DNA of 64,000 bases from Sediminicoccus rosea (GTDB taxonomy: Bacteria; Pseudomonadota; Alphaproteobacteria; Acetobacterales; Acetobacteraceae): the NCBI RefSeq assembly GCF_033547095.1, contig NZ_CP137852.1:3745001-3809000 (forward strand), in the 5' to 3' direction. Numbering within the stretch: position 1 is the first letter of the stretch; the number at the start of each line of letters is the position of its first letter. This document shows, in pieces, positions 1-64,000 of this stretch. The notes below the pieces were generated by a model. That model was not told the origin of the DNA and searched no databases. It saw nothing but the letters and a program-made list of their open reading frames with translations. The translations under genes and the position numbers were made by a program.

Positions 1-444
1 ATCGGGCCGCGCCTTCGCCGCCTCGATCATCTGCGCCAGGGTGCGGAAGGGCGTGGAGGGATGCGCCGTCAGCGCATAGGGACAGGTGCCCAGCAGCGAG
101 CAGAAGGTGAAGGCCTCCATCACCCGGTAGGGCAGGCTCATCAACGTCTCATTGCCGGCCAGCGTATCATTCGCCAGCATCCAGGTGTGGCCGTCGGGCT
201 GCGCGCGCGCCGTCTCGGTCGAGGCGACGGAGCCCGAGGCGCCGGCGCGGTTGTCCACCACGACCGGCCGGCCGAGGATCTCCTGCAGGCGCGGCTGCAG
301 GATGCGCGCCACCGTGTCGTTCGAGCCGCCCGGCGGGAAGGGGATGATGATGCGGACCGGCCGCTCGGGCCAGGATTGAGCCCAGCTTCCCGTGGCCAGG
401 GCGGGACTCGCGAGCAGGGCGGTGATGGCGGAACGGCGCTGCAT
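1..444 (-). CDS. Bug/TctC-family tripartite tricarboxylate transporter substrate-binding protein, partial
   Basis: Periplasmic solute-binding protein of the Bug (TctC) family, cut by the window edge, so only the first 148 codons are present. The N-terminus MQRRSAITALLASPAL is a signal peptide. It is followed by WPERPVRIIIPFPPGGSNDT, the family's first ligand loop, and a VVVDNRAGASGSV block. It lies downstream of the lysR gene on the same strand, 52 bp away, so the regulator may control it. The ligand cannot be told from sequence; family members bind carboxylates. No TctA or TctB membrane subunit is visible in the window. Confidence 0.88.
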   Translation of the reverse strand, partial: MQRRSAITALLASPALATGSWAQSWPERPVRIIIPFPPGGSNDTVARILQPRLQEILGRPVVVDNRAGASGSVASTETARAQPDGHTWMLANDTLAGNETLMSLPYRVMEAFTFCSLLGTCPYALTAHPSTPFRTLAQMIEAAKARPD

Positions 445-496
445 GTTGGTTTCCCCGGTGTGACCGCGGCAGCAGATCACAGCCATGCGCGCCGCC

Positions 497-1360
497 TCAA
501 GCGGCTTGTGCGAAGCCCGCGCGGATCGCCTCGACCAGCGCCTTGCCGCCGGGCAGCAGCGGCGCCTCGCCCAGCGCCAGGAGAATTCCCATTTCGCCGA
601 GCGGCGGCAGGCCCTCCGCCTCCCCCATCCAGACCAGCCCCGGCGGCAGGCGCGTCGGCGTCGAGATGGTCAGCGCCAGGCCCGCCAGGGCCACAGCGAA
701 GCAGCCCGACTGCGTGGTGCTGTTGTAGCTGACGCGCACCCGCCGGCCCTCGCGCCCCAGCGCCTCCAGCGCGGCACGGCGCCAGGTGCAGCCGGGATGG
801 GCCGCGGCCAACGGCAGCGGGTCGCGCTTGTGCAGCGTGCTGCCCTGCGGGCCCACCCAGCGCAGCGGGCCGCGCCACACCTCCTCGCCATCGCGCCCAT
901 GGCCCTCGGTCAGCAGGGCGAGGTCCAGATGGCCGTGCTCCAGGCGTTGCGCGAGTTCCTCGGAACTCATGCAGAGCACATCCACCTCGATCCCCGGATG
1001 GGTGCGGGCGAAATGCGCGAGGATGCCGGGCAGCCATTGCAGGGCGTAGTCATCGGGGCTGCCCAGGCGCACCTGGCCGGTGAGTGCGGGCGCCCGGAAG
1101 GTGGTGATGATCTCCTCGTTCAGCGCCAGCAGGGTGCGGGCACGCTCCAGCAGCCAGGCGCCCTTGGGCGTGGGCTCCAGGCCGCGATGGCCGCGGCGCA
1201 GCAATTCCTCGCCCAGGATCTCCTCGAGGCGGCGCATCTGCATGGAGACGGCGGATTGGGTGCGGCCGATCTTCTCGGCCGTGCGGGTCACGCTCTCCCC
1301 CTCGGCGATGAGGACGAAGCTGCGGAGCAGTTCAGGGTCGAGGCCGGCGGGGAGGTTCAT
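497..1360 (-). CDS. LysR-family transcriptional regulator
   Basis: A 287-residue LysR-type DNA-binding regulator. Residues 1-65 form the winged helix-turn-helix, with the hallmark TAEKIGRTQSAVSMQMRRLE recognition segment. The rest is a periplasmic-binding-protein-like effector domain. The start at 1360 gives the usual spacing of the HTH from the N-terminus. It reads away from the DUF1127 gene and toward the Bug gene at the window edge. A CATCA-N7-TGATG palindrome eight bases upstream of the start suggests autoregulation. The inducer is unknown. Confidence 0.9.
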   Translation of the reverse strand: MNLPAGLDPELLRSFVLIAEGESVTRTAEKIGRTQSAVSMQMRRLEEILGEELLRRGHRGLEPTPKGAWLLERARTLLALNEEIITTFRAPALTGQVRLGSPDDYALQWLPGILAHFARTHPGIEVDVLCMSSEELAQRLEHGHLDLALLTEGHGRDGEEVWRGPLRWVGPQGSTLHKRDPLPLAAAHPGCTWRRAALEALGREGRRVRVSYNSTTQSGCFAVALAGLALTISTPTRLPPGLVWMGEAEGLPPLGEMGILLALGEAPLLPGGKALVEAIRAGFAQAA

Positions 1361-1367
1361 GTGGCAA

Positions 1368-1384
1368 CATCACGATAATTGATG
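1368..1384. promoter_or_regulatory. LysR-type binding palindrome upstream of the lysR gene
   Basis: Perfect 5-bp arms CATCA and TGATG flank a 7-bp AT-rich centre, which gives the T-N11-A pattern of LysR operators. It lies in the 104-bp gap between the divergent lysR and DUF1127 genes, just before the lysR start. Autoregulation, and possibly control of the divergent gene, is inferred. Confidence 0.5.
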
Positions 1385-1464
1385 TTCACCGTCAAGATTA
1401 GTCGTTTGAATGATGATTCCAGGGCTGGGATAACCCAAGGGCGCTTTCACCAAAGGAAAAGATC

Positions 1465-1695
1465 ATGTCCGCCCAGTTCAGCCCCCTTCCCTCCGCCCTG
1501 CGGCTTTCCGCGCGGTTCGGGACGCCGAAGGTCGGCCTTGGCTGGGTGACGTGGCTGGCCCGCTTCTGGCGCGCCTATGACACGCGCCGCCAATTGGCCG
1601 AGTTGGACCCGCATCTGCTGCGCGACATCGGCGTGACGCGGCTGGACGCGCAGCTCGAGGCCGCCCGCAAGCCCTGGGACATCCAGGGCGGCTGA
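1465..1695 (+). CDS. DUF1127 domain-containing small protein
   Basis: A 76-residue basic protein whose C-terminal half matches the DUF1127 (YjiS-like) motif: YDTRRQLAELDPHLLRDIGV followed by a LDAQLEAARKPW tail. Alphaproteobacterial DUF1127 proteins are small, and some bind RNA or affect phosphate and carbon metabolism; no specific role can be given here. A ribosome-binding site (AAGGAAAAG) lies seven bases before the ATG. It stands alone between lysR and the trypsin-like lipoprotein. Confidence 0.85.
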   Translation: MSAQFSPLPSALRLSARFGTPKVGLGWVTWLARFWRAYDTRRQLAELDPHLLRDIGVTRLDAQLEAARKPWDIQGG

Positions 1696-1703
1696 ACCCG
1701 GCC

Positions 1704-2510
1704 TCAGGGTCGGGGGGCGGTGCCGGCCAGCCGGCCCGCCGCCCACCCGGCCGCCTCCCGCCAGGGCCGATGGCGCATCGCCACCGCCGGCTGCTCCGGC
1801 GCGGCGGCGAGCGGAACGCCCAGGCGCTCCGCCTCGGCCATCGCCTCGCGGATGTCGAGGATGAAGACCTGCCGCCGTGCCCCCTCGGCCAGGCCGGCCA
1901 GGTCCATGCCGGTCAGGGCCGCGAGCAGCGGCGCGGCGCCCGGCTGCGGCAGGGCCGTGGTCAGCCCCATTACACGGCCGCTGCCATCCACCACGGGCCC
2001 GCCGGAAAATCCCATCAGCGCGCCGAGTCCCGCCGTGAAGCCGGGGCCGAAGCCGCGCATCTGCACATAGGGCCGCGCCACCCGCCCCTCGGCCAGGGCG
2101 CGCCCCAGTCCCTCGGGCCCGAGCGCCCAGACCGCCTCCCCCGTCACCGGCAATTCAGGCGCGAGCGGCGCCGGGCGCAGGAATCCCTCGGGCATGCGCA
2201 GCACGGCGAGGTCCATGCGCGGGCTGGCGGCGACCAGCCGGGCCGGCGCCTCGGCCAGCCCATCGGCCCGGCGCAGCGTGACCGGGCCACCCGCCTGGCG
2301 CAGCACATGGGCGTTGGTCAGGACGTGGCGGCCATCCACCGCGATCGCCGCACCCACGGTGACGCCGCCCGCCTGCAGGCTGGCCAGGCTGTCCCGCGCC
2401 ACCCGCGCGGCGGGCGTCCCCGCGGCCTGCTCCGCCGGCAGGGCGGCGCAGCCGGCCAGAAGCAGCAACCCCAGGAACATTCCGAGAAAGCGGCGCATGT
2501 TTTCCGGCAT
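1704..2510 (-). CDS. trypsin-like serine protease, predicted lipoprotein
   Basis: A 268-residue chymotrypsin-fold peptidase. A lipobox (LLLLAGC, Cys21) predicts export and lipid anchoring. The triad is visible as His68 in LTNAHV, Asp100 in MDLAVL and Ser169 in GFSGGPVV. Phe replaces the more usual Asn before the catalytic Ser. No PDZ domain follows, so it is shorter than DegP/HtrA proteases. ATG codons at 2510 and 2498 are both possible starts. The substrate is unknown. It reads away from imuA, with a 158-bp shared upstream region. Confidence 0.82.
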   Translation of the reverse strand: MPENMRRFLGMFLGLLLLAGCAALPAEQAAGTPAARVARDSLASLQAGGVTVGAAIAVDGRHVLTNAHVLRQAGGPVTLRRADGLAEAPARLVAASPRMDLAVLRMPEGFLRPAPLAPELPVTGEAVWALGPEGLGRALAEGRVARPYVQMRGFGPGFTAGLGALMGFSGGPVVDGSGRVMGLTTALPQPGAAPLLAALTGMDLAGLAEGARRQVFILDIREAMAEAERLGVPLAAAPEQPAVAMRHRPWREAAGWAAGRLAGTAPRP

Positions 2511-2624
2511 GGCAATGTTGCACCCGCGGTTCGATCTCCTTCAGATTGAGATGTAAAAATTAACAATTTCCGAAAGATGGACGTCGGACATGGAACTCCA
2601 AGACCCTGTCGCGGCACCCAAAGC

Positions 2625-2654
2625 TTGACCTGCGGGGGCGCCAGGGATTAGAAC
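2625..2654 (+). promoter_or_regulatory. predicted sigma-70 promoter of the imuA-imuB-dnaE2 cassette
   Basis: A -35 hexamer TTGACC (2625-2630) and a -10-like TAGAAC (2649-2654) are separated by 18 bp. The -10 overlaps the first half of the LexA operator, the usual arrangement for SOS repression. Transcription would start near 2661. Confidence 0.5.
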
Positions 2655-2665
2655 ATTTCAAGAAC
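2651..2665 (+). promoter_or_regulatory. LexA (SOS) operator upstream of imuA
   Basis: GAAC-N7-GAAC (second half-site at 2662-2665) is the exact alphaproteobacterial LexA box. It ends three bases before the first possible imuA start codon and overlaps the predicted -10. imuA cassettes are classic SOS targets in this class, so repression by LexA and induction by DNA damage is well supported. Confidence 0.85.
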
Positions 2666-2668
2666 AAC

Positions 2669-3436
2669 ATGCTGCTCTCCCCGCGCCCCTCCCCGCCCGA
2701 ACCCGAGACGCCCAGCCCGGCGGCGATGGACCGCGCCGCCCTGCTGGCGGGGCTGCGCGCGCGGATCGCCCGCTTCGATCCGGGGCTCGAGACCGGCCGT
2801 GCCACCCTGCCCCTCTCGCCCGAGCTGGACGCCCACCTCCCCTGGGGCGGCCTGCCGCTCGCCGGGCTGCATGAGGTGCTGGCGGCCGAGCCCGGGGCCG
2901 GCATGGGCTTCGCTGGCCTGCTGCTGGCCCGCGCCCAGGCGGCGCTGCCCGGCCGTTCCGTCCTCTGGATCGCCGATGAGCCGGATGCCTATCCGCCCGG
3001 CCTCGCCAGCCTGGGCCTTTCCGCCGCCAGCCTGATCCTGGTCCGCGCGCCCCGCCCGGCCGATGCGCTCTGGGCGGCCGAGGAAGGGTTGCGCTGCCCG
3101 GCCATCGCCGCCGCCCTGGTGATGAACGTGACGCCCGACCTCACCGCCGCGCGCCGCCTGCAACTTGCCGCCGAGACGGGGGGCGGCATCGGCCTGCTGC
3201 TGCGCGGCGAAGATGAGAGCCCCGGCCCCACCGCGGCGCTGACCCGCTGGCGCCTGGCGGCCCGGCCCAGCGAGGGTGGCTCGGTCCATCAGCTCGGTGA
3301 CCCGGCCTGGGAGATCGCGCTGCTGCGGGCGCGGGGCGGACGGCCGGGGGCCTGGGCGGGCGAGTGGGACGCGCTCAGGGGCGAATTGCGGGTGATGGGG
3401 GCGGCCGCGCCAAGCCGGCGGGCGTTGGGCGCATGA
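2669..3436 (+). CDS. imuA: ImuA, SOS mutagenesis accessory protein
   Basis: RecA/SulA-like protein that works with ImuB and the DnaE2 polymerase in damage-induced mutagenesis. The 255-residue frame shows the family's GGLPLAGLHEVLAAEPGAG segment (residues 51-69) and the VLWIADEPDAYPPGL segment (93-107), with a typical Arg-rich C-terminal tail. The first ATG (2669) sits three bases after the LexA operator and lacks a ribosome-binding site. The ATG at 2726 (MDRAALLAGL) matches where the family normally begins and may be the true start. It is the first gene of the imuA-imuB-dnaE2 cassette. Confidence 0.85.
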   Translation: MLLSPRPSPPEPETPSPAAMDRAALLAGLRARIARFDPGLETGRATLPLSPELDAHLPWGGLPLAGLHEVLAAEPGAGMGFAGLLLARAQAALPGRSVLWIADEPDAYPPGLASLGLSAASLILVRAPRPADALWAAEEGLRCPAIAAALVMNVTPDLTAARRLQLAAETGGGIGLLLRGEDESPGPTAALTRWRLAARPSEGGSVHQLGDPAWEIALLRARGGRPGAWAGEWDALRGELRVMGAAAPSRRALGA

Positions 3437-3459
3437 AAAGGGCACGAAAAGAGGCCTCC

Positions 3460-3489
3460 GGGGGCTGGGCCCGGGAGGCCCCAGCCCCC
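3460..3489 (+). repeat. perfect 10-bp inverted repeat in the imuA-imuB gap
   Basis: GGGGGCTGGG (3460-3469) and CCCAGCCCCC (3480-3489) flank a 10-base loop. An alternative hairpin (GGCCTCC with GGAGGCC) overlaps it. There is no T-run after it on the plus strand. It lies inside the 118-bp gap between imuA and imuB, and could attenuate or process the SOS transcript. Confidence 0.55.
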
Positions 3490-3554
3490 AATCCCTTCAA
3501 GGCACTGCGCGCCGCGGCCCGGAAAATCCATTTGTCCGAAAAGGCACATGGCGC

Positions 3555-4904
3555 ATGACGGGGCGGCGCGCTGCACGGACGCCGCGGCTGCCGCTCTTCG
3601 AGGCGGGGCCGCCAGTGGCACCGGCCCTCGCCCCCGCCACCGGGGAAGCCACCGGAACCCGCCGCTTCCTCATGCTGCACGGGCCAGGCCTGGCCTCCCC
3701 GCGCGCCGCCATCTGGGCGCTGCGCTTCTCCCCCCTCGTCGGCCTCTGGCGCGACGAAGGGCTGCTCATCGAGACCACCGGCCTGCCGGAGCCCGAACCC
3801 GCTTTGCTGGCCCGCGTGCTGGCGGCCTTCGAGACAGCCGGGCATCCGGCGCGGGGCTTGATCGGCGCTGCCCCCGCCGCGCTGGCCGCCCTGCTGCGCG
3901 CCGGCCTGCCCCCCCAGGTGCTGGACCCCATGCCCGATCTGGCACGCCTGCCGGTCAGCGCCCTCGCCCTGCCGGCCGAGGTGATCGCCGCCCTGCATCG
4001 CCTCGGCCTGCGCGAGGTGGCGGCGCTGGAGGCACAGCCGCGCGGCCCGCTGGCCCGGCGCTTCGGCCCCGCCATCGCACAGGAACTGGCGGCGCTGCGC
4101 GGCGCCATCGCCCCCTTCACCCCCATCCGCCCGCCGCCCCGCCACCGCGTGGCGCGGGACTGCCTTTCGCCGCTGGTCACCGCCCCAGGACTGGAGCGCG
4201 CCATCGGCGGGCTGATCGCGCAGCTTTGCGAGGGGCTGCTCGCCGCCGGCGAGGGCGCGCGGGTGCTGCGCCTCACCGCCTTCCGCGGCGATGCCTCCTG
4301 GCAGGAACTCCGCCAGGGCCTGGGCCAGGCGAGCCGCGAGCCCGCCCATCTGCACCGCCTGCTGGCCCGGCGCGTGGAGGAACTGCGGCCCGAACTGGGC
4401 TTCGAGCGCCTGGTCCTGGCGGCCGAGGTGACGGAGGCGCTTGCCCCCCGCCAGGCCGGATTGCCGGGCGAGGACACGGCGCCCGAGGAACTGGCCGCTC
4501 TGCTCGACCGGCTGGGGCAGCGGGTGAAGCTCTGGCGCCTCGCGCCCCATGCCTCGCATTGGCCCGAGCGCGCGCTGCGCCGCGTCAGCCCCTTCGCGAA
4601 GGTGGCCGAGTTCCAGCCGGCGTCACGCCCGGTGCGGCTGCTGCGGCGCCCCCTGGCGCTGGAGGCCGTGGCCCTGCTGCCCGATGCGCCCCCTTCCCTG
4701 CTGCGGCTGGGGCGGCAGAGCCACCGCATCCTGCGCGCCATGGGGCCGGAGCGGCTGGAGCCCGAATGGTGGAGCGGCCACGGCGCCCGCCCGCGCGACT
4801 ATTACCTGGTGCAGACCCAGGACGGCGCCCGCTGGTGGGTCTGCCGCAGCGGCGCCCCCGGCGCCGCGGACGCCAAGTGGTATCTGCATGGATATGTGTG
4901 TTGA
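3555..4904 (+). CDS. imuB: ImuB, Y-family polymerase-like protein (shortened N-terminus)
   Basis: Catalytically inactive Y-family polymerase homologue that bridges ImuA, DnaE2 and the sliding clamp. The 449-residue product has the family's FSPLVGLWRDEGLLIETTG strand, a helix-hairpin-helix-like stretch (LPAEVIAALHRLGLREVAAL), the little-finger region, and the characteristic C-terminal end (DYYLVQTQDGARWWVCRSG, then WYLHGYV). The polymerase domain is short: the RRFLML strand is followed almost at once by FSPLVGL, so about 60 residues normally lying between them are absent. The stop codon abuts the palindromic element at 4905. Confidence 0.85.
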   Translation: MTGRRAARTPRLPLFEAGPPVAPALAPATGEATGTRRFLMLHGPGLASPRAAIWALRFSPLVGLWRDEGLLIETTGLPEPEPALLARVLAAFETAGHPARGLIGAAPAALAALLRAGLPPQVLDPMPDLARLPVSALALPAEVIAALHRLGLREVAALEAQPRGPLARRFGPAIAQELAALRGAIAPFTPIRPPPRHRVARDCLSPLVTAPGLERAIGGLIAQLCEGLLAAGEGARVLRLTAFRGDASWQELRQGLGQASREPAHLHRLLARRVEELRPELGFERLVLAAEVTEALAPRQAGLPGEDTAPEELAALLDRLGQRVKLWRLAPHASHWPERALRRVSPFAKVAEFQPASRPVRLLRRPLALEAVALLPDAPPSLLRLGRQSHRILRAMGPERLEPEWWSGHGARPRDYYLVQTQDGARWWVCRSGAPGAADAKWYLHGYVC

Positions 4905-5139
4905 TGCCCTCAGACGCCGGGCGCCGGCTCTGCCGGCTTGGCTTCGCCGCGCCACGGGTGCGCCGGGCCATGGGTCCGGTTGGGCGGCGCCGGCCGCAGG
5001 CGCGGCCGGATTCTCGGAAGGAGCGCTGCTCATCCGAGCGCGGGAGCGCCCTCCGCGTATCCGCGCCGAATAGGCGCGGCGGAACGCTTCAGCGTTCCGA
5101 AGCCAAGCCGGCGGAGCCGGCGCCCGGCGCCTGAGGGCA
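4905..5139 (+). repeat. 235-bp palindromic repeat element filling the imuB-dnaE2 junction (copy A)
   Basis: The element starts on the base after the imuB TGA and ends on the first base of the dnaE2 ATG. Its 42-bp ends (4905-4946 and 5098-5139) are inverted repeats matching at 40 of 42 positions, with outer tips TGCCCTCAG and CTGAGGGCA. Inside the right half are three hairpins: 7-bp stems at 5061-5079 (loop GAATA) and 5081-5098 (loop TTCA), and a 6-bp stem at 5107-5121 (loop GGA). The bases TGA occur on both sides (4902-4904, 5140-5142), possibly a short target duplication. It encodes no protein and has no transposase. A related half-copy lies at about 15484-15580. Confidence 0.85.
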
Positions 5140-8100
5140 TGACATATGGCGAGCCCGCGGCGCTCTCGAACTTCTCCTTCCTGGAGGGGGCCTCGCATGC
5201 GCGGGAGCTGGTCGAGACGGCGCAGCGCCTGGGCCACTCGCTGATCGGCGTGGCGGACCGGCAGGGCTTCGCCGGCAGCGTGCAGGCCATGGTGGCGGCC
5301 GAGCAGGCGGGGCTGCGCTACCTGCTGGGTGTGCGGCTCACCTTGCTGGACGGCACGGAATACCTGGCCTGGCCCAGCGACCGCGCCGCCTATGGGCGGC
5401 TGACCGCCATGCTCTCGGCGGCACGGATGGAGGCGCCCAAGGGCGAATGCCCGCTGACGCGCGAGGCGCTGCTCGCCGCCGCACCCGGCCAGGCCCTGGC
5501 GCTGTTGGCCCCTCGCAAGCCCGACGCCGCCTTCGCCGCGCGGCTCCGGCGCGATGCGGCGGAGTTCGGCCGCGCGCTGGCGATGCCGCTCATGGTCGCC
5601 GCCCATCACCGCGCCATCGGCGATGACCGCGCGCGGCTCGATGCGCTGGCCGCCATGGGTGCCAGGCTGATCGCGGCCGGCGGCGTGCGCTACCACGTCC
5701 CGCAGCGGCGCCGGCTGGCCGATGTGCTGACCGCCATCCGCCTGGGCCGCCCCGTGGAGGAGCTCGGCCTGGACGCCGAGCCCAATGGCGAGGCCTGCCT
5801 CAAGCCGGAGGGCGAGTTGCGCCGCCTCTTCCAGGGGCATGAGGCGGCGGTGGATCGCGTGGCGGAGCTGGCGGAGGTCGCGCGGTTTTCCCTCCGCGAG
5901 CTCGCCTATGAATACCCGGATGAGATCCTCGACCCCGGCCGCACCCCGCAGCAGACGCTGGAAGCCCGCGTGGCCGAGGCCGAGCGCCGGATCTGGCCGG
6001 AAGGCACGCCGCCGAAGGTGGCGCGCCAGATCGCGCATGAACTCGCGCTGATCGCGAAGCTGAACTACGCGCCCTATTTCCTGACGGTGCACGAGATCGT
6101 GCGCTATGCGCGCTCGCGCGGCATCCTCTGCCAGGGGCGCGGCTCGGCGGCCAATTCGGCGGTGTGCTACGCGCTCGGCATCACCGCCGTGCCGCCCGAC
6201 AAGCATGACCTGCTCTTCGAGCGCTTCATCAGCGAGGCGCGCGACGAACCGCCCGACATCGACGTGGATTTCGAACATGAGCGGCGCGAGGAGGTGATCC
6301 AGCACATCTACGAACGCTACGGCCGCCACCGCGCGGCCATCGCCGCCACCGTGATCCGCTTCCGCGAGCGCAGCGCGATCCGCGAGGTGGGCAAGGCGCT
6401 GGGCCTGGATGAGGCGGTGACGGCGCCGCTCGCCAAGGCCGTCTGGGGGGCGGGCGACGCCACCTGGGCGGAGATCGCGGCCGAGCATGGGCTGGATGCG
6501 GAGGACCCGCGCCTCAAGCTCGCCTGCGAGCTGGCCGATGAGATCCAGGATTTCCCGCGCCACCTCGCCACCCATGTCGGCGGCTTCGTCATCACGCGCG
6601 GGCCGCTCACCGAGCTGTGCGTCGTGACCCGCGCGGCGATGGAGAACCGCCACACCATCGAATGGGACAAGGACGACATCGAGGCGCTGCGCATGCTGAA
6701 GGTGGATGTGCTGGGCCTGGGCATGCTGAGCTGCATCCGGCGCGGCCTGGCGCTGATCGGCAAGTCGGCGCTGACCGAAATCCCGCAGGACGACCCCGCC
6801 ACCTATGAGATGCTGAGCCGGGCGGACAGCCTCGGCGTCTTCCAGGTGGAGAGCCGGGCGCAGATGAACATGCTGCCGCGCCTGCGCCCGCGCGAGTTCT
6901 ACGACCTGGTGATCGAGGTCGCGATCGTGCGCCCGGGCCCGATCCAGGGCGACATGGTCCATCCCTATCTGCGCCGCCGCAATGGCGAGGAGGCGGTGGA
7001 GGTGCCGCCGGGATTGGAGGAGGTGCTGGGCAAGACGCTCGGCGTGCCGCTCTTCCAGGAGCAGGCGATGAAGATCGCGATCGTCGGCGCCGGCTTCTCG
7101 GCCACGCGCGCGGACCAGTTGCGGCGTGCCATGGCGACCTTCAAGCGCAACGGCCAGCTCCCGCAATTCCGCGCGGAGTTCCTCGAGGGCATGGCGCGCA
7201 ACGGCTATGACCCCGGCTTCGCCGAGCGCTGCTTCCGCCAGCTGGAAGGCTTCGGCACCTATGGCTTCCCGGAGAGCCATGCGGCGAGCTTCGCGCAGCT
7301 GGTCTACATCTCGGCCTGGCTGAAATGCCACCACCCGGCGGCCTTCGCGGCGGCGCTGCTGAACAGCCAGCCCATGGGCTTCTATGCGCCGGCGCAGATC
7401 ATCCGCGACGCGCGCGAGCATGGCGTGCGGGTGCGGCCGATCGATGTGACCATCAGCGAGTGGGACTGCACGCTGGAGGGGGAAGAGCTGCGCCTCGGCC
7501 TGCGCCAGGTGACGGGCCTTTCCGACAAGGTGGCCGGGCGCATCATGGCCGCACGCCCCTTCGCCGATTTCCGCGACCTGGTGCGGCGTGCGAGCCTGGA
7601 TCGGGGCGCGGTGGAGCGCCTGGCCGAGGCCGATGCGCTGCGGGGCCTGGGTCTCGACCGCCGCGCGGCACTCTGGGAAGCGGCGGCCGTCGAACACGCG
7701 ACAGCCCTCGCCGCCCCCATCACCGAGGCCGCGCCGCAACTCCCGCTGGCGACGGCGGGCGAGCGCGTGGTGCTGGATTATGCCGGCACCGGCCTGACCC
7801 TCGGCCCGCATCCGCTGGCGCTGCTGCGGGGTGAACTCGCACGGCGCGGCGCCGTCAGCACGCTGGACTACGCCCGCGCGCGGCAGGGGAAGTGGCTGCG
7901 CGTGGCGGGGCTCGTGCTGGTGCGGCAGCGGCCGGGCAGTGCCAAGGGCGTGATGTTCTTCACCATCGAGGATGAGCACGGCACGGCCAATCTCGTCCTC
8001 TTCCCCGACATCTCGCAGCGCTTCCGGCGCGAGGTGGTGGCGGCACGCCTGGTCATCGCCGAAGGGCGCCTGGAGCGCACCGAAGCGCATGTGCCCATCC

Positions 8101-8285
8101 TGCACCTGCTGGTCCGCAAGCTGGAGGATCATTCGGCCCTGCTGCACGGGCTGCATGAGCTGGATGGCGACACCTGGGCCAGGACCATCGCCCATGCGGA
8201 TGAGGTGCTGCGGCCCAACCTCTCGCCCGATCCACGGGTGAAGCGGAAGGAAGCGCTACGCCAGCCCAGCAGGGATTTTAAGTGA
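5139..8285 (+). CDS. dnaE2: DnaE2/ImuC, error-prone DNA polymerase III alpha subunit
   Basis: Error-prone C-family polymerase of the SOS mutasome (1048 residues, normal for the family). An N-terminal PHP domain begins at ALSNFSFLEGASH. The polymerase active site includes PDIDVDF at about residues 371-377. A helix-hairpin-helix region and an OB-fold domain (about 900-1020) follow, without the clamp-binding end of replicative DnaE1. The start at 5139 matches the usual N-terminus. The frame stays open upstream through the repeat element, but that part is not conserved protein. The A of the ATG is the last base of the element. Third gene of the imuA-imuB-dnaE2 cassette. Confidence 0.93.
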   Translation: MTYGEPAALSNFSFLEGASHARELVETAQRLGHSLIGVADRQGFAGSVQAMVAAEQAGLRYLLGVRLTLLDGTEYLAWPSDRAAYGRLTAMLSAARMEAPKGECPLTREALLAAAPGQALALLAPRKPDAAFAARLRRDAAEFGRALAMPLMVAAHHRAIGDDRARLDALAAMGARLIAAGGVRYHVPQRRRLADVLTAIRLGRPVEELGLDAEPNGEACLKPEGELRRLFQGHEAAVDRVAELAEVARFSLRELAYEYPDEILDPGRTPQQTLEARVAEAERRIWPEGTPPKVARQIAHELALIAKLNYAPYFLTVHEIVRYARSRGILCQGRGSAANSAVCYALGITAVPPDKHDLLFERFISEARDEPPDIDVDFEHERREEVIQHIYERYGRHRAAIAATVIRFRERSAIREVGKALGLDEAVTAPLAKAVWGAGDATWAEIAAEHGLDAEDPRLKLACELADEIQDFPRHLATHVGGFVITRGPLTELCVVTRAAMENRHTIEWDKDDIEALRMLKVDVLGLGMLSCIRRGLALIGKSALTEIPQDDPATYEMLSRADSLGVFQVESRAQMNMLPRLRPREFYDLVIEVAIVRPGPIQGDMVHPYLRRRNGEEAVEVPPGLEEVLGKTLGVPLFQEQAMKIAIVGAGFSATRADQLRRAMATFKRNGQLPQFRAEFLEGMARNGYDPGFAERCFRQLEGFGTYGFPESHAASFAQLVYISAWLKCHHPAAFAAALLNSQPMGFYAPAQIIRDAREHGVRVRPIDVTISEWDCTLEGEELRLGLRQVTGLSDKVAGRIMAARPFADFRDLVRRASLDRGAVERLAEADALRGLGLDRRAALWEAAAVEHATALAAPITEAAPQLPLATAGERVVLDYAGTGLTLGPHPLALLRGELARRGAVSTLDYARARQGKWLRVAGLVLVRQRPGSAKGVMFFTIEDEHGTANLVLFPDISQRFRREVVAARLVIAEGRLERTEAHVPILHLLVRKLEDHSALLHGLHELDGDTWARTIAHADEVLRPNLSPDPRVKRKEALRQPSRDFK

Positions 8286-8427
8286 TGGCCTTCTTGCCTC
8301 GAGCGCCGGCGCAGGCTGCGGCGGCTTGGGGGGCGGCCTTCCGACATGTGGCGTGGTTGGGGAAGGCATCGCGTAGCCGCCGGCGGCGGTGCGGCCGGAT
8401 CCTCCAGAGGCCGTCCCAATGGTTATT

Positions 8428-8448
8428 TGCGAATCATTCTCATTTGCA
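8428..8448. promoter_or_regulatory. putative Fur box
   Basis: A 21-bp imperfect palindrome, TGC-N-AAT-N-A-NNN-T-N-ATT-N-GCA, AT-rich within very GC-rich DNA. By eye about 13 of 19 positions match the classic Fur consensus on the minus-strand reading. It lies 31 bp before the start of the small gene at 8480, so iron-dependent repression of that gene is inferred. Irr or another Fur-family protein could be the binder instead. Confidence 0.5.
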
Positions 8449-8479
8449 GCATACTCGCCGCAGCACGGAGAACCTGCCC

Positions 8480-8905
8480 ATGGCGACTCGCGGCCTTCCC
8501 ACCTGGCCCCACCTCAATGAGTGCGCGGACAACCTGCCCGATCCCGAGCGGCTGCTGCTGGATGCCGCCCGCGCCTGGGCCGGGCCCGGCCCCGCCGGCC
8601 CGGTGGCGGAGGCCGCGCTGGTCCTCGCCGCCGCGGGCATCGAGGGCGCGGCGCTTCGCCTCGATCCGCTGCTGCGCGCCCTGCCCGGCCTGCAGCTCGC
8701 CTGCCCACTCTGCCCCGCGATCCACACCACGGAGGCCGCGCTGCTGCTGGCGATCGGCGCCGTGCAGCAGGGCCGGCGCAGCGTGGCGCTCGGCCTGCTG
8801 CATCGCCTGGCCCCGCCGCTTGCCGCCTATCGGGCCATGCCGGCGCTCATCCTCCTGGCCTGCGCGCTGCGCCGCGGCGGCGTCACCTTCGAGCCGCGCC
8901 TATGA
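8480..8905 (+). CDS. hypothetical protein with CPLC motif, possibly iron-regulated
   Basis: A 141-residue protein rich in Ala and Leu that I do not recognise. A GGAG ribosome-binding site nine bases before the ATG at 8480 decides the start, although the frame is open further upstream. A CPLCPAIHTTEAAL motif sits near residue 75, and the C-terminal half looks helical (LLAIGAVQQGRRSVALGLL). There are no signal peptide or clear membrane segments. A Fur-box-like palindrome lies just upstream. The 3' end overlaps the convergent MATE gene by six bases. The Cys/His motif could bind metal, but no function is claimed. Confidence 0.6.
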   Translation: MATRGLPTWPHLNECADNLPDPERLLLDAARAWAGPGPAGPVAEAALVLAAAGIEGAALRLDPLLRALPGLQLACPLCPAIHTTEAALLLAIGAVQQGRRSVALGLLHRLAPPLAAYRAMPALILLACALRRGGVTFEPRL

Positions 8906-10222
8906 GCGTGGCCCCCAGACGCTGGCCCGCACCGCCACCGCCGCGAGCACGCCATAGGCGGTGACACCCAGCGCCACGGCGAGGAACTGCCCATCCATGC
9001 CGAAGCCCAGCACATCGCCCAGCAGCCAGCCGCCGCCCACCGCGATGCCCAGGCGCGAGAGGCCGGCCGCGATCGGGTAGCCCATCCGCCCCGCACCCAT
9101 CGCCGCGAAATACATCGCCATGCCGAGGCCGAAGCCGCCAAAGGCCGGCCCGATGAAGGTCAGCGCGCGGGCCGCGATCGCCGCCACCTCGGCATCCGAG
9201 GCGAAGAGGTTGGCGAAGAACATCGGGAAGATCGCGACCGAGATGCCCACGCTGGAACAGACGCCGAAGGCCATCATCCCGCCCACCCAGGCGGTGCGCC
9301 GCGCCGTCTCCCAATCGCCCTGCCCCACCGCGCGGCCGACCAGGGCCGTGAGCGCCGAGCCCACGCCGAAGGCGAGCGGGATCATCATGAATTCCAGCCG
9401 CGCCGAGACGCCGTAAGCCGCCACCACCGCCGCGCCATAGGAGGCGAGCCGCGCCGTCACCAGGATGGTGGCGAGGTTCGCGATCAGCGCCAGCGTGCAG
9501 GCGATGGCGCCGACGGCCAGGATGCGCCGGAACAGCGCCCATTCCAGCCGTACGCGCAGATTGGGCGTGAAGCCCGCAGCACCCGAGAACACGACCTTCG
9601 CCATCACCCCCGCCGCCGCCCAGAAGCAGAGCGCGAAGGCGAGACCGAGCCCGATCAGCCCGAGGCCCAGCACCTCCGCCAGCACGAAGCCCAGCGCGGG
9701 GTAGCCGAGCCAGGCGAAATTCAGCACCCGCGCCGCCAGCGCATGCTTGCCCGCGCCACGCAGGATGGAGCCGAGCGTATTGGCCATCCAGGCCGGCACG
9801 GCGCCGAGCCCGAACATCACCGCCGCATAGGGCGCACCCGCCGCCGCCGCCTCCGGCCCGCCGATCCAGGTCAGCAGCGTCCAGGGGAAGCCCGCGAGCA
9901 GGATGACGAACATGGCCGCGAAGCCGAGCGCGATGAGCAGCGCATGCACGGCAAGCGCCGAGGCCTCCTCCGGCTTCTTGGCACCCAAGGCGCGGGCGAT
10001 GGCGCTGACCACGCCGCCGCCCATGGCACCCGCCGACATCTGCCCCAGCAGCAGCGCGAAGGGCAGCACCACCGCCCAGCCCGCCAGCGCCGAACGGCCG
10101 AGCCGCGCCGCGATCCAGGTCTCGATCAGCAGCGCCACCACCTGCAAGGCGGAGAGCACCGTGGTGGGCGCGGCCAAAGCCAGGATCCGCTTGGCCAGCT
10201 CGGCCGAGCTGGGCCGCGCCAT
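8900..10222 (-). CDS. MATE-family efflux transporter
   Basis: A 440-residue multidrug-and-toxin-extrusion type antiporter of the inner membrane, with about twelve hydrophobic helices in two similar halves. The start at 10222 (MARPSSAELAKRILALAAPT) places the first helix as usual for MATE proteins; the open frame upstream overlaps the dadA-like gene and looks non-coding. The MATE gene begins six bases after the end of the dadA-like gene, so the two are probably co-transcribed. The substrate is unknown, and MATE proteins use a proton or sodium gradient. Confidence 0.87.
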   Translation of the reverse strand: MARPSSAELAKRILALAAPTTVLSALQVVALLIETWIAARLGRSALAGWAVVLPFALLLGQMSAGAMGGGVVSAIARALGAKKPEEASALAVHALLIALGFAAMFVILLAGFPWTLLTWIGGPEAAAAGAPYAAVMFGLGAVPAWMANTLGSILRGAGKHALAARVLNFAWLGYPALGFVLAEVLGLGLIGLGLAFALCFWAAAGVMAKVVFSGAAGFTPNLRVRLEWALFRRILAVGAIACTLALIANLATILVTARLASYGAAVVAAYGVSARLEFMMIPLAFGVGSALTALVGRAVGQGDWETARRTAWVGGMMAFGVCSSVGISVAIFPMFFANLFASDAEVAAIAARALTFIGPAFGGFGLGMAMYFAAMGAGRMGYPIAAGLSRLGIAVGGGWLLGDVLGFGMDGQFLAVALGVTAYGVLAAVAVRASVWGPRS

Positions 10223-10227
10223 GGCGC

Positions 10228-11478
10228 TCACGCGAAGCGCTCCACCCCGAAGGGCGTGAGGTCGGCATTGGGCCGCGGCCCCAGCATGGCGGCGGCGAGC
10301 AGCGCGCCGGTCGGCGCCGAGCCGGTGAGCCCGAGATGCCCATGACCGAAGGCGCACCAGAGGCCGGGCCAGGCCTTCACCGGGCCGACCACGGGCAGGC
10401 TGTCCGGCAGGCAGGGGCGATGCCCCATCCAATGCGGCTTCGCCCCACGCGTATCGGCCTGCGGATAGACCTTCGCCAGATCCTCCAGCAGCAGCGCGGC
10501 GCGGGCCGGATTGGGGGGCGCCTCCGTGCCGCCGAACTCGACGGTGCCTGCGATGCGAAGCCCCTCCTCCATCGGCGTGATGAAGGCCTTGCGGTCGGCC
10601 GGTACCACAGGGCGGCGCGGCATGACGCCCGGATTGGGCAGCATGATGTGATAGCCGCGCTGGCTCTCCAGCGGCACCTTGATGCCGAGCGGTGCGAGCA
10701 GCTTGGCCGACCAGGCGCCGGCGGCCAGCACCACATGGTCGGCCAGGAGCGGCGTGCCATCCACCAGCGCGCCCGTGACGCGATGCCCCTCGGTGGTCAG
10801 GGCCGAGACGCTGCCGCGCAGGATGCGCCCGCCCATGCGCTCGATGCCGCGCGCGATGACGCGCGCCTGGCGCAGAGGATTCACCGAATGGCCCTGGCGC
10901 GGCAGGAAGACGCCCACGCCATAGGTGGAGGATACCTCCGGCTCCAGCGCCAGGATCCCGGCGCGGTCCAGCACCTGCATCTCGAGCCCATGCGCGCGGC
11001 GCAGCGCCCAGGCCGCATCATCTTTCGCGAGGTGCTCGGCGTCCCGATAGAGGTAGAGCTGGCCGTGATGGGCGATGAGGTCGAGCGCGCCTTCCGCCTC
11101 CAGGATTTCCAGGTGCCGCTCCTCCGCGCCGTGCAGCAGTACGGCCAGTGCCTCGGCGATCTCCTGCACGCGCTCTGGCCGCGCCTCGAGCACGAAGCGC
11201 CAGAGCCAGGGGAAGGCCGCGGGCCAGTAGCGCGTTGGGATATGCAGCGCGCCCTTGGGGTCGAGCAGCATGCCAGGCACCTGCTTCAGCACGCCCGGCA
11301 TGGCGAGCGGCGCAACCGAACCGCCCGAGATCGCGCCCGCATTGCCCGAGGAGGTCCCCTCGCCAGGACCGTCGCGGTCCACCAGCGTCACCTCCGCGCC
11401 CTGGCGCGCCAGATACCAGGCGGAGCACAGCCCGACGATGCCGGCGCCGATGACGAGGATGCGAGGTCTGGGGTCCAT
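10228..11478 (-). CDS. FAD-dependent oxidoreductase, D-amino acid dehydrogenase (DadA)-like
   Basis: A 416-residue DAO-family flavoprotein. The N-terminus RILVIGAGIVGLCSAWYLA carries the GxGxxG dinucleotide-binding motif, then VDRDGPGEGTSSGNAGAISG, the typical DadA continuation. The C-terminus (HGHLGLTGSAPTGALLA) closes the FAD site. The start at 11478 is chosen because it places the Rossmann motif at the N-terminus. It probably oxidises a D-amino acid or another secondary amine and passes electrons to the respiratory chain. It is divergent from the TauD-type dioxygenase gene and upstream of the MATE gene on the same strand. Confidence 0.87.
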   Translation of the reverse strand: MDPRPRILVIGAGIVGLCSAWYLARQGAEVTLVDRDGPGEGTSSGNAGAISGGSVAPLAMPGVLKQVPGMLLDPKGALHIPTRYWPAAFPWLWRFVLEARPERVQEIAEALAVLLHGAEERHLEILEAEGALDLIAHHGQLYLYRDAEHLAKDDAAWALRRAHGLEMQVLDRAGILALEPEVSSTYGVGVFLPRQGHSVNPLRQARVIARGIERMGGRILRGSVSALTTEGHRVTGALVDGTPLLADHVVLAAGAWSAKLLAPLGIKVPLESQRGYHIMLPNPGVMPRRPVVPADRKAFITPMEEGLRIAGTVEFGGTEAPPNPARAALLLEDLAKVYPQADTRGAKPHWMGHRPCLPDSLPVVGPVKAWPGLWCAFGHGHLGLTGSAPTGALLAAAMLGPRPNADLTPFGVERFA

Positions 11479-11551
11479 GGGAGCGATGCTCGCGCATGAT
11501 TGACGCGCCCGCAATGCGGCCCGACACTTTCGGCAAAGACGGAGGAACACC

Positions 11552-12433
11552 ATGCGGATCGTGCCCAACAACACGGGCCTCGGCGCGCGCATCTTCGACC
11601 TGGATCTGAGCCGGCCGCTGGAGGCCGGGGAGTTCCGCACCCTGCTACGGGCACTTGGCGAATATGGCGTGCTCTGCTTTCCCGGGCAGGACCTCGATGC
11701 GCCGCAGCTTTCGGCCTATGCGCGCCGCTTCGGTGACCTGGAGGTGAACGTGGCGAACATGTTCCACGCGCCGGGCCTGCCCGAGATCATGATCCTCTCC
11801 AACAAGCGCGATGCGGCGGGCAAGCCCGTCGGGCTGAACGATGCTGGCCAGGGCTGGCACACCGACATGAGCTATTCGACCGAGATCGCGCTCGCCAATG
11901 TGCTGCACGCCAAGGAAGTGCCTCTGCGCGATGGCCGGCCGCTCGGCGACACGCAGTTCCGCAACATGCACGCCGCTTATGAGGACCTGCCGGCCGAGGT
12001 GAAGCAGCGCCTGGAGGGCCGCGTCGCCATCCATGACTTCCAGAAGTTCTGGGACATGATGCGCATCCGCCCCGGCTCCATCCGCGCGCCGTTGACGCCG
12101 GAGCAGCGCGCGAAGAAGCCGCCGGTGCGCCAGCCCATCTTCCGCACGCACCCCATCACCGGCCGGCGCGTGCTCTATTGCAACCCGGGCTATGCCATGG
12201 AGATCGAGGGGCTGGCAAAGACCGAGAGCGACGCGCTGCTCGACTATCTCTTCCGCCATCAGAGCCAGGCGAAATACCTGCACAGCCATGCGTGGACGCC
12301 GGGCGATGTGCTGATGTGGGACAATATCGGCACCACCCACAACGCCAAGGCCGATTACGGTCCGGACGAACCGCGCTTTATCCTCCGCGCCCAGGTGATG
12401 GCGAGCCTCGACTACGCGGCGCTGGCGGCATGA
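11552..12433 (+). CDS. TauD/TfdA-family Fe(II)/2-oxoglutarate-dependent dioxygenase
   Basis: A 293-residue non-heme iron oxygenase of the TauD/TfdA family. Iron ligands are visible as His103 and Asp105 (GWHTDMSY) and the distal His263 (GTTHNAKADY), and Arg275 or Arg279 should bind 2-oxoglutarate. GGAGGA lies six bases before the ATG. It is the first gene of a probable operon: its stop overlaps the FAH-family start by four bases (ATGA), and a Bug protein and an Ldh-family dehydrogenase follow. Substrates in this family include taurine, alkyl sulfates and phenoxyacetates; the one here cannot be named. Confidence 0.9.
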   Translation: MRIVPNNTGLGARIFDLDLSRPLEAGEFRTLLRALGEYGVLCFPGQDLDAPQLSAYARRFGDLEVNVANMFHAPGLPEIMILSNKRDAAGKPVGLNDAGQGWHTDMSYSTEIALANVLHAKEVPLRDGRPLGDTQFRNMHAAYEDLPAEVKQRLEGRVAIHDFQKFWDMMRIRPGSIRAPLTPEQRAKKPPVRQPIFRTHPITGRRVLYCNPGYAMEIEGLAKTESDALLDYLFRHQSQAKYLHSHAWTPGDVLMWDNIGTTHNAKADYGPDEPRFILRAQVMASLDYAALAA

Positions 12434-13302
12434 GGCTCGCGACGCTGAAGGATGGCCGGCTCGCCGGCGTGCTGCCCGGTGCGCTGGTGCCGCTGGCGGA
12501 AGCGCTGCGCGCGGCGGGTGGCGGCGCCCTGCCCCAGGCGATGACCGCGCTGCTGGCCGACGAGGCGGCGATGACCGAGGCCGCACGCGCCATCGCCTTC
12601 GCCGCCCGCCCGGAAAACGCGGCGCTGCGCGTGCCACTGGACGAGGCGCTGCTGGAGGCGCCGCTGCGCCCGGGCAAGATCATCGGCGTCGGCCGCAATT
12701 ACGGCGCGCATGCGAGCGAGGTGGGCGGGCCGAAGCTCGAAGCACCCAAGCTCTTCCTCAAGCCCACCTCCTCCATCTGCGGCCCGGGTACCGCCGTGCA
12801 AATCCCGCGCGCCGTGACCAAGCCGGATTGGGAGGCGGAGCTTGCCGTCATCATCGGCGCGCCGGCCTATGAGGTGGAGGAGCGCGTGGCCCTCGATCAT
12901 GTCGCCGGCTACACCATCCTGAACGACATCTCGGCGCGCGAATTCCAGTTCGACCAGCCGCTGGCCATGACCAGCTTCGCCAAGGGCCTCGCGCAATTCT
13001 GCCCGATCGGCCCCTGGATCGTGACGGCCGATGAACTGAGCGAGCCCTGGGCGCTGGACGTGGACTGCACGCTCAACGGCGAGAGCGTGCAGCATGGCAA
13101 CACGCGGGAGCTGATCTTCTCCGTGCCCGCGCTGATTGCCTACATCAGCCGCTTCATGCGGCTGGACACGGGCGATGTCATCGCCACCGGCACGCCCGCC
13201 GGCTCCGGCCATTTCCGCACCCCGCCCCGCTACCTGAGAAGCGGCGATGCCCTGGCGCTCAGCGTCGCGGGCATCGGCACGCTCCGACATTCGATCGCGT
13301 AG
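12430..13302 (+). CDS. fumarylacetoacetate hydrolase (FAH) family protein
   Basis: A 290-residue member of the FAH superfamily, whose members hydrolyse C-C bonds, decarboxylate or isomerise small oxo-acids with a divalent metal. The core begins at KIIGVGRNYGAHASEVG. Metal-site residues appear in DWEAELAVIIG, followed by GYTILNDISARE and the VIATGTPAGSG end motif. The ATG at 12430 overlaps the dioxygenase stop (ATGA), so the two are translationally coupled. The frame is open upstream inside the dioxygenase gene, but conservation starts here. A large hairpin follows the stop. Confidence 0.9.
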   Translation: MRLATLKDGRLAGVLPGALVPLAEALRAAGGGALPQAMTALLADEAAMTEAARAIAFAARPENAALRVPLDEALLEAPLRPGKIIGVGRNYGAHASEVGGPKLEAPKLFLKPTSSICGPGTAVQIPRAVTKPDWEAELAVIIGAPAYEVEERVALDHVAGYTILNDISAREFQFDQPLAMTSFAKGLAQFCPIGPWIVTADELSEPWALDVDCTLNGESVQHGNTRELIFSVPALIAYISRFMRLDTGDVIATGTPAGSGHFRTPPRYLRSGDALALSVAGIGTLRHSIA

Positions 13303-13350
13303 GAGGCTGATCGCTTCTGTTGGGTTCACCAGAAGCGTGAATCAGCCTCC
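13302..13350 (+). repeat. long stem-loop after the FAH-family stop codon
   Basis: GGAGGCTGAT (13302-13311) pairs with ATCAGCCTCC (13341-13350) and CGCTTCTG (13312-13319) pairs with CAGAAGCG (13330-13337). This makes 18 base pairs with one 3-nt bulge (TGA) and a 10-nt loop. No U-run follows, so it is not a standard intrinsic terminator. It lies in the 71-bp gap before the Bug gene and may stabilise or process the operon mRNA. Confidence 0.75.
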
Positions 13351-13373
13351 CAACATCGTCGAGGAAACCACCC

Positions 13374-14348
13374 ATGCTCCGCGCCCTCAGCCTGCTGCTC
13401 CTGCTGACGACACCTGCCCTCGCCCAGCCCCGCGCGCCAGGGACGGACTACCCGAACCGCCCGGTGCGCGTCGTCGTGGCGCTCGCCCCCGGCGGCAATG
13501 CCGACATCAATGCGCGCCTTGTTTCCACCGCGCTCGGCAATGCGCTCGGCCAGCAATTCATCGTCGAGAACCGGCCCTCGGGCGGCGGCGTGGTGGCGAT
13601 GGAGACGGTGGGGCGCGCGGCGCCCGATGGCTATACGCTGCTGGTCGGCGCGCTCGGCTCGCATGCGCTGAATGTCGGGCTCTACCGCAACCTGCCGGTG
13701 CATCCGCTGACCGGGCTTGATCACATCACCATCAGCTCGGAGAGCGCGATGGTGGTGGTGGCGCACCCGTCCACCGGCTGGCGCAGCCTGGCCGACATGC
13801 GCGCGGCGCTGCTGGCGCGGCCGAACCACTACACCTTCGGCTCCTCCGGCAACGGCACCACGGGGCACATCGCCTCGGCGCTGCTGCTCAGCCAGATGGG
13901 GGTGACGGCGCAGCACATTCCCTATCGAGGCTCGGCCGCATCCTTCGCCGATCTCTCCGCCGGGCGCCTGCAGTTCCAGACGGACACGATCTCCTTCGTC
14001 GAGCAGCATGTGCGCTCGGGCACAGTGACAGGCCTGGCCATCGGCACCAACACGCGCTCGCCCATGCTGCCCGACGTGCCGACGGCGGCCGAGGCGGGCG
14101 TTCCCGGCTTCCAGGCGACGACCTGGACGCCGTGGTCGAGCGCCATCGGCACGCCGCCGGTCATCCTCGAATTCCTGCAGCAGCAGATCGCGGCGCAGCT
14201 CGCCGCGGGGCCGGTGCGCGAGCGCATCCTGGCACTCGGCAACACCATCCCGGAGAACATGACGCCGGTGCGCACCCGCGCCTTCATCGCCGCCGAGATC
14301 GAGAAATGGGTGCCCATCGTGCGGGCCACCGGTGCGACGGTGGATTGA
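13374..14348 (+). CDS. Bug/TctC-family substrate-binding protein
   Basis: A 324-residue periplasmic carboxylate-binding protein of the Bug family. Signal peptide MLRALSLLLLLTTPALAQ, then YPNRPVRVVVALAPGGNADI and the FIVENRPSGGG block. GAGGAAA lies before the ATG. It sits inside the dioxygenase / FAH-hydrolase / dehydrogenase operon, with only three bases to the Ldh gene. It probably captures the compound that operon degrades, or signals its presence. No membrane subunits are nearby. Confidence 0.9.
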   Translation: MLRALSLLLLLTTPALAQPRAPGTDYPNRPVRVVVALAPGGNADINARLVSTALGNALGQQFIVENRPSGGGVVAMETVGRAAPDGYTLLVGALGSHALNVGLYRNLPVHPLTGLDHITISSESAMVVVAHPSTGWRSLADMRAALLARPNHYTFGSSGNGTTGHIASALLLSQMGVTAQHIPYRGSAASFADLSAGRLQFQTDTISFVEQHVRSGTVTGLAIGTNTRSPMLPDVPTAAEAGVPGFQATTWTPWSSAIGTPPVILEFLQQQIAAQLAAGPVRERILALGNTIPENMTPVRTRAFIAAEIEKWVPIVRATGATVD

Positions 14349-14351
14349 GCC

Positions 14352-15446
14352 ATGCTGCACGCGAGCCATGATTCCATCCGCGCCCAGATCCTCGCCATCC
14401 TGGCGGCCTGGGGCAGCCCGCCGCACCTGGCCGAGACCACGGCCGACATCATGGTCGAGACCGACCTGACCGGCGTGGACAGCCACGGCATCTCCATGCT
14501 GATGGCCTATGAGGAGCTGCTTCAGAAGGGCCAGCTCCGCATCGCGGGCGAGCCGCGCGTGGTGCGCGACTTCGCGGCAACGGCGATGGTGGATGGCGCG
14601 GACGGCCTCGGCCATCCAGCGGCCTTCATGGCGATGAAGCTGGCGGTCGAGAAGGCGCGGGCCTTTGGCATCGGCGCGGTGGGCGTGGTGAACAGCCACC
14701 ATTTCGGGGCGGCCGGCTGCTATGCGCGCATCGCCTCCGATGCCGGGCTGATCGGGCTGGTGACCTCCTCCACCCGGGGCATCCTGATGGTGCCGACTCG
14801 CGCGGCGGAACCGGTGCTGGGGACCAACCCCATCGCCTTCGCGGCACCCGCCGGCAAGCACAAGCCGGTCGTGCTCGACATGGCGACCACGACCGTCGCG
14901 GGCAACAAGGTGAAGGTCTATCACCTGAACGACAAACCCATCCCGGAAGGCTGGGTGCAGGATGGCGAAGGGCGGCCCGTGACGGACAGCCACGTCGCCA
15001 ATGACTACGTGTTCAAGCACAAGGATGGCGGCATCACGCCGGTGGGCGGGCCGGAATCACTGGGCGGGCACAAGGGCTACGGCCTGGCGCTGATGGCGCA
15101 TATCCTGGGCGGCACGCTGGTGGGCGCCAGTTTCTCGCCCCTGCGCAACCGCACGCAGAAGCCGGATGACCCGAACAATATCGGCCACTTCATGCTGGCG
15201 GTGGACCCGCGCGCCTTCCGCGACATCGATGGTTACGAGAGCGACCTCGACGCGGTGATCGACGTGCTCCACGCAACCCGCCCGGCCGATCCCGCCAAGC
15301 CCGTGCTCGTGCCGGGCGAGCCGGAAGAGGCCTCGCGCGCCAGGCGCCTGGTCGAGGGCATCCCCATGCCCGAGAGCCTGGTGCAGCATGTGAAGGACGT
15401 CGCCGCCCGCGCCGGCGTGGACTACATGCTGAAGGCGGCCCACTGA
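14352..15446 (+). CDS. Ldh-family (malate/L-lactate/ureidoglycolate-type) NAD(P)-dependent dehydrogenase
   Basis: A 364-residue oxidoreductase of the type-2 malate/lactate dehydrogenase family, which oxidises 2-hydroxy-acids and does not use the classical Rossmann fold. Visible landmarks are TGVDSHGISML (substrate Arg/His loop region), VVNSHHFGAAGCYA, PVLGTNPIAFAAPAG and GGHKGYGLALM. It follows the Bug gene by three bases and ends the operon. The 2-hydroxy-acid is unknown. The 3' side is followed by the second copy of the palindromic element. Confidence 0.9.
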   Translation: MLHASHDSIRAQILAILAAWGSPPHLAETTADIMVETDLTGVDSHGISMLMAYEELLQKGQLRIAGEPRVVRDFAATAMVDGADGLGHPAAFMAMKLAVEKARAFGIGAVGVVNSHHFGAAGCYARIASDAGLIGLVTSSTRGILMVPTRAAEPVLGTNPIAFAAPAGKHKPVVLDMATTTVAGNKVKVYHLNDKPIPEGWVQDGEGRPVTDSHVANDYVFKHKDGGITPVGGPESLGGHKGYGLALMAHILGGTLVGASFSPLRNRTQKPDDPNNIGHFMLAVDPRAFRDIDGYESDLDAVIDVLHATRPADPAKPVLVPGEPEEASRARRLVEGIPMPESLVQHVKDVAARAGVDYMLKAAH

Positions 15447-15483
15447 TCCCGACCGCCCAGCAAGCGCAACAGATCAAACGAAA

Positions 15484-15580
15484 GCGTGCCTCCTGAGGAT
15501 CCGGGCCGAACAGGCCCGGCGGCTCACTTCAGCGATCCGAAGCCAAGCGCGCGGACGCGCGCGCCCGGCGCCTGAGGGCA
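15484..15580 (+). repeat. palindromic repeat element, right-half copy (copy B)
   Basis: It aligns with the right half of copy A and is in the same orientation. By hand alignment about 68 of 80 positions match over 15501-15580, with the same end, CTGAGGGCA. The first hairpin (15501-15519, loop GAACA) and the third (15547-15562) keep full pairing although the stem bases differ from copy A. The middle hairpin (15521-15538) is degraded. The left inverted arm is missing. ATCAAACG occurs on both sides (15473-15480 and 15587-15594), which may be chance. It fills the gap between the convergent Ldh and NTF2-like genes. Confidence 0.75.
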
Positions 15581-15587
15581 TCAAAAA

Positions 15588-15986
15588 TCAAACGGAGCGC
15601 AGCTCCGTATGAAAGCTTTTGCTGACGATCTTCCAGCCCTCGGCTGTCTTCAGCAGCAGCAGGTAGTCCGTGAAGTAGCGCGGCGGGATGCAGCAATTCA
15701 CCTTCACGCAGGCAGCGTCCTCGCCCGCCATGTCGATGGCGAGGATGCGATCCTCCCGCGCCAGGCCGCGCGAGGCGGGCGAAGGGCGGCCCGCGATCAT
15801 CGTGAGCCAGTCCGCGCGAGGCAGGTCCACCACCGCGCCCTCCACCACGTTGTAGAGATGCGCGACCGGATGGAAGGCGGCCGCGATCTTCGTGCCGTCG
15901 CCCTCATGCAGCCCATCGAGATAGGTGCGGACGACGGCCTCGATCTGGGCCAGGGCGGGCAGCGTCATGGAACCATCGGGCATCAC
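15588..15986 (-). CDS. NTF2-like protein (putative lumazine-binding type)
   Basis: A 132-residue single-domain protein of the NTF2/SnoaL-like superfamily, resembling the putative lumazine-binding subgroup. An N-terminal helix (IEAVVRTYLDGLHEGD) and AAFHPVAHLYNVVEG are followed by a curved sheet ending in DYLLLLKTAEGWKIVSKSFH. The role (small-molecule isomerase, hydrolase or binding) cannot be read from sequence. Its start overlaps the end of the nucleotide-sugar dehydrogenase gene by four bases, so the two are coupled. Confidence 0.75.
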   Translation of the reverse strand: MMPDGSMTLPALAQIEAVVRTYLDGLHEGDGTKIAAAFHPVAHLYNVVEGAVVDLPRADWLTMIAGRPSPASRGLAREDRILAIDMAGEDAACVKVNCCIPPRYFTDYLLLLKTAEGWKIVSKSFHTELRSV

Positions 15987-17194
15987 ATGTCCTCCTCGTC
16001 GCGGAACAGGCCGCGTGTGTCCAGGATGCGCCGCCCGGCGCGCTGCTCGGGCCGGATGCGGCGGAAGGCGGCGTGGTCGGTCAATACCAGCAAGGCACCA
16101 GGGCCGGCCAGGGCCTGGTCCAGCGGCAGCAGCGGGGCCGGAAGACCGGCGGGGGCGGCGGGCAGGTGCGGTTCCACCACCACCACCTGCCCCGGATGGC
16201 GCCGCGCCAACTCTGTCGCGATGTCGAGCGCCGGACTCTCGCGCAGGTCCCCCACATCCGCCTTGAAGGCGAGGCCGAGGCAGATCACCCGCTCACCCGC
16301 CGTGCAAAGCGCCGAGGCCTCCTCCAGCACCGCTGCGCGCTTGGCCGCGTCCACCGCGCGCGCGGCGGGGATGAGGCGCGCGGCCTGCGGCGCGCCATGC
16401 GCCAGGAACCAGGGATCCACCGCGATGCAATGGCCGCCGACGCCGGGCCCGGGCCGCAGGATGTTCACGCGCGGGTGGCGGTTCGCCAGCTCGATGACGC
16501 GCCAGGCATCCAGCCCATGGCGCGCCGCGATCAGCGAAAGCTCATTGGCGAAGGCGATGTTCACGTCGCGGAAGGCGTTCTCCGAGAGCTTCACCATCTC
16601 GGCCGTCGCCGCATCCGTGCCCACCACCTCGCCACGCACGAAGAGGCGGTAGAAGGCCTGGGCGCGGCGCGTGGCCTCGTGCGTCAGGCCGCCGGCCACG
16701 CGGTCATTCTCCACCAACTCGGTCAGGATGCGGCCGGGCAGCACGCGCTCCGGCCCATAGGCGATGGCGAGGTCGGTGAGGCCGGGGCGGAGTTCGCGCA
16801 ACAGCGCGCCCACGCGCGCTGTTGTGCCGATGGGGCTCGTGCTCTCCAGCAGCACGAGGTTGCCCGGGCGCAGCGCGGGAGCAAGCGCCCGCGTCGCGTC
16901 CCAGACATGGTCCAGCAGCGGGGCCTGGCCGGGCCCGAGTGGCGTCGGCACCGCGATGATGAACACATCGGCCGGCGGCGGCTCGGCGTGCACTGTGAAA
17001 TGGCCGGCGCGGAGCGCGCGCTCCAGCAACGCCTCGACCGCGGCCTCGGTGATGTGGATGCGGCCTGCGGCCAGGGTGGCGCGCACCTCGGCGTTGCTGT
17101 CCACGCCCTGCACCGCCATGCCGCGGCTGGCGAGCAGGGCCGCGGTGGGCAGGCCGACATAGCCGAGGCCGATCACGGTGACGCGTGGATTCAT
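15983..17194 (-). CDS. UDP-glucose/UDP-ManNAc-type nucleotide-sugar dehydrogenase
   Basis: A 403-residue NAD-dependent four-electron dehydrogenase that makes a UDP-sugar acid. The Rossmann motif is VIGLGYVGLPTAALLASRG. The catalytic cysteine is Cys256 in GPGVGGHCIAVDPWF, preceded by KLSENAFRDVNIAFANE; this arrangement resembles WecC/UDP-ManNAc dehydrogenase more than UDP-glucose dehydrogenase. Such enzymes usually sit in polysaccharide clusters, but no glycosyltransferase or epimerase is in this window. It is co-transcribed with the NTF2-like gene. Confidence 0.87.
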   Translation of the reverse strand: MNPRVTVIGLGYVGLPTAALLASRGMAVQGVDSNAEVRATLAAGRIHITEAAVEALLERALRAGHFTVHAEPPPADVFIIAVPTPLGPGQAPLLDHVWDATRALAPALRPGNLVLLESTSPIGTTARVGALLRELRPGLTDLAIAYGPERVLPGRILTELVENDRVAGGLTHEATRRAQAFYRLFVRGEVVGTDAATAEMVKLSENAFRDVNIAFANELSLIAARHGLDAWRVIELANRHPRVNILRPGPGVGGHCIAVDPWFLAHGAPQAARLIPAARAVDAAKRAAVLEEASALCTAGERVICLGLAFKADVGDLRESPALDIATELARRHPGQVVVVEPHLPAAPAGLPAPLLPLDQALAGPGALLVLTDHAAFRRIRPEQRAGRRILDTRGLFRDEEDM

Positions 17195-17271
17195 GAATCC
17201 AGGGTTGCATATTCGCGGGGCTTCCGCCCACAGCGAACACGGGTGAAACTCCCCGCCAAAGGGGAAACTTC

Positions 17272-18240
17272 ATGATCCGCAGACGTTCACTGCTGGCCGC
17301 GCCGGCCATCCTTCCCGCCCTTGCCTCAACGGGGGCGCAAGCCCAGCCGGCCTGGCCGCAAAAGCCCGTGCGCCTCGTCGTGCCCTATGCGGCCGGCGGC
17401 GGCACCGACATCCTGGCGCGCGCCCTGGCCGAGGCGCTGCGGCCGACGCTGCCGCACCCCATCATCGTCGAGAATCGGGCGGGTGCAGCCGGCGTGATCG
17501 GCAGCGAGCTCGTGGCCCGCGCGGAACCTGACGGCCACACTCTGACCGCCGTCGTCTCGACGCATGTGATGAACCGCCACGTGCTGGCGCAGATTCCCTT
17601 CGACCCGATCCGCGACTTCACGCCCGTTTCCATGCTGACGCGCAACACCATGGTGCTGGCGGCGTCGCACACGCTGCCCTTCACCGACATCCAGGGCCTG
17701 CGCGCCTTCGCCGCCGCCAATCCCGCGCGGCTCTCCACCGGCAGCACAGAGGCGCTGTCGCAATTCATCGGGCAGGAGCTGGCACGCCGCCTGCGCCTGG
17801 AAATCCCCGATGTGCAGTATCGCTCGGGCGGGCAATTGATGACGGATGTCGTGGCGGGCCACCTGCCGCTCGGCTGGACCAGCACGGCGAGCGCCACGCC
17901 GCATCTCGCCACCGGCCGCACGCGCATCATCGCGGTCAGCACGGCCACGCGCACGCCCTTCTTCCCGGACGTGCCCACGGTGCAGGAGCAGGGCATCCCC
18001 GATTTCGACCTGGCAGGCTGGGTCGCGTTGCTGGCGCCGGCCGGGCTGCCTGATGCCATCTCGGCCCGCATCCGCGCCGCGGTGGATGGCGCCTTCGCCG
18101 ACCAGGCCTTCCGCGCCCGCTTGACGGCGCTCGGCATCGAGCCTGACCTGCGCCCGCCCGCCGAAACCCTCGCCGCCATGCAGCGCGAGGACCGCATCTG
18201 GGCCGCGGCCTCCGCCGCCGGCCACATTCAACGCCAGTAG
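17272..18240 (+). CDS. Bug/TctC-family substrate-binding protein
   Basis: A 322-residue periplasmic binding protein. Signal peptide MIRRRSLLAAPAILPALAST, then WPQKPVRLVVPYAAGGGTDI and the IIVENRAGAAGVIGSE motif. AAAGGGG lies eight bases before the ATG. It is followed by a PEP-mutase/isocitrate-lyase-like gene after nine bases and then a haloacid dehalogenase. This suggests it binds a carboxylic acid that is then cleaved, but the ligand is unknown. Confidence 0.9.
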   Translation: MIRRRSLLAAPAILPALASTGAQAQPAWPQKPVRLVVPYAAGGGTDILARALAEALRPTLPHPIIVENRAGAAGVIGSELVARAEPDGHTLTAVVSTHVMNRHVLAQIPFDPIRDFTPVSMLTRNTMVLAASHTLPFTDIQGLRAFAAANPARLSTGSTEALSQFIGQELARRLRLEIPDVQYRSGGQLMTDVVAGHLPLGWTSTASATPHLATGRTRIIAVSTATRTPFFPDVPTVQEQGIPDFDLAGWVALLAPAGLPDAISARIRAAVDGAFADQAFRARLTALGIEPDLRPPAETLAAMQREDRIWAAASAAGHIQRQ

Positions 18241-18249
18241 AGGAATTCC

Positions 18250-19119
18250 ATGGCAAACCCCTCCCTCAAGGCCGCCTTCGACGCGAAGAAGTTCATCGTC
18301 GCCCCCGGCATCTTCGACATGATCAGCACCCGGGTCGCGGATGGCATGGGGTTCGATTGCCTCTACGCCACGGGCTTCGGCACCGTCGCCTCGCATCTGG
18401 GTGTCGCCGATGCCGGCATCGCGACCTACACCGACATGGTGGGCCGCATGGGCCGCTTCGCGCAGATGGCGAAGACGCCGATCATCGCCGATGCCGATAC
18501 CGGCTACGGCGGCCTGCTGAACGTGCGCCACACCGTGATGGGCTATGAGGCGGCCGGCATCTCGGGCATCCAGCTCGAGGACCAGGAGATGCCTAAGAAG
18601 TGCGGCCACACGCCCGGCCGCAGCGTGATCCCGGCGGAGGACATGGTTCTCAAGCTCAAGGTCGCGGTGGAAGCCCGGCGTGATCCCAACTTCCTGATCG
18701 TGGCCCGCACCGATGCGCGCACCAGTCTGGGTTTGGAAGAGGCGATCCGCCGCGGCCGCATGTATGGCGATGCGGGCGCCGACATCGTCTTCATCGAAAG
18801 CCCCGAGACCGAGGCCGAGATGGTCGAGATCGGCCGCTCCATCAACAAGCCGCTGCTGGCGAACAATGTGGAAGGTGGGCGCACGCCCATCCTGCCCGCC
18901 GCGCGCCTGAAGGAGATCGGCTACAGCATCGCGATCTATCCGGGGGCGGGCTTCCTGGCGGTGAGCGCGGCGCTGGAGCGCGTCTATTCCCACCTGCTGA
19001 AGAACGGCGACACCAACGGCCTGCCGGCGCAGGAAAGCTATGGGTTCGGCCGCATGTGCGAGCTGATGGGCTTCCCGGAGGTCTGGGAGTTCGACAAGAA
19101 ATGGGCGCGGAAGGACTGA
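18250..19119 (+). CDS. isocitrate lyase / PEP mutase superfamily protein
   Basis: A 289-residue TIM-barrel enzyme of the isocitrate lyase / phosphoenolpyruvate mutase superfamily. It carries the metal-binding DADTGYGG segment, QLEDQEMPKKCGH (the catalytic-loop KKCGH of lyases) and VARTDART. The KKCGH cysteine favours a C-C lyase such as a methylisocitrate or dimethylmalate lyase over a mutase. AGAGGAA precedes the ATG. It sits between a Bug protein and a haloacid dehalogenase; the exact 2-hydroxy-dicarboxylate substrate is unknown. Confidence 0.88.
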   Translation: MANPSLKAAFDAKKFIVAPGIFDMISTRVADGMGFDCLYATGFGTVASHLGVADAGIATYTDMVGRMGRFAQMAKTPIIADADTGYGGLLNVRHTVMGYEAAGISGIQLEDQEMPKKCGHTPGRSVIPAEDMVLKLKVAVEARRDPNFLIVARTDARTSLGLEEAIRRGRMYGDAGADIVFIESPETEAEMVEIGRSINKPLLANNVEGGRTPILPAARLKEIGYSIAIYPGAGFLAVSAALERVYSHLLKNGDTNGLPAQESYGFGRMCELMGFPEVWEFDKKWARKD

Positions 19120-19123
19120 GCGG

Positions 19124-19837
19124 ATGCAACAGGTCAAGGCTCTCGTCTTCGACGTCTTCGGCACGGTGGTGGATTGGCGCAGCGGCGTCGCGCGCGAACT
19201 CGCGGGCTATCTCTCGGCGATCGGCCGCACCGACCTCGATCCCTTCCTGCTGGCCGATGCCTGGCGCCGCCGCTACCAGCCCGCGATGGAGGAATGCCGC
19301 TCGGGCCGGCGGCCCTTCACGCGGCTCGACGTGCTGCACCGGGAGAACCTGGAGGCGATGCTGGGCGATCACGGCGTCACCGGCTGCAAGGCGAGTGACC
19401 TGGATGCGCTGAATCTCGCCTGGCACAAGCTCGATCCCTGGCCGGACGTGCTGCTGGGCCTGCATCGGCTGAAGCGCAAGTATTTCCTGGCGCCGCTCTC
19501 CAACGGCAACATCGCGCTGCTGGCGAACATGGCCAAGCGCGCGCGCATCCCCTGGGATGCGATCCTCGGCGCCGAGCCGGTGCAGGCCTACAAGCCGCAG
19601 CCCGAGGCCTATCTCCGCACCGCCGAATTGCTGGCGATGCAGCCGCATGAGGTCTGCCTCGTGGCCGCCCATAATGGCGACCTGCGGGCGGCGCGCGCGG
19701 CGGGCCTCGCCACCGCCTTCATCCCCCGCCCGGTGGAACATGGCGCAGGGCAGACGATCGACCTCACGGCCGAGGACCCGTGGGACTGCGTGGCGGCGGA
19801 TTTCGTGGATCTGGCGGCGCGGCTCGGCGCCGGCTGA
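19124..19837 (+). CDS. haloacid dehalogenase type II-like HAD hydrolase
   Basis: A 237-residue HAD-superfamily hydrolase resembling L-2-haloacid dehalogenases. Nucleophile Asp10 in VFDVFGTVVDW; the Ser/Asn motif in PLSNGNIALL; the lysine in YKPQPEAY; the acidic motif in VAAHNGDLRAARAAG. These four HAD motifs are in order. It follows the lyase by four bases. Its stop codon abuts the stop of the convergent phosphatase gene with no gap (TGATCA). Dehalogenation is likely but not proven; a phosphatase role is possible. Confidence 0.85.
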   Translation: MQQVKALVFDVFGTVVDWRSGVARELAGYLSAIGRTDLDPFLLADAWRRRYQPAMEECRSGRRPFTRLDVLHRENLEAMLGDHGVTGCKASDLDALNLAWHKLDPWPDVLLGLHRLKRKYFLAPLSNGNIALLANMAKRARIPWDAILGAEPVQAYKPQPEAYLRTAELLAMQPHEVCLVAAHNGDLRAARAAGLATAFIPRPVEHGAGQTIDLTAEDPWDCVAADFVDLAARLGAG

Positions 19838-20662
19838 TCAACCGAGCAGGCCCTCGCGCAGGGCCTGCCACCCTTCCCGGTCGGGCGCGCAAACCAGCCC
19901 GCCCGTATGCTTGCGCGGCGAATAGGCGCTGCCATCGAACTGCGCCGAATAGCCGCCCGCCTCGGCATGGATGAGCACGCCGGCTGCATGATCCCAGGGC
20001 ATGAGCTTGTTGTAGACCAGCGCGTGCAGCCCGCCCGTCGCGGCCAGGCGGTATTCGTGCGCGGCGCAGCGGAAATTGAGCGTGCCCGCAAGCTGCGCGA
20101 GGCGCGGCAGGAGATGCGCCTTGCGCTCCGGCGGCAGGAATCCCCAGGAGATGGCGCCCACCATCCCGCCCAGCGGCACGGGAGCGGCGACGCGGCAATC
20201 CACCCGATGGCCGGAGGGCGCCTCCACCCAGGCCCCCTCGCCACGCAGCGCGATGACCGTGTCGTCGCCCATCGGGTCATGGATCCAACCCGCGATGGTC
20301 TCACCGTGATGAACCGCCGCCAGCATGACGCCGAACAGGGGCACGCCGCCCGCGAAGTTCGCCGTGCCGTCCACCGGGTCCAGGATGAAGCAGAGCTCGG
20401 CATCCAGCATGCGCGTGAGCAGGCCGGGATCGGCCGCCGCCGCTTCCTCGCCCAGGATCATCGCCGCCGGATATCGCGCCGAGAGCTCGGCCGTCAGCGC
20501 GCGCTCCGCCGCTTCATCCGCCTCGGTGACGAGGTCGAGCGGGCCGGATTTCGTGCGGATGTCGCCGCTGGCAAGGCGCCGGAAGCGCGGCAGGATCTCG
20601 GCCTGGGCGGTGCGGCGCAGCAGCCCCGCCACCTCGCTGGCGGCAGCGGCGGAGAACCTCAA
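19838..20662 (-). CDS. inositol monophosphatase family protein
   Basis: A 274-residue member of the Mg2+-dependent, Li+-sensitive phosphatase family. Metal-site motifs are ILGEE, then FILDPVDGTANFAGG and LMPWDHAAGVLI near the C-terminus. Substrates in the family include inositol phosphates, histidinol phosphate and 3'-phosphoadenylates, which sequence alone cannot separate here. Its start overlaps the hflX stop by four bases, so it is the last gene of the hfq-hflX transcript. Confidence 0.87.
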   Translation of the reverse strand: MRFSAAAASEVAGLLRRTAQAEILPRFRRLASGDIRTKSGPLDLVTEADEAAERALTAELSARYPAAMILGEEAAAADPGLLTRMLDAELCFILDPVDGTANFAGGVPLFGVMLAAVHHGETIAGWIHDPMGDDTVIALRGEGAWVEAPSGHRVDCRVAAPVPLGGMVGAISWGFLPPERKAHLLPRLAQLAGTLNFRCAAHEYRLAATGGLHALVYNKLMPWDHAAGVLIHAEAGGYSAQFDGSAYSPRKHTGGLVCAPDREGWQALREGLLG

Positions 20663-21816
20663 GACAGCAGCTCGTAGCGCGCGCGGTTGGCGGGCGAGAT
20701 GCGAACGGTGAGCTGGATGCGATCCTCGCCGTCCACGCGCTCCAGCACCTCGCCATGGCGGTAGAGCCAGGCGAGGCGCGAGCCATCCTCGCTCGGCAGG
20801 TCGAAGCGCTCGGTCAGCATGCTCTCGGCGAGGCGCGCATCCAGCGCATCGCGCAGCACGTCCAGCCCCTCGCCCGTCAGCGCCGAGACCGCGACCGCAC
20901 CGGCCGCGCGCGAGGCGATCGCCTCGGGCCCGCCCAGCAGGTCGGCCTTGTTCAGCACCTCGATGCAGCGGCCGCGCCAGCCCTGATCGAGCGCCGCATC
21001 GGGCCCTTCGGTCATCTCGTCCAGCACGGAATTCACGTCGTTGCGCTGCGCCGTGCTGTCAGGATGCGCCACGTCCCGCACATGCAGGATGATGTCGGCT
21101 GCCGCGACTTCTTCCAGCGTGGCGCGGAAGGCCTCGATGAGCTGCGTCGGCAGGTCGCTGATGAAGCCCACTGTGTCGGAGAGGATGGCATGCCGCCCCG
21201 AGGGAAGCGTGATCTGCCGCATCGTGGGATCGAGCGTCGCAAACAGCTGGTCCTGCGCGTAGACGGCGGCGCCGGTCAGCGCGTTGAACAGCGTGGACTT
21301 GCCGGCATTGGTGTAACCGACCAGCGCGATGACCGGGAACGGCACGCGCTCGCGCGCCTTGCGGTGCAGGCCGCGGGTGCGCCGCACCTGCTCCAGTTCG
21401 CGTTTGAGCTTGATGATGCGCTCGCCGATCAGGCGGCGGTCGATCTCGATCTGACTTTCGCCTGGGCCGCCCAGGAAGCCGAAGCCGCCGCGCTGCCGCT
21501 CCAGGTGCGTCCAGGAGCGGACGAGGCGCGTGCGCTGGTATTCGAGATGCGCGAGTTCGACCTGCAACGTGCCCTCGCGCGTGCGGGCGCGCTCGCCGAA
21601 GATCTCGAGGATGAGGCCGGTGCGGTCGATGACCTTCGCACCCCATTCACGCTCCAGGTTGCGCTGCTGCACGGGGGTGAGTGCCGCGTCCACGATGACA
21701 AGGGTGGCGCCCTGCTCCTGCAGCGCCTGGCGGACCATCTCCACCTGCCCCTCGCCGAGCAGGGTGGAAGGCCGGCGCTGACGCAGCGGATGGATCGCCG
21801 AATGGACGATCATCAC
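20659..21816 (-). CDS. hflX: GTPase HflX (ribosome-associated); true N-terminus lies further upstream
   Basis: Ribosome-binding GTPase that rescues or splits stalled ribosomes. It has the HflX domain (LLGEGQVEMVRQAL, then GGPGESQIEIDRRLI) and a G domain with GYTNAGKST, DTVGF and NKAD. The coordinates use the GTG at 21816, the first standard start in frame. However, conserved HflX sequence continues upstream in the same frame (TRAAVILPFERTQRS, then EAVGLAASIG) back to about 21951, with no ATG, GTG or TTG. The gene therefore probably begins near the ATG at 21968, which is in another frame. It follows hfq. Confidence 0.85.
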   Translation of the reverse strand: MMIVHSAIHPLRQRRPSTLLGEGQVEMVRQALQEQGATLVIVDAALTPVQQRNLEREWGAKVIDRTGLILEIFGERARTREGTLQVELAHLEYQRTRLVRSWTHLERQRGGFGFLGGPGESQIEIDRRLIGERIIKLKRELEQVRRTRGLHRKARERVPFPVIALVGYTNAGKSTLFNALTGAAVYAQDQLFATLDPTMRQITLPSGRHAILSDTVGFISDLPTQLIEAFRATLEEVAAADIILHVRDVAHPDSTAQRNDVNSVLDEMTEGPDAALDQGWRGRCIEVLNKADLLGGPEAIASRAAGAVAVSALTGEGLDVLRDALDARLAESMLTERFDLPSEDGSRLAWLYRHGEVLERVDGEDRIQLTVRISPANRARYELLS

Positions 21817-21968
21817 CCCGATGGAGGCAGCGAGGCCGACTGCCTCGGCCAGCCGGGCCTCCGCCGCGCGAGGCAGGCCGCCCGTGGGCGCGAATTCCAG
21901 GATGTTCGAACGCTGGGTGCGCTCGAAGGGCAGGATGACGGCGGCGCGGGTCGGCGCCGCCGCGACAT
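21817..21968 (-). other. hflX: upstream coding part of hflX with start-codon/frame conflict
   Basis: In frame with hflX, these bases encode about 45 residues of typical HflX N-terminus (from TRAAVILPFE). Tracing the frame back into hfq, a TGA is reached before any ATG, GTG or TTG. An ATG at 21968, two bases after the hfq stop, is in a different frame and reads MSRRRRPAPP. One base gained or lost between 21968 and 21951 would join them. Real frameshift, assembly error or a non-standard start are all possible. Confidence 0.6.
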
Positions 21969-21970
21969 CT

Positions 21971-22300
21971 TCACTCTTCGCGGGCAGCGGCCGGCTCCCG
22001 CGACATGGTGAGCGTGGTCTCGCGCAGCGGCGTGCCCGTCGCGGGCGGCGTGGCCGCAGCGGTGCCCGCTGCCTGCGGATCGAACAGCATGATGGGCGCG
22101 CCCGGCATCACCGTGCTGATCGCATGCTTGTAGACCAGCTGCGTGTGCCCATCGCGCCGAAGCAGGACGGAGAAATTGTCGAACCAGGTGATGATGCCCT
22201 GGAGTTTGACACCGTTGACGAGGAACACCGTCACCGGGGTCTTGCTCTTGCGAACGTGGTTCAGGAACACGTCCTGCACGTTCTGGGATTTCTCGGCCAT
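21971..22300 (-). CDS. hfq: RNA chaperone Hfq
   Basis: Sm-like RNA chaperone that pairs small RNAs with mRNAs. Sm1 contains [18 protein letters not shown] and [10 protein letters not shown]; Sm2 contains [13 protein letters not shown] (YKHA motif). At 109 residues it is longer than many alphaproteobacterial Hfq proteins because of an Ala/Pro/Thr-rich disordered tail after about residue 70. The ATG at 22300 is preferred over the GTG at 22303 because GGAGG then sits five bases upstream. It lies upstream of hflX, the conserved order. Confidence 0.95.
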
Positions 22301-22388
22301 CACGGCCTCCTTCTTCTTCTTGGTCGCGGGTCCCCGTCACCGGGAAGGCCCGTCGCCTTGCCATCAGGGCAATGTCGGGCGTCCCGGA

Positions 22389-23033
22389 TCACTTGTCCAG
22401 AGCGTGCAAGCGGGCCGCAAGTTGCACGCCGTCGGTGAAGGCCAGGTCGGGGGCGCAGGCGGCGATGCCGCCATCATGCGCGGCATCGCCCAGCAGCACG
22501 GCGCAGCAGCCCGCCGCCCGCGCCGCCTGCATGTCGATCGCCGTATCGCCCACGTACCAGACATGCGGGCCGGCACTGAGGCCCATCTGTTGCAAGGCCA
22601 GGTGCAGGGGCGCGCCGGAGGGCTTGTCCGCCACCGCATCCCCCGCGCCCACCAGCGTGCGGAATCGCGGCGCCCAGCCGAGATGCGCGGCCTCCTTCCG
22701 CAGGAGCGGCCCCTGCTTGTTGGAGACGACGCCAAGCGGCAGATGCGCCAGTGCATCCAGCATGGCGAGGCTCGCCGGCAGGGGCCGGATCACCTGTAGA
22801 TGCGTCGCGTGGACCGAATCGTAGAAGATGTCCCGCGCGCGCTCCCACTCCGCGCCGAAATGCTCCGGAAAGCTGTCGCGGAGCGACTTGCGGACATTGG
22901 CCAGCACCTGTTCGCGCGTCCATGCGGGCTTGCCGAAGGCGGCGAAGGCCGCGTTCAGCCCGGCCTCGATCGCAGCCCAGCCATCGATCAGCGTGTTGTC
23001 CCAGTCGAACAGGATGGCGGTGGGCGCCCTCAT
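22389..23033 (-). CDS. HAD-family phosphatase, phosphoglycolate phosphatase-like
   Basis: A 214-residue HAD hydrolase with a helical cap. Motif I is LFDWDNTLIDGW (Asp10 nucleophile), motif II VVSNKQG, motif III the lysine in DKPSGAP, motif IV VGDTAIDMQAARAAG. This resembles Gph/phosphoglycolate phosphatases, but the substrate is not certain. Its ATG overlaps the end of the D-amino acid transaminase gene by four bases, and hfq follows after 88 bases. Confidence 0.85.
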   Translation of the reverse strand: MRAPTAILFDWDNTLIDGWAAIEAGLNAAFAAFGKPAWTREQVLANVRKSLRDSFPEHFGAEWERARDIFYDSVHATHLQVIRPLPASLAMLDALAHLPLGVVSNKQGPLLRKEAAHLGWAPRFRTLVGAGDAVADKPSGAPLHLALQQMGLSAGPHVWYVGDTAIDMQAARAAGCCAVLLGDAAHDGGIAACAPDLAFTDGVQLAARLHALDK

Positions 23034-23902
23034 GCGGCGTTCCCAAGCCCGGCATGCACATGCCGCGAGAAAAGATCGAAGAGGCGCCGCGTGACGGGGC
23101 CGACCGTACCATCCCCCACCGCGCGGCCGTCAATCTTCACGATCGGCTTCACGAAGGACGTGGCGGAGGTCAGGAAGGCCTCCCGCGCCGCCTGCAACTC
23201 CGCGAGGCTGAAGGGTTCGAGGCTGTAGGGGATGCCCGCCGCCTCCATCTCCGCGATCAGCGCGCCGCGCGTGCAGCCGGGCAGGATCACATGATCCAGC
23301 GCGCGGGTGCGGAGCACACCCGCCGCATCCACGATCCAGAAGGAAGTGGCGGCGCCCTCGGTCACCATGCCGGTCGCTTCCTCAAAGAGGATGGCCTCGG
23401 CCGCGCCCGCATCGCGCGCCGCCTGGCGGGCCAGAACATTGGGCAAAAGGTTCACGCTCTTGATGTCCCGCCGCGCCCAGCGCAGGTCGGGATGGGTGAT
23501 CGCCGCGATGGTCCAGCGCTCCACATCCTTGGGATAGGGCGGGATGTGCCGCACGGTGACGACGAGCGAGACCGGTACGGGCGTCTTCGGGAAGGCATGG
23601 TCGCGCCGCGCCACGCCGCGCGTCACCTGCATGTAGAGCAGGCCATCCGTCACGCGGTTGCGGCGGGCCACCTCCATCAACACCATGCGGAGTGCCGCGC
23701 GCGGCATGGGCATGGGCAGGTGGATCTCCTTCAGCGAGCGTTCCAGCCGGTCGAGATGGCGGCCCTCATCGATGAAGCGGCCGCGGTAGAGGTGCACCAC
23801 CTCATAGATCCCGTCGCCGAACTGGTAGCCGCGATCCTCGATGTTCACCGAGGCGTGGCGTTGGGGCAGGTAGGCCCCGTTCACATAAGCGATCTTCGAC
23901 AT
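23030..23902 (-). CDS. D-amino acid aminotransferase (fold-type IV PLP enzyme)
   Basis: A 290-residue transaminase of the branched-chain/D-amino acid group. The PLP-binding lysine is Lys148 in RRDIKSVNLLPNVLA, and EEATGMVTEGAATSFWIV and GCTRGALIAEM form the cofactor pocket. The N-terminus AYVNGAYLPQRHASVNIEDR and the KSVNLLPNV context favour D-alanine transaminase over branched-chain transaminase. It lies 24 bases after ntrX and is coupled to the HAD phosphatase gene. It may supply D-Ala/D-Glu or recycle D-amino acids. Confidence 0.86.
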   Translation of the reverse strand: MSKIAYVNGAYLPQRHASVNIEDRGYQFGDGIYEVVHLYRGRFIDEGRHLDRLERSLKEIHLPMPMPRAALRMVLMEVARRNRVTDGLLYMQVTRGVARRDHAFPKTPVPVSLVVTVRHIPPYPKDVERWTIAAITHPDLRWARRDIKSVNLLPNVLARQAARDAGAAEAILFEEATGMVTEGAATSFWIVDAAGVLRTRALDHVILPGCTRGALIAEMEAAGIPYSLEPFSLAELQAAREAFLTSATSFVKPIVKIDGRAVGDGTVGPVTRRLFDLFSRHVHAGLGNAA

Positions 23903-23926
23903 GCAGCCCTTCTTTCCCCGCGCAGG

Positions 23927-25321
23927 TTACGCGGTTCCGGAGGCCCTGTCTTCGGCGTGGACGCCCAGGAATTTCAACTTCCGGTGCAGCGCGCTGCGCT
24001 CCATGCCGACGAAATTGGCAGTCCGGCTGATATTGCCGCCGAAGCGCAGCAGCTGCGCCTCCAGATATTGCCGCTCGAAGGCCTCGCGCGCGTCGCGCAG
24101 CGGCAGCGTCATGATCTCGCTGGAACGGTCGAGCCGCAGCATGGAGGGTGCGGTGGAAACGATCTCGGGCGGCAGGGATTCGGCCCGGATTGGCGAACCG
24201 GAATCGCCCGGCGCCATGATCAGCAGCCAGTCCATCAGGTTGCGAAGCTGGCGCACATTGCCTGGCCAGTCATGCGTCTGCAGTGCGGCTATGGTGTCCT
24301 CCGCCAGCGCACGGGGTGCCAGGCCGGAGCTCTCGATGGAGCGCGTCATGAAATGGCGGGCGAGCGCGGGCACATCCTCCCGCCGCTCGCGCAGGGCCGG
24401 CATGCGGAGCGGCACGACGGAGAGGCGGTAGAACAGGTCCTCGCGGAAGCGCCCCGCCGCGATCTCGGCCTGCAAGTCCTTGTTGGTGGTGGCGATGACG
24501 CGCACATCCACCTTCACGCGCGTGGCGCCGCCGATGCGCTCGAAGCCCTGCTCCTGCAGGGCGCGGACGATCTTGCCCTGGGTCTCCAGCGGCATGTCCG
24601 AGACCTCGTCCAGCAGCAGCGTGCCACCATGGGCGCGCTCCAGCGTGCCGGCGCGGCGCGGCTGGTCGCCGCGCGGCTCCACGCCGAACAGCTCCTCCTC
24701 GATGCGCGAGGGGTCGAGCGTCGCGCAGTTCAGCGCGACGAAGGGGCCATCGGCGCGGCGCGAGCGGGCATGCAGCATGCGCGCCGCCACCTCCTTGCCG
24801 GTGCCGGGCGGGCCGCTGATCAGCACGCGCGAATTGGTCGGCGCCACGCGCTCGATGGCCGCGCGGATCTGCGCCATGGCGGGCGAGACGCCGATCAGCT
24901 CCGCCTCCGAACCCGCACGCAGACGAAGGTCGCTGATCTCGCGCTTGAGCTTCGCCGCCTCGAGCGCACGCGAGACGATGAGCAGCAACCGGTCGCTCTT
25001 GAAGGGCTTCTCGATGAAATCGAAGGCGCCCTTCTGGATCGCCTGCACCGCCGTCTCGATATTGCCATGGCCCGAGATCATCACGCAGGGCACATGCGGC
25101 TCCTCGCGATGGAGAGCATCGAGGATCTCGAGCCCATCCAGGCGCGAATTGGCCAGCCAGATGTCCAGGATGACGAGCGATGGCCGGCGCGCGCGGAAAT
25201 GCGCGATGGCCGTGTCGGAATTATGCGCCTGCCGCGTCTCGTAGCCCTCATCGGAGAGGATGCCGTCGATCAGCGAGCGGATATCCGGCTCGTCGTCTAC
25301 GATCAGGATGTCATGCGCCAT
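23927..25321 (-). CDS. ntrX: NtrX, sigma-54-type response regulator lacking GAFTGA
   Basis: Response regulator of the NtrYX system, linked to nitrogen and redox control. Receiver domain with phospho-acceptor Asp53 ([10 protein letters not shown]), then an AAA+ domain ([14 protein letters not shown]) and a C-terminal Fis-type HTH ([19 protein letters not shown]). The sigma-54-contacting GAFTGA loop is absent: where NtrC has it, this protein reads [19 protein letters not shown]. This is usual for alphaproteobacterial NtrX and implies it does not activate sigma-54 in the standard way. Its start overlaps the end of ntrY by 11 bases. Confidence 0.93.
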
Positions 25322-27554
25322 GGCGAGGCTCCCTGCTCTCCGTCTCGGCGCCGGCGGCCTCGGCCTCCAGCTCCGGCAGGATCAATTCGGCGCGCGCACC
25401 CAGGCCCGCACGCGCGTCGCCGAGCCGGATGCTCCCGCGGTGGTCCTCCATGATCTTCTTCACGATCGCGAGACCAAGGCCGGTTCCCTTTGTCTTGTGC
25501 GTCACATAGGGCTCGGTCAGCCGGTCCCGCTGGTCACCCCCCGGCAGTCCGATCCCGTCATCTTCGACGGCGATGATCAATCGCCCCGCCTCGGAAGACA
25601 AGCTCACACGGATATGGCCGACCGGCCTGGGGCAGGCAAGGCCCTCATCCTCATCCCGCTGCACGCGCATGGCGATGGCATCCGCCGCATTGTTGAGCAG
25701 ATTCGTGAGGGCCTGGTTGATCAGGCGGCGGTCACAGGCGGCAAAGTGCTTTTCCTCGGGCAGGTCGGTCACCCAGGCGATCTCGGGGCGGGATTGCTGC
25801 TGCAGCACCAGGGCCTCGCGCACCAGCCGGCCCATCTCCTCGGGGCGAATCACCGGCTGGGGCATGCGGGCGAAGGCGCTGAACTCATCCACCATGCGCC
25901 CGATGTCGCCAACCTGGCGGACGATGGTGTCGGTGCAGGCGGTGAAGGTCTCGGGGTCGTGCGTGATCTGCTTCAGGTAGCGCCGCTTCAGGCGCTCGGC
26001 ACTGAGTTGGATGGGGGTCAGCGGGTTCTTGATCTCATGCGCGATGCGCCGGGCCACATCCGCCCAGGCGGCCTGGCGCTGGGCGGTGAGCAGGGCGGAG
26101 ATGTCGTCGAAGGTCAGCACATGGCCCTGCCCCTCCATCTCGGGCGAGAGGCGGGCCAGCAGCGTCTTGCGTTCATTGGGCGGGCCCACGCGGATCTCAG
26201 CCGTGCGGGTGGTGCCGGGCTGGGCCAGCAGCCCGGCGAATTCCGGCGCCACCTCGGCCATCGGCCGGCCGATCTCGCGCTCCAGATCGAGGCCGAGGAG
26301 CTGGCTCGCGCTGCGGTTGGGCAGGTTCACCCGCAGATCCTGGTCGAGCCCCACGATGCCGGCCGAGACGCCGCCCAGCACGGCCTCGGTGAAGTTCTGC
26401 CGGTCGGCGATCTGGCGATAAGCTTCGAGGAGCTCGCTGCGCTGGGCGGCGAGCTGGTTCGTCATGCGGTTGAAGGCCCGGCTGAGGCTGCCGATCTCGT
26501 CATCGCCATCCCCTTCCTCCACGCGCACCGAGAGGTCACCGCCGCGCACCCGCTCGGCCGCGGTGATGAGGCGCGAGATGGGCCCGGCGAGCTGGTTGGC
26601 CAGGACAAGGCCGACCAGCACGGCGGCCAGCAGCACGAGCAGCGCGCCGATGGCGAAGATCATCACGAAGGTGATCTGCAGCCCCTCGCGGTTGCGGTCG
26701 ATCGCCTGGTAGGCGGTCACCGCCTGCTCGGTGCGCTGCATGTGCTCCAGCACCGAGGAATCGACCGGCCGGCCGATCATCAGCTGCAGGCCGGAAGCCG
26801 GGGTCAGCGCCACGATGGCCCGCACCCGATTCTCCTCCTCGACCGCGACCACCGCGACCTCGCCGCCGGTCGCGATCTCGATCGCCCAGTCGGGCGGGGG
26901 CGAGAGCAGGAAGGCGGAACTGACCCCGGCATGCGCGACGACGCGCCCCAGCAGCGGCTCGAACACCACCGCCTCGGTCAGGCCGCGGGCGCTGGCCTGG
27001 GTGGCCAGCACGCGGGCGAAGGCGAGGCTCTGGTCGGGCAGCAGCACCACGGCGCGGTTCAGGTCATTCGCCATGGCCAGCGCGTCGGCGCGAATGTTGT
27101 TCTGGTGCTCCTCGAAATAGGCGCGGCTCGCCATGAGCGAGGCTTCGAGGGCGGTGCGCACGCGGTCGCTGAACCAGGCCTGGATGCCGAGGTTGAAGAA
27201 GATCGCCGAGAAGCCGGCGAGCAGCATGGCCGGCACGATGGCGACGACCGAGAAGAGCAGCACCAGCCGCGTGTGCAGCCGAGAGCCGGCCGAGCCGCGC
27301 CGCCGCTCAGCCCAGACGCGCACCAGCTGCCCGGCGAGCGAGGCCAGCAGCAGCAGGATGATGGCGAGGTTGATGAGGACGAGCGCGACCACCTGCCCCG
27401 GCCGGGTCGGCCCGAGCGGGCTGCCGTCGGAGAGCACGACGAAGGTGAGGATGCCCATCACCAGGGCGCCCACCGCGAGGCCGAGCGTCACACCCCGGCC
27501 GAGCAGCATGTCGGCCAGGCGTCGCAGCAGCGGCACCCGGGCTGGTTTCGACAT
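25311..27554 (-). CDS. ntrY: NtrY, membrane sensor histidine kinase
   Basis: A 747-residue inner-membrane kinase, partner of NtrX. Several N-terminal membrane segments frame a periplasmic region. A HAMP domain (LAGPISRLITAAERVRGGDL), a PAS domain (FTEAVLGGVSAGIVGLDQD), a dimerisation domain with phospho-His in RRIAHEIKNPLTPIQLSAER and an ATPase domain (DDGIGLPGG, GTGLGLAIVKKI) follow in order. It starts 13 bases after ntrC and overlaps ntrX, so the ntrBC-ntrYX genes form one transcription unit. Confidence 0.94.
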   Translation of the reverse strand: MSKPARVPLLRRLADMLLGRGVTLGLAVGALVMGILTFVVLSDGSPLGPTRPGQVVALVLINLAIILLLLASLAGQLVRVWAERRRGSAGSRLHTRLVLLFSVVAIVPAMLLAGFSAIFFNLGIQAWFSDRVRTALEASLMASRAYFEEHQNNIRADALAMANDLNRAVVLLPDQSLAFARVLATQASARGLTEAVVFEPLLGRVVAHAGVSSAFLLSPPPDWAIEIATGGEVAVVAVEEENRVRAIVALTPASGLQLMIGRPVDSSVLEHMQRTEQAVTAYQAIDRNREGLQITFVMIFAIGALLVLLAAVLVGLVLANQLAGPISRLITAAERVRGGDLSVRVEEGDGDDEIGSLSRAFNRMTNQLAAQRSELLEAYRQIADRQNFTEAVLGGVSAGIVGLDQDLRVNLPNRSASQLLGLDLEREIGRPMAEVAPEFAGLLAQPGTTRTAEIRVGPPNERKTLLARLSPEMEGQGHVLTFDDISALLTAQRQAAWADVARRIAHEIKNPLTPIQLSAERLKRRYLKQITHDPETFTACTDTIVRQVGDIGRMVDEFSAFARMPQPVIRPEEMGRLVREALVLQQQSRPEIAWVTDLPEEKHFAACDRRLINQALTNLLNNAADAIAMRVQRDEDEGLACPRPVGHIRVSLSSEAGRLIIAVEDDGIGLPGGDQRDRLTEPYVTHKTKGTGLGLAIVKKIMEDHRGSIRLGDARAGLGARAELILPELEAEAAGAETESREPRHGA

Positions 27555-27567
27555 GCTCAGGGCGTGC

Positions 27568-29006
<1,439 letters not shown>

Positions 29007-29010
<4 letters not shown>

Positions 29011-30176
29011 TCGTCACTCTCGTTCGCCGCCTCGTCCCCACGCAGATTGGGCGGCTGGGCTGGCAGGGACAGTCGGAAGGTGGTGCGGCCGGGACGGCTG
29101 TCGCATTCGATGAGGCCGCCGTGATTGGAAACCAGCTTCGCCACGAGCGCGAGGCCGAGCCCCTGCCCGCCGCGCTTCGTGGTCACGAAGGGCTCGAACA
29201 GGGTGGAGCGCAGCGCCTCGGGGATGCCGGGGCCGTTGTCGCGCACGATGACCTGCAAGGGCAGGTGCACGCGCTCGCTGCTGCCGGGCACCGCGATCCG
29301 CACGCCGTGGTGATAGGCGGTGGCGAGCTGGATCTCGCCCGCGCCGCCGGTGGCGCCGCCATCGCTCAGCGCCTCGGAGGCGTTCTTCACGAGGTTGAGC
29401 AGGATCTGGATCAGCTGGTCCCGGTCGCCCCAGACGGCGGGCAGCGAGGGGTCGTATTCCTCGACGATGCGCAGGTGGCAGGCGAAGCCCGATTGCGCCA
29501 CGCGGCGCACATGGTCGAGCACGGAATGGATGTTCACCGCGCGGCGCGTGATCGGCCGGTCGGAGAACATCTCCATCCGGTCCACCAGGTTGCGGATGCG
29601 ATCGCTCTCTTCCTGGATCAGCAGGCAGAGCTCGCGGTCGCCCTCCGAGGCGCCCTGCTCCAGCAACTGCGCGGCGCCGCGGATGCCGGAGAGCGGATTC
29701 TTCACCTCATGCGCCAGCATGGCGGCCATGGCGGTGGCGCCGCGCGCCGCGCCCAGGAAGTGCAGCTGGCGGTCCAGCATCGCGGCGGTCGAGCCATCCT
29801 GCAGGGTCAGCACCACGCCATCCTGCAGGTCCGGCATGGGCGCGCCATAGACCGAGACGCCATGCCGGTGCAGCCGCGGGCTTTCGAGCGACAGGTCATG
29901 GTCCGCCACCGGGCTGTCCTGCAGGCGGATCTGGTGCAACAGCGCGAAGAGCCGGTGGTCGGCCGGCAGCAGCTCGGCCAGCTGCATGCCCATCAGGGTC
30001 TGCTGGGATTGCTGGAAGAAGAGCTCGGCCGCCGGGTTCACGAAGCGGAAGCGGTCCTCGCCATCCAGCACCACGGCCGGCATGGGCAGCGCCAGAAGGA
30101 TGGCGGCGCTGTCCGGCGGTGCCAGGGCGCGCGGGCGGCGGGCCAGGGCGGCCACGCGGCTGATCACACCGGTCAT
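29007..30176 (-). CDS. ntrB: NtrB, nitrogen-regulation sensor histidine kinase
   Basis: A 389-residue cytoplasmic kinase/phosphatase for NtrC, itself normally controlled by PII proteins. A PAS domain ([20 protein letters not shown]) is followed by the phospho-His segment [20 protein letters not shown] and an ATPase domain ([24 protein letters not shown]). There are no membrane segments. Its start overlaps the dusB stop by four bases, the classic nifR3/dusB-ntrB arrangement. Confidence 0.95.
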
Positions 30177-31216
30177 GCCGCCTCCTGCCAGGGGGTTTCG
30201 GCCGGCGCGTGGCCGCGCTCAATCAGCGGCCCGTAGAAGCCCATGATGAGGGATTCCGCCGCCTCGCCCATCTCGACGCGATTGACCTGGGCGCGGAACT
30301 CGGCACTGCCCGGCAGGCCGCGCGAATACCAGGCGACATGCTTGCGCGCCATGCGCACGCCCACCCCCTCCCCGTGATGCTCCAGGATGGCGCGGTAATG
30401 CTTGAGCAGGATGGCCAGCTGCTCCTCCAGCGTCGGGTCGGGCAGGCGGATGCCCTCGCGCAGGAAGGCGGCGACCTGGCGCGGGAACCAGGGCCGGCCA
30501 TAGCAGCCACGCCCGATCATCACGCCATCGGCGCCCGAGCGCGTCAGCGCATCCAGCGCATTGTCCACCGTCACGATGTCGCCATTGGCGATGACCGGGA
30601 TGCTGACCGCCGCCTTCACCGAGGCGATGAAATCCCAGTCCGCGACACCGGTGTAGAGCTGCTGGCGCGTGCGGCCGTGGATGGTGACAAGGCGGATGCC
30701 GCATTCCTCGGCGATGCGGGCGAGCTTGGGCGCGTTCAGGCTCTGGTGGTCCCAGCCCATCCGCATCTTCAGCGTCACGGGCACGGGCACGGCCTTGACC
30801 ACCGCCTCGAGGATCGCGGCCGCGCGGATTTCGTCGCGCATCAGCGCCGAGCCGGCGCTCTGGCCGACCGCGACCTTCTTCACCGGGCAGCCGAAATTGA
30901 TGTCCACGATCGCGGCGCCCTTGTCCACGACGAGGCGAGCCGCATCGGCCATCACCGCCGGGTCGCAGCCGGCGAGCTGGACCGAGGACGGCCCGCCCAG
31001 TTCGTCCGTCGTGTCGCACATCTTCAGGCTCTGGCGATTCTCGCGGATCATGGCGGCCGAGGCGATCATCTCGCTCACCACGAGCCCGGTGCCCTCGGCC
31101 CGCGCAAGGCGGCGGAAGGGCAGGTCCGTCACGCCCGACATGGGTGCCAGGATCACGGGCGTTTCGATGGTCACATCGCGCGCAAGCGAGATGGGCCGAA
31201 GGCGGTTGCTCATCAT
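30173..31216 (-). CDS. dusB: tRNA-dihydrouridine synthase DusB (NifR3)
   Basis: FMN-dependent enzyme that reduces uridine in tRNA. The TIM barrel starts at [20 protein letters not shown]. The active-site cysteine lies in [20 protein letters not shown]. Tyr/His FMN contacts are in [13 protein letters not shown], then [10 protein letters not shown] and [13 protein letters not shown]. The start is placed at 31216 ([10 protein letters not shown]); a TTG at 31234 and an ATG at 31228 are also open. It heads the ntrBC-ntrYX operon and is divergent from ispDF. Confidence 0.94.
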
Positions 31217-31328
31217 TTGGGCAGGCATACGCAAAACCGAGCCCGGCGTCCACGGCGCGCGTATCGCCGCGCGAGATTTCCGTCCCAGAATTCCCGTCCC
31301 CGCCGATATGGCCTATTCGGACGGGATC

Positions 31329-32471
31329 ATGATCGCAGCCCTTCTCCTGGCCGCCGGGCGCGGCGAGCGCTTCGGCGCCCCCGAACCCAAGCAATATGCG
31401 CTGCTGCTCGGCCGCCCCGTGCTCCGGGTGGCGGCGGAGGCGCTGCTGGCCGGCGGGCATGTCCAGGCGTTGCAGCCGGTCTGCGCCGCGGGCGAGGAGG
31501 TGCGCATCACCGCCATGCTGGAGGGGCTGCCCCATCTGCCGCCCGTGACCGGAGGGGCCACGCGCCAGGCCAGCGTGAAGGCCGGCCTCGCCGCCCTCGC
31601 GGCGCTCAACCCCAGCGCCGTGCTGGTGCATGACGCGGCCCGGCCGGTGATCCCTGCCGGGACCATCCCTGCCCTGCTCGCCGCCCTCGAACACCGCGCC
31701 GGCGCCATTCCGGCGCAGCCCGTCTCGGACACGCTGAAGCGCGGCGAGGCCGGCGTGATCGGCGAGACGGTGCCCCGCGCCGGCCTGTTCCGCGCCCAGA
31801 CGCCCCAGGCCTTCCGCTTCGAAACATTGCGCGCCGCCCATGAGGCCGCCTCCGCCGAGGCGACGGATGACGCGCAGCTGCTGGAATGGATCGGCGAGAG
31901 CGTGGCGCTCGTCCCCGGCCACGAAAGCAACGTGAAAATCACCTTCCCGGAGGATCTGGCCCGCGTGGAATCCACCCTTCAGCCGCGGCTGCTGCCGCGC
32001 ATCGGCACTGGTTTCGACGTGCACCGCCTGGTGCCCGGCCGCCCCCTCATCCTCTGCGGCGTGACCATCCCGCACGAACTCGGCCTCGATGGCCATTCGG
32101 ACGCCGATGTCGGCATCCATGCGCTGTGCGACGCGATCTACGGCGCGCTGGCCGAGGGCGACATCGGCCGCCACTTCCCGCCCTCGCAGATGAAGTGGCG
32201 CGACGCCGACAGCGCGCAATTCCTGGTCCATGCCATGGAGCGCGTGCGGGCGCGCGGGGGCATGCTGGTCAATGCCGACGTCACCCTGATCTGCGAGCAG
32301 CCCAAGATCGGCCCCCACGCGGCGGCCATGATCGCGCGCCTCGCGGAGATCATGGGGGTGGAAGCACGGCGCGTCGGCGTGAAGGCGACCACGACGGAGC
32401 GGCTGGGCTTCCCCGGCCGAGGCGAGGGCATCGCCTGCCAGGCGGCGGTCAGCCTCATGGTTCCGGACTGA
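31329..32471 (+). CDS. ispDF: bifunctional IspDF (MEP-pathway cytidylyltransferase / MECDP synthase)
   Basis: A fused isoprenoid-precursor enzyme of about 380 residues. The N-terminal IspD domain (AALLLAAGRGERFGAPEPKQ, VLVHDAARPVIP) makes CDP-methylerythritol. The C-terminal IspF domain (RIGTGFDVHRLVPGRPLILC, GHSDADVGIHALCDAIYG) makes the cyclodiphosphate, and the zinc ligands Asp/His are seen in GFDVHRL. A link at about residue 222 joins them. The fusion is common in alphaproteobacteria. The start at 31329 fits the IspD N-terminus; an in-frame ATG at 31308 is possible. Confidence 0.94.
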   Translation: MIAALLLAAGRGERFGAPEPKQYALLLGRPVLRVAAEALLAGGHVQALQPVCAAGEEVRITAMLEGLPHLPPVTGGATRQASVKAGLAALAALNPSAVLVHDAARPVIPAGTIPALLAALEHRAGAIPAQPVSDTLKRGEAGVIGETVPRAGLFRAQTPQAFRFETLRAAHEAASAEATDDAQLLEWIGESVALVPGHESNVKITFPEDLARVESTLQPRLLPRIGTGFDVHRLVPGRPLILCGVTIPHELGLDGHSDADVGIHALCDAIYGALAEGDIGRHFPPSQMKWRDADSAQFLVHAMERVRARGGMLVNADVTLICEQPKIGPHAAAMIARLAEIMGVEARRVGVKATTTERLGFPGRGEGIACQAAVSLMVPD

Positions 32472-32507
32472 CTTTTGTCCGATTGAATCGCGCCCGGCGA
32501 GCGGCCG

Positions 32508-32535
32508 AAAAAAAAGCCGCTCCTTGCGGAGCGGC
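32508..32535 (-). terminator. intrinsic terminator on the minus strand
   Basis: A perfect 8-bp stem GCCGCTCC/GGAGCGGC (32516-32523 with 32528-32535), 4-base loop, then eight A on the plus strand (32508-32515), which is eight U in a minus-strand RNA. No minus-strand protein gene ends here, so it most likely ends the small RNA proposed at 32508-32587. Confidence 0.85.
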
Positions 32536-32587
32536 CAAGTCAAGGTTGAGGAAGGCAAAGCTGTCGGGGCTGAGTCAGCGCCCGACG
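32508..32587 (-). ncRNA. candidate small regulatory RNA (about 80 nt)
   Basis: In order on the minus strand: a promoter (32594-32621), a start near 32587, a strong 5' hairpin at 32563-32586 (GTCGGG stem, then GCTG/CAGC with one bulged base and an ACT loop), a single-stranded stretch containing CCUUCCUCAACCUUGACUUG, and an intrinsic terminator with eight U. Promoter, hairpin, open C/U-rich segment and a U-tail are the layout of Hfq-dependent small RNAs. CCUUCCUC could pair with Shine-Dalgarno sequences. I know no Rfam family that matches it. Hfq is encoded in this window. Confidence 0.6.
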
Positions 32588-32593
32588 AAGGCA

Positions 32594-32621
32594 GATATAG
32601 GTTGCGCGAAGGGCGGTTCAA
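32594..32621 (-). promoter_or_regulatory. predicted sigma-70 promoter of the candidate small RNA
   Basis: On the minus strand TTGAAC (32621-32616) and TATATC (32599-32594) are 16 bp apart. Each matches four of six consensus positions at the strongest bases. This predicts a start near 32587, immediately before the 5' hairpin. The surrounding DNA is clearly more AT-rich than the coding regions. Confidence 0.5.
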
Positions 32622-32764
32622 TACCCTTTCGAAAATGTATCGCTTAACGAAGTCTCCATATGTGCTATTTTCGCAACATGTCCGGACCTTGTCCCGGCGC
32701 CGCGGTAGCACTGGCGGCCCTTCTGGGCCTGCCCTAACCTCACCGAAACGAGAGGGAAGCTGCC

Positions 32765-33946
32765 ATGACCGCATCGCAACATGACGCCGCCATCATCGGC
32801 TGGGCGCATAGCCGCTTCGGCAAGCTGGAGGACGCACCGGACGCCGAGGCCCTGATCGGCCTTGTCGCGCGGGAGGCCATCGCCGATGCCGGGCTGGAGC
32901 CGCACGAGGTGGATGCCGTCTTCCTGGGCACCTTCAACGGCGGTTTCCAGGCGCAGGACTTCCCCTCCTCCCTGGTGTTCCAGGCCGTGCCGGAGCTGCG
33001 CTTCAAGCCCGCCACCCGCTTCGAGAATGCCTGCGCCACCGGCACCGCCGCGATCCATGGCGCGCTGGACTTCCTCGGCGCGAAGCGCGGCCGCATCACG
33101 CTTGTGGTCGGCGTGGAGAAGATGACTTCCACCCCCGGGCCGCGCGTGGGCGAGATCCTGCTCTCCGCCTCGCACCTCAAGACCGAGAGCGGGATCGAGG
33201 CGGGCTTCGCCGGCGTCTTCGCCCGCATCGCCGAGGCCTATTTCCAGCGCCATGGCGACAGCTCCGACGCGCTGGCCGCCATCGCCGCCAAGAACCACGC
33301 GAACGGCGTGGACAACCCCTATGCCCAGATGCGGAAAGACCTCGGCTACGAGTTCTGCCGCAACGAGAGCGAGAAGAACCCCTTCGTCGCCCGCCCGCTG
33401 AAGCGCACCGATTGCAGCCTCGTCTCGGACGGCGCGGCCGCGCTCATCATCGCCGAGGGCGACGTGGCCGCCACCGCCCGCCGCGCCGTGCGCTTCCGCG
33501 GCACCGCCCAGGTGAATGACTTCCTGCCCATCGCCCGGCGCGACATCATCCGCTTCGAGGGCGCTCGGGAGGCCTGGGCGCGGGCCTTCGCAGCCTCCGG
33601 CCTGACGCTGGCCGACCTCTCCTTCGCCGAGACGCATGACTGCTTCACGATCGCGGAACTCATCGAATACGAGGCGATGGGCCTGACGCCGGAAGGCCAG
33701 GGCAGCCGCGCCATCCTCGAAGGCTGGACCCGCAAGGATGGCCGCCTGCCGGTCAACCGCTCGGGCGGGCTGAAATCCAAGGGGCATCCGATCGGCGCGA
33801 CGGGCGTTTCCATGCACGCGCTCGCCGCCATGCAGCTCACCGGCGAGGCGGGCGCGATGCAATTGCCGCGCGCCGAGATCGGCGGCGTCTTCAACATGGG
33901 CGGGGCCGCCGTCGCCAACTATGTGAGCATCCTCGAACGCGTCTGA
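32765..33946 (+). CDS. thiolase-family acetyl-CoA acetyltransferase
   Basis: A 393-residue thiolase of the SCP-x/archaeal-like subgroup. The acyl-accepting cysteine is Cys90 in RFENACATGTAAIHG. The usual His/His pair appears in ETHDCFTIAELIEYE and LKSKGHPIGATG. The VGVEKMTSTPG and SDGAAALIIAEG segments are also typical. GAGGGAAG precedes the ATG. The 293-bp upstream region holds the candidate small RNA on the other strand and an AT-rich stretch likely to contain its promoter. The acyl chain is unknown. Confidence 0.88.
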   Translation: MTASQHDAAIIGWAHSRFGKLEDAPDAEALIGLVAREAIADAGLEPHEVDAVFLGTFNGGFQAQDFPSSLVFQAVPELRFKPATRFENACATGTAAIHGALDFLGAKRGRITLVVGVEKMTSTPGPRVGEILLSASHLKTESGIEAGFAGVFARIAEAYFQRHGDSSDALAAIAAKNHANGVDNPYAQMRKDLGYEFCRNESEKNPFVARPLKRTDCSLVSDGAAALIIAEGDVAATARRAVRFRGTAQVNDFLPIARRDIIRFEGAREAWARAFAASGLTLADLSFAETHDCFTIAELIEYEAMGLTPEGQGSRAILEGWTRKDGRLPVNRSGGLKSKGHPIGATGVSMHALAAMQLTGEAGAMQLPRAEIGGVFNMGGAAVANYVSILERV

Positions 33947-33981
33947 GCCCGGCGCGGGCCTGCGCGAAGGAGCCGGCGCCG

Positions 33982-34809
33982 ATGCGGATGGATGACGAAC
34001 GCGAGAGCCGCAACCTCGAGGACCGACGGGGCTCGCGGGGCGGATCCGGCGGCGGCCTGGGCGGAGGCGCGCGGATCGGCGGCCTCGGCCTCGTCGCCGT
34101 CATCGTCATCTCGCTCTTGCTGGGCGTGGACCCGGGCGTCGTGCTTTCCACGCTGGAGACCGGCCAGGCGCCCGTCACCCAGCAGGCCGCGCAGGCGCCG
34201 CCGCGCGACGATCCGGCCGCGCGCTTCGTCAGCCGCGTGCTGGCGAGCACGGAGGATGTCTGGACGGCGGAATTCGCCCGGCATGGGCAGCGCTACGAGC
34301 CGCCGCGCCTCGTGCTCTTCTCGGGCCAGGTCGCATCCGGCTGTGGCACCGCGCAATCGGCCATGGGGCCCTTCTATTGCCCCGCCGACCGCCGCGTTTA
34401 CCTCGACCTCGCCTTCTTCCGGGATCTCTCGCAGCGCATGGGCGCACCGGGGGACTTCGCCCAGGCCTATGTCATCGCGCATGAGGTCGGCCATCATGTG
34501 CAGAACCTGCTCGGGCGCCTCGGCGGCGGGCGGGACAATGCGGCGTCGGTGCGGACGGAGTTGCAGGCCGATTGCCTGGCCGGCTTCTGGGCGCGGCGGG
34601 CCAACGAAACGCGCCGCATCCTGGAGGCCGGCGACATCGAGGAGGGGCTCTCTGCCGCAGCCGCGGTGGGCGATGACCGGCTGCAGCAGCAAGCGCGCGG
34701 CCATGTGGTGCCGGAGAGCTTTACCCATGGCAGCAGCGCGCAGCGGGTCCGCGCGCTCAAGACGGGCCTGGGCAGCGCCGATGTGGGCGCCTGCCTCGGC
34801 CGGGGCTGA
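33982..34809 (+). CDS. neutral zinc metallopeptidase (YpfJ family)
   Basis: A 275-residue membrane-anchored protein of the putative neutral zinc metallopeptidase family. A Gly/Arg-rich basic N-terminus is followed by one membrane helix (GLGLVAVIVISLLLG) and a catalytic domain with the HEVGHHVQNLLG zinc-binding motif (two His plus Glu). GTAQSAMGPFYCPADRRVYLDLAF upstream of it is typical of the family. It lies 35 bases after the thiolase and is convergent with the dppF-type gene; a hairpin covers both stop codons. Confidence 0.88.
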   Translation: MRMDDERESRNLEDRRGSRGGSGGGLGGGARIGGLGLVAVIVISLLLGVDPGVVLSTLETGQAPVTQQAAQAPPRDDPAARFVSRVLASTEDVWTAEFARHGQRYEPPRLVLFSGQVASGCGTAQSAMGPFYCPADRRVYLDLAFFRDLSQRMGAPGDFAQAYVIAHEVGHHVQNLLGRLGGGRDNAASVRTELQADCLAGFWARRANETRRILEAGDIEEGLSAAAAVGDDRLQQQARGHVVPESFTHGSSAQRVRALKTGLGSADVGACLGRG

Positions 34810-34828
34810 GACGCGCGAAGCGCCTCAG
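34806..34828. terminator. stem-loop covering two convergent stop codons
   Basis: CTGAG-N-CGC (34806-34814) pairs with GCG-N-CTCAG (34820-34828), with one A-C mismatch and a GCGAA loop. It contains the TGA of the zinc peptidase and the stop of the dppF-type gene. There is no U-tract on either strand, so termination is only a possibility. Confidence 0.35.
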
Positions 34829-35856
34829 GCGTGGGCGCGGCCTTCCTCGACCGCGTGGCAGGCCACCATCGCGTCGCCCGCGGACAGCGGCGAAGCCGCG
34901 TGAGGCGCCGAAGCCACCGGCTTCATCACCGGCACCTCCGACTTGCAGCGCGCATTGGCAAGGGGGCAGCGCGGATGGAAGGTGCAGCCCGAGGGCGGTG
35001 AGATCGGGCTCGGCACCTCGCCACCCACCGGGATGCGCTGGCGGCCGGTCATTTCCAGATCCGGGATCGCCTCCATCAGGGCACGCGTGTAGGGGTGGCG
35101 CGGCGCCTGGAAGAGGCTCTCCGCCGGAGACAGCTCGACGAGCTTGCCGAGATACATGACGCCGATGCGGTCACTCACCTGCCGGACGACCGCGAGGTTG
35201 TGGCTGATGAAGAGGTAGGTCAGACCGAGCCGGGTCTGGAGTTCCTTCATCAGGTTCAGGATCTGCGCCTGGACCGACACGTCGAGAGCGGAGGTCGGCT
35301 CGTCGCAGACCAGGAATTCCGGGTTGGACGACAGCGCGCGCGCGATCGAAATGCGCTGCCGTTGCCCACCCGAGAATTCATGCGGGTATTTCTGGCCATC
35401 CAGCGGCGAGAGGCCGACCTGCGTGAGCAATTCGCCGACACGGTTCAGGATGGCCTGCTTGTCCTCGATCAGACGGAAGGCGCGGATCGGCTCGGCAACG
35501 ATGTCGACCACGCGCCAGCGCGGATTGAGCGAGGCATAGGGATCCTGGAAGATCATCTGCATGCGGCTGCGCTGCTTGGAATCGGCGCGCGCCAGCGAGA
35601 GATCCTGCCCGTCGAACATCACGCGCCCGCGCGTGGTGGGGTAGAGGCCCACCATGAGGCGCGCGACGGTGGACTTGCCGCAGCCGCTCTCGCCGACGAG
35701 GGAGAGCGTCGTGCCCTTCGGGATGTCGAAGGAGATGCCATCCACCGCGCGCAACGTGCGCTTGCCCTCGCGCGCGACGATGCGCTGGATCAGCGGCTTG
35801 GAGACATCGAAATAGCGCGCGACATCCTCGGCCGCGATCATCGGGGTCGGGCTCAT
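34825..35856 (-). CDS. dipeptide/oligopeptide ABC transporter ATP-binding protein (DppF/OppF type)
   Basis: A 343-residue ATPase of a peptide or nickel-type importer. Walker [15 protein letters not shown], signature [14 protein letters not shown], Walker [13 protein letters not shown], and the family's C-terminal extension [14 protein letters not shown]. It ends the five-gene operon and overlaps the dppD-type gene by four bases. It heterodimerises with that protein under the two permeases. Confidence 0.93.
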
Positions 35857-36821
35857 CGCTTGCCCTCCGCATAGAGCCAGCAGGCGGCGCGGGTGGTGCC
35901 CGCATCCAGCAGATCAGGCCGCTCCACCGCGCAGCGCGCGAAGACCTGAGGGCAGCGCGGGTTGTAGGCACAGCCCTGGGGGATGGCCGTCAGCCGCGGC
36001 ATGGCGCCATCAATCTGCTGCAGGCGCTCGACGCGCCGGTCGAGCGGCGGAATCGAACCCATCAGGCCCTGCGAATAGGGGTGGCGCGCCTGGCGCACCA
36101 CCTCGCGCACAGGGCCGATTTCGGCGATGCGGCCGGCATACATCACGGCGACCCGATCGGCGGTTTCCGCGATCACGCCCATGTCATGGGTGACCAGCAT
36201 CATCGCCGTCCCCTTCTCCCGCGCCAGGGTCTTGAGCATGGCGATGACCTGCGCCTGGATCGAGACGTCGAGCGCGGTGGTCGGCTCATCGGCCACGATC
36301 AGCTTGGGCTCGGCGCAGAGGGCGAGCGCGATCACCACGCGCTGGCGCATGCCGCCCGAGAACTCGTGCGGATAGCTGTCGATGCGCTCCCGCGCCGCCG
36401 GGATGCCCACGAGTTCGAGCCAGCCGATTGCCTTCTCCCGGGCCTCGGCGGGGCCGATGGGCAGGTGGGTCGTCATCGTCTCCACCAACTGCCGGCCGAT
36501 GGTGTAGAGCGGGTTCAGCGTGGTCAGCGGATCCTGGAAGATCGCGCCGATCTCGCGGCCGCGGATGCGGCGCATCTGCTCATAGGGCAGGTTGTCGATG
36601 CGCCGCCCCTCCAGCAGGATCTCGCCCTTGGCGATGCGGCCCGGCGGCTCCAGCAGGCCGATGATGGCGGCCCCGGTCATGGACTTGCCGGCGCCGGATT
36701 CACCCACGACGCCCAGCACCTCGCCCGGGGCGATGTCAAAGGAGACATCGTCCAGCGCCACCAGCGTGCCGCGCCGCGTCGGGAATTCGACGCGGAGGTT
36801 CTTCACTTGCAACAGAGACAT
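35853..36821 (-). CDS. dipeptide/oligopeptide ABC transporter ATP-binding protein (DppD/OppD type)
   Basis: A 322-residue ATPase. Walker A VGESGAGKSMTG, signature SGGMRQRVVIALAL, Walker B LIVADEPTTALD, C-terminal CAYNPRCPQVFARC. The start at 36821 (MSLLQVKNLRVEFP) overlaps the TGA of the permease gene, and the longer open frame upstream runs into that gene and is not conserved. Partner of the DppF-type ATPase. Confidence 0.93.
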   Translation of the reverse strand: MSLLQVKNLRVEFPTRRGTLVALDDVSFDIAPGEVLGVVGESGAGKSMTGAAIIGLLEPPGRIAKGEILLEGRRIDNLPYEQMRRIRGREIGAIFQDPLTTLNPLYTIGRQLVETMTTHLPIGPAEAREKAIGWLELVGIPAARERIDSYPHEFSGGMRQRVVIALALCAEPKLIVADEPTTALDVSIQAQVIAMLKTLAREKGTAMMLVTHDMGVIAETADRVAVMYAGRIAEIGPVREVVRQARHPYSQGLMGSIPPLDRRVERLQQIDGAMPRLTAIPQGCAYNPRCPQVFARCAVERPDLLDAGTTRAACWLYAEGKR

Positions 36822-37723
36822 CAGCGCAGCCTCGGGTTCAGCGCGTCGCGCAGCCAGTCGCCCAACAGGTTCACGGAAAGCACCATCACGATGAGGGCGA
36901 CACCCGGGAAGATCGTGATCCACCACTCGCCCGAGAACAGGAAGTCATTGCCGATGCGGATCAGCGTGCCGAGCGAGGGCTGCGTCGGCGGCACGCCGAC
37001 GCCGAGGAAGCTCAGCGTCGCCTCGGCCAGGATGGCGAAGCCGAGGTTGAGCGTCGCGATCACGAGCACGGGGGACATGACGTTGGGCAGCACGTGGCTG
37101 CGCATGATGCGCAGCGGCGAGAGGCCGATGACGCGCGCCGCCTGCACATATTCCTTGTTGCGTTCCACCAGGGTGGAGCCGCGCACCGTGCGGGCGAATT
37201 GCGGCCAGTTGGAGATGCCGATGGCGAAGATGACGACGAAGAGCGCCACCTCGCTATGCGTCTCGCGCGGCAGCACGGCGCGCACCACGCCATCGATCAG
37301 CAAAGCCACCAGGATGGAGGGGAAGGTCAGCTGGATGTCGGCGATGCGCATCAGCAGTGCGTCCACCTTCCCGCCGAGATACCCGGCCAGCAGGCCCACC
37401 GTGACGCCCACCAGCGTCGAGAAGATCACCGCCGCGAAGCCCACCAGCAGCGAGACGCGCGCGCCATACATGATGGCCGAGAGCATGTCCCGCCCCTGGT
37501 CATCGGTGCCGAGCGGATAACTGGCATCGCCCTCCGACTGCCAGGCCGGCGGCTTGAAGGCATCCATGAGCTGGAGCGAAGCGAGGTCGAACGGATTGTG
37601 CGGCGCCAGCACCGGCGCCAGCACCGCGCCCGCGATGCAGATGAAGGCCACGATGGCCGAAATCACCGTGACGGGCGAGCGGGTGAAGCTCCACCAGAGG
37701 TCGCTGTCGAAGAAGGCCTTCAT
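36821..37723 (-). CDS. dipeptide/oligopeptide ABC transporter permease (DppC type)
   Basis: A 300-residue inner-membrane permease with six predicted helices. The first helix, the substrate loop after it and LLVGFAAVIFSTLVGVTVGL are typical of DppC. The ATPase-coupling EAA loop is seen in VQAARVIGLSPLRIMRSHVLPNV. It lies three bases after the DppB-type gene and overlaps the DppD-type gene. Confidence 0.92.
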   Translation of the reverse strand: MKAFFDSDLWWSFTRSPVTVISAIVAFICIAGAVLAPVLAPHNPFDLASLQLMDAFKPPAWQSEGDASYPLGTDDQGRDMLSAIMYGARVSLLVGFAAVIFSTLVGVTVGLLAGYLGGKVDALLMRIADIQLTFPSILVALLIDGVVRAVLPRETHSEVALFVVIFAIGISNWPQFARTVRGSTLVERNKEYVQAARVIGLSPLRIMRSHVLPNVMSPVLVIATLNLGFAILAEATLSFLGVGVPPTQPSLGTLIRIGNDFLFSGEWWITIFPGVALIVMVLSVNLLGDWLRDALNPRLR

Positions 37724-37726
37724 GGC

Positions 37727-38707
37727 TTAGTGCCCCTTCCCGCGGCCGACGCGCAGCCTGGGGTCCACCGCGTAATAGAGAAGGTCCACCACCAGGTTGA
37801 TGGTGACGAAGACCAGCGCGATCAGCATGAGGTAGGCCGCCATGACGGGAATGTCGGCCGCACCCACGCTCTGGATGAAGAGCAGCCCCATGCCCGGCCA
37901 CTGGAACACCGTCTCGGTCACGATGGCGAAGGCGATGATGCCGCCGAGCTGCAGGCCCGCGATGGTGATGACCGGCACCAGCGTGTTTTTCAGCGCATGG
38001 CCGAAATTGATGGCGCGATTGGTCAGGCCGCGCGCGCGGGCGAATTTCACGTAGTCGGTCCGCAGCACCTCCATCATCTCCGAGCGCACGAGGCGCATGA
38101 TGAGCGTGAGCTGGAACAGGCCGAGCGTGATGGCCGGCAGGACCAGCGCCTTGAGGCCCGACCAGGTGAAGAAGCCCGACGTCCACCAGCCGATGCGCGT
38201 CACGTCACCCCGCCCGAAGCTGGGCAGCCAGCCCAGCCAGACCGAGAAGGTGAGGATGAGCAGGATGCCGATCAGGAAGGTCGGCAGCGAGACACCGACC
38301 AGGCTGAAGGTGAGGAAGAAGCGGGAGAGCCAGGAATTGCGATAGAGGCCGGTATAGACCCCCATCGGCACGCCGATCATCAGCGCCAGGAAGGCGGCCG
38401 TCAGCGCCAGTTCCAGCGTCGCCGGCGCGCGCTCGGCAATCAGCTCCGCCACCGGTCGCGAGAGCCGATAGGAAAGGCCGAACTCGCCCTGCACGGCATT
38501 GCCGAGGAAGGTCGCGAACTGGACGAAGAAGGGCTGGTCGAGACCGAGGTCACGCACCAGCGCCTCGCGCTGCGCCTCGGTGAAGTCCTGGCCCAGCATG
38601 ATCGCCACCGGGTCGCCCACATAGGCGAACATGGCGAAGCTGATGAGCGAGACCACGAACATCACCGGCAGCGCCTGGAGGATGCGGGAGACGATGAAGG
38701 AGAACAT
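37727..38707 (-). CDS. dipeptide/oligopeptide ABC transporter permease (DppB type)
   Basis: A 326-residue inner-membrane permease, six helices. N-terminal IVSRILQALPVMFVVSLISF, the DppB-typical GDPVAIMLGQDFTEAQREAL segment, and an EAA coupling loop around YVKFARARGLTNRAINFGHA. It lies six bases after the binding-protein gene, in the usual A-B-C-D-F order. Confidence 0.92.
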   Translation of the reverse strand: MFSFIVSRILQALPVMFVVSLISFAMFAYVGDPVAIMLGQDFTEAQREALVRDLGLDQPFFVQFATFLGNAVQGEFGLSYRLSRPVAELIAERAPATLELALTAAFLALMIGVPMGVYTGLYRNSWLSRFFLTFSLVGVSLPTFLIGILLILTFSVWLGWLPSFGRGDVTRIGWWTSGFFTWSGLKALVLPAITLGLFQLTLIMRLVRSEMMEVLRTDYVKFARARGLTNRAINFGHALKNTLVPVITIAGLQLGGIIAFAIVTETVFQWPGMGLLFIQSVGAADIPVMAAYLMLIALVFVTINLVVDLLYYAVDPRLRVGRGKGH

Positions 38708-38713
38708 GCGGCC

Positions 38714-40294
38714 TCAGTTCACCACGGCCCATCGGAAATAGGGCTGGTTGTTCGCCATGTGCGGGATGGCGAGCGTGGACCGCATCGCCCAGGGGATCAT
38801 CTGGTGATGCAGCGGGATATGCGGCACGTCCTCGCGATACAGCCGCAGCGCCTCGCGGATCGTGGCCAAGCGCGCCTCGCCCGTCTCGACCTTCATGCGC
38901 TGGATCAGCGCGTCCATCTGCGGGTTGGAGTAGCGGCCATAGTTCCAGATGCCGTCGCCCTGGGCGCCGTTGCGCGTGGCGAGCAGCGACTGGAAGGAAT
39001 AGAGCGCATCCAGCGTCGGCACGCCCCAGCCCAGCATGTAGATGCTGGTGTCGTCGCGCTGGATCTTGGCGAAGAAGGGACCGAGCGGCATGGCGTTCAG
39101 CCGCGCCCGGATGCCCACGCGCGCCCACATGGCGACGATCGCCTGGCAGATCTGCTCGTCATTGATGTAGCGGTTGTTGGAGCAGTCGAGCGTGATCTCG
39201 AAGCCGTTGGGGTAGCCGGCTTCCGTCAGCAGCGCGCGGGCGCGGGCCTGATCGTAGGGCAGGCGCACATCCTCCTCGCGGGCATAGCCGTTCACCTGCT
39301 CGGGGAAGAGGGTGCCGGTCACCACGCTCTGGTTGCGCATGATGGTGCGATGGATCGCCTGGATGTCGATCGCCTGGTACAGCGCCCGGCGCACCCGCAC
39401 GTCGCGCAGCGGGTTGCGGCCGCGCACGTCGGAGTAGAGCAGCTCGTCGCGCGCCACATCCATGGCGAGGAAGATGGTCCGAACCTCGGGGCCTTCCAGC
39501 ACGCGCAGCCCCTGGGCGTTGCGCAGCCGCGCGAGGTCCTGCAGCGGCGGATCCATCACGAAATCAATTTCGTTGGAGAGCAGGGCGGCCACACGCGTCG
39601 CATCGCTCGCGATCGGGCGGAAGACGATCTCGGTCACGTTGCCGTTGTTGGTCGGCACCTGCCAGCCCCACCAGTCCGGGTTGCGGACCAGCACGGTGCG
39701 GACATCAGGCTCGCGCGTCTGCAGGCGGAAGGCGCCCGTGCCGTTGGTGTTGCGCGTGGTGTGCATCTCCTCGCGCTGGCGGGTGTTCTGCGGGCGGGCC
39801 GCATTGTTCCGTTCGGACCAGGAGCGCGACATCATGAACACGGAGGCGAGCTTGTTGGGCAGGATCGGGTCCGGCGCCTTGGTGATGATGTCCACCGTCA
39901 GCGCATCCACCGCGACGGCGCGCTCGATCGTATCCACGAATATGCCGAAATTGCTGGTGGGGGCCAGCGCCCGGGTGATGCTGAACACCACGTCGTCGCT
40001 GGTGAAGGCCTCGCCCTCATGGAAGCGGACATTGGGGCGCAGCGTGAAGCGCCAGCGGGTCGGCTCCTCCTGCCGCCAGGCCGTGGCGAGGCCGGGTTCG
40101 AGGCCAAGCTGCTGGTTGCGGCTGATCAGCGCGTCATAGATTTGCTGCAGCACCATGGTGACGGTGCCGACATTCTGGCTGTGCGGGTCCATCGTGTTGG
40201 GGTCGCCACTCGCGGCCCAGCGCACGGTCCGCGCCTCGGCAACACCCACCATCAGCGCCACGACCAGGATCGCGGCCCGCCACAAAGCCCTCAT
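38714..40294 (-). CDS. peptide ABC transporter substrate-binding protein (DppA/OppA type)
   Basis: A 526-residue periplasmic binding protein (SBP family 5). Signal peptide MRALWRAAILVVALMVGVAEA. The family start RWAASGDPNTMDPHSQNVGT and the LRPNVRFHEGEAFTSDDVVF signature (about residues 85-104) are clear. It delivers peptides, or possibly another family-5 ligand such as nickel, opines or glutathione, to the DppBC permease. First gene of the operon; the upstream 43 bp separate it from the AI-2E-type gene on the same strand. Confidence 0.92.
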   Translation of the reverse strand: MRALWRAAILVVALMVGVAEARTVRWAASGDPNTMDPHSQNVGTVTMVLQQIYDALISRNQQLGLEPGLATAWRQEEPTRWRFTLRPNVRFHEGEAFTSDDVVFSITRALAPTSNFGIFVDTIERAVAVDALTVDIITKAPDPILPNKLASVFMMSRSWSERNNAARPQNTRQREEMHTTRNTNGTGAFRLQTREPDVRTVLVRNPDWWGWQVPTNNGNVTEIVFRPIASDATRVAALLSNEIDFVMDPPLQDLARLRNAQGLRVLEGPEVRTIFLAMDVARDELLYSDVRGRNPLRDVRVRRALYQAIDIQAIHRTIMRNQSVVTGTLFPEQVNGYAREEDVRLPYDQARARALLTEAGYPNGFEITLDCSNNRYINDEQICQAIVAMWARVGIRARLNAMPLGPFFAKIQRDDTSIYMLGWGVPTLDALYSFQSLLATRNGAQGDGIWNYGRYSNPQMDALIQRMKVETGEARLATIREALRLYREDVPHIPLHHQMIPWAMRSTLAIPHMANNQPYFRWAVVN

Positions 40295-40337
40295 TGATGT
40301 CTCCCGAACCCCAGGCCGTCCCGGCCGGAAGCGCCCG

Positions 40338-41417
40338 CTATACGGGCGGACGCGCCTCGGGGGAAGCCTCTTCCGCCTCGCCGGTGGCCCATTCCTTGAT
40401 CAGGGTATAGCCCAGCGCCAGCAGCACGGGTCCCAGGAACAGCCCCAGGAAACCAAAGGCGAGAACGCCGCCCAGCGCGCCCAGGATGGTCAGCAGCAAG
40501 GGCAGATCGGCACCGCGCGAGATGAACCAGGGCCGGATCACATTGTCCACCGAGGAGATCCCCAGCCCCCCGTAGAGCGCCAGGAAGATGCCCCAGCCGA
40601 TGCTCCCCGTGGCCAGAAGCCAGATCGACGCCGGGATCCAGACCAGCGGCGCCCCCACCGGCAGGATGGAGATGACACCGGCGATGACCGCCAGCAGCAC
40701 GGGCTGCGGCACGCCCGAGATCCAGAGGCCGAAGAAGGTCATGAAGCCTTGCGCGACGGCCGTGCCCAGCATGCCATAGACCACGCCGCGGGTGACATTG
40801 CCCGTCAGTTCCCACAGATGCGGCGCGCGCACGCCGGCCAGCCGCTCCAGCAGGCCATAGGCGCCCTTCGCCAGGGCCGGGCCATCCTTATAGATGAAGA
40901 AGGCGAGCAGGATGGCGATCAGCATCTCCGCCACGCCCGAGAGCAGGCCGAGCAGCAGGGACAGCGCGAATTGCGCGATATCCCCGGCATAGGGGCGGAT
41001 GGCGGCGACCAGGTGGGAGGCATCACCGGCCAGCGCCTGCCACCAATCGTTCAGGTAGGGACCGACCATCGGGATCAGCAGGAAGACGCCGGAGAGATCG
41101 GGCAGGCCCTCGCTGAAGACGCGCACCAGCCAGTTGCGGATGCCCTCGATGTCCTCGCGCCGGACCGGCGTGGCGAAGACCAGCGGCAGGCCGATCAGCA
41201 GGAACTCGGCCGATACCATCACGCCCGCCGCGCTCCCCGCCCCCAGGCGCAGCCGGTCGGTCAGGAAGCGATAGGCGGGCCAGGTGCAGAAGACGAGGAT
41301 GACGGCCCACATGAGCGCCGAAATGAAGGGCTTGAGCACCAGGAAGCAGCCCGCCGCCAGTGCCCCGGCGGCGATGAAACCCACCAGCCTCGCCAGTTGC
41401 TCCTTGTTCTCCATCAT
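40338..41417 (-). CDS. AI-2E family transporter / permease
   Basis: A 359-residue membrane protein of the AI-2E (PerM/YdiK) family with about eight helices. Landmarks are an N-terminal AGALAAGCFLVLKPFISALM segment, VARALLA-type spacing replaced by FALSLLLGLLSGVAEMLIAI, and the family's GVISILPVGAPLVWIPA core near the C-terminal third. ATGs at 41417 and 41414 are both preceded by AAAGGG. Members export the AI-2 signal or exchange cations; the role here is unknown. Divergent from the DsbA-like gene, 43 bp apart. Confidence 0.87.
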   Translation of the reverse strand: MMENKEQLARLVGFIAAGALAAGCFLVLKPFISALMWAVILVFCTWPAYRFLTDRLRLGAGSAAGVMVSAEFLLIGLPLVFATPVRREDIEGIRNWLVRVFSEGLPDLSGVFLLIPMVGPYLNDWWQALAGDASHLVAAIRPYAGDIAQFALSLLLGLLSGVAEMLIAILLAFFIYKDGPALAKGAYGLLERLAGVRAPHLWELTGNVTRGVVYGMLGTAVAQGFMTFFGLWISGVPQPVLLAVIAGVISILPVGAPLVWIPASIWLLATGSIGWGIFLALYGGLGISSVDNVIRPWFISRGADLPLLLTILGALGGVLAFGFLGLFLGPVLLALGYTLIKEWATGEAEEASPEARPPV

Positions 41418-41460
41418 GCACCCTTTGCCGAGACCCGCGGGAAGCCTGTAGCATGCACGG

Positions 41461-42120
41461 GTGAACATCCTTGCGCCACCACGCCCGCGGCTCTCGGTCG
41501 AGATCGTCTTCGATCTCGTCTGCCCCTGGTGCTACCTCGGCATCCGCCGCCTGATGCGGGTGCTGGCCGAGCGTCATGACCTGCAGCCGGACCTGCAATG
41601 GCGCCCCTTCCTGCTGAACCCGGAAATCGCGCCCGGCGGCATCCCCCGGCAGGACTGGCTGGCCCGCAAGTTCGGCGGCGAGGACCGCGCCCGGCGCCTG
41701 CACGGCACCATCACCGAACTCGGGCGCGCCGAGGGAATCGCCTTCCGCTTCGACCTGCTGCGCCGCATCCCGGCCAGCCTCGACGCCCACCGCCTGCTGC
41801 GCTGGGCTGGGCGGCACGCGCCGGTGGACCGCCTCGTGGAGCGCCTCTTTGCCGCCTATTTCTGCGAGGGGCTGGACATCGGGCAGCATGCGACGCTGGC
41901 CATGCTGGCGGGCGAGGAAGGCTTCGACCAGGCCGCCGCCCTCCGGCTGCTGGGCGGCGCAGGCGAGACGGAGTGGGTCCACCTGGAGAACCTCCGCGCG
42001 CACCGCCTCGGCATCAACGGCGTTCCCTGCTTCCTGGTGGATGGCGAGCACGCGATCGCCGGCGCACAGGAGCCCGAGGTGCTGGAGCGGCTCATCGAAG
42101 TGGCGCTGGCCGCGGGCTGA
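41461..42120 (+). CDS. DsbA-family oxidoreductase (FrnE/2-hydroxychromene isomerase type)
   Basis: A 219-residue thioredoxin-fold protein with an inserted helical domain. The CPWC redox pair is at Cys21-Cys24 in VFDLVCPWCYLGIRR. The cis-Pro loop is in GINGVPCFLVDGE, also with a cysteine. There is no signal peptide, so it acts in the cytoplasm, like FrnE. Translation starts at a GTG (41461). A polyketide or stress role is known for relatives but cannot be assigned here. Confidence 0.87.
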   Translation: MNILAPPRPRLSVEIVFDLVCPWCYLGIRRLMRVLAERHDLQPDLQWRPFLLNPEIAPGGIPRQDWLARKFGGEDRARRLHGTITELGRAEGIAFRFDLLRRIPASLDAHRLLRWAGRHAPVDRLVERLFAAYFCEGLDIGQHATLAMLAGEEGFDQAAALRLLGGAGETEWVHLENLRAHRLGINGVPCFLVDGEHAIAGAQEPEVLERLIEVALAAG

Positions 42121-42204
42121 GGCTCGCCCACCGTCTTGCGCGCCGGCGCAATTCGGCCATGGTTGGCCGGGAGGGAGGCGGAAGGGCCTCGGAAAGTTGA
42201 AGAA

Positions 42205-44652
42205 ATGAACGAAACCGAGCGAGTCTGGGAGGCGGAGCTAGCATCGCACGAGCTGCTGGGGACCCCGAGCGAGCGGGAGCACGCACGCATTCTGCGCCTG
42301 GCCCTGCGCCTCTGCGATGCCCCGGCCGGCGCCATCATCTTTAGGGAGGGCGGGCCACGCACGCTGCTGGGCCCGGCGGCAGAGGCCAGCGCCGCGGCGC
42401 TGGACGCCCTCGCCCATCGGGTCATGGAAGCCGGTGCCCCCCAGCTCGCCTCCGCCCCCCGACTCGAGGCCGGCATTCCCCTCACCACCCCGGGCGGCGC
42501 GACGCTCGGCGCCCTCTGCGTCCTCGACCCTCGCGCCGGCGCCCCCCCTCTTGCGGCGGACCGGGCGGCGAGCCTGCACGAGGGCCTGCTCGACCTCGCG
42601 CGGATCGTCATGGACCAGCTGGGGGAGCGCCGCCGCGCACTCGACCAGGCCCGCATGGAACGCGATGCCCGGTTGCTGCGGCGCTGGATGGCGGTGGCCG
42701 CCGAAGCGACCGACCTGGAAAGCTCCGCCCGCTCGGCGGCGCTTGCGCTGTGCGAGGCAACGGGCGCCCTCACCTGCCAGCTCTGGCAGCGGTTGGGCGG
42801 CAAGGAGCCGAGTGCCCGCTTCCTCGGCGGCTGGAGCGACAGCAGCTTCGGCCTGCCCGACGACCCGGGCGCGCAACGCAACCTGACCATCTCCGCACCC
42901 AACTCGCCCACCCTGCGCGCGCTCCGCGAGGAACGGCAGATCATCGTCACCGACGTGACGACGGAGGACTGGGCCAGCAACCCCTTGCTCGGCCCCGCCG
43001 CGCAGCGGGGCCTGCGCTCCCTGATGGTCTCGCCCTTCCGGCTGGAGGCGCAGGGCTTCGCGCTGCTGATCGGCCTCGGCGAGGGGCGCAGCAACTTCAA
43101 CGAACTGTCGCAGCTGCTCGACCAGGCGGTGTCCGTCCTGCGCCCCATCCTCCGCCGCATCCGCAACGAGGACGAGGCGCGCCTGATGCGCCGCGTGGTG
43201 GAGGCGACCTCCGACGTGGTGCTGATCACCGAGGCCGAGCCGGTGGACACGCCCGGGCCGCGGATCGTCTATGCCAATCCCGCCTTCGAGCGGGAGACGG
43301 GCTACACCCAGGCCGAGGTGCTGGGCCTCACGCCGCGCCTGCTGCAGGGCGCCGGCACATCGGCCAAGGCCCGACGCAACATCCGCAACGCGTTGGAGGC
43401 CTGGAAGCCGGTCCGCCAGGCGGTGCTGAACTACCGCAAGGATGGCAGCAGCTTCTGGTCCGACCTTCGCATCTCGCCCGTGGCCGACAGCGAGGGCTGG
43501 TTCACCCATTGGGTCTCCGTCCAGCGCGACGTGACCCTGGAGCGCGAGGCTGAGATCGCCCGCGCGGAGGCGCTGGCCGAACGGGATGCGATGCTGGCCC
43601 GCCTGCCGGGCGTGCTGTTCCGCTTCGAACGCCAGCCCGATGGCCGCTGGTTCCGCCGCTATGCCTCGGCGCAGCTGGAGGCGCTCACCGGCTTCACGCC
43701 GGCGGAGGCAACGCAGCTCGGCTGGTTCCAGGCCCATGCGCATCCGGACGACTGCGACCGCATCATGGCCCTGCCGGACGCCACGATCGGACAACCGGAA
43801 TCCACGACGGAGTTCCGCTTCCGCCACAAGGACGGGCGCTGGCTCTGGATCCGCGGAATCCAGCGCGGCCAGGTGACGCCCGCCGGCGTGCCCGAGCTGA
43901 TGAGCATCTGGACCGACATCACGCGTGAGAAGCAGCTGGCCGAGCAGCTGGCCCATTCGGCCAAGCTCGCCCAGCTGGGCGAGGTGACGACAGGCATGGC
44001 GCATGAGCTGAACCAGCCGCTCGCCACCATCAGCATGGCGGCGGACATCATGCTGCTGCAGCTCGACGGCAACGATCCGGCCCTGGCACCCATGCGGGAC
44101 CGGCTCGAGAAGATCATCGGCCAGACGGCCCGCATGGCGAATCTGATCGACCACATGCGGATCTTTGGGCGCGCGGAGAACCTGCCGGCGGCGCCCCTCC
44201 AACTCCGGCAGGTGATCCATGACGCGCTGGAGATGCTCAACAGCAAGCTGACGCTCTCGGCCGTGCGGGTGACGCAGGAGGTGGAGGCGGAACTGCCCCC
44301 GGTGCTCGGCATCGCCATCCCGCTGGAGCAGGTGCTGATGAACCTCATCGCGAATGCCTGCGACGCCTATCATGCGCAGTCGCCCGAGGGCGGCGGGGAG
44401 CGGATGATCCGGCTGCGCGCCTGGCGGGCGGGCGGTGAGGTCCGGCTGGAGGTGCGCGACGCGGCGGGCGGCATCCCGGCCGACATCCTGCCGCGCATCT
44501 TCGAGCCCTTCTTCACGACCAAGCCCGAGGGCCAGGGCACCGGCCTCGGCCTCTCGATCAGCTACGGCATCATCCAGGACATGGGCGGCAGGCTGGCCGC
44601 CGAGAACGTGCCGGGCGGCACGGCCTTCACGATCAGTTTACCCGCCGCCTGA
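42205..44652 (+). CDS. soluble multi-sensor (GAF/PAS) histidine kinase
   Basis: An 815-residue cytoplasmic kinase without membrane segments. Order: a GAF-like domain (about 10-150), a second GAF (about 180-330), two PAS domains (about 335-460 and 475-590), a dimerisation domain with His600 in [20 protein letters not shown], and an ATPase domain ([23 protein letters not shown]). The start at 42205 has GGAAAG upstream. HELNQPL is typical of FixL/DctB-like kinases. No response regulator is adjacent, so the partner is unknown. The PAS looks like LOV but has Pro instead of the photoactive Cys. Confidence 0.87.
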
Positions 44653-44659
44653 GGGCGGC

Positions 44660-47600
44660 TCACGCCGCCTTCGCCTGCTCCACCACGCGCACGAGGTTGG
44701 CAACCAGCCCGCGCGCCGCCTTCACCCGCGCATCGAAAGGCAGTTCCCGCAGCAAGGCGAGCTTGTGGTCCGGCCGCAGCGAGACCAGGCCCTTCTGGCC
44801 CGAAACCCAGGCTACCAACCCGGCCGGATTGGCGAAGCGGTTCTTGTGGAAGGCGATGACGACGCCCTTGGGCCCCGCATCCACCTTCTCGACGCCGGCC
44901 GCACGGCAGGCGAGCTTGAGGCTGACCACCTGCAGCAGGTTCTCCACCTCGGGCGGGATGGGGCCGAAGCGGTCGGCGAATTCCGCGGCCATCGCCTCGA
45001 CCTCGGCCTCGGTCTCGAGCCCGCCGATGCGGCGATAGAGGCCGAGGCGCACGGGCAGCTCCTGCACGTAGTTCTCGGGGATCAGCACCGGCAGGCCGAG
45101 ATTGATCTGCGGCGTGAACTTGCCCTCCGCCTCGCGCGCGCGCTTGGAGCCGGCGCGGAGATCGGCCACGGCTTCCTCCAGCATCTCCTGGTAGAGCTCG
45201 ATGCCGACCTCGCGGATCTGGCCGGACTGCTCCTCGCCCAGCAGGTTGCCGGCGCCGCGGATGTCGAGGTCGTGGCTCGCCAGCGTGAAGCCGGCGCCGA
45301 GATTGTCCAGCGTCTGCATCACCTCGAGCCGCTTCTGCGAGGTGGGGCTGAGGCGGTGATGCGGCGGCCAGGTCAGGTAGGCATAGCCGCGCTGCTTGCC
45401 GCGCCCGACGCGCCCGCGCAGCTGGTAGAGCTGGCCCAGGCCGAACATGTCGGCGCGGTGGATGATCAGCGTGTTCACCGCCGGCATGTCGAGGCCGGAT
45501 TCCACGATATTGGTGGCGAGCAGGATGTCGTATTTGCCGTCACCGAACTCGGTCATCACCTGCTCGAGCTCGGTCGGCGCAAGCCTTCCATGCGCCTGCA
45601 CCACGCGCGCCTCGGGCGCCACTTCGGCCAGGCGCTCATACATCTTCGCCATGTCCTCGATGCGGGGCACGACAACGAAGACCTGCCCGCCGCGGAAGCG
45701 CTCGCGCTGCACCGCCTCGCGCAGGACGAGGCTGTCCCAGGGCATGATGAAGGTGCGCACCGCGAGGCGGTCCACCGGCGGTGTCGCGATCACGCTCATC
45801 TCGCGCACGCCGGACAGCGCCAGCTGCAAGGTGCGCGGGATGGGGGTCGCGGTCAGCGTCAGCACATGCACGCCGGCCTCGAGTTCCTTCAGCCTTTCCT
45901 TGTGCTTCACGCCGAAATGCTGCTCTTCATCCACGATGACGAGGCCGAGATTGTCGAAGCTGATCGTCTTGCCCAGCAGCGCGTGGGTGCCGACGACGAT
46001 GTCCACCTCGCCCGCCGCCAGCGCCGCCTTGACCTGGGCGGCCTCCTTCGCCGTCACCATGCGCGAGAGCTGCGCGACCTTGATCGGCAGGCCCGCGAAG
46101 CGCGCGGTGAAGATGCGGTGGTGCTGGCGCGCCAGCAGGGTGGTGGGCACGACGACGGCGACCTGCGAGCCGGACATGGCGACGGTGAAGGCCGCGCGCA
46201 GCGCCACCTCCGTCTTGCCGAAGCCGACATCGCCGCAGATCAGACGGTCCATCGGGCGGCCGGAGGCGAGGTCCTCCAGCACATCGGCGATGGCGCGGGC
46301 CTGATCGTCCGTCTCCACATAGGGGAAGCGGGCGCAGAATTCGTCCCAGGCGCCTTCGGGCGGGGCCATCATCGGCGCCTCGCGCGTCTGGCGTTCGGCG
46401 GCGATGCGGATCAGGGCGCCCGCCATGTCGGCGATGCGCTGCTTCGCCTTAGACTTGCGCGCCTGCCAGGAGGCGCCGCCCAGCTTGTCCAGCGCGACGC
46501 CGGCCGTCTCGCTGCCGAAGCGGCTGAGGATTTCGATGTTCTCGACGGGGACAAAGAGCTTGTCATTGCCGTCATAGATCATCCGCAGGCAGTCATGCGG
46601 CGCGCCGCTCACCTCGATGGTGGCCAGCCCGTCATAGCGCCCGATGCCGTGATCCTGATGCACCAGCAGATCTCCAACCTCGATCTGCGTGGCATCCGCG
46701 ATGAACTGGTCGGCGCGCTTCTTGCGGCGCGCGGGGCGGGCGATGCGCTCGCCCAGCAGGTCCTGCTCGGCGGTGATGGAGAGCTGTTCGGCGGTGAAGC
46801 CGCGCTCCAGCCCCAGGATGCCCACGCCGATGGTGCCGGGCGAAAGGCGCTGGAAGGCGTAGTAGTCGTCCACCGGCTCCGCCGCGACGCGGTTCTCGCG
46901 CAGCAGCGTCACCAGCCGCTCGCGCGAGCCGCGGGTCCAGGCGGCGAGCATGGGCTGCCGGCCGCGGCCGCGCTCAGTCTCGGCATGGGCGGCATAGGCG
47001 GAAAACAGGTTCTCCCCCGCCTGCCGGATCTCGGTGAAGAGGCGCCCGGCCCGGCCGCCCGCATCGAAGCCATCCGCGCCGTCTGGCTTGTGGAAGGGCG
47101 AGAAATGCAGCTCCTGCCCCCGGGCCAGCATGGCGTCCCAGCCGGCGCGGTCGAGGTAGAGGCGGCCGGGCGGCGCGGGGCGATAGGGCACCTCGCCCTC
47201 GCCGAGCCGGGCCGGGATGCGGCGGGCCTCGTAGTGGTCCTGGATCATCTCCAGCCGCGCCGTCAGCGCCTCCTCGGCCTGGGCGTCCAGGCTGACCGAG
47301 GCACCGGGCAGGTAGTCCAGCAGCGTCTCCATCTCGGCGTGGAAGAGGCCGGCCCAATGCTCCATGCCCGGATGCCGCCGCCCGGCGCTGACCGAGACAT
47401 AAAGCGGGTCCTCGGCCGCAGCGTTGCCGAAGAGGTCACGATAGCCGGTCCGGAAGCGCTCGATGGAGGCCGGGTCGAGGAAGACCTCCCCCACCGGGCG
47501 CAGGGTCAGCCGGTCCACCGCCGCGCCGCTGCGCTGGGTGCCGGTGTCGAGGCGACGGATGCTCTCGAGCTCGTCGCCGAAGAGGTCGAGGCGCAGCGGG

Positions 47601-48100
47601 TCGGCCTCGCCCGAGGGGAAGAGGTCCAGGATGCCGCCGCGCACCGCGTATTCGCCGGGCTCCATGACGGTGCCGGTGCGGTTGTAGCCGTTGGTCTCCA
47701 GGAAGGCGGTGATCTGCTCGATGCTGGCGCGCCCGCCCTTGCGGAGCAGCAGCGCGGAATTGGCGAAGGCACTGCGCGGGGGCACGCGCTGCACCAGCGC
47801 ATTCACCGTGGTCAGCACGATGCGCGGCCGCGCCGGCGGCGCCGTGAGTTCGGCCAAGGTGGCGACGCGCTCGGCGACCAGCTCCGGATTGGGCGAGACG
47901 CGGTCATAGGGCAGGCAGTCCCAGGCCGGCAGGCGCAGGACCTCGGCCTCGGGCATGAAGAAGGCCAGCGCATCGGCCATGCGGGCCATGCGGGCATCGT
48001 CGCGGCAGACATGCAGGACCGGCGCCTGGGTCTCGGCGCGGCGCTGGCGCAGCAGCAGGGCGTCATAGCCCTCGGGGGCGCCGTAGACCTTCAGCGTCAT
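44660..48100 (-). CDS. mfd: transcription-repair coupling factor Mfd
   Basis: A 1146-residue DNA translocase that displaces stalled RNA polymerase and recruits UvrA. It has a UvrB-like N-terminus, the RNA polymerase-interacting domain (GDLLVHQDHGIGRYDGL), and RecG-like helicase motifs: CGDVGFGKTEVALRAAF, IVDEEQHFGV and TATPIPRTLQLAL, plus the relay helix downstream. A C-terminal autoinhibitory domain ends the protein. It overlaps sdhE by four bases. It belongs to the conserved recG-sdhE-mfd block. Confidence 0.96.
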   Translation of the reverse strand: MTLKVYGAPEGYDALLLRQRRAETQAPVLHVCRDDARMARMADALAFFMPEAEVLRLPAWDCLPYDRVSPNPELVAERVATLAELTAPPARPRIVLTTVNALVQRVPPRSAFANSALLLRKGGRASIEQITAFLETNGYNRTGTVMEPGEYAVRGGILDLFPSGEADPLRLDLFGDELESIRRLDTGTQRSGAAVDRLTLRPVGEVFLDPASIERFRTGYRDLFGNAAAEDPLYVSVSAGRRHPGMEHWAGLFHAEMETLLDYLPGASVSLDAQAEEALTARLEMIQDHYEARRIPARLGEGEVPYRPAPPGRLYLDRAGWDAMLARGQELHFSPFHKPDGADGFDAGGRAGRLFTEIRQAGENLFSAYAAHAETERGRGRQPMLAAWTRGSRERLVTLLRENRVAAEPVDDYYAFQRLSPGTIGVGILGLERGFTAEQLSITAEQDLLGERIARPARRKKRADQFIADATQIEVGDLLVHQDHGIGRYDGLATIEVSGAPHDCLRMIYDGNDKLFVPVENIEILSRFGSETAGVALDKLGGASWQARKSKAKQRIADMAGALIRIAAERQTREAPMMAPPEGAWDEFCARFPYVETDDQARAIADVLEDLASGRPMDRLICGDVGFGKTEVALRAAFTVAMSGSQVAVVVPTTLLARQHHRIFTARFAGLPIKVAQLSRMVTAKEAAQVKAALAAGEVDIVVGTHALLGKTISFDNLGLVIVDEEQHFGVKHKERLKELEAGVHVLTLTATPIPRTLQLALSGVREMSVIATPPVDRLAVRTFIMPWDSLVLREAVQRERFRGGQVFVVVPRIEDMAKMYERLAEVAPEARVVQAHGRLAPTELEQVMTEFGDGKYDILLATNIVESGLDMPAVNTLIIHRADMFGLGQLYQLRGRVGRGKQRGYAYLTWPPHHRLSPTSQKRLEVMQTLDNLGAGFTLASHDLDIRGAGNLLGEEQSGQIREVGIELYQEMLEEAVADLRAGSKRAREAEGKFTPQINLGLPVLIPENYVQELPVRLGLYRRIGGLETEAEVEAMAAEFADRFGPIPPEVENLLQVVSLKLACRAAGVEKVDAGPKGVVIAFHKNRFANPAGLVAWVSGQKGLVSLRPDHKLALLRELPFDARVKAARGLVANLVRVVEQAKAA

Positions 48101-48411
48101 TTCAAATGATCCGGCATGCCCGCGCCGGGCGCCGCGCTCTCGGCCGCGATGCGGTCGAAGAGCGGCCCGCGCACCTCCGGCGGTGCGGGGCGGCGGCCGG
48201 AAAACCAGTCGGCCAAGTCCACATCCGGCAATTCCATGATGGCTTCCAGCTCATCCAGCTCGGCCGGCGTCAGCGCGGCGATATGCCGGCGGACGAAGCC
48301 GCCCAGCATCAGGTCGCATTCCTTGGTGCCGCGATGCAGGGCCCGGAAGAGCAGGCGGCGCTGGCGGTGGGGGAGTTCGGGGGTTTCGTCAGGACTCGTC
48401 ACGGGTGGCAT
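48097..48411 (-). CDS. sdhE: succinate dehydrogenase flavinylation factor SdhE
   Basis: A 104-residue SdhE/Sdh5 protein, which attaches FAD covalently to succinate dehydrogenase. The signature RGTKECDLMLGGF includes the RGxxE motif, and PDVDLADWFSGRRPAP closes the fold. The start at 48411 is chosen because the rest of the open frame upstream overlaps recG. It lies ten bases from the divergent recG start and overlaps mfd. Confidence 0.93.
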   Translation of the reverse strand: MPPVTSPDETPELPHRQRRLLFRALHRGTKECDLMLGGFVRRHIAALTPAELDELEAIMELPDVDLADWFSGRRPAPPEVRGPLFDRIAAESAAPGAGMPDHLK

Positions 48412-48421
48412 ATAGGCCCGT

Positions 48422-50512
48422 GTGAGCCAGAGTGTCAGCCTCCAGAGCCTGCTTGATTCCCTCGAAACCCTGCCGGGCGTCGGGCCGAAGCGCGCTGCGC
48501 TCATCGCCAAGGCCTGCGGGGGCCCGCGCATCCTGGACCTTCTGTTTCACCTGCCCGACCGGATCGCGAGCCGGATGCGCATCAGCCATCCCGCGGAAGC
48601 GCAGCCCGAGAGCGATGCCGTGCTGCGTGTGACCCCCATCGCGACTCGCAGCGCGATGAGCCGCGCCACCCGCCGCCGCTATGTCGAGGTCCGCACGGCG
48701 GAGGAGGTGACCCTCCGCTTCATGCAATCCAACCTCGGCTGGATCGAGAAACTGCTGCCGCGTGGCGAGCCCCGCTGGATCTCCGGCCGCATCCGGCCCG
48801 AGGGCGATGGCTGGTCCTGCATCAGCCCCGATGTCGCGGCCAGCGAGGAGGGCTTCCCCGCGCTGGAGGCGATCTGGCCGCTCACCGAGGGGCTGAAGCG
48901 CGCCCATGTGGCGCCGGCCGTCATGGCCGCCCTGAAACGCCTGCCCGAGCTGCCCGAATGGCAGGACGCCCCCCTGCTCGCGCGCGAGGCCTGGCCCGGC
49001 TTCGCCGCCGCGCTCCGCGCCCTGCACGCCCCCGAAGCGCGCCCCGATGCGAAGCCCTGGGAGCGGCTCGCCTATGACGAGGCGCTGGCCGGGCAATTGG
49101 CGCTGGCCCTGCTGCGCCGGCGCAACCGCGAGGCGCCGGGCCGCGCACTGGCCGGCGATGGGAGCCTGCGCGCCCAGGCGCTGGCCGCCTTCGGCCACGA
49201 GCCGACGCCCGACCAGGCCCAGGCACTGGCCGAAATCTCCCGCGACCTCGCCGCCCCGCGCCGCATGCTGCGCCTGCTGCAGGGCGATGTCGGCTCGGGC
49301 AAGACGCTGGTCGCGGTGCTCGCCATGCTCCAGGCCGTCGAGGCCGGGGCCCAGGCTGCGATCATGGCACCGACGGAAATCCTGGCGCGGCAGCATCTGC
49401 GGACGCTGGAAAAGCTCTCACCCGTGCCGGTCGCCCTGCTGGCCGGCTCGGTGAAGGGGGCGGAGCGGCGGCGCGTGCTCAAGGGCTTCGCCGATGGCTC
49501 GATCCCCATCGCGATCGGCACCCATGCGCTGTTCCAGCAGGGGGTGGAGTTCCACGACCTGGCACTGGCCGTGGTGGATGAGCAGCACCGCTTCGGCGTC
49601 GCCCAGCGCCTCGAGCTGGCCGGCAAGGGCGAGCAGGTGGACATGCTGGTGATGACGGCCACGCCCATTCCCCGCACGCTCCAGCTGACGCATTGGGGCG
49701 AGATGCAGGTGAGCCGCATCGCCGGCAAGCCGCGCGGCCGCCAGCCCATCGCGACGCGCATCGCCTCCGCCGCCCGCCTGCCCGAGATCATCGCCCGCAT
49801 GCGCCAGGCCCTGGCCAGGGGCGAGCGCGCCTATTGGGTGGTGCGCGCCATCACGGGCGGCGAGCATGATGACAGCATCGCCGCCGAGACCCGCTTCGCC
49901 GAGCTTTCCGAGCTCTTCCCCGGCCAGGTCGGCCTCGCCCATGGCGAGCTGGACATGGAGCTGCGCGAGGGCGCCCTGCGCGACTTCGCCGAGGGCCGCA
50001 CGCAGATCCTGGTCGCCACCACCGTGATCGAGGTGGGGGTGGACGTGCCGGAAGCCACCATCATCCTGATCGAGCAAGCGGAACGCTTCGGCCTCTCGGC
50101 CCTGCACCAGTTGCGCGGCCGGGTCGGGCGCGGCAGCAAGCCTTCCTCATGCCTTCTGGTGCATTCCGAGCAGCTCTCCGAGCGCGAGCGGGAGCGCCTG
50201 CTGATCCTGCGCGACACGGAGGATGGCTTCGTCATCGCGGAGGAGGATCTTCGGCTGCGAGGGGGCGGCGAGGCGCTGGGCACGCGCCAGGCCGGCCAGG
50301 TGCAGTTCCGCCTGGGCCTGCGCGGCGAGGATGAGGCCGCCGCCCAGCGCGCCGCCAACCGCCAGAATGCCCTGATCGAGATGGCGGCCGGCGATGCCGA
50401 GGTGCTGCTGACCCGGGACCGGCACCTGGCCTCCCCCCGCGGCCAGGCGGCGCGCCTGCTGCTGGCGCTGTTTGACAAGCAGGACGCGGTCAGGCTCCTG
50501 GCGGCCGGGTGA
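48422..50512 (+). CDS. recG: ATP-dependent DNA helicase RecG
   Basis: A 696-residue helicase that remodels stalled forks and Holliday junctions. A wedge (OB) domain lies at about 60-160. Helicase motifs I-VI include LQGDVGSGKTLVAVLAM, VVDEQHRFGVAQRLEL, TATPIPRTLQLTHWGEM and HQLRGRVGRGSKPSSCLL. It starts at GTG 48422. It is divergent from sdhE with a 10-bp gap, so both start inside one small promoter region. A weak intrinsic terminator overlaps its end. Confidence 0.96.
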   Translation: MSQSVSLQSLLDSLETLPGVGPKRAALIAKACGGPRILDLLFHLPDRIASRMRISHPAEAQPESDAVLRVTPIATRSAMSRATRRRYVEVRTAEEVTLRFMQSNLGWIEKLLPRGEPRWISGRIRPEGDGWSCISPDVAASEEGFPALEAIWPLTEGLKRAHVAPAVMAALKRLPELPEWQDAPLLAREAWPGFAAALRALHAPEARPDAKPWERLAYDEALAGQLALALLRRRNREAPGRALAGDGSLRAQALAAFGHEPTPDQAQALAEISRDLAAPRRMLRLLQGDVGSGKTLVAVLAMLQAVEAGAQAAIMAPTEILARQHLRTLEKLSPVPVALLAGSVKGAERRRVLKGFADGSIPIAIGTHALFQQGVEFHDLALAVVDEQHRFGVAQRLELAGKGEQVDMLVMTATPIPRTLQLTHWGEMQVSRIAGKPRGRQPIATRIASAARLPEIIARMRQALARGERAYWVVRAITGGEHDDSIAAETRFAELSELFPGQVGLAHGELDMELREGALRDFAEGRTQILVATTVIEVGVDVPEATIILIEQAERFGLSALHQLRGRVGRGSKPSSCLLVHSEQLSERERERLLILRDTEDGFVIAEEDLRLRGGGEALGTRQAGQVQFRLGLRGEDEAAAQRAANRQNALIEMAAGDAEVLLTRDRHLASPRGQAARLLLALFDKQDAVRLLAAG

Positions 50513-50536
50513 CTTGAAATCCCTGCCCGGTTTTTT
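50505..50536 (+). terminator. weak intrinsic terminator at the end of recG
   Basis: CCGGG (50505-50509) pairs with CCCGG (50526-50530) around a 16-base loop and is followed by six T (50531-50536). The stem is short and overlaps the recG stop codon, so termination may be partial. Confidence 0.45.
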
Positions 50537-50567
50537 AAATCGGCGGACCGAACCGGGAGACCATGGC

Positions 50568-51311
50568 TTGAGCGAGAGCACCGAAAACCAGGGCCTCATC
50601 GAAATCGAGGGCCTGACCAAACGGTTCGGCGGCTTCACCGCCGTGGATGGCGTCAGCTTTTCCGTCCAGCGCGGCGAGGTCGTGGGATTCCTCGGCCCCA
50701 ATGGCGCCGGCAAGTCCACGACCATGCGGATGCTGGCCGGCTTCATGCTGCCGAGCGAGGGCACGGCCCGCATCTGCGGCGAGGATGTGGTGAAGCGCCC
50801 CGTGGCCGCCAAGCGCAACCTCGGCTTCCTGCCCGAGGGGGCCCCCACCTATCCCGAAATGAGCGTGGCCGATTTCCTGGATTTCTGCGCCCGCATCCGC
50901 GGCTTCGGCGGCGCCGAGCGGACCCGGCGCGTGGCCGAGGCCATGGCGCGGACGCAGTTGGAGGGCGTGCGCCTGCAACCGATCGAGACGCTCTCCAAGG
51001 GGTTCAAGCGCCGCGTGGGCCTCGCCCAGGCGCTGCTGCACTCGCCGCCCGTGCTGGTGCTGGACGAACCGACCGACGGCCTCGACCCCAACCAGAAGCA
51101 TGAGGTGCGCGAATTGATCCGCGCCATGGCGCCCGAGAAGGCCATCATCATTTCGACCCATATTCTCGAAGAGGTCGCCGCCGTCTGCACCCGCGCCATC
51201 GTCATCGCGCGCGGCCGCGTGCTGGCCGATGCGACGCCCGCAGCCCTGGTGGCCGATGGCCGCAGCATGGAGGAAGTCTTCCGCTCCCTGACGCTGGGAG
51301 CCGCCGCATGA
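50568..51311 (+). CDS. ABC transporter ATP-binding protein (GldA-type)
   Basis: A 247-residue ATPase. Walker A GFLGPNGAGKSTTMRML, signature LSKGFKRRVGLAQALL, Walker B VLVLDEPTDGLDPNQ. It starts at TTG 50568: GGGAG lies eight bases upstream, and the only nearby ATG is followed at once by a stop. Together with the ABC-2 permease, the GldG-type protein and the DUF4340 protein downstream it forms a four-gene exporter operon of the gliding-related type found far outside gliding bacteria. Confidence 0.9.
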   Translation: MSESTENQGLIEIEGLTKRFGGFTAVDGVSFSVQRGEVVGFLGPNGAGKSTTMRMLAGFMLPSEGTARICGEDVVKRPVAAKRNLGFLPEGAPTYPEMSVADFLDFCARIRGFGGAERTRRVAEAMARTQLEGVRLQPIETLSKGFKRRVGLAQALLHSPPVLVLDEPTDGLDPNQKHEVRELIRAMAPEKAIIISTHILEEVAAVCTRAIVIARGRVLADATPAALVADGRSMEEVFRSLTLGAAA

Positions 51312-52039
51312 GGCCCGCGCTCACCGTCGCACGTCGTGAATTCGCGGCCTATTTCGCGACGCCCGTCGCCACAGTCTTCATCGTGATCTTCCTCGTCCTT
51401 TCGGGTGCGCTGACCTTCACGCTGGGCGGCTTCTTCGGGCGCGGCCAGGCGGATCTCATCCCCTTCTTCAGCTTCATTCCCTGGCTGTTCCTGTTCCTGG
51501 TGCCCGCGCTGACCATGCGCCTCTGGGCGGAAGAACGGCGCCTCGGCACCATCGAGCTGCTGCTGACCCTGCCCATCACGGCCGGCCAGGCGGTGGTCGG
51601 CAAGTTCCTCGCCGCCTGGGCCTTCTGCGCGGTGGCCCTCGCCCTCACCTTCCCGCTCGTCATCACCGTCAACCTGCTGGGCGAGCCGGATAATGGCGTG
51701 ATCCTCACGGGCTATCTCGGCTGCTTCCTGGTGGCGGGCGCCTATCTCGCCGTGGGGGCCGCCATCTCGGCCGTCACGCGCAACCAGGTGATCGCCTTCG
51801 TCCTGGCCGTGGCCGGCTGCTTCCTCTTCGCCGCCGCCGGCTCCCCGGTGGTGACGGAGTTCCTCTCCTCACAATTCCCGGTGCTGGCCGAGGTGGCGCG
51901 CGGCATGAGCGTGAGCGAGCGGATCAATGGCTTCACCCGCGGCGTGATCTCGGCGCGGGACTTCGTCTTCTTCGCCAGCTTCATCGCCTTCTGGCTCTTC
52001 GTAAATACCGTGATCCTCGAGCACAAGAAGGCGGATTGA
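51308..52039 (+). CDS. ABC-2 type permease (GldF-like)
   Basis: A 243-residue inner-membrane permease with six hydrophobic segments. N-terminal VARREFAAYFATPVATVFIV and LTMRLWAEERRLGTIELLLT are characteristic of GldF-like ABC-2 permeases. Its ATG overlaps the ATPase stop by four bases (ATGA). It pairs with the ATPase; the cargo is unknown. Confidence 0.88.
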   Translation: MRPALTVARREFAAYFATPVATVFIVIFLVLSGALTFTLGGFFGRGQADLIPFFSFIPWLFLFLVPALTMRLWAEERRLGTIELLLTLPITAGQAVVGKFLAAWAFCAVALALTFPLVITVNLLGEPDNGVILTGYLGCFLVAGAYLAVGAAISAVTRNQVIAFVLAVAGCFLFAAAGSPVVTEFLSSQFPVLAEVARGMSVSERINGFTRGVISARDFVFFASFIAFWLFVNTVILEHKKAD

Positions 52040-52043
52040 GACC

Positions 52044-53963
52044 ATGCGCAATTCCCGCCTCGCCTACTCTGCCCTTGGCGTCCTCGCGGCGCTCGCACTC
52101 GCCATCGGCGTCAACATGCTGGCCGACCGGCTGCTCGCCTCCGCCCGCGTGGACCTCACCGAGAACCGCATCTACACCCTCTCGCCCGGCACGCGGCAGG
52201 TGCTGGAAGGGTTGCAGGACCCGATCACGCTGCGCTTTTTCTACTCGCGCAAGCTGGGCGCCGAGGCGCCGCAATTCGGCGCCTATGCCGAGCGCGTGCG
52301 CGAGATGCTGCGCGAATACGTGGCGGCCAGCCGCGGCAAGCTGCGCCTCGAGGTCTTCGACCCCGAGCCCTTCTCCGAGGTGGAGGACCGCGCCGTCTCG
52401 CTCGGTATCCAGGGCGTGCCGCTCGATCAGGGCGGGGAGCAGGTCTATTTCGGCCTCTCTGGCAGCAACCAGGTGGATGAGGAACGCAACATCCCCTTCT
52501 TCCAGCCGGAGCGCGAGCGCTTCCTGGAAGCCGACCTCACCCGCCTGATCTTCGAGCTTTCGAGCCCGGTGAAGCCGGTGCTCGGCGTCATGTCGCCGTT
52601 GCCGCTGAACGGCGACCCGCGCGCGATGATGATGCGCCAGCCGGCACTCGCCCAGCCGCAGGTGGTGATGCGCCAGTTGCGCGAGGGCTTCACGGTGCGC
52701 GACATCGGCTTCGACGTGCAGGCGATCCCGGCCGATGTGCAGATCCTGCTGCTTGCCCACCCGCAGGACCTGCCGGAGGCCGCGCAATACGCGGTGGACC
52801 AGTTCGTCATGCGCGGTGGCCGCCTCTTCCTGATGATCGACCCGCACAGCGAATTCCAGGCCGCCCGCCCCGGCCCCGGCGGCCGTCCGCCCGCCAACAC
52901 CGCCTCGGTCCTCCCGCGCCTGCTGGAGGCCTGGGGCGTGGAGGCGCCGGCCGACCAGGTCGTGCTCGACCTGCGCGGCGCCTGGCGCGTGCGCGCGGCA
53001 CCCAATGAGCGCGTGCAGGCGGTGGACTACATCGCCTGGTTCAACCTCCAGGGTGACAGCGTGAACCGCCAGGAGGTGGCGACGGCGCTGATCGAGCAGG
53101 TCACGGTCGCCTCCTCCGGCTATCTCGCGCCGCGCCCCAATGCGGGGATCGAGTTCATCCCGCTGCTGACCAGCTCCGCCCAATCCATGGTGGTGGACGC
53201 GGCACGCGTCAGGAACGAGCCCTCGCCCACGCGCATCCTGGCCGATTTCCGCGCCGATGGTCAGCGCCGCGTCATCGCGGCCCGGATCCGCGGCAACCTC
53301 CGCAGCGCCTTCCAGGAAGGCGCACCCGCGCCCGCCGAGGGCGTGGAGCGCCCGGCGGATTTCCCGGCGCATCTCGCCCGCAGCACGGGGCCGGCCAATA
53401 TCGTCGTCGTGCATGACACGGATATCCTGGAGGACCGCTTCTGGGTCCGCGTCCAGGAGTTCTTCGGCCAGCCGGTCGCCACGCCCTTCTCGGGCAATGG
53501 CAGCTTCGTCGTGAACATCGCCGATACGCTGGCCGGTTCGGACGCCATGATCAGCCTGCGCTCGCGTGGCGAATCCCAGCGGCCCTTCGAGCTGGTGGAG
53601 GATATCCGCCGCCAGGCCGACGCCCAGTTCCGCCAGAGCGAGCAGCAGCTGACCGAGCGCCTGCAGGCCACCGAACGCCGCCTGCGCGAGTTGCGCCAGG
53701 GCACGGGCGGAGAGGGCGCGCGCAACACCAACCAGACCGTCATCACGCCGGAGCAGCGGGCCGAGATCGACCGCGCGCGGGAGGAGATCGCGAATACGCG
53801 GCGCCAGCTCCGCGCCGTGCAGCTCGAATTGCGGCGCGACATCGAGGCGCTGGAGACCTGGCTGCGTATCTTCAACATCGCCTTCGTGCCGGTGTTGCTG
53901 ACCATCTTCGCCGTCGTCATCGGCGTGCTGCGCGCCCGCCGCCGCGCGAGGGCGCGGGCATGA
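52044..53963 (+). CDS. GldG-type ABC auxiliary protein
   Basis: A 639-residue protein of the GldG family (ABC-type uncharacterised transport system). It has one N-terminal membrane helix, the family start VDLTENRIYTLSPGTRQVLE, a large extracytoplasmic domain with GGRLFLMIDPHSEFQA, a coiled coil at about 520-610 (SEQQLTERLQATERRLREL), and a C-terminal membrane helix. In gliding Bacteroidota GldG works with GldA and GldF; the role in this organism is unknown. Four bases after the permease gene. Confidence 0.87.
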   Translation: MRNSRLAYSALGVLAALALAIGVNMLADRLLASARVDLTENRIYTLSPGTRQVLEGLQDPITLRFFYSRKLGAEAPQFGAYAERVREMLREYVAASRGKLRLEVFDPEPFSEVEDRAVSLGIQGVPLDQGGEQVYFGLSGSNQVDEERNIPFFQPERERFLEADLTRLIFELSSPVKPVLGVMSPLPLNGDPRAMMMRQPALAQPQVVMRQLREGFTVRDIGFDVQAIPADVQILLLAHPQDLPEAAQYAVDQFVMRGGRLFLMIDPHSEFQAARPGPGGRPPANTASVLPRLLEAWGVEAPADQVVLDLRGAWRVRAAPNERVQAVDYIAWFNLQGDSVNRQEVATALIEQVTVASSGYLAPRPNAGIEFIPLLTSSAQSMVVDAARVRNEPSPTRILADFRADGQRRVIAARIRGNLRSAFQEGAPAPAEGVERPADFPAHLARSTGPANIVVVHDTDILEDRFWVRVQEFFGQPVATPFSGNGSFVVNIADTLAGSDAMISLRSRGESQRPFELVEDIRRQADAQFRQSEQQLTERLQATERRLRELRQGTGGEGARNTNQTVITPEQRAEIDRAREEIANTRRQLRAVQLELRRDIEALETWLRIFNIAFVPVLLTIFAVVIGVLRARRRARARA

Positions 53964-54952
53964 TCGGCAAGCGTGGCCTCATCGCGCTGGGCGGCGCCGC
54001 GGCGGCCAGCCTGGGCGCCGCCCTGCTGCTGCAACCCGAGGGCGAGGTGGAGGGGCGCATCAGCGAGGGCAGCCTGGCCTTCCCCGGCCTCGCCGCGCGC
54101 CTCGCCAATGCCCGGCGCATCGAGCTGCGGCGCGGCGCGCAGGGCACGACGCTGATCCGCGACGGCGACACCTGGCGCATCGCCGAAGCCCAGGGCTATC
54201 CCGCGCGCCCCGAGCGCGTGCGCGAAACGCTGGTCGGTCTGACGGAGCTGCGCCTCGTGGAAGAGCGCAGCGGCGACCCGGCGCAATGGCCGCGCCTCGG
54301 CGTGGAGGACCCCGCCGCACCCGGCACCACCGCCACCCTGCTGCGCGTCTTCGACGGTGAAGGGCGGCCATTGGCCGAGATGATCCTGGGCCGCCGCCGC
54401 ATGCGCACCCAGGGCAACCAGCCTGAGGCCATCTATGCCCGCCGCCCCGGCGAGAACCGCGCCTGGCTGGCCGAAGGGCGCCTCGGCGCCGATGCAGACC
54501 CCTCGCTCTGGCTCGACCGGGATCTCGCGAGCCTCGCCCCGGCGCGCCTCCGCCGCGTCGAGGTCACGCGCATCGGGCAGCCTCCGCTCGTGCTGGCGCG
54601 CGCGGGCGAGGTGGATGCGCCGCTCGACATCATCACCCCCGCCGACCCGCCGGTGGCCGATCGCATCGCGCTGGACGAGGTGGGCCGCGCCTTCGACGGC
54701 CTGACCTTCGTCGAGGTCCGCAAGGACGCCCCGGGCGAGGCTCTGGGCGAGGCGCGCTTCCACTATACCGATGATGTCACCATCACTGTCCGCCCCCACC
54801 GCGAGGGCGAGCTGTTCTGGGTGCGCCTCGGCGCGGAGGGCGGCGAGGAGGCGCGGCGGCTGAACGCCCGCTTCGAGGGCTGGGCCTTCCAGCTCGGCCT
54901 CTGGAAGGAGAAGGCGATGATCCCGCGCCTGGAAGACTTGGTGGTTTCTTGA
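53960..54952 (+). CDS. DUF4340 domain-containing protein
   Basis: A 330-residue protein with an N-terminal hydrophobic helix (LIALGGAAAASLGAALLL) and the DUF4340 domain. The GTTLIRDGDTWRIAEAQGYP segment and the ending FEGWAFQLGLWKEKAMIPRL are typical. It overlaps the GldG-type gene by four bases, and DUF4340 proteins commonly follow GldG genes, so it is probably a periplasmic part of the same exporter. Function unknown. Confidence 0.85.
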   Translation: MIGKRGLIALGGAAAASLGAALLLQPEGEVEGRISEGSLAFPGLAARLANARRIELRRGAQGTTLIRDGDTWRIAEAQGYPARPERVRETLVGLTELRLVEERSGDPAQWPRLGVEDPAAPGTTATLLRVFDGEGRPLAEMILGRRRMRTQGNQPEAIYARRPGENRAWLAEGRLGADADPSLWLDRDLASLAPARLRRVEVTRIGQPPLVLARAGEVDAPLDIITPADPPVADRIALDEVGRAFDGLTFVEVRKDAPGEALGEARFHYTDDVTITVRPHREGELFWVRLGAEGGEEARRLNARFEGWAFQLGLWKEKAMIPRLEDLVVS

Positions 54953-55001
54953 CCCCCGTCCGATCGCGGCACGCAGCGGCGCGTGAAACGGGCATGTACC
55001 G

Positions 55002-55442
55002 ATGACGCGCGAATATCCCGACCGGCCCTGGATCGGCATCGGCGTGATCGTCTTCCGCGGCGAGGAGGTGCTGCTGGTGCAGCGCGGCAAGCCGCCGCGC
55101 ATCGGCTCCTGGTCGCTCCCCGGCGGCGCGCAGCATGTGGGCGAAGGCGCGCAGGAAGCCGCGCGCCGCGAATTGCTGGAGGAGACGGGCGTGACCGTCG
55201 GCCCGCTGCTGCTTGCCGATGTGATCGATTCCGTGACCCGCGATGAGGCGGGCGCCGTGCGCTACCACTACACCATCGTGGACTACTGTGCCGAATGGGC
55301 GGAGGGCGAGGCACGGGCGGGCGATGATGTCAGCGCCGTCGCCTGGGCGCGGCCGGAAGAGCTGGCGAAATATGCCCTGACACGCGAAGCGGAGGCGGTG
55401 ATCGCGCTTTCGCGCAAGCGGCTTGCCGAGGCCCTGTCCTGA
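55002..55442 (+). CDS. Nudix hydrolase
   Basis: A 146-residue Nudix enzyme that cleaves a nucleoside diphosphate linked to X. The Nudix box is complete: GGAQHVGEGAQEAARRELLE followed by ETGV. The context WIGIGVIVFRGEEVLLVQRG and a short ending are like ADP-ribose pyrophosphatase or MutT-like proteins; the substrate is open. It starts at 55002; a nearby upstream ATG is stopped at once. It precedes the Bug gene on the same strand. Confidence 0.9.
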   Translation: MTREYPDRPWIGIGVIVFRGEEVLLVQRGKPPRIGSWSLPGGAQHVGEGAQEAARRELLEETGVTVGPLLLADVIDSVTRDEAGAVRYHYTIVDYCAEWAEGEARAGDDVSAVAWARPEELAKYALTREAEAVIALSRKRLAEALS

Positions 55443-55480
55443 GACGCAATCTCTTCCGGAAAACGCGGGAGACAACGTCC

Positions 55481-56464
55481 ATGACCCAAAGACGCAGCCT
55501 GATCCTCGGCGCCGCGGCCCTGCCGCTTGCCGCACCGGCCATCGCGCAGGGGCGCCCGCTGCGCATCATCGTCCCCTTCCCACCGGGCGGCGCGGTGGAC
55601 ATCCTGGGCCGTGTCCTGGCCGAGCGGCTGCCCGCAGCGCTCGGCACGCCCGTCGTCGTCGAGAACCGGGGCGGCGCGGGCGGCCTGATCGGTGCCGACG
55701 CCCTGGCCAAGGGCGACCGCGACGGAACGATGATCGGGCTGATCAGCGTCACCACGCTCTGCGCCTTCCCCTTCATGACCTCGCGCCTGCCCTTCAACCC
55801 GCGCACCGACCTGGCACCCGTCACGCAGATCACCGATGGCGCGCTGCTCTGCGTGGTGAATGCCGAGAAGGCGCGCCGCGAGGGCTGGAGCGATTTCCGC
55901 CGCCTCGTCACCTGGAGCCGGGCGAACCCCGAGCAGGTGAAGATGGGCAGCAGCGGCACCGGCACGACGAGCCACATCAACATCGAGGCGATCAACGCCG
56001 AGGCGGGCGCCAAGATCCTGCATGTGCCCTATCGCGGCGGCGGCCCCGCCATCACAGACCTGCTGGCCGGCACGATCGACATGATGTTCGACGTGATGCC
56101 CGCCCTGATGCCGCATGTGACGGCCGGGCGCTTCCTGCCGCTGGCGGTGAGTTCCGCCGCCCGCCTCTCCATCCTGCCCGATGTGCCGGGCATGGCCGAT
56201 TTCGCCGATCTCGGCCTCGGCCGGCATGACGTGGTGACGTGGAACGCCGTGATGGCGCCGGGCGGCACGCCGCCCGAGCACATCCAGCGACTGCACGCCG
56301 CCATCCGCGCCGTGGGCGCGCAGAGCGAGTTCGTGGAGCGGCTGAAACCGCTCGGCTACGGCACCGTGGTCAGCCCGACCCCGGCCGCGCTGACAGCGCT
56401 GATCGAGCGCGACACGCCCAATTGGCAGCGGCTGGTTCAGCTCTCCGGCGCGCGGCTCGAATAG
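55481..56464 (+). CDS. Bug/TctC-family substrate-binding protein
   Basis: A 327-residue periplasmic binding protein. Signal peptide MTQRRSLILGAAALPLAAPA, then RIIVPFPPGGAVDI and VVVENRGGAGGLIGAD. GGGAG precedes the ATG. The stop TAG is followed immediately by the GTG of the TorF-type porin gene, so binding protein, outer-membrane protein and a periplasmic phosphatase-like protein may be made together. Ligand unknown. Confidence 0.9.
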   Translation: MTQRRSLILGAAALPLAAPAIAQGRPLRIIVPFPPGGAVDILGRVLAERLPAALGTPVVVENRGGAGGLIGADALAKGDRDGTMIGLISVTTLCAFPFMTSRLPFNPRTDLAPVTQITDGALLCVVNAEKARREGWSDFRRLVTWSRANPEQVKMGSSGTGTTSHINIEAINAEAGAKILHVPYRGGGPAITDLLAGTIDMMFDVMPALMPHVTAGRFLPLAVSSAARLSILPDVPGMADFADLGLGRHDVVTWNAVMAPGGTPPEHIQRLHAAIRAVGAQSEFVERLKPLGYGTVVSPTPAALTALIERDTPNWQRLVQLSGARLE

Positions 56465-57226
56465 GTGCGGCGCGCGCTTGCTGGTCTGCTGCTGCTCGCT
56501 CTCGCGCTGCCGGCGCGTGCGCAGGTGGCGCTGGGCGAGAGCGGCTGGACCCTCAGCGGCACCGGCAGCTTCGGCAGCGACTATGTCTCGCGCGGCATTA
56601 GCCAGACCATGGGGCGCATGGCCTACCAGGCGAGCGCCGAGCTCGCGCATGAGAGTGGCGTCTATATCGGCGGCTTCATCGGCAATGTGCGCTTCGCCGG
56701 CACCGACGCCCGCGAGGAGATCGACCTCCTGGCCGGCTTCCGCTTCGCCTGGGGCGACACCAACTTCGATATCGGCGGCATCGGCACCTTCTACCCCAAC
56801 TATTCCGCCGGCCGCGCCAGCGACGCGGTGGATTACGGTGAGGCCTATCTCCGGGTGAACCGCGCCTTTGGACCGGTGAAGCTCATGGCCTCCATCAATG
56901 TCTCGCCCAACTACTTCGATGCGACGGGACTTGGCGTCTATGTCGAGGGCGGCGCGGATTGGGACACGGGCCTCTGGGGCCTCACGCTCGGTGCGCGGCT
57001 CGGCTACCAGTTCATCGAGAAGAACCCGCGCTACGGCACGCCGGACTACACCTGGTGGGGCCTGGCGCTGAGCCGGGATTTCGCGGTGGACGGCGTCGGC
57101 ACCTTCACCGCGAGCGTGAACTATTTCGACACCACCATCCCACGCACCCAATGCCTCAGCGGCCAGGGGGTGCAGCAGGATGTCTGCACGGCGCGGGTCA
57201 TCGCCACCCTCGCCTTCCGGTTTTGA
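56465..57226 (+). CDS. TorF-family putative outer-membrane porin
   Basis: A 253-residue predicted beta-barrel. Signal peptide RRALAGLLLLALALPARAQ. The TorF family start GTGSFGSDYVSRGISQTMGR is clear, with alternating aromatic and polar residues throughout, and the protein ends in an outer-membrane signal (ATLAFRF, final Phe). Translation begins at a GTG directly after the upstream Bug stop. Its 3' end overlaps the TTG start of the next gene. Confidence 0.85.
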   Translation: MRRALAGLLLLALALPARAQVALGESGWTLSGTGSFGSDYVSRGISQTMGRMAYQASAELAHESGVYIGGFIGNVRFAGTDAREEIDLLAGFRFAWGDTNFDIGGIGTFYPNYSAGRASDAVDYGEAYLRVNRAFGPVKLMASINVSPNYFDATGLGVYVEGGADWDTGLWGLTLGARLGYQFIEKNPRYGTPDYTWWGLALSRDFAVDGVGTFTASVNYFDTTIPRTQCLSGQGVQQDVCTARVIATLAFRF

Positions 57227-57849
57227 GCGCGCCGCGCCGCGCACTCCTGGGCCTTGCCCTCGCCGGTCCGGCGATGGCGCAGCGGATGGTGCCTGTCGAG
57301 GTGGAGAACTCTCCCCTGCTCGCGCGGCTGCGCGCGGGTGGCCTCGTCCTCTTCTTCCGCCATGCCGATACGGCGGGCGAGCCCTGCGACCGCAGCTACC
57401 GCGTCGGGGACCGGCCGGGCCAGCGCAACCTCTCGCCGCGCGGGCGGGAGCAAGCGCGGCGGATCGGCGCACGCTTCACGGAACTCGGCATCCCCGTGCA
57501 GTTTCCGGTGCAGGCGGGGCCCGTCTATCGCGCGCGCGATACGGCGGAGGAGGCTTGGGGCGCCGCGCGCGTGACCGTGACGGACAGCCTGCTGGCGGAT
57601 GACTATGCGGGCGCGCGGCTCGGCTGGGTGCTGGCCGAGCATCGCCGGCTGTTCCATGCACCGGTGCCACCCGGCGTGAACCGCGTGCTGGTAGGCCACC
57701 GCACGCCCGCCATCATGCTCTACGGCGACTCCGTGGCAGGCCGCGCCTTCCCCGAGGGCGCCGCACTGGTGGTCGAGCCCGGCGCCGCCTCGCCGCTCGC
57801 CATCCTGGAATTCGTGCCCCTGCCGGGGGGCGGCTTTCACGCCTGCTGA
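57223..57849 (+). CDS. histidine phosphatase family protein, exported
   Basis: A 208-residue protein starting at TTG 57223, overlapping the porin stop (TTGA). A short Tat- or Sec-like signal (RRALLGLALAGPAMA) precedes the domain. The phospho-His motif appears as VLFFRHADTAG (RHG variant), with a second His in VLVGHRTPAIMLYG. The order of motifs resembles small SixA/phosphoglycerate-mutase-like phosphatases. It is probably co-translated with the porin. Substrate unknown. Confidence 0.75.
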   Translation: MSAPRRALLGLALAGPAMAQRMVPVEVENSPLLARLRAGGLVLFFRHADTAGEPCDRSYRVGDRPGQRNLSPRGREQARRIGARFTELGIPVQFPVQAGPVYRARDTAEEAWGAARVTVTDSLLADDYAGARLGWVLAEHRRLFHAPVPPGVNRVLVGHRTPAIMLYGDSVAGRAFPEGAALVVEPGAASPLAILEFVPLPGGGFHAC

Positions 57850-57859
57850 GCGGCGCGTG

Positions 57860-58696
57860 TCAGACCGGCAGGTTGTCGATCAGCCGCACCTGGCCGAGCC
57901 AGGCGGCGCCCAGCACGCGGCCGGCTTCTTCGAGCCTCGTCATCTCGCCGAAATCACGCGCGCGGCGCAGCGCCACATAGTCCACCTGGCGGAAGCCGGC
58001 CTCGCGCAGCCGGGCCTCGGCCTCGCCGCAGGCCTCGGCCGCCGTGGCGCCTGCGCGCAGCCGCGCCGCGGCATGCTCCAGCGCCGCATGCAGCGCCGTG
58101 GCCTGCTGCCGGCCAGCCGCATCGAGATAGGCATTGCGCGAGGAGAGGGCGAGGCCATCCGGGGCGCGGATGGTGGGGACCGTCTCGATCTCCAGGGGCA
58201 AGGCAAGGTCGCGCGCGACCTGCCGCACCACCATCACCTGCTGCCAGTCCTTCTCGCCGAAGACGGCCACATCCGCCGCACAGAGGCCGAACAGCCGCGT
58301 GCAGACGAGCGCCACGCCGCCGAACATCTGAGGGCGGTGCGTGCCCTCGAGCCCCTCCGCCGGCCCGCGCATGGTGATGCTGGTGGCGAAACCCGGCGGA
58401 TAGACCGTGGGCACACCCGGGGCGAAGAGCAGGTCGCAGCCGGCCGCCTCCAGCTTGGCGATGTCACCCGCCTCGTCACGCGGATAGCGGCCGAGATCCT
58501 CATGCGGCGCGAATTGCGTCGGATTGACGAAGATGGTCGTGATGACGCGCGGGGCGAGTTGCCGCGCGCGCGCGACCAGGGCGAGGTGCCCGTCATGCAG
58601 ATAGCCCATGGTCGGCACCAGGGCGATGCGCTCGCCCTGGCTCTTCCAACCCTGGGTGGCGGCCCTCAGTTCGGCCGCATCCCGGATGATCCGCAT
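57860..58696 (-). CDS. panC: pantothenate synthetase
   Basis: ATP-dependent ligase that joins pantoate and beta-alanine, the last step of pantothenate synthesis. 278 residues. The VPTMGYLHDGHLALV nucleotide motif, the VFVNPTQFAPHEDLGRYPR region, GEKDWQQVMVVRQVARDL and SSRNAYLD are all present. The start at 58696 (MRIIRDAAEL) is four residues before the usual first strand; a longer frame to 58750 overlaps the upstream peptidase gene. It overlaps the M20 peptidase stop by one base. No panB is nearby. Confidence 0.94.
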   Translation of the reverse strand: MRIIRDAAELRAATQGWKSQGERIALVPTMGYLHDGHLALVARARQLAPRVITTIFVNPTQFAPHEDLGRYPRDEAGDIAKLEAAGCDLLFAPGVPTVYPPGFATSITMRGPAEGLEGTHRPQMFGGVALVCTRLFGLCAADVAVFGEKDWQQVMVVRQVARDLALPLEIETVPTIRAPDGLALSSRNAYLDAAGRQQATALHAALEHAAARLRAGATAAEACGEAEARLREAGFRQVDYVALRRARDFGEMTRLEEAGRVLGAAWLGQVRLIDNLPV

Positions 58697-60114
58697 CAGA
58701 CCGCCAGCGACATCCCGATCGGCGGCTTCGCGTCGGCCGGCAGCGGGCATACGTAGGGCCCGCCCGCGCGCGCCGCGTGGTCGGCCTTGGCGGCGGCGAT
58801 GATCTCGGGCTTCTGCAGCGCCTCGACCGCCGTGCTCGCCATCACCTTGGCCACATGCACCATGCCCTTGTGCGCATGCGGCAGCTTGCCCTGCGCCGTC
58901 GCCTGCCAGGAATGCAGCGGCGTGCCGATGGCGTGCGTCGCACCGCGCGCCTGCACCGTCGGCACCACCCAGGAGACGTCGCCCACATCGGTGCTGCCGA
59001 TCATCGGCGCGCGCTTGGAATCGAGCGGCACGATACTGCCCGCCAGCGGGTCGTCATTGCGCGGCATGCCCACCTTGCGGAAGGCGGCGGCGATGTCCTC
59101 CTCCGAGAGCGTCGCCTGGAACTCGGCCGCGCGCTTGCGGTCCTCGGCGTCGAAGGGTGGCGGGCCCAGGCGGTCCAGCGCATCCTGCATCAGGCGCTCC
59201 AGCGGCGTGTTGCCGAGCAGGTTGGAGACGGCCGAGATCACCTGCGTCTCCACGCGCGTATCCGTCATCAGGGCCGCGCCATCGGCGATCTTGCGCACGC
59301 GCGCCACCAGGCTGTTCAGCGCCTTCACATCCGCCGCGCGGATCAGGTAGCGCACCTTCGCCTTGGCCTGCACCACATTGGGGGCCACGCCACCGGCATC
59401 GAGATAGGCGTAGTGGATGCGGCTTTCCTGCGGGATGTGCTCGCGCAGGTAGTTCACGCCGACCGACATGAGCTCGACAGCATCCAGCGCGCTGCGTCCC
59501 AGATGCGGCGAGGCGGCGGCATGGCTCGCGCGGCCGTGGAAGGTGAAGTCGATACGGGTGTTGGCGAGCGAGAGCGGCTCGTTCACCGAGGCGAAGCTGC
59601 CGGGATGCCAGGAGATGGCGATGTCCACATCGTCGAACAGGCCGGCGCGGGCCATGAAGCCCTTGGCGGCGCCACCTTCCTCGGCCGGGCAGCCGTAATA
59701 GCGCACGCGGCCCTGGATGCCGTTGGCGGCCAGGTAGTCCTTCACCGCGGTGGCGGCGAGCAGCGAGGCCGCGCCCAGCAGGTTGTGGCCGCAGGCATGG
59801 CCATTGCCGTCACCCGGCACCGGGCGATGCTCGGCCACGCCCGCCTCGTTGGAGAGGCCGGGCAGCGCGTCGAACTCGCCCAGGATGGCGATGACCGGCC
59901 CGCCCTCGCCCGCCTCGCCCATCATGGCGGTCGGGATGCCGGCCAGCTGCTCCGTCACGCGGAAGCCCTCGGCCTGAAGGTAGGCGGTGTGTTCGGCGGC
60001 CGATTTGTGCTCGTTGTAGGCGAGCTCCGGCATGCCCCAGACGCGGTCGCTCAGCTCGATGGCGGGCCCGGCCTTCTCATCAACGAGGCGCCAGACGGGT
60101 TCGGTGTTCTGCAT
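58696..60114 (-). CDS. M20-family metallopeptidase (AbgB/HyuC-like amidohydrolase)
   Basis: A 472-residue di-metal hydrolase of the M20/M28 group. Metal-ligand motifs GHACGHNLLGAA and CPAEEGGAAKG, with the dimerisation insert between them, match aminobenzoyl-glutamate hydrolase subunit B (AbgB) and similar amidohydrolases. The ATG at 60114 is preferred; a TTG at 60120 overlaps the GST stop. It lies between the GST gene and panC on one strand. Natural substrate unknown. Confidence 0.88.
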   Translation of the reverse strand: MQNTEPVWRLVDEKAGPAIELSDRVWGMPELAYNEHKSAAEHTAYLQAEGFRVTEQLAGIPTAMMGEAGEGGPVIAILGEFDALPGLSNEAGVAEHRPVPGDGNGHACGHNLLGAASLLAATAVKDYLAANGIQGRVRYYGCPAEEGGAAKGFMARAGLFDDVDIAISWHPGSFASVNEPLSLANTRIDFTFHGRASHAAASPHLGRSALDAVELMSVGVNYLREHIPQESRIHYAYLDAGGVAPNVVQAKAKVRYLIRAADVKALNSLVARVRKIADGAALMTDTRVETQVISAVSNLLGNTPLERLMQDALDRLGPPPFDAEDRKRAAEFQATLSEEDIAAAFRKVGMPRNDDPLAGSIVPLDSKRAPMIGSTDVGDVSWVVPTVQARGATHAIGTPLHSWQATAQGKLPHAHKGMVHVAKVMASTAVEALQKPEIIAAAKADHAARAGGPYVCPLPADAKPPIGMSLAV

Positions 60115-60116
60115 GC

Positions 60117-60677
60117 TCAAATTCCGGAAACGGGTGGGATGGTCTCGGCGAAGGCGGGCCGGGCGATCATGTCCTCATACCACAGCGCGAGGGCCTGGCG
60201 CCCCTCGCGCCAGGCAAAGACGGTATGCCGCCGGTCGCAGTAGCCAAGCCCGCAGGCGAGGGCGACGGCTTCCACCGAATGGGGCGCGTGGGCCGGCAGG
60301 TCCAGCGCGTCCAGGATGCGGCCGGCGCGCATCCGCTCCAGCGCCTGGAAGGCCGGCGAGCGCTCCTGCGGCGGGCGGCGCAGATCACGGTTCCAGACCG
60401 CGATGCCATCGAGCAAGGCGAGCGCCTGGCCAAGCCGCGACAGCGCTGCGGGCTCACGCGGCAGCCAGCCGAGATGCGCCAGGATCAGCGGCGTCTCGCA
60501 GATCAGCGTGCCACCATCCAGCAGAGCCGGCACGCGCCCCGCCGGATTGTGCGCGAGCTGCGGCGCGGCCGGATCGCGCAGCGGGGTCTCCACCTCGGTC
60601 AGCGCCAGCCCGCGCTCCCGCGCCAGGATGCGGATGATGCGCGCGAAGGGGCTGCCCGGCGCGAAGTAGAGGATCAT
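60117..60677 (-). CDS. glutathione S-transferase family protein
   Basis: A 186-residue GST-fold protein. N-terminal thioredoxin domain ILYFAPGSPFARIIRILARE with the serine that activates glutathione, and NPAGRVPALLDGGTLICET containing the cis-Pro and Glu-Thr glutathione contacts. The all-alpha C-terminal domain is shorter than in most GSTs. It overlaps the cytochrome gene at its start by four bases (ATGA). Role unclear: detoxification or a glutathione-dependent step. Confidence 0.84.
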   Translation of the reverse strand: MILYFAPGSPFARIIRILARERGLALTEVETPLRDPAAPQLAHNPAGRVPALLDGGTLICETPLILAHLGWLPREPAALSRLGQALALLDGIAVWNRDLRRPPQERSPAFQALERMRAGRILDALDLPAHAPHSVEAVALACGLGYCDRRHTVFAWREGRQALALWYEDMIARPAFAETIPPVSGI

Positions 60678-60982
60678 CGGCCGAGCGAGAGGATATAGGC
60701 GACCACGGCGTCAAGATCGGTCCGGCTGAGCTGCCAGTTGGGCATGTTGGCATGCGGCGTCTGCAGGAAGACGCGCAGGCTCGATTCCGTCGTGGAGGCA
60801 CGGGCGGCGACGCTCGGGAAGCTTGGCGCGGCATCCGCGGCGGGCGGCGGCATGTCGCGCGAGACGACGTGGCAGGTGGCGCACCATTGCCGCGCGACGC
60901 GCAGGCCCTCGCCCGCCATGGGCTGCTGCTGGGCGCTGGCCGTGCCCGCGACGAGCGCGAGCGGCAGCAGGTATCTGAGCAT
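60674..60982 (-). CDS. small c-type cytochrome
   Basis: A 102-residue periplasmic mono-heme cytochrome c. Signal peptide of 17 residues (RYLLPLALVAGTASA). The heme motif CATCH spans Cys34, Cys37 and His38. The distal ligand is probably Met80 in HANMPNWQLS. It resembles isolated cytochrome c class I proteins. It overlaps the GST gene; an electron partner is not evident nearby. Confidence 0.9.
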   Translation of the reverse strand: MLRYLLPLALVAGTASAQQQPMAGEGLRVARQWCATCHVVSRDMPPPAADAAPSFPSVAARASTTESSLRVFLQTPHANMPNWQLSRTDLDAVVAYILSLGR

Positions 60983-61040
60983 GTCCGGATCCTCCGATCC
61001 CGCATGCTGGCCGCAACGCGAGCTCCCGGCAACGGAAGGT

Positions 61041-61508
61041 TCAGTCGAGCCGCAGCGCCGCCCGCCGCTCGGCCAGGCCCACCGGGTCGCTCACCGCGGC
61101 CAGGCGCGTCGCGGCGAGGCTCGCGAAGCGGTGCAGCAGGGCGCGGCGCCGCCCCGGCGCCAGCGGATGCGCGGGGGCGGGGCGCAGGGCCGCGGCCTCA
61201 TAGCCGTCGCAGACCAGCAGGCCGACATCGCCAGGCAGCAGGGCCTGCGGGAAGTCAAGGTCCACGGCGAAGTGCAGTTCATCGGAGAAGGCGCGGTAAT
61301 CCTGCCACTTGCCGTCGCTGAGAAAGTCCCGCGCGCAGGACTTCACCTCGATGATCACGAAGCCGCCATCGGGGCGCAGCGCCAGGATATCGGCCCGCCG
61401 GCCATCGGGCAGCGGCACCTCGGCCAGCGGTGACCAGGCGCAGGCCAGGCAGTAGCGCATGGCAGAGCGCGTCACGGCCTGCGTGCGCTGGGCCGCGTCA
61501 AGGCTCAC
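61041..61508 (-). CDS. mmcB: MmcB-family DNA repair protein
   Basis: A 155-residue PD-(D/E)xK-fold protein of the MmcB (DUF4422-like repair) family. Catalytic residues Asp40, Glu54 and Lys56 lie in [20 protein letters not shown]. MmcB was described in Caulobacter as a LexA-controlled putative endonuclease acting in translesion synthesis alongside DnaE2; its presence with the imuA-imuB-dnaE2 genes fits that. I see no GAAC-N7-GAAC box just before it. It overlaps the PCD gene by four bases. Confidence 0.85.
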
Positions 61509-61789
61509 AGCGCGTCAATGGCAAGGGCGAGGCGCAGATCCCGCGCCGAAAGCCCGCCCGCGTCATGGGTGGTGAGCGTGATCTCGACGCGGTTATAAAC
61601 GTTGGACCATTCCGGGTGGTGGTCCTGCGCCTCGGCGAGCAGGGCCACGCGGCTCATGAAGCCCCAGGCCGCGTTGAAGTCGCGGAAGCGGAATTCGCGC
61701 CGGATCGCGTCCCGCTCCGGCAGCACGCGCCATTCGGGCAGACGGGCCGGCAGTTCCGCCCGCGCCCCCGCATCCAGCCGCTCGACCAT
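61505..61789 (-). CDS. pterin-4a-carbinolamine dehydratase (PCD/PhhB)
   Basis: A 94-residue enzyme that dehydrates 4a-hydroxy-tetrahydropterin, or a related dehydratase. The diagnostic motif [20 protein letters not shown] contains the catalytic His pair and the Trp. The start at 61789 ([10 protein letters not shown]) is the normal beginning for the family. No phenylalanine hydroxylase is nearby, which is usual for orphan PCDs that may act on other pterins. It is coupled to mmcB and divergent from the small zincin. Confidence 0.9.
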
Positions 61790-61815
61790 CCGCCCCTCCC
61801 CTTTCCCTGCCCCGC

Positions 61816-62223
61816 ATGGCACAAGTCCCCATGCGCCCGACCACGCCCCCGAGCCTCGAAGACCTGCTGGAAATGGCCGAGGACGCCCTCGCCGCCATCC
61901 CCCAGCCGCTGCGCGACATGGTGCGCGGGACCGCCATCATCGTGGAAGAGGTCCCGGAGGATGAGGTGGTGGCCGAGCTCGGCCTTGAAAGCCCCTGGGA
62001 GCTGACGGGCCTCTATCGCGGCACGCCGCTCACCCACAAATCCACCCAGGACACGCCGGCCGAGCCCGACACCATCCTGCTCTACCGCGAGCCCATCCTG
62101 CTCGAATGGATCGAGACCGGCGAGGACCTGTTTCGCCTCGTCCGCAACGTGCTGCTGCACGAGGTCGGGCACCATTTCGGCCTCTCGGACGAGGATATCG
62201 AGCGGCTGGAGAACGAGGATTAG
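61816..62223 (+). CDS. small zinc metallopeptidase-like protein (DUF1025 / PF06262 family)
   Basis: A 135-residue minimal zincin. The [18 protein letters not shown] ending carries the zinc-binding HExxH and a downstream acidic helix. The N-terminal half ([18 protein letters not shown]) is typical. Two ATGs (61816 and 61831) are open; the first is given. No ribosome-binding site is clear. Peptidase activity in this family is presumed from the motif. Convergent with the MOSC gene, overlapping by four bases. Confidence 0.88.
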
Positions 62224-62696
62224 AGGGGCGTGATCGCGTCGCCCGGGCGGATCACGCCGCCCTTGGTGATCATGCAGTTCAGCCCCGAGCGGTTGGTCAG
62301 CGGGCCAAACAGCGGCTTGCCCAGCAGCTTGTCGAGATAGACGCAGGGCACGTTCAGCCGGCCGCCGAACAGTTCCACCTCGCCCACGCGGAAGGCGCGG
62401 CCCACCAGATGGTTCAGCGGCACGCCGCGGGTCAGCAGGTTGCGGCGCGTCTCATGCGGCGGCAGCGTGATCTTGTGGTCGCGCTCGATGGCTTCCAGCG
62501 TCTCCACCTCGATCAGCGTCACCTGGCGCTCGGGCTGCGGCTTCTTGCTGTAGGTGCCGCGGCCGGTCGCATAGCGGTCGCCCTCGATGCCGACGCCGGC
62601 GATCAGCTTCGCCTCCGCCAACTCCTGCATGTCGGCCGCGGCCTGCTCGGTGATGTGGATGGCGAGCAGGCGGCCCGCCCAGGTGAATTCGCTCAA
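62220..62696 (-). CDS. MOSC domain-containing protein
   Basis: A 158-residue single MOSC domain (molybdenum-cofactor sulfurase C-terminal type), which binds pyridoxal or sulfur-carrying ligands and moves sulfur in cofactor or metabolite maturation. IAGVGIEGDRYATGRGTYSK and VGEVELFGGRLNVPCVYLDK, with the conserved Cys, identify it. It starts at TTG 62696, with GGAG seven bases upstream. An ATG start would need a frame extending into the Bug gene. Convergent with the small zincin. Confidence 0.86.
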   Translation of the reverse strand: MSEFTWAGRLLAIHITEQAAADMQELAEAKLIAGVGIEGDRYATGRGTYSKKPQPERQVTLIEVETLEAIERDHKITLPPHETRRNLLTRGVPLNHLVGRAFRVGEVELFGGRLNVPCVYLDKLLGKPLFGPLTNRSGLNCMITKGGVIRPGDAITPL

Positions 62697-62764
62697 GGAT
62701 CTTCTCCGATCAGGCAATGTTGGCGCGATGTGACCACGCTTCCGCGCGCGCGGCCATCCGCCGC

Positions 62765-63715
62765 TCAGCCCGGCTGGATGCCGGCGAGCAGCGGCCGCCA
62801 CCGCGCGACCTCGCGCGTGATGAGGCCGGTGAATTCCGCGCCCGTGCCGCCCAGCGGGATGGTGCCCTGCTGGCTGAGGCGCGCGCGCGTCTCGGGCGCC
62901 GCCATCGCGGCGCGGAAGCCCTCGGCCAGGCGCGCCAGCACCGCATCCGGCGTGCCGCGCGGGGCGACGATGGCGGAGGTGGAGCCGTTCTCCAGGCCCG
63001 GCAGCCCCGCCTCGGCCGCCGTGGGCACATCGGGCAGCAAGGCAAGCCGCTCGGACGAGGCGACGGCCAGCGCGGCCAGCGTGCCGGCGCGCACATGCTC
63101 GGCGACGATCGGCGTGGCCTCGGCGGTGAGCGCCACCTGCCCCGCGATCACCGATTGCACGCTCGCGGCGCCGCTGCGGAAATGCACCGGCAGGAAGCGC
63201 GTGCCCGAGAGCGATTGCAGCAGGATCTGCGTGAGGTGCGGGCTGCTGCCCGCCCCGGCCGTGCCCCAGCTCAGCGCCTCCGGCCGGGCGCGGGCGGCGG
63301 CCAGCATGGCGCCGAAGCCCACGGGCACGCTGCCCGGATGCGCCACCACCACATGCGGCGTGCTGGCGGCGAGTGCGACCGGCGCGAAATCCGTCAGCGG
63401 ATCATAGGTCATGCGCGGATAGATCACCGGGTTCACCGCGAACATGGCCAGCGAGGCCATGAGCAGCGTCGTGCCATCCGGCGCCGCGCGCGCGACGTAC
63501 TCGCCCGCGATGTTGCCATTCGCCCCGGCCCGGTTCTCGGCGACGATGGTGACACCCAGCTCCACCGAGGCGCGCTCGGCCAGGATGCGCGCGACCAGGT
63601 CGGTGATGCCGCCCGCGCCGAAAGGAATCACCAGCCGGATGGTGCGGCCTTGGGCGCGCAATGCGGGGGCTGAGAGCAGCAGCGCCGCGACGGGCAGGGT
63701 TCGACGTGTCAGCAT
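62765..63715 (-). CDS. Bug/TctC-family substrate-binding protein
   Basis: A 316-residue periplasmic binding protein. Signal peptide MLTRRTLPVAALLLSAPA, then RTIRLVIPFGAGGITDLV and TIVAENRAGANGNIAGEY. The ATG at 63715 is preferred over 63721 because GGGGA then lies seven bases upstream. It is the fifth Bug protein in the window and the sequences differ strongly, so they are distinct paralogues rather than recent copies. Ligand unknown. Confidence 0.9.
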   Translation of the reverse strand: MLTRRTLPVAALLLSAPALRAQGRTIRLVIPFGAGGITDLVARILAERASVELGVTIVAENRAGANGNIAGEYVARAAPDGTTLLMASLAMFAVNPVIYPRMTYDPLTDFAPVALAASTPHVVVAHPGSVPVGFGAMLAAARARPEALSWGTAGAGSSPHLTQILLQSLSGTRFLPVHFRSGAASVQSVIAGQVALTAEATPIVAEHVRAGTLAALAVASSERLALLPDVPTAAEAGLPGLENGSTSAIVAPRGTPDAVLARLAEGFRAAMAAPETRARLSQQGTIPLGGTGAEFTGLITREVARWRPLLAGIQPG

Positions 63716-63820
63716 CCGCATTCCCCTTGGGTCCAGGCCATCAGCCTGCGCTGGCCCTGCTGCCGCCGCCATCGCGGGATCGGAGAAAAACGGCCACGCC
63801 GCGCGCGACCTGCCCAAGGA

Positions 63821-64000
63821 TCAGGCGTCGGTGGCACGCCGGGGATACTGCAGGATCAGCAGTTCGGCGCCCTCCGCCCCGGCCTCGGCCGCGCGGGCAG
63901 CATCCTCTGGATGCACATAGACCAGCGAGAGCGGCGGCATGCCGTCCAGGCTTCCCGCCGTCACTACCCAGAACTGGCCCATGCCCGCGGACGGGTCCGG
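63821..64000 (-). CDS. hypothetical protein, cut at the window edge or only 53 residues
   Basis: The reading frame is open to the window edge and ends at 63821. It encodes MGQFWVVTAGSLDGMPPL (from an ATG at 63982), then LSLVYVHPEDAARAAEAGAE and a tail ending AELLILQYPRRATDA. Either a complete 53-residue protein or the C-terminus of a longer one. It resembles no family I can name. The Ala/Glu-rich middle looks helical. It lies 105 bases from the Bug gene on the same strand. Confidence 0.45.
   Translation of the reverse strand, partial: PDPSAGMGQFWVVTAGSLDGMPPLSLVYVHPEDAARAAEAGAEGAELLILQYPRRATDA

Follow-up and report, generated by a model that had tools for sequence, protein, structure and literature searches.

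A tail-to-tail pair of dispersed repeats at the imuB-dnaE2 junction of Sediminicoccus rosea, probably changing how DnaE2 is made

In the usual layout of the cassette, imuA, imuB and dnaE2 follow one another in this order. In Sediminicoccus rosea a palindromic element lies exactly between the stop codon of imuB and the start codon of dnaE2, which raises the question of what this element is, how it came to this place and what it would do to the production of DnaE2. We analysed a window of 64,000 nucleotides (G000:C1:3745001-3809000) from the 5.1-Mb genome, hereafter G000; genes were called with a codon-usage script trained on the window, and certain start codons may be wrong. The cassette comprises:

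2651-2665, no strand assigned: GAACN7GAAC box, 3 bp 5' of imuA
2669-3436, plus strand: imuA (NCBIfam NF033429, E 8e-24, 84.5 bits, under the curated cut-off of 150)
3555-4904, plus strand: imuB, encoding a divergent Y-family protein, identified via a profile of relatives
5139-8285, plus strand: dnaE2 (NCBIfam NF004225, error-prone DNA polymerase, 1299.6 bits, cut-off 939)

On these scores the dnaE2 assignment is secure and that of imuA weaker. ImuB alone (3555-4901) matched nothing in Pfam or NCBIfam even at E<=10. A profile built from the ImuB of eight relatives matched DNA polymerase iota at 2.2e-4, and the ImuB of some relatives gave weak matches to Pol IV, IMS_C and DUF6504. ImuB has diverged so far in this group that a family match required the eight-sequence profile. 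The GAACN7GAAC box, which we take to be an SOS (LexA) box of the alphaproteobacterial type, is the single match in the window; 0.53 would be expected by chance and at least one was present in 43 of 100 shuffles, so that our reading relies on its position just 5' of imuA and not on rarity.

The element measures 235 bp (4905-5139). It begins directly after the imuB TGA (4902-4904), and its last base is the A of the dnaE2 ATG (5139-5141). Its inverted ends pair at 40 of 42 positions (43 nt and 95% complementary when the arms were extended by the tool), and a TGA stands on both sides. A preliminary description of this DNA had reported the placement, the arms and the flanks, and all of them were confirmed on the sequence. 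The 235 nt are predicted to fold at -194.5 kcal/mol, against -135.0 +/- 4.8 kcal/mol for 200 dinucleotide shuffles, none of which was as good (z -12.4). A known RNA family was rejected, as Rfam gave no match at gathering score in the window and none at E<=1 in 4880-5180; carriage in plasmid or phage records was likewise rejected, with no blastn match to the element at 1e-5.

That the element belongs to a dispersed repeat, as had been proposed, was borne out by BLAST, which gave 108 matches in the genome that carries it, certain places being counted on both strands. Besides the element itself, the matches listed span its left part, its right part or one arm only. Sequence comparison resolves the element into two units instead of one, a tail-to-tail pair of related dispersed repeats, A (plus strand) and B (minus strand), each of about 100 bp with several hairpins and a common head of about 42 bp. 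The window holds the following parts:

4905-5010, plus strand: unit A, head outward to the imuB stop (model R1, 101.1 bits; own sequence among the model's 21)
4905-4946, plus strand: left inverted arm, the head common to A and B (arm comparison)
5011-5043, no strand assigned: tails and spacer between the units (gap between the model ends; alignable gap-free in G008 and G015)
5044-5139, minus strand: unit B, head outward to the dnaE2 start (model R2, 110.7 bits, best of 60; own sequence among the model's 10)
5098-5139, minus strand: right inverted arm (arm comparison)
5132-5137, plus strand: tip TGAGGG, Shine-Dalgarno-like, 1 nt before the in-frame ATG
15484-15580, minus strand: a second B unit (model R2, 85.2 bits), between convergent genes, head 7 nt from a stop codon

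With models of 105 (R1) and 96 positions (R2), we found at least 93 units (61 A and 32 B) at 71 places after array joining. These counts are lower bounds, with 150 of about 21,000 first-look candidates scored, and the last five R2 rows, all on units already found with R1, were omitted. Any overlap with a called gene is limited to 20 nt for all of the 93 units; the loci lie between co-directional (47), convergent (21) or divergent genes (3). Opposite-strand units less than 1 kb apart occur at a single locus of the 71, the imuB-dnaE2 pair. The unit structures have four helices in A and five in B, and their stem pairs contain pairing-preserving double changes in 20 of 606 cells (A) and 12 of 260 (B), values that none of 500 shuffles reached and that fell to at most 8 and 3 when the partners were slid. 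The number of A pairs with a double change was ordinary (4 vs 3.3 in shuffles; 216 of 500 reach it), as were further pair types (9 vs 8.3 in A, 6 vs 5.7 in B). Some stem pairs of A and B thus appear to have been kept by double changes.

Tandem arrays lie at G000:C1:4883264-4883726, 3258529-3258975, 4708051-4708512, 979355-979727 and 4299153-4299714, with start spacings of 91 to 146, and some of them repeat a short flank with the unit, as if unit plus flank had been duplicated. One fifth of the chromosome (G000:C1:1940000-3010000) carries 1 of the 71 loci where about 15 are expected (post hoc p 1e-6); this repeat-poor fifth perhaps surrounds the replication terminus.

We found that the heads are placed sharply at gene borders. 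The head faces a stop codon at 47 of the 71 loci and a start codon at the other 24. A stop lies 0-8 nt away for 32/47 heads vs 0/42 tails (p=6e-13), and an outward start at 5-7 nt for 16/24 heads vs 0/29 tails (p=5e-8); two further start-facing loci, 400023 and 4708051, have an ATG at 6 nt by eye and were left out of the count. At the 16 start sites the outward tip is TGAGGG (TGAGGA twice), ending 7-9 nt before the ATG, with anti-Shine-Dalgarno pairing energies of -6.1 and -5.6 kcal/mol, respectively. Of 209 other ATG genes used for comparison, 140 reach -4 kcal/mol or better at such a site, most commonly at a spacing of 6. In a profile of 67 of the 71 loci (four with no clear head motif were dropped), T makes up 49-85% at each position from -9 to -4 upstream of the head, vs 14% overall. 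The distant congener G003 repeats the placement bias, more weakly than G000: a start lies within -2 to 8 nt, a wider range than that used in G000, for 6/8 heads (4/8 at 5-7 nt) vs 0/12 tails (p=7e-4), and a stop within 0-8 nt for 8/19 heads vs 0/15 tails (p=0.0045), in a test with the class A model only (30 of 39 matches, 27 after array joining). Positions as sharp as these suggest that the tip of the repeat itself serves as a translation signal, which would explain why the repeats persist beside genes like accC or rpoA. REP-type repeats have mostly been treated as elements 3' of genes.

The same placement bears on the possibility that the element acts at the RNA level, by protecting the 3' end of the imuAB mRNA or by partial termination, leaving less dnaE2 transcript. 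Proposed REP roles of such kind are given in PMC3733652, the stop-facing majority of heads (47/71) would fit them and the predicted fold is very stable. However, the hairpin here is not followed by a U-run, the family has its T-rich flank before the head instead, and heads face starts as well (24/71). We therefore regard an action of this kind as unlikely.

What the junction looked like without the element can be read from the relatives. ImuB was found in 18 of the 21 genomes of the genus, our own included, and the 18 junctions comprise 10 with no insert, 3 with an A-B pair, 3 with a single A and 2 with other repeats. All ten uninserted genomes, outgroups among them, have an open in-frame start that overlaps the imuB stop by 4 bp, as GTGA in G014, G009, G012, G018, G006, G017 and G004 and as ATGA in G016, G005 and G002. 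The proposal that a repeat had landed on a stop/start overlap is thus largely upheld, and the relatives do not share one junction sequence that occurs nowhere else. Of the empty site then imagined, with a TTG start over the TGA, the layout stood and the start codon did not. In G016, G006, G017 and G004 (L038, L039, L040 and L041) the overlap start makes dnaE2 19-24 codons (57-72 nt) longer, and the added N-terminus might stem from an absorbed remnant, extend the protein naturally or point to a later start; in these four of the ten a later in-frame start could be used, which counts against the reading favoured below.

The A-B pair is present in G000, G008 (Roseococcus sp. SDR) and G015, and in all three the A of the dnaE2 ATG comes from the element, in agreement with the earlier idea that its terminal base rebuilt the start codon. 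The flanks are TGA/TGA in G000, TAG on the left and TGG on the right in G008 (the first base of the element is aligned there with the G of TAG), and TAA/TGA in G015, in which 15 nt separate the imuB stop from the head. Among the three pairs, G000 alone thus has a TGA at either end. This double TGA speaks for reading the element as a single mobile repeat of transposon (MITE) type, with 42-bp terminal inverted repeats and a TGA target duplicated in one insertion. There are, however, two types of unit, single units have one such end, the left TGA is absent from the sister copies in G008 and G015, no Y1 transposase was found in the genome by a search limited to the Y1 type, and the history is mosaic. 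We consider a MITE origin very improbable; in its one-unit form with target duplication it is largely refuted by the unit structure and by flanks that vary among orthologous pairs. The insertion idea as a whole is largely supported, without the TGA duplication.

Unit A stands alone at the junction in G020, G019 and G003. In each of these genomes the junction copy is the best match to the window element, and the three probably descend from one old insertion for this reason. In G001 (L045:1274-1494) a different repeat, with 44 matches for the whole insert, starts 2-5 nt past the imuB stop and is followed by a decayed A, and G010 (L046:1487-1734) carries another mosaic with 16 matches, mostly to parts. 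These inserts bring the repeat material that has entered the imuB-dnaE2 junction to at least three kinds. A second, diverged pair occurs elsewhere in G015. Overlap, single unit, pair and other repeats together form a natural series for testing the stop/start overlap in an SOS mutagenesis cassette.

Over their 235 bp, spacer included, the three pairs can be aligned gap-free, with 25 (G008) and 33 (G015) differences from G000, and they are hence of common origin. Their arms match at 40/42 (G000), 37/42 (G008) and 35/42 (G015) positions, the near-perfect match not being common to all, and we found no covariation between the two arms across the three pairs. On these grounds, a pairing of the arms kept by selection was rejected.

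The descent of the pair is less simple. In a four-gene DNA tree G000 and G008 were joined (100/99) and G015 stood among pair-less genomes (98/100), as it did in the protein version (87/95); both trees were built without G005 and G002, and rpoA was missing in them for G015 and G018. Because of the position of G015 in the DNA tree, gain and loss are not cleanly ordered, and a clean single gain in one clade was rejected. The ImuB protein tree groups the three pairs (88/92; with the G019 row misread in frame, as a contig end cuts its locus). G015 stayed unplaced in the single-gene DNA trees of imuB and accC, and the 5' part of dnaE2 set it with G009 (93/98). At imuB sites that split G000/G008 from G009/G014/G012, G015 follows the latter 38:7 outside the last 190 nt, whereas within the last 190 nt (L034, G015) it follows G000/G008 13:2 (p=1.2e-6, with the 190-nt border picked after inspection of the data). 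Outgroups share either state at different imuB sites. A local exchange near the junction is likely, and homologous exchange of a tract bearing the junction would best explain the pattern of G015.

These results also bear on whether the insert matters at all. The repeats may simply spread or persist at gene borders, the junction copy being a neutral passenger that is tolerated with no useful effect on DnaE2. The family sits at 71 places in one genome, 10 of the 18 genus genomes do without an insert, there are signs of loss or exchange between species and the arms lack covariation. Conversely, some stem pairs are maintained through double changes, and the pair diverges from G000 by 10.6% (G008) and 14.0% (G015), compared with 20-23% and 31-33% at 4-fold sites of imuB and dnaE2, a low divergence that gene conversion among copies could explain. 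On balance we doubt that the element is neutral, while regarding this as a serious possibility.

Two other positions of the family suggest long residence. At the accC start a unit (whole, shortened or decayed) is found at a shared position in 14 of 19 orthologous loci (L097-L115); G018 has a remnant only, G012, G004, G002 and G005 have no unit, and the locus of G011 is cut by a contig end. The start region of accC in G008 carries two units in tandem. The accC ATG abuts the tip, as that of dnaE2 does, in G006, G003, G020, G019 and G010, in the same GAGGGCATG form; the distance from tip to ATG is 7 in G000 and several nt in other genomes. Provided that accC is essential, a start codon abutting the tip cannot be a dead context, because five accC genes use it, and this counts against the reading favoured below. 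At the rpoA stop, units are recognisable in 8 of 20 loci (G000, G008, G014, G015, G009, G019, G020 and G003). With presence judged by eye at both genes, the units there resemble old residents, inherited at their sites with turnover, more than highly mobile elements. When 120 genomes of the family (our own and G020 included) were searched with one A unit, 35 gave a match. Outside the genus, only G114 and G091 gave matches of about 100 bases, with at most 7 candidates scored per genome, and the remaining ones covered the head of about 45 nt or were short and weak. On these matches, the repeat family is scattered at gene borders in the genus (Roseococcus by named match) and in parts of its family.

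Considering all the above results, we lean, by a modest preference over disbelief, to the reading that the element is a REP-like A-B pair that landed on an ancestral 4-bp overlap, with loss of dnaE2 reinitiation and a translation that is lowered or gated by the hairpin. In the ancestor, the imuB stop and the dnaE2 start would have overlapped by 4 bp. As the comparison shows, repeat units settled exactly at this point, the tip of B giving the A of the new dnaE2 ATG. In the mRNA, A and B are predicted to close a hairpin at whose foot the imuB stop and the dnaE2 AUG stand opposite each other. The predicted pairing extends beyond the element, with GUGUGUU at the end of imuB against GACAUAU of dnaE2, hiding the AUG, and all three orthologous pairs are predicted to fold with closed ends. 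A ribosome ending imuB would then no longer be on the dnaE2 start, and the GAGGG of the tip would be both paired and, at 1 nt from the AUG, too close (the tip ends 7-9 nt before the ATG at the 16 well-placed sites elsewhere). Since the ribosome would be off the start and GAGGG so placed, the simplest outcome would be a dnaE2 that is less translated, or translated chiefly when the hairpin is open. In any of these forms, the insert probably changes how DnaE2 is made. Passages of PMC12548453 associate structure directly after a stop with weaker coupling, and they also record that the literature holds both effects of structure on coupling. Against selection for a long hairpin stand the arms of G008 and G015, which differ more and without compensation, and the stop of G015, 15 nt off the head.

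The predicted fold could also act in the opposite sense. If the end of imuB pairs with the dnaE2 AUG, the latter would be freed only by ribosomes that complete imuB, and dependence on imuB translation would be restored. The predicted pairing does reach the last codons of imuB and the dnaE2 AUG, the three pairs are all predicted end-closed, and a coupling class of this kind is described in passages of PMC12548453 and PMC6728339. The distance of the G015 stop (15 nt before the head), the lack of arm covariation and the weaker coupling reported with post-stop structure (passages of PMC12548453) make such unfolding by the ribosome rather doubtful to us. More speculatively than the lowered or gated translation that we favour, the family tip with its flank might be a two-way border module, T-rich with a stop inward and a Shine-Dalgarno with an A-rich spacer outward, so that units settle without killing the neighbouring gene. 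Two such tips would have made the 4-bp overlap into a hairpin-gated start tying an error-prone polymerase to its partner's translation, at a junction broken in different relatives by different repeats. We offer this only tentatively.

Inverted pairs of REP elements are named BIMEs or REPINs. Like REP/BIME/REPIN elements of the GTAG superfamily, the family consists of dispersed extragenic palindromes near gene ends, with tandem groups and inverted pairs, and the two inverted REP-like units of a BIME/REPIN are seen in A (plus) and B (minus) at 4905-5139, 1 of the 71 loci. According to passages of PMC3733652, GTAG REPs often supply the stop codon of the preceding ORF, and DnaE2 is listed among REP-tagged proteins. 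GTAG REPs, however, have units of 20-40 bp, whereas the units here measure about 100 bp with several hairpins and their A and B consensus has no GTAG foot at either end. The RAYT profile (Y1 transposase, PF01797) gave 0 matches in the genome itself and was found in 5 of 14 control genomes; a RAYT-driven REP was rejected on the former result.

CGTC REPs, as described in passages of PMC3733652, are likewise alphaproteobacterial, near ORF 3' ends and with no known transposase. They have one stem of 8-9 bp, a loop of 4-5 nt and mostly a CCA tail, and they are reported missing in Acetobacteraceae; this one-stem/CCA form differs from the 4-5 helices per unit seen here. As to the CGTC tag that these REPs bear at one end, the outward tip here reads CGTCTGAGGGC in many copies, and also CGCC, CGTT or CGCT, but within the tip this stretch is followed by TGAGGGC and hence is not terminal. 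MITEs bear terminal inverted repeats on each copy, whereas here only the pair has them and single A or B units share one head; a target site duplication is not seen either, TGA/TGA being found only in G000 among the three pairs.

In pneumococcal BOX elements, too, the repeat gives the stop codon of the preceding gene (36 cases, passages of PMC3049150). They are another repeat in another genus, likened here by description, and those passages contain no tip acting as a Shine-Dalgarno. The RNA-unfolding coupling of rpmI-rplT and MS2 (passages of PMC12548453) is similar in that a second start is masked by pairing and can be opened by translation of the first gene, but the mask here would be a repeat pair, as the predicted fold has it. 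That REPs lie near ORF ends and even give stop codons is already known (passages of PMC3733652). A repeat tip serving as a Shine-Dalgarno at fixed spacing was not found in the passages of open-licence literature that we searched. The family thus departs from tested features of GTAG REPs, CGTC REPs and MITEs, and its fixed-spacing tip is a putative Shine-Dalgarno.
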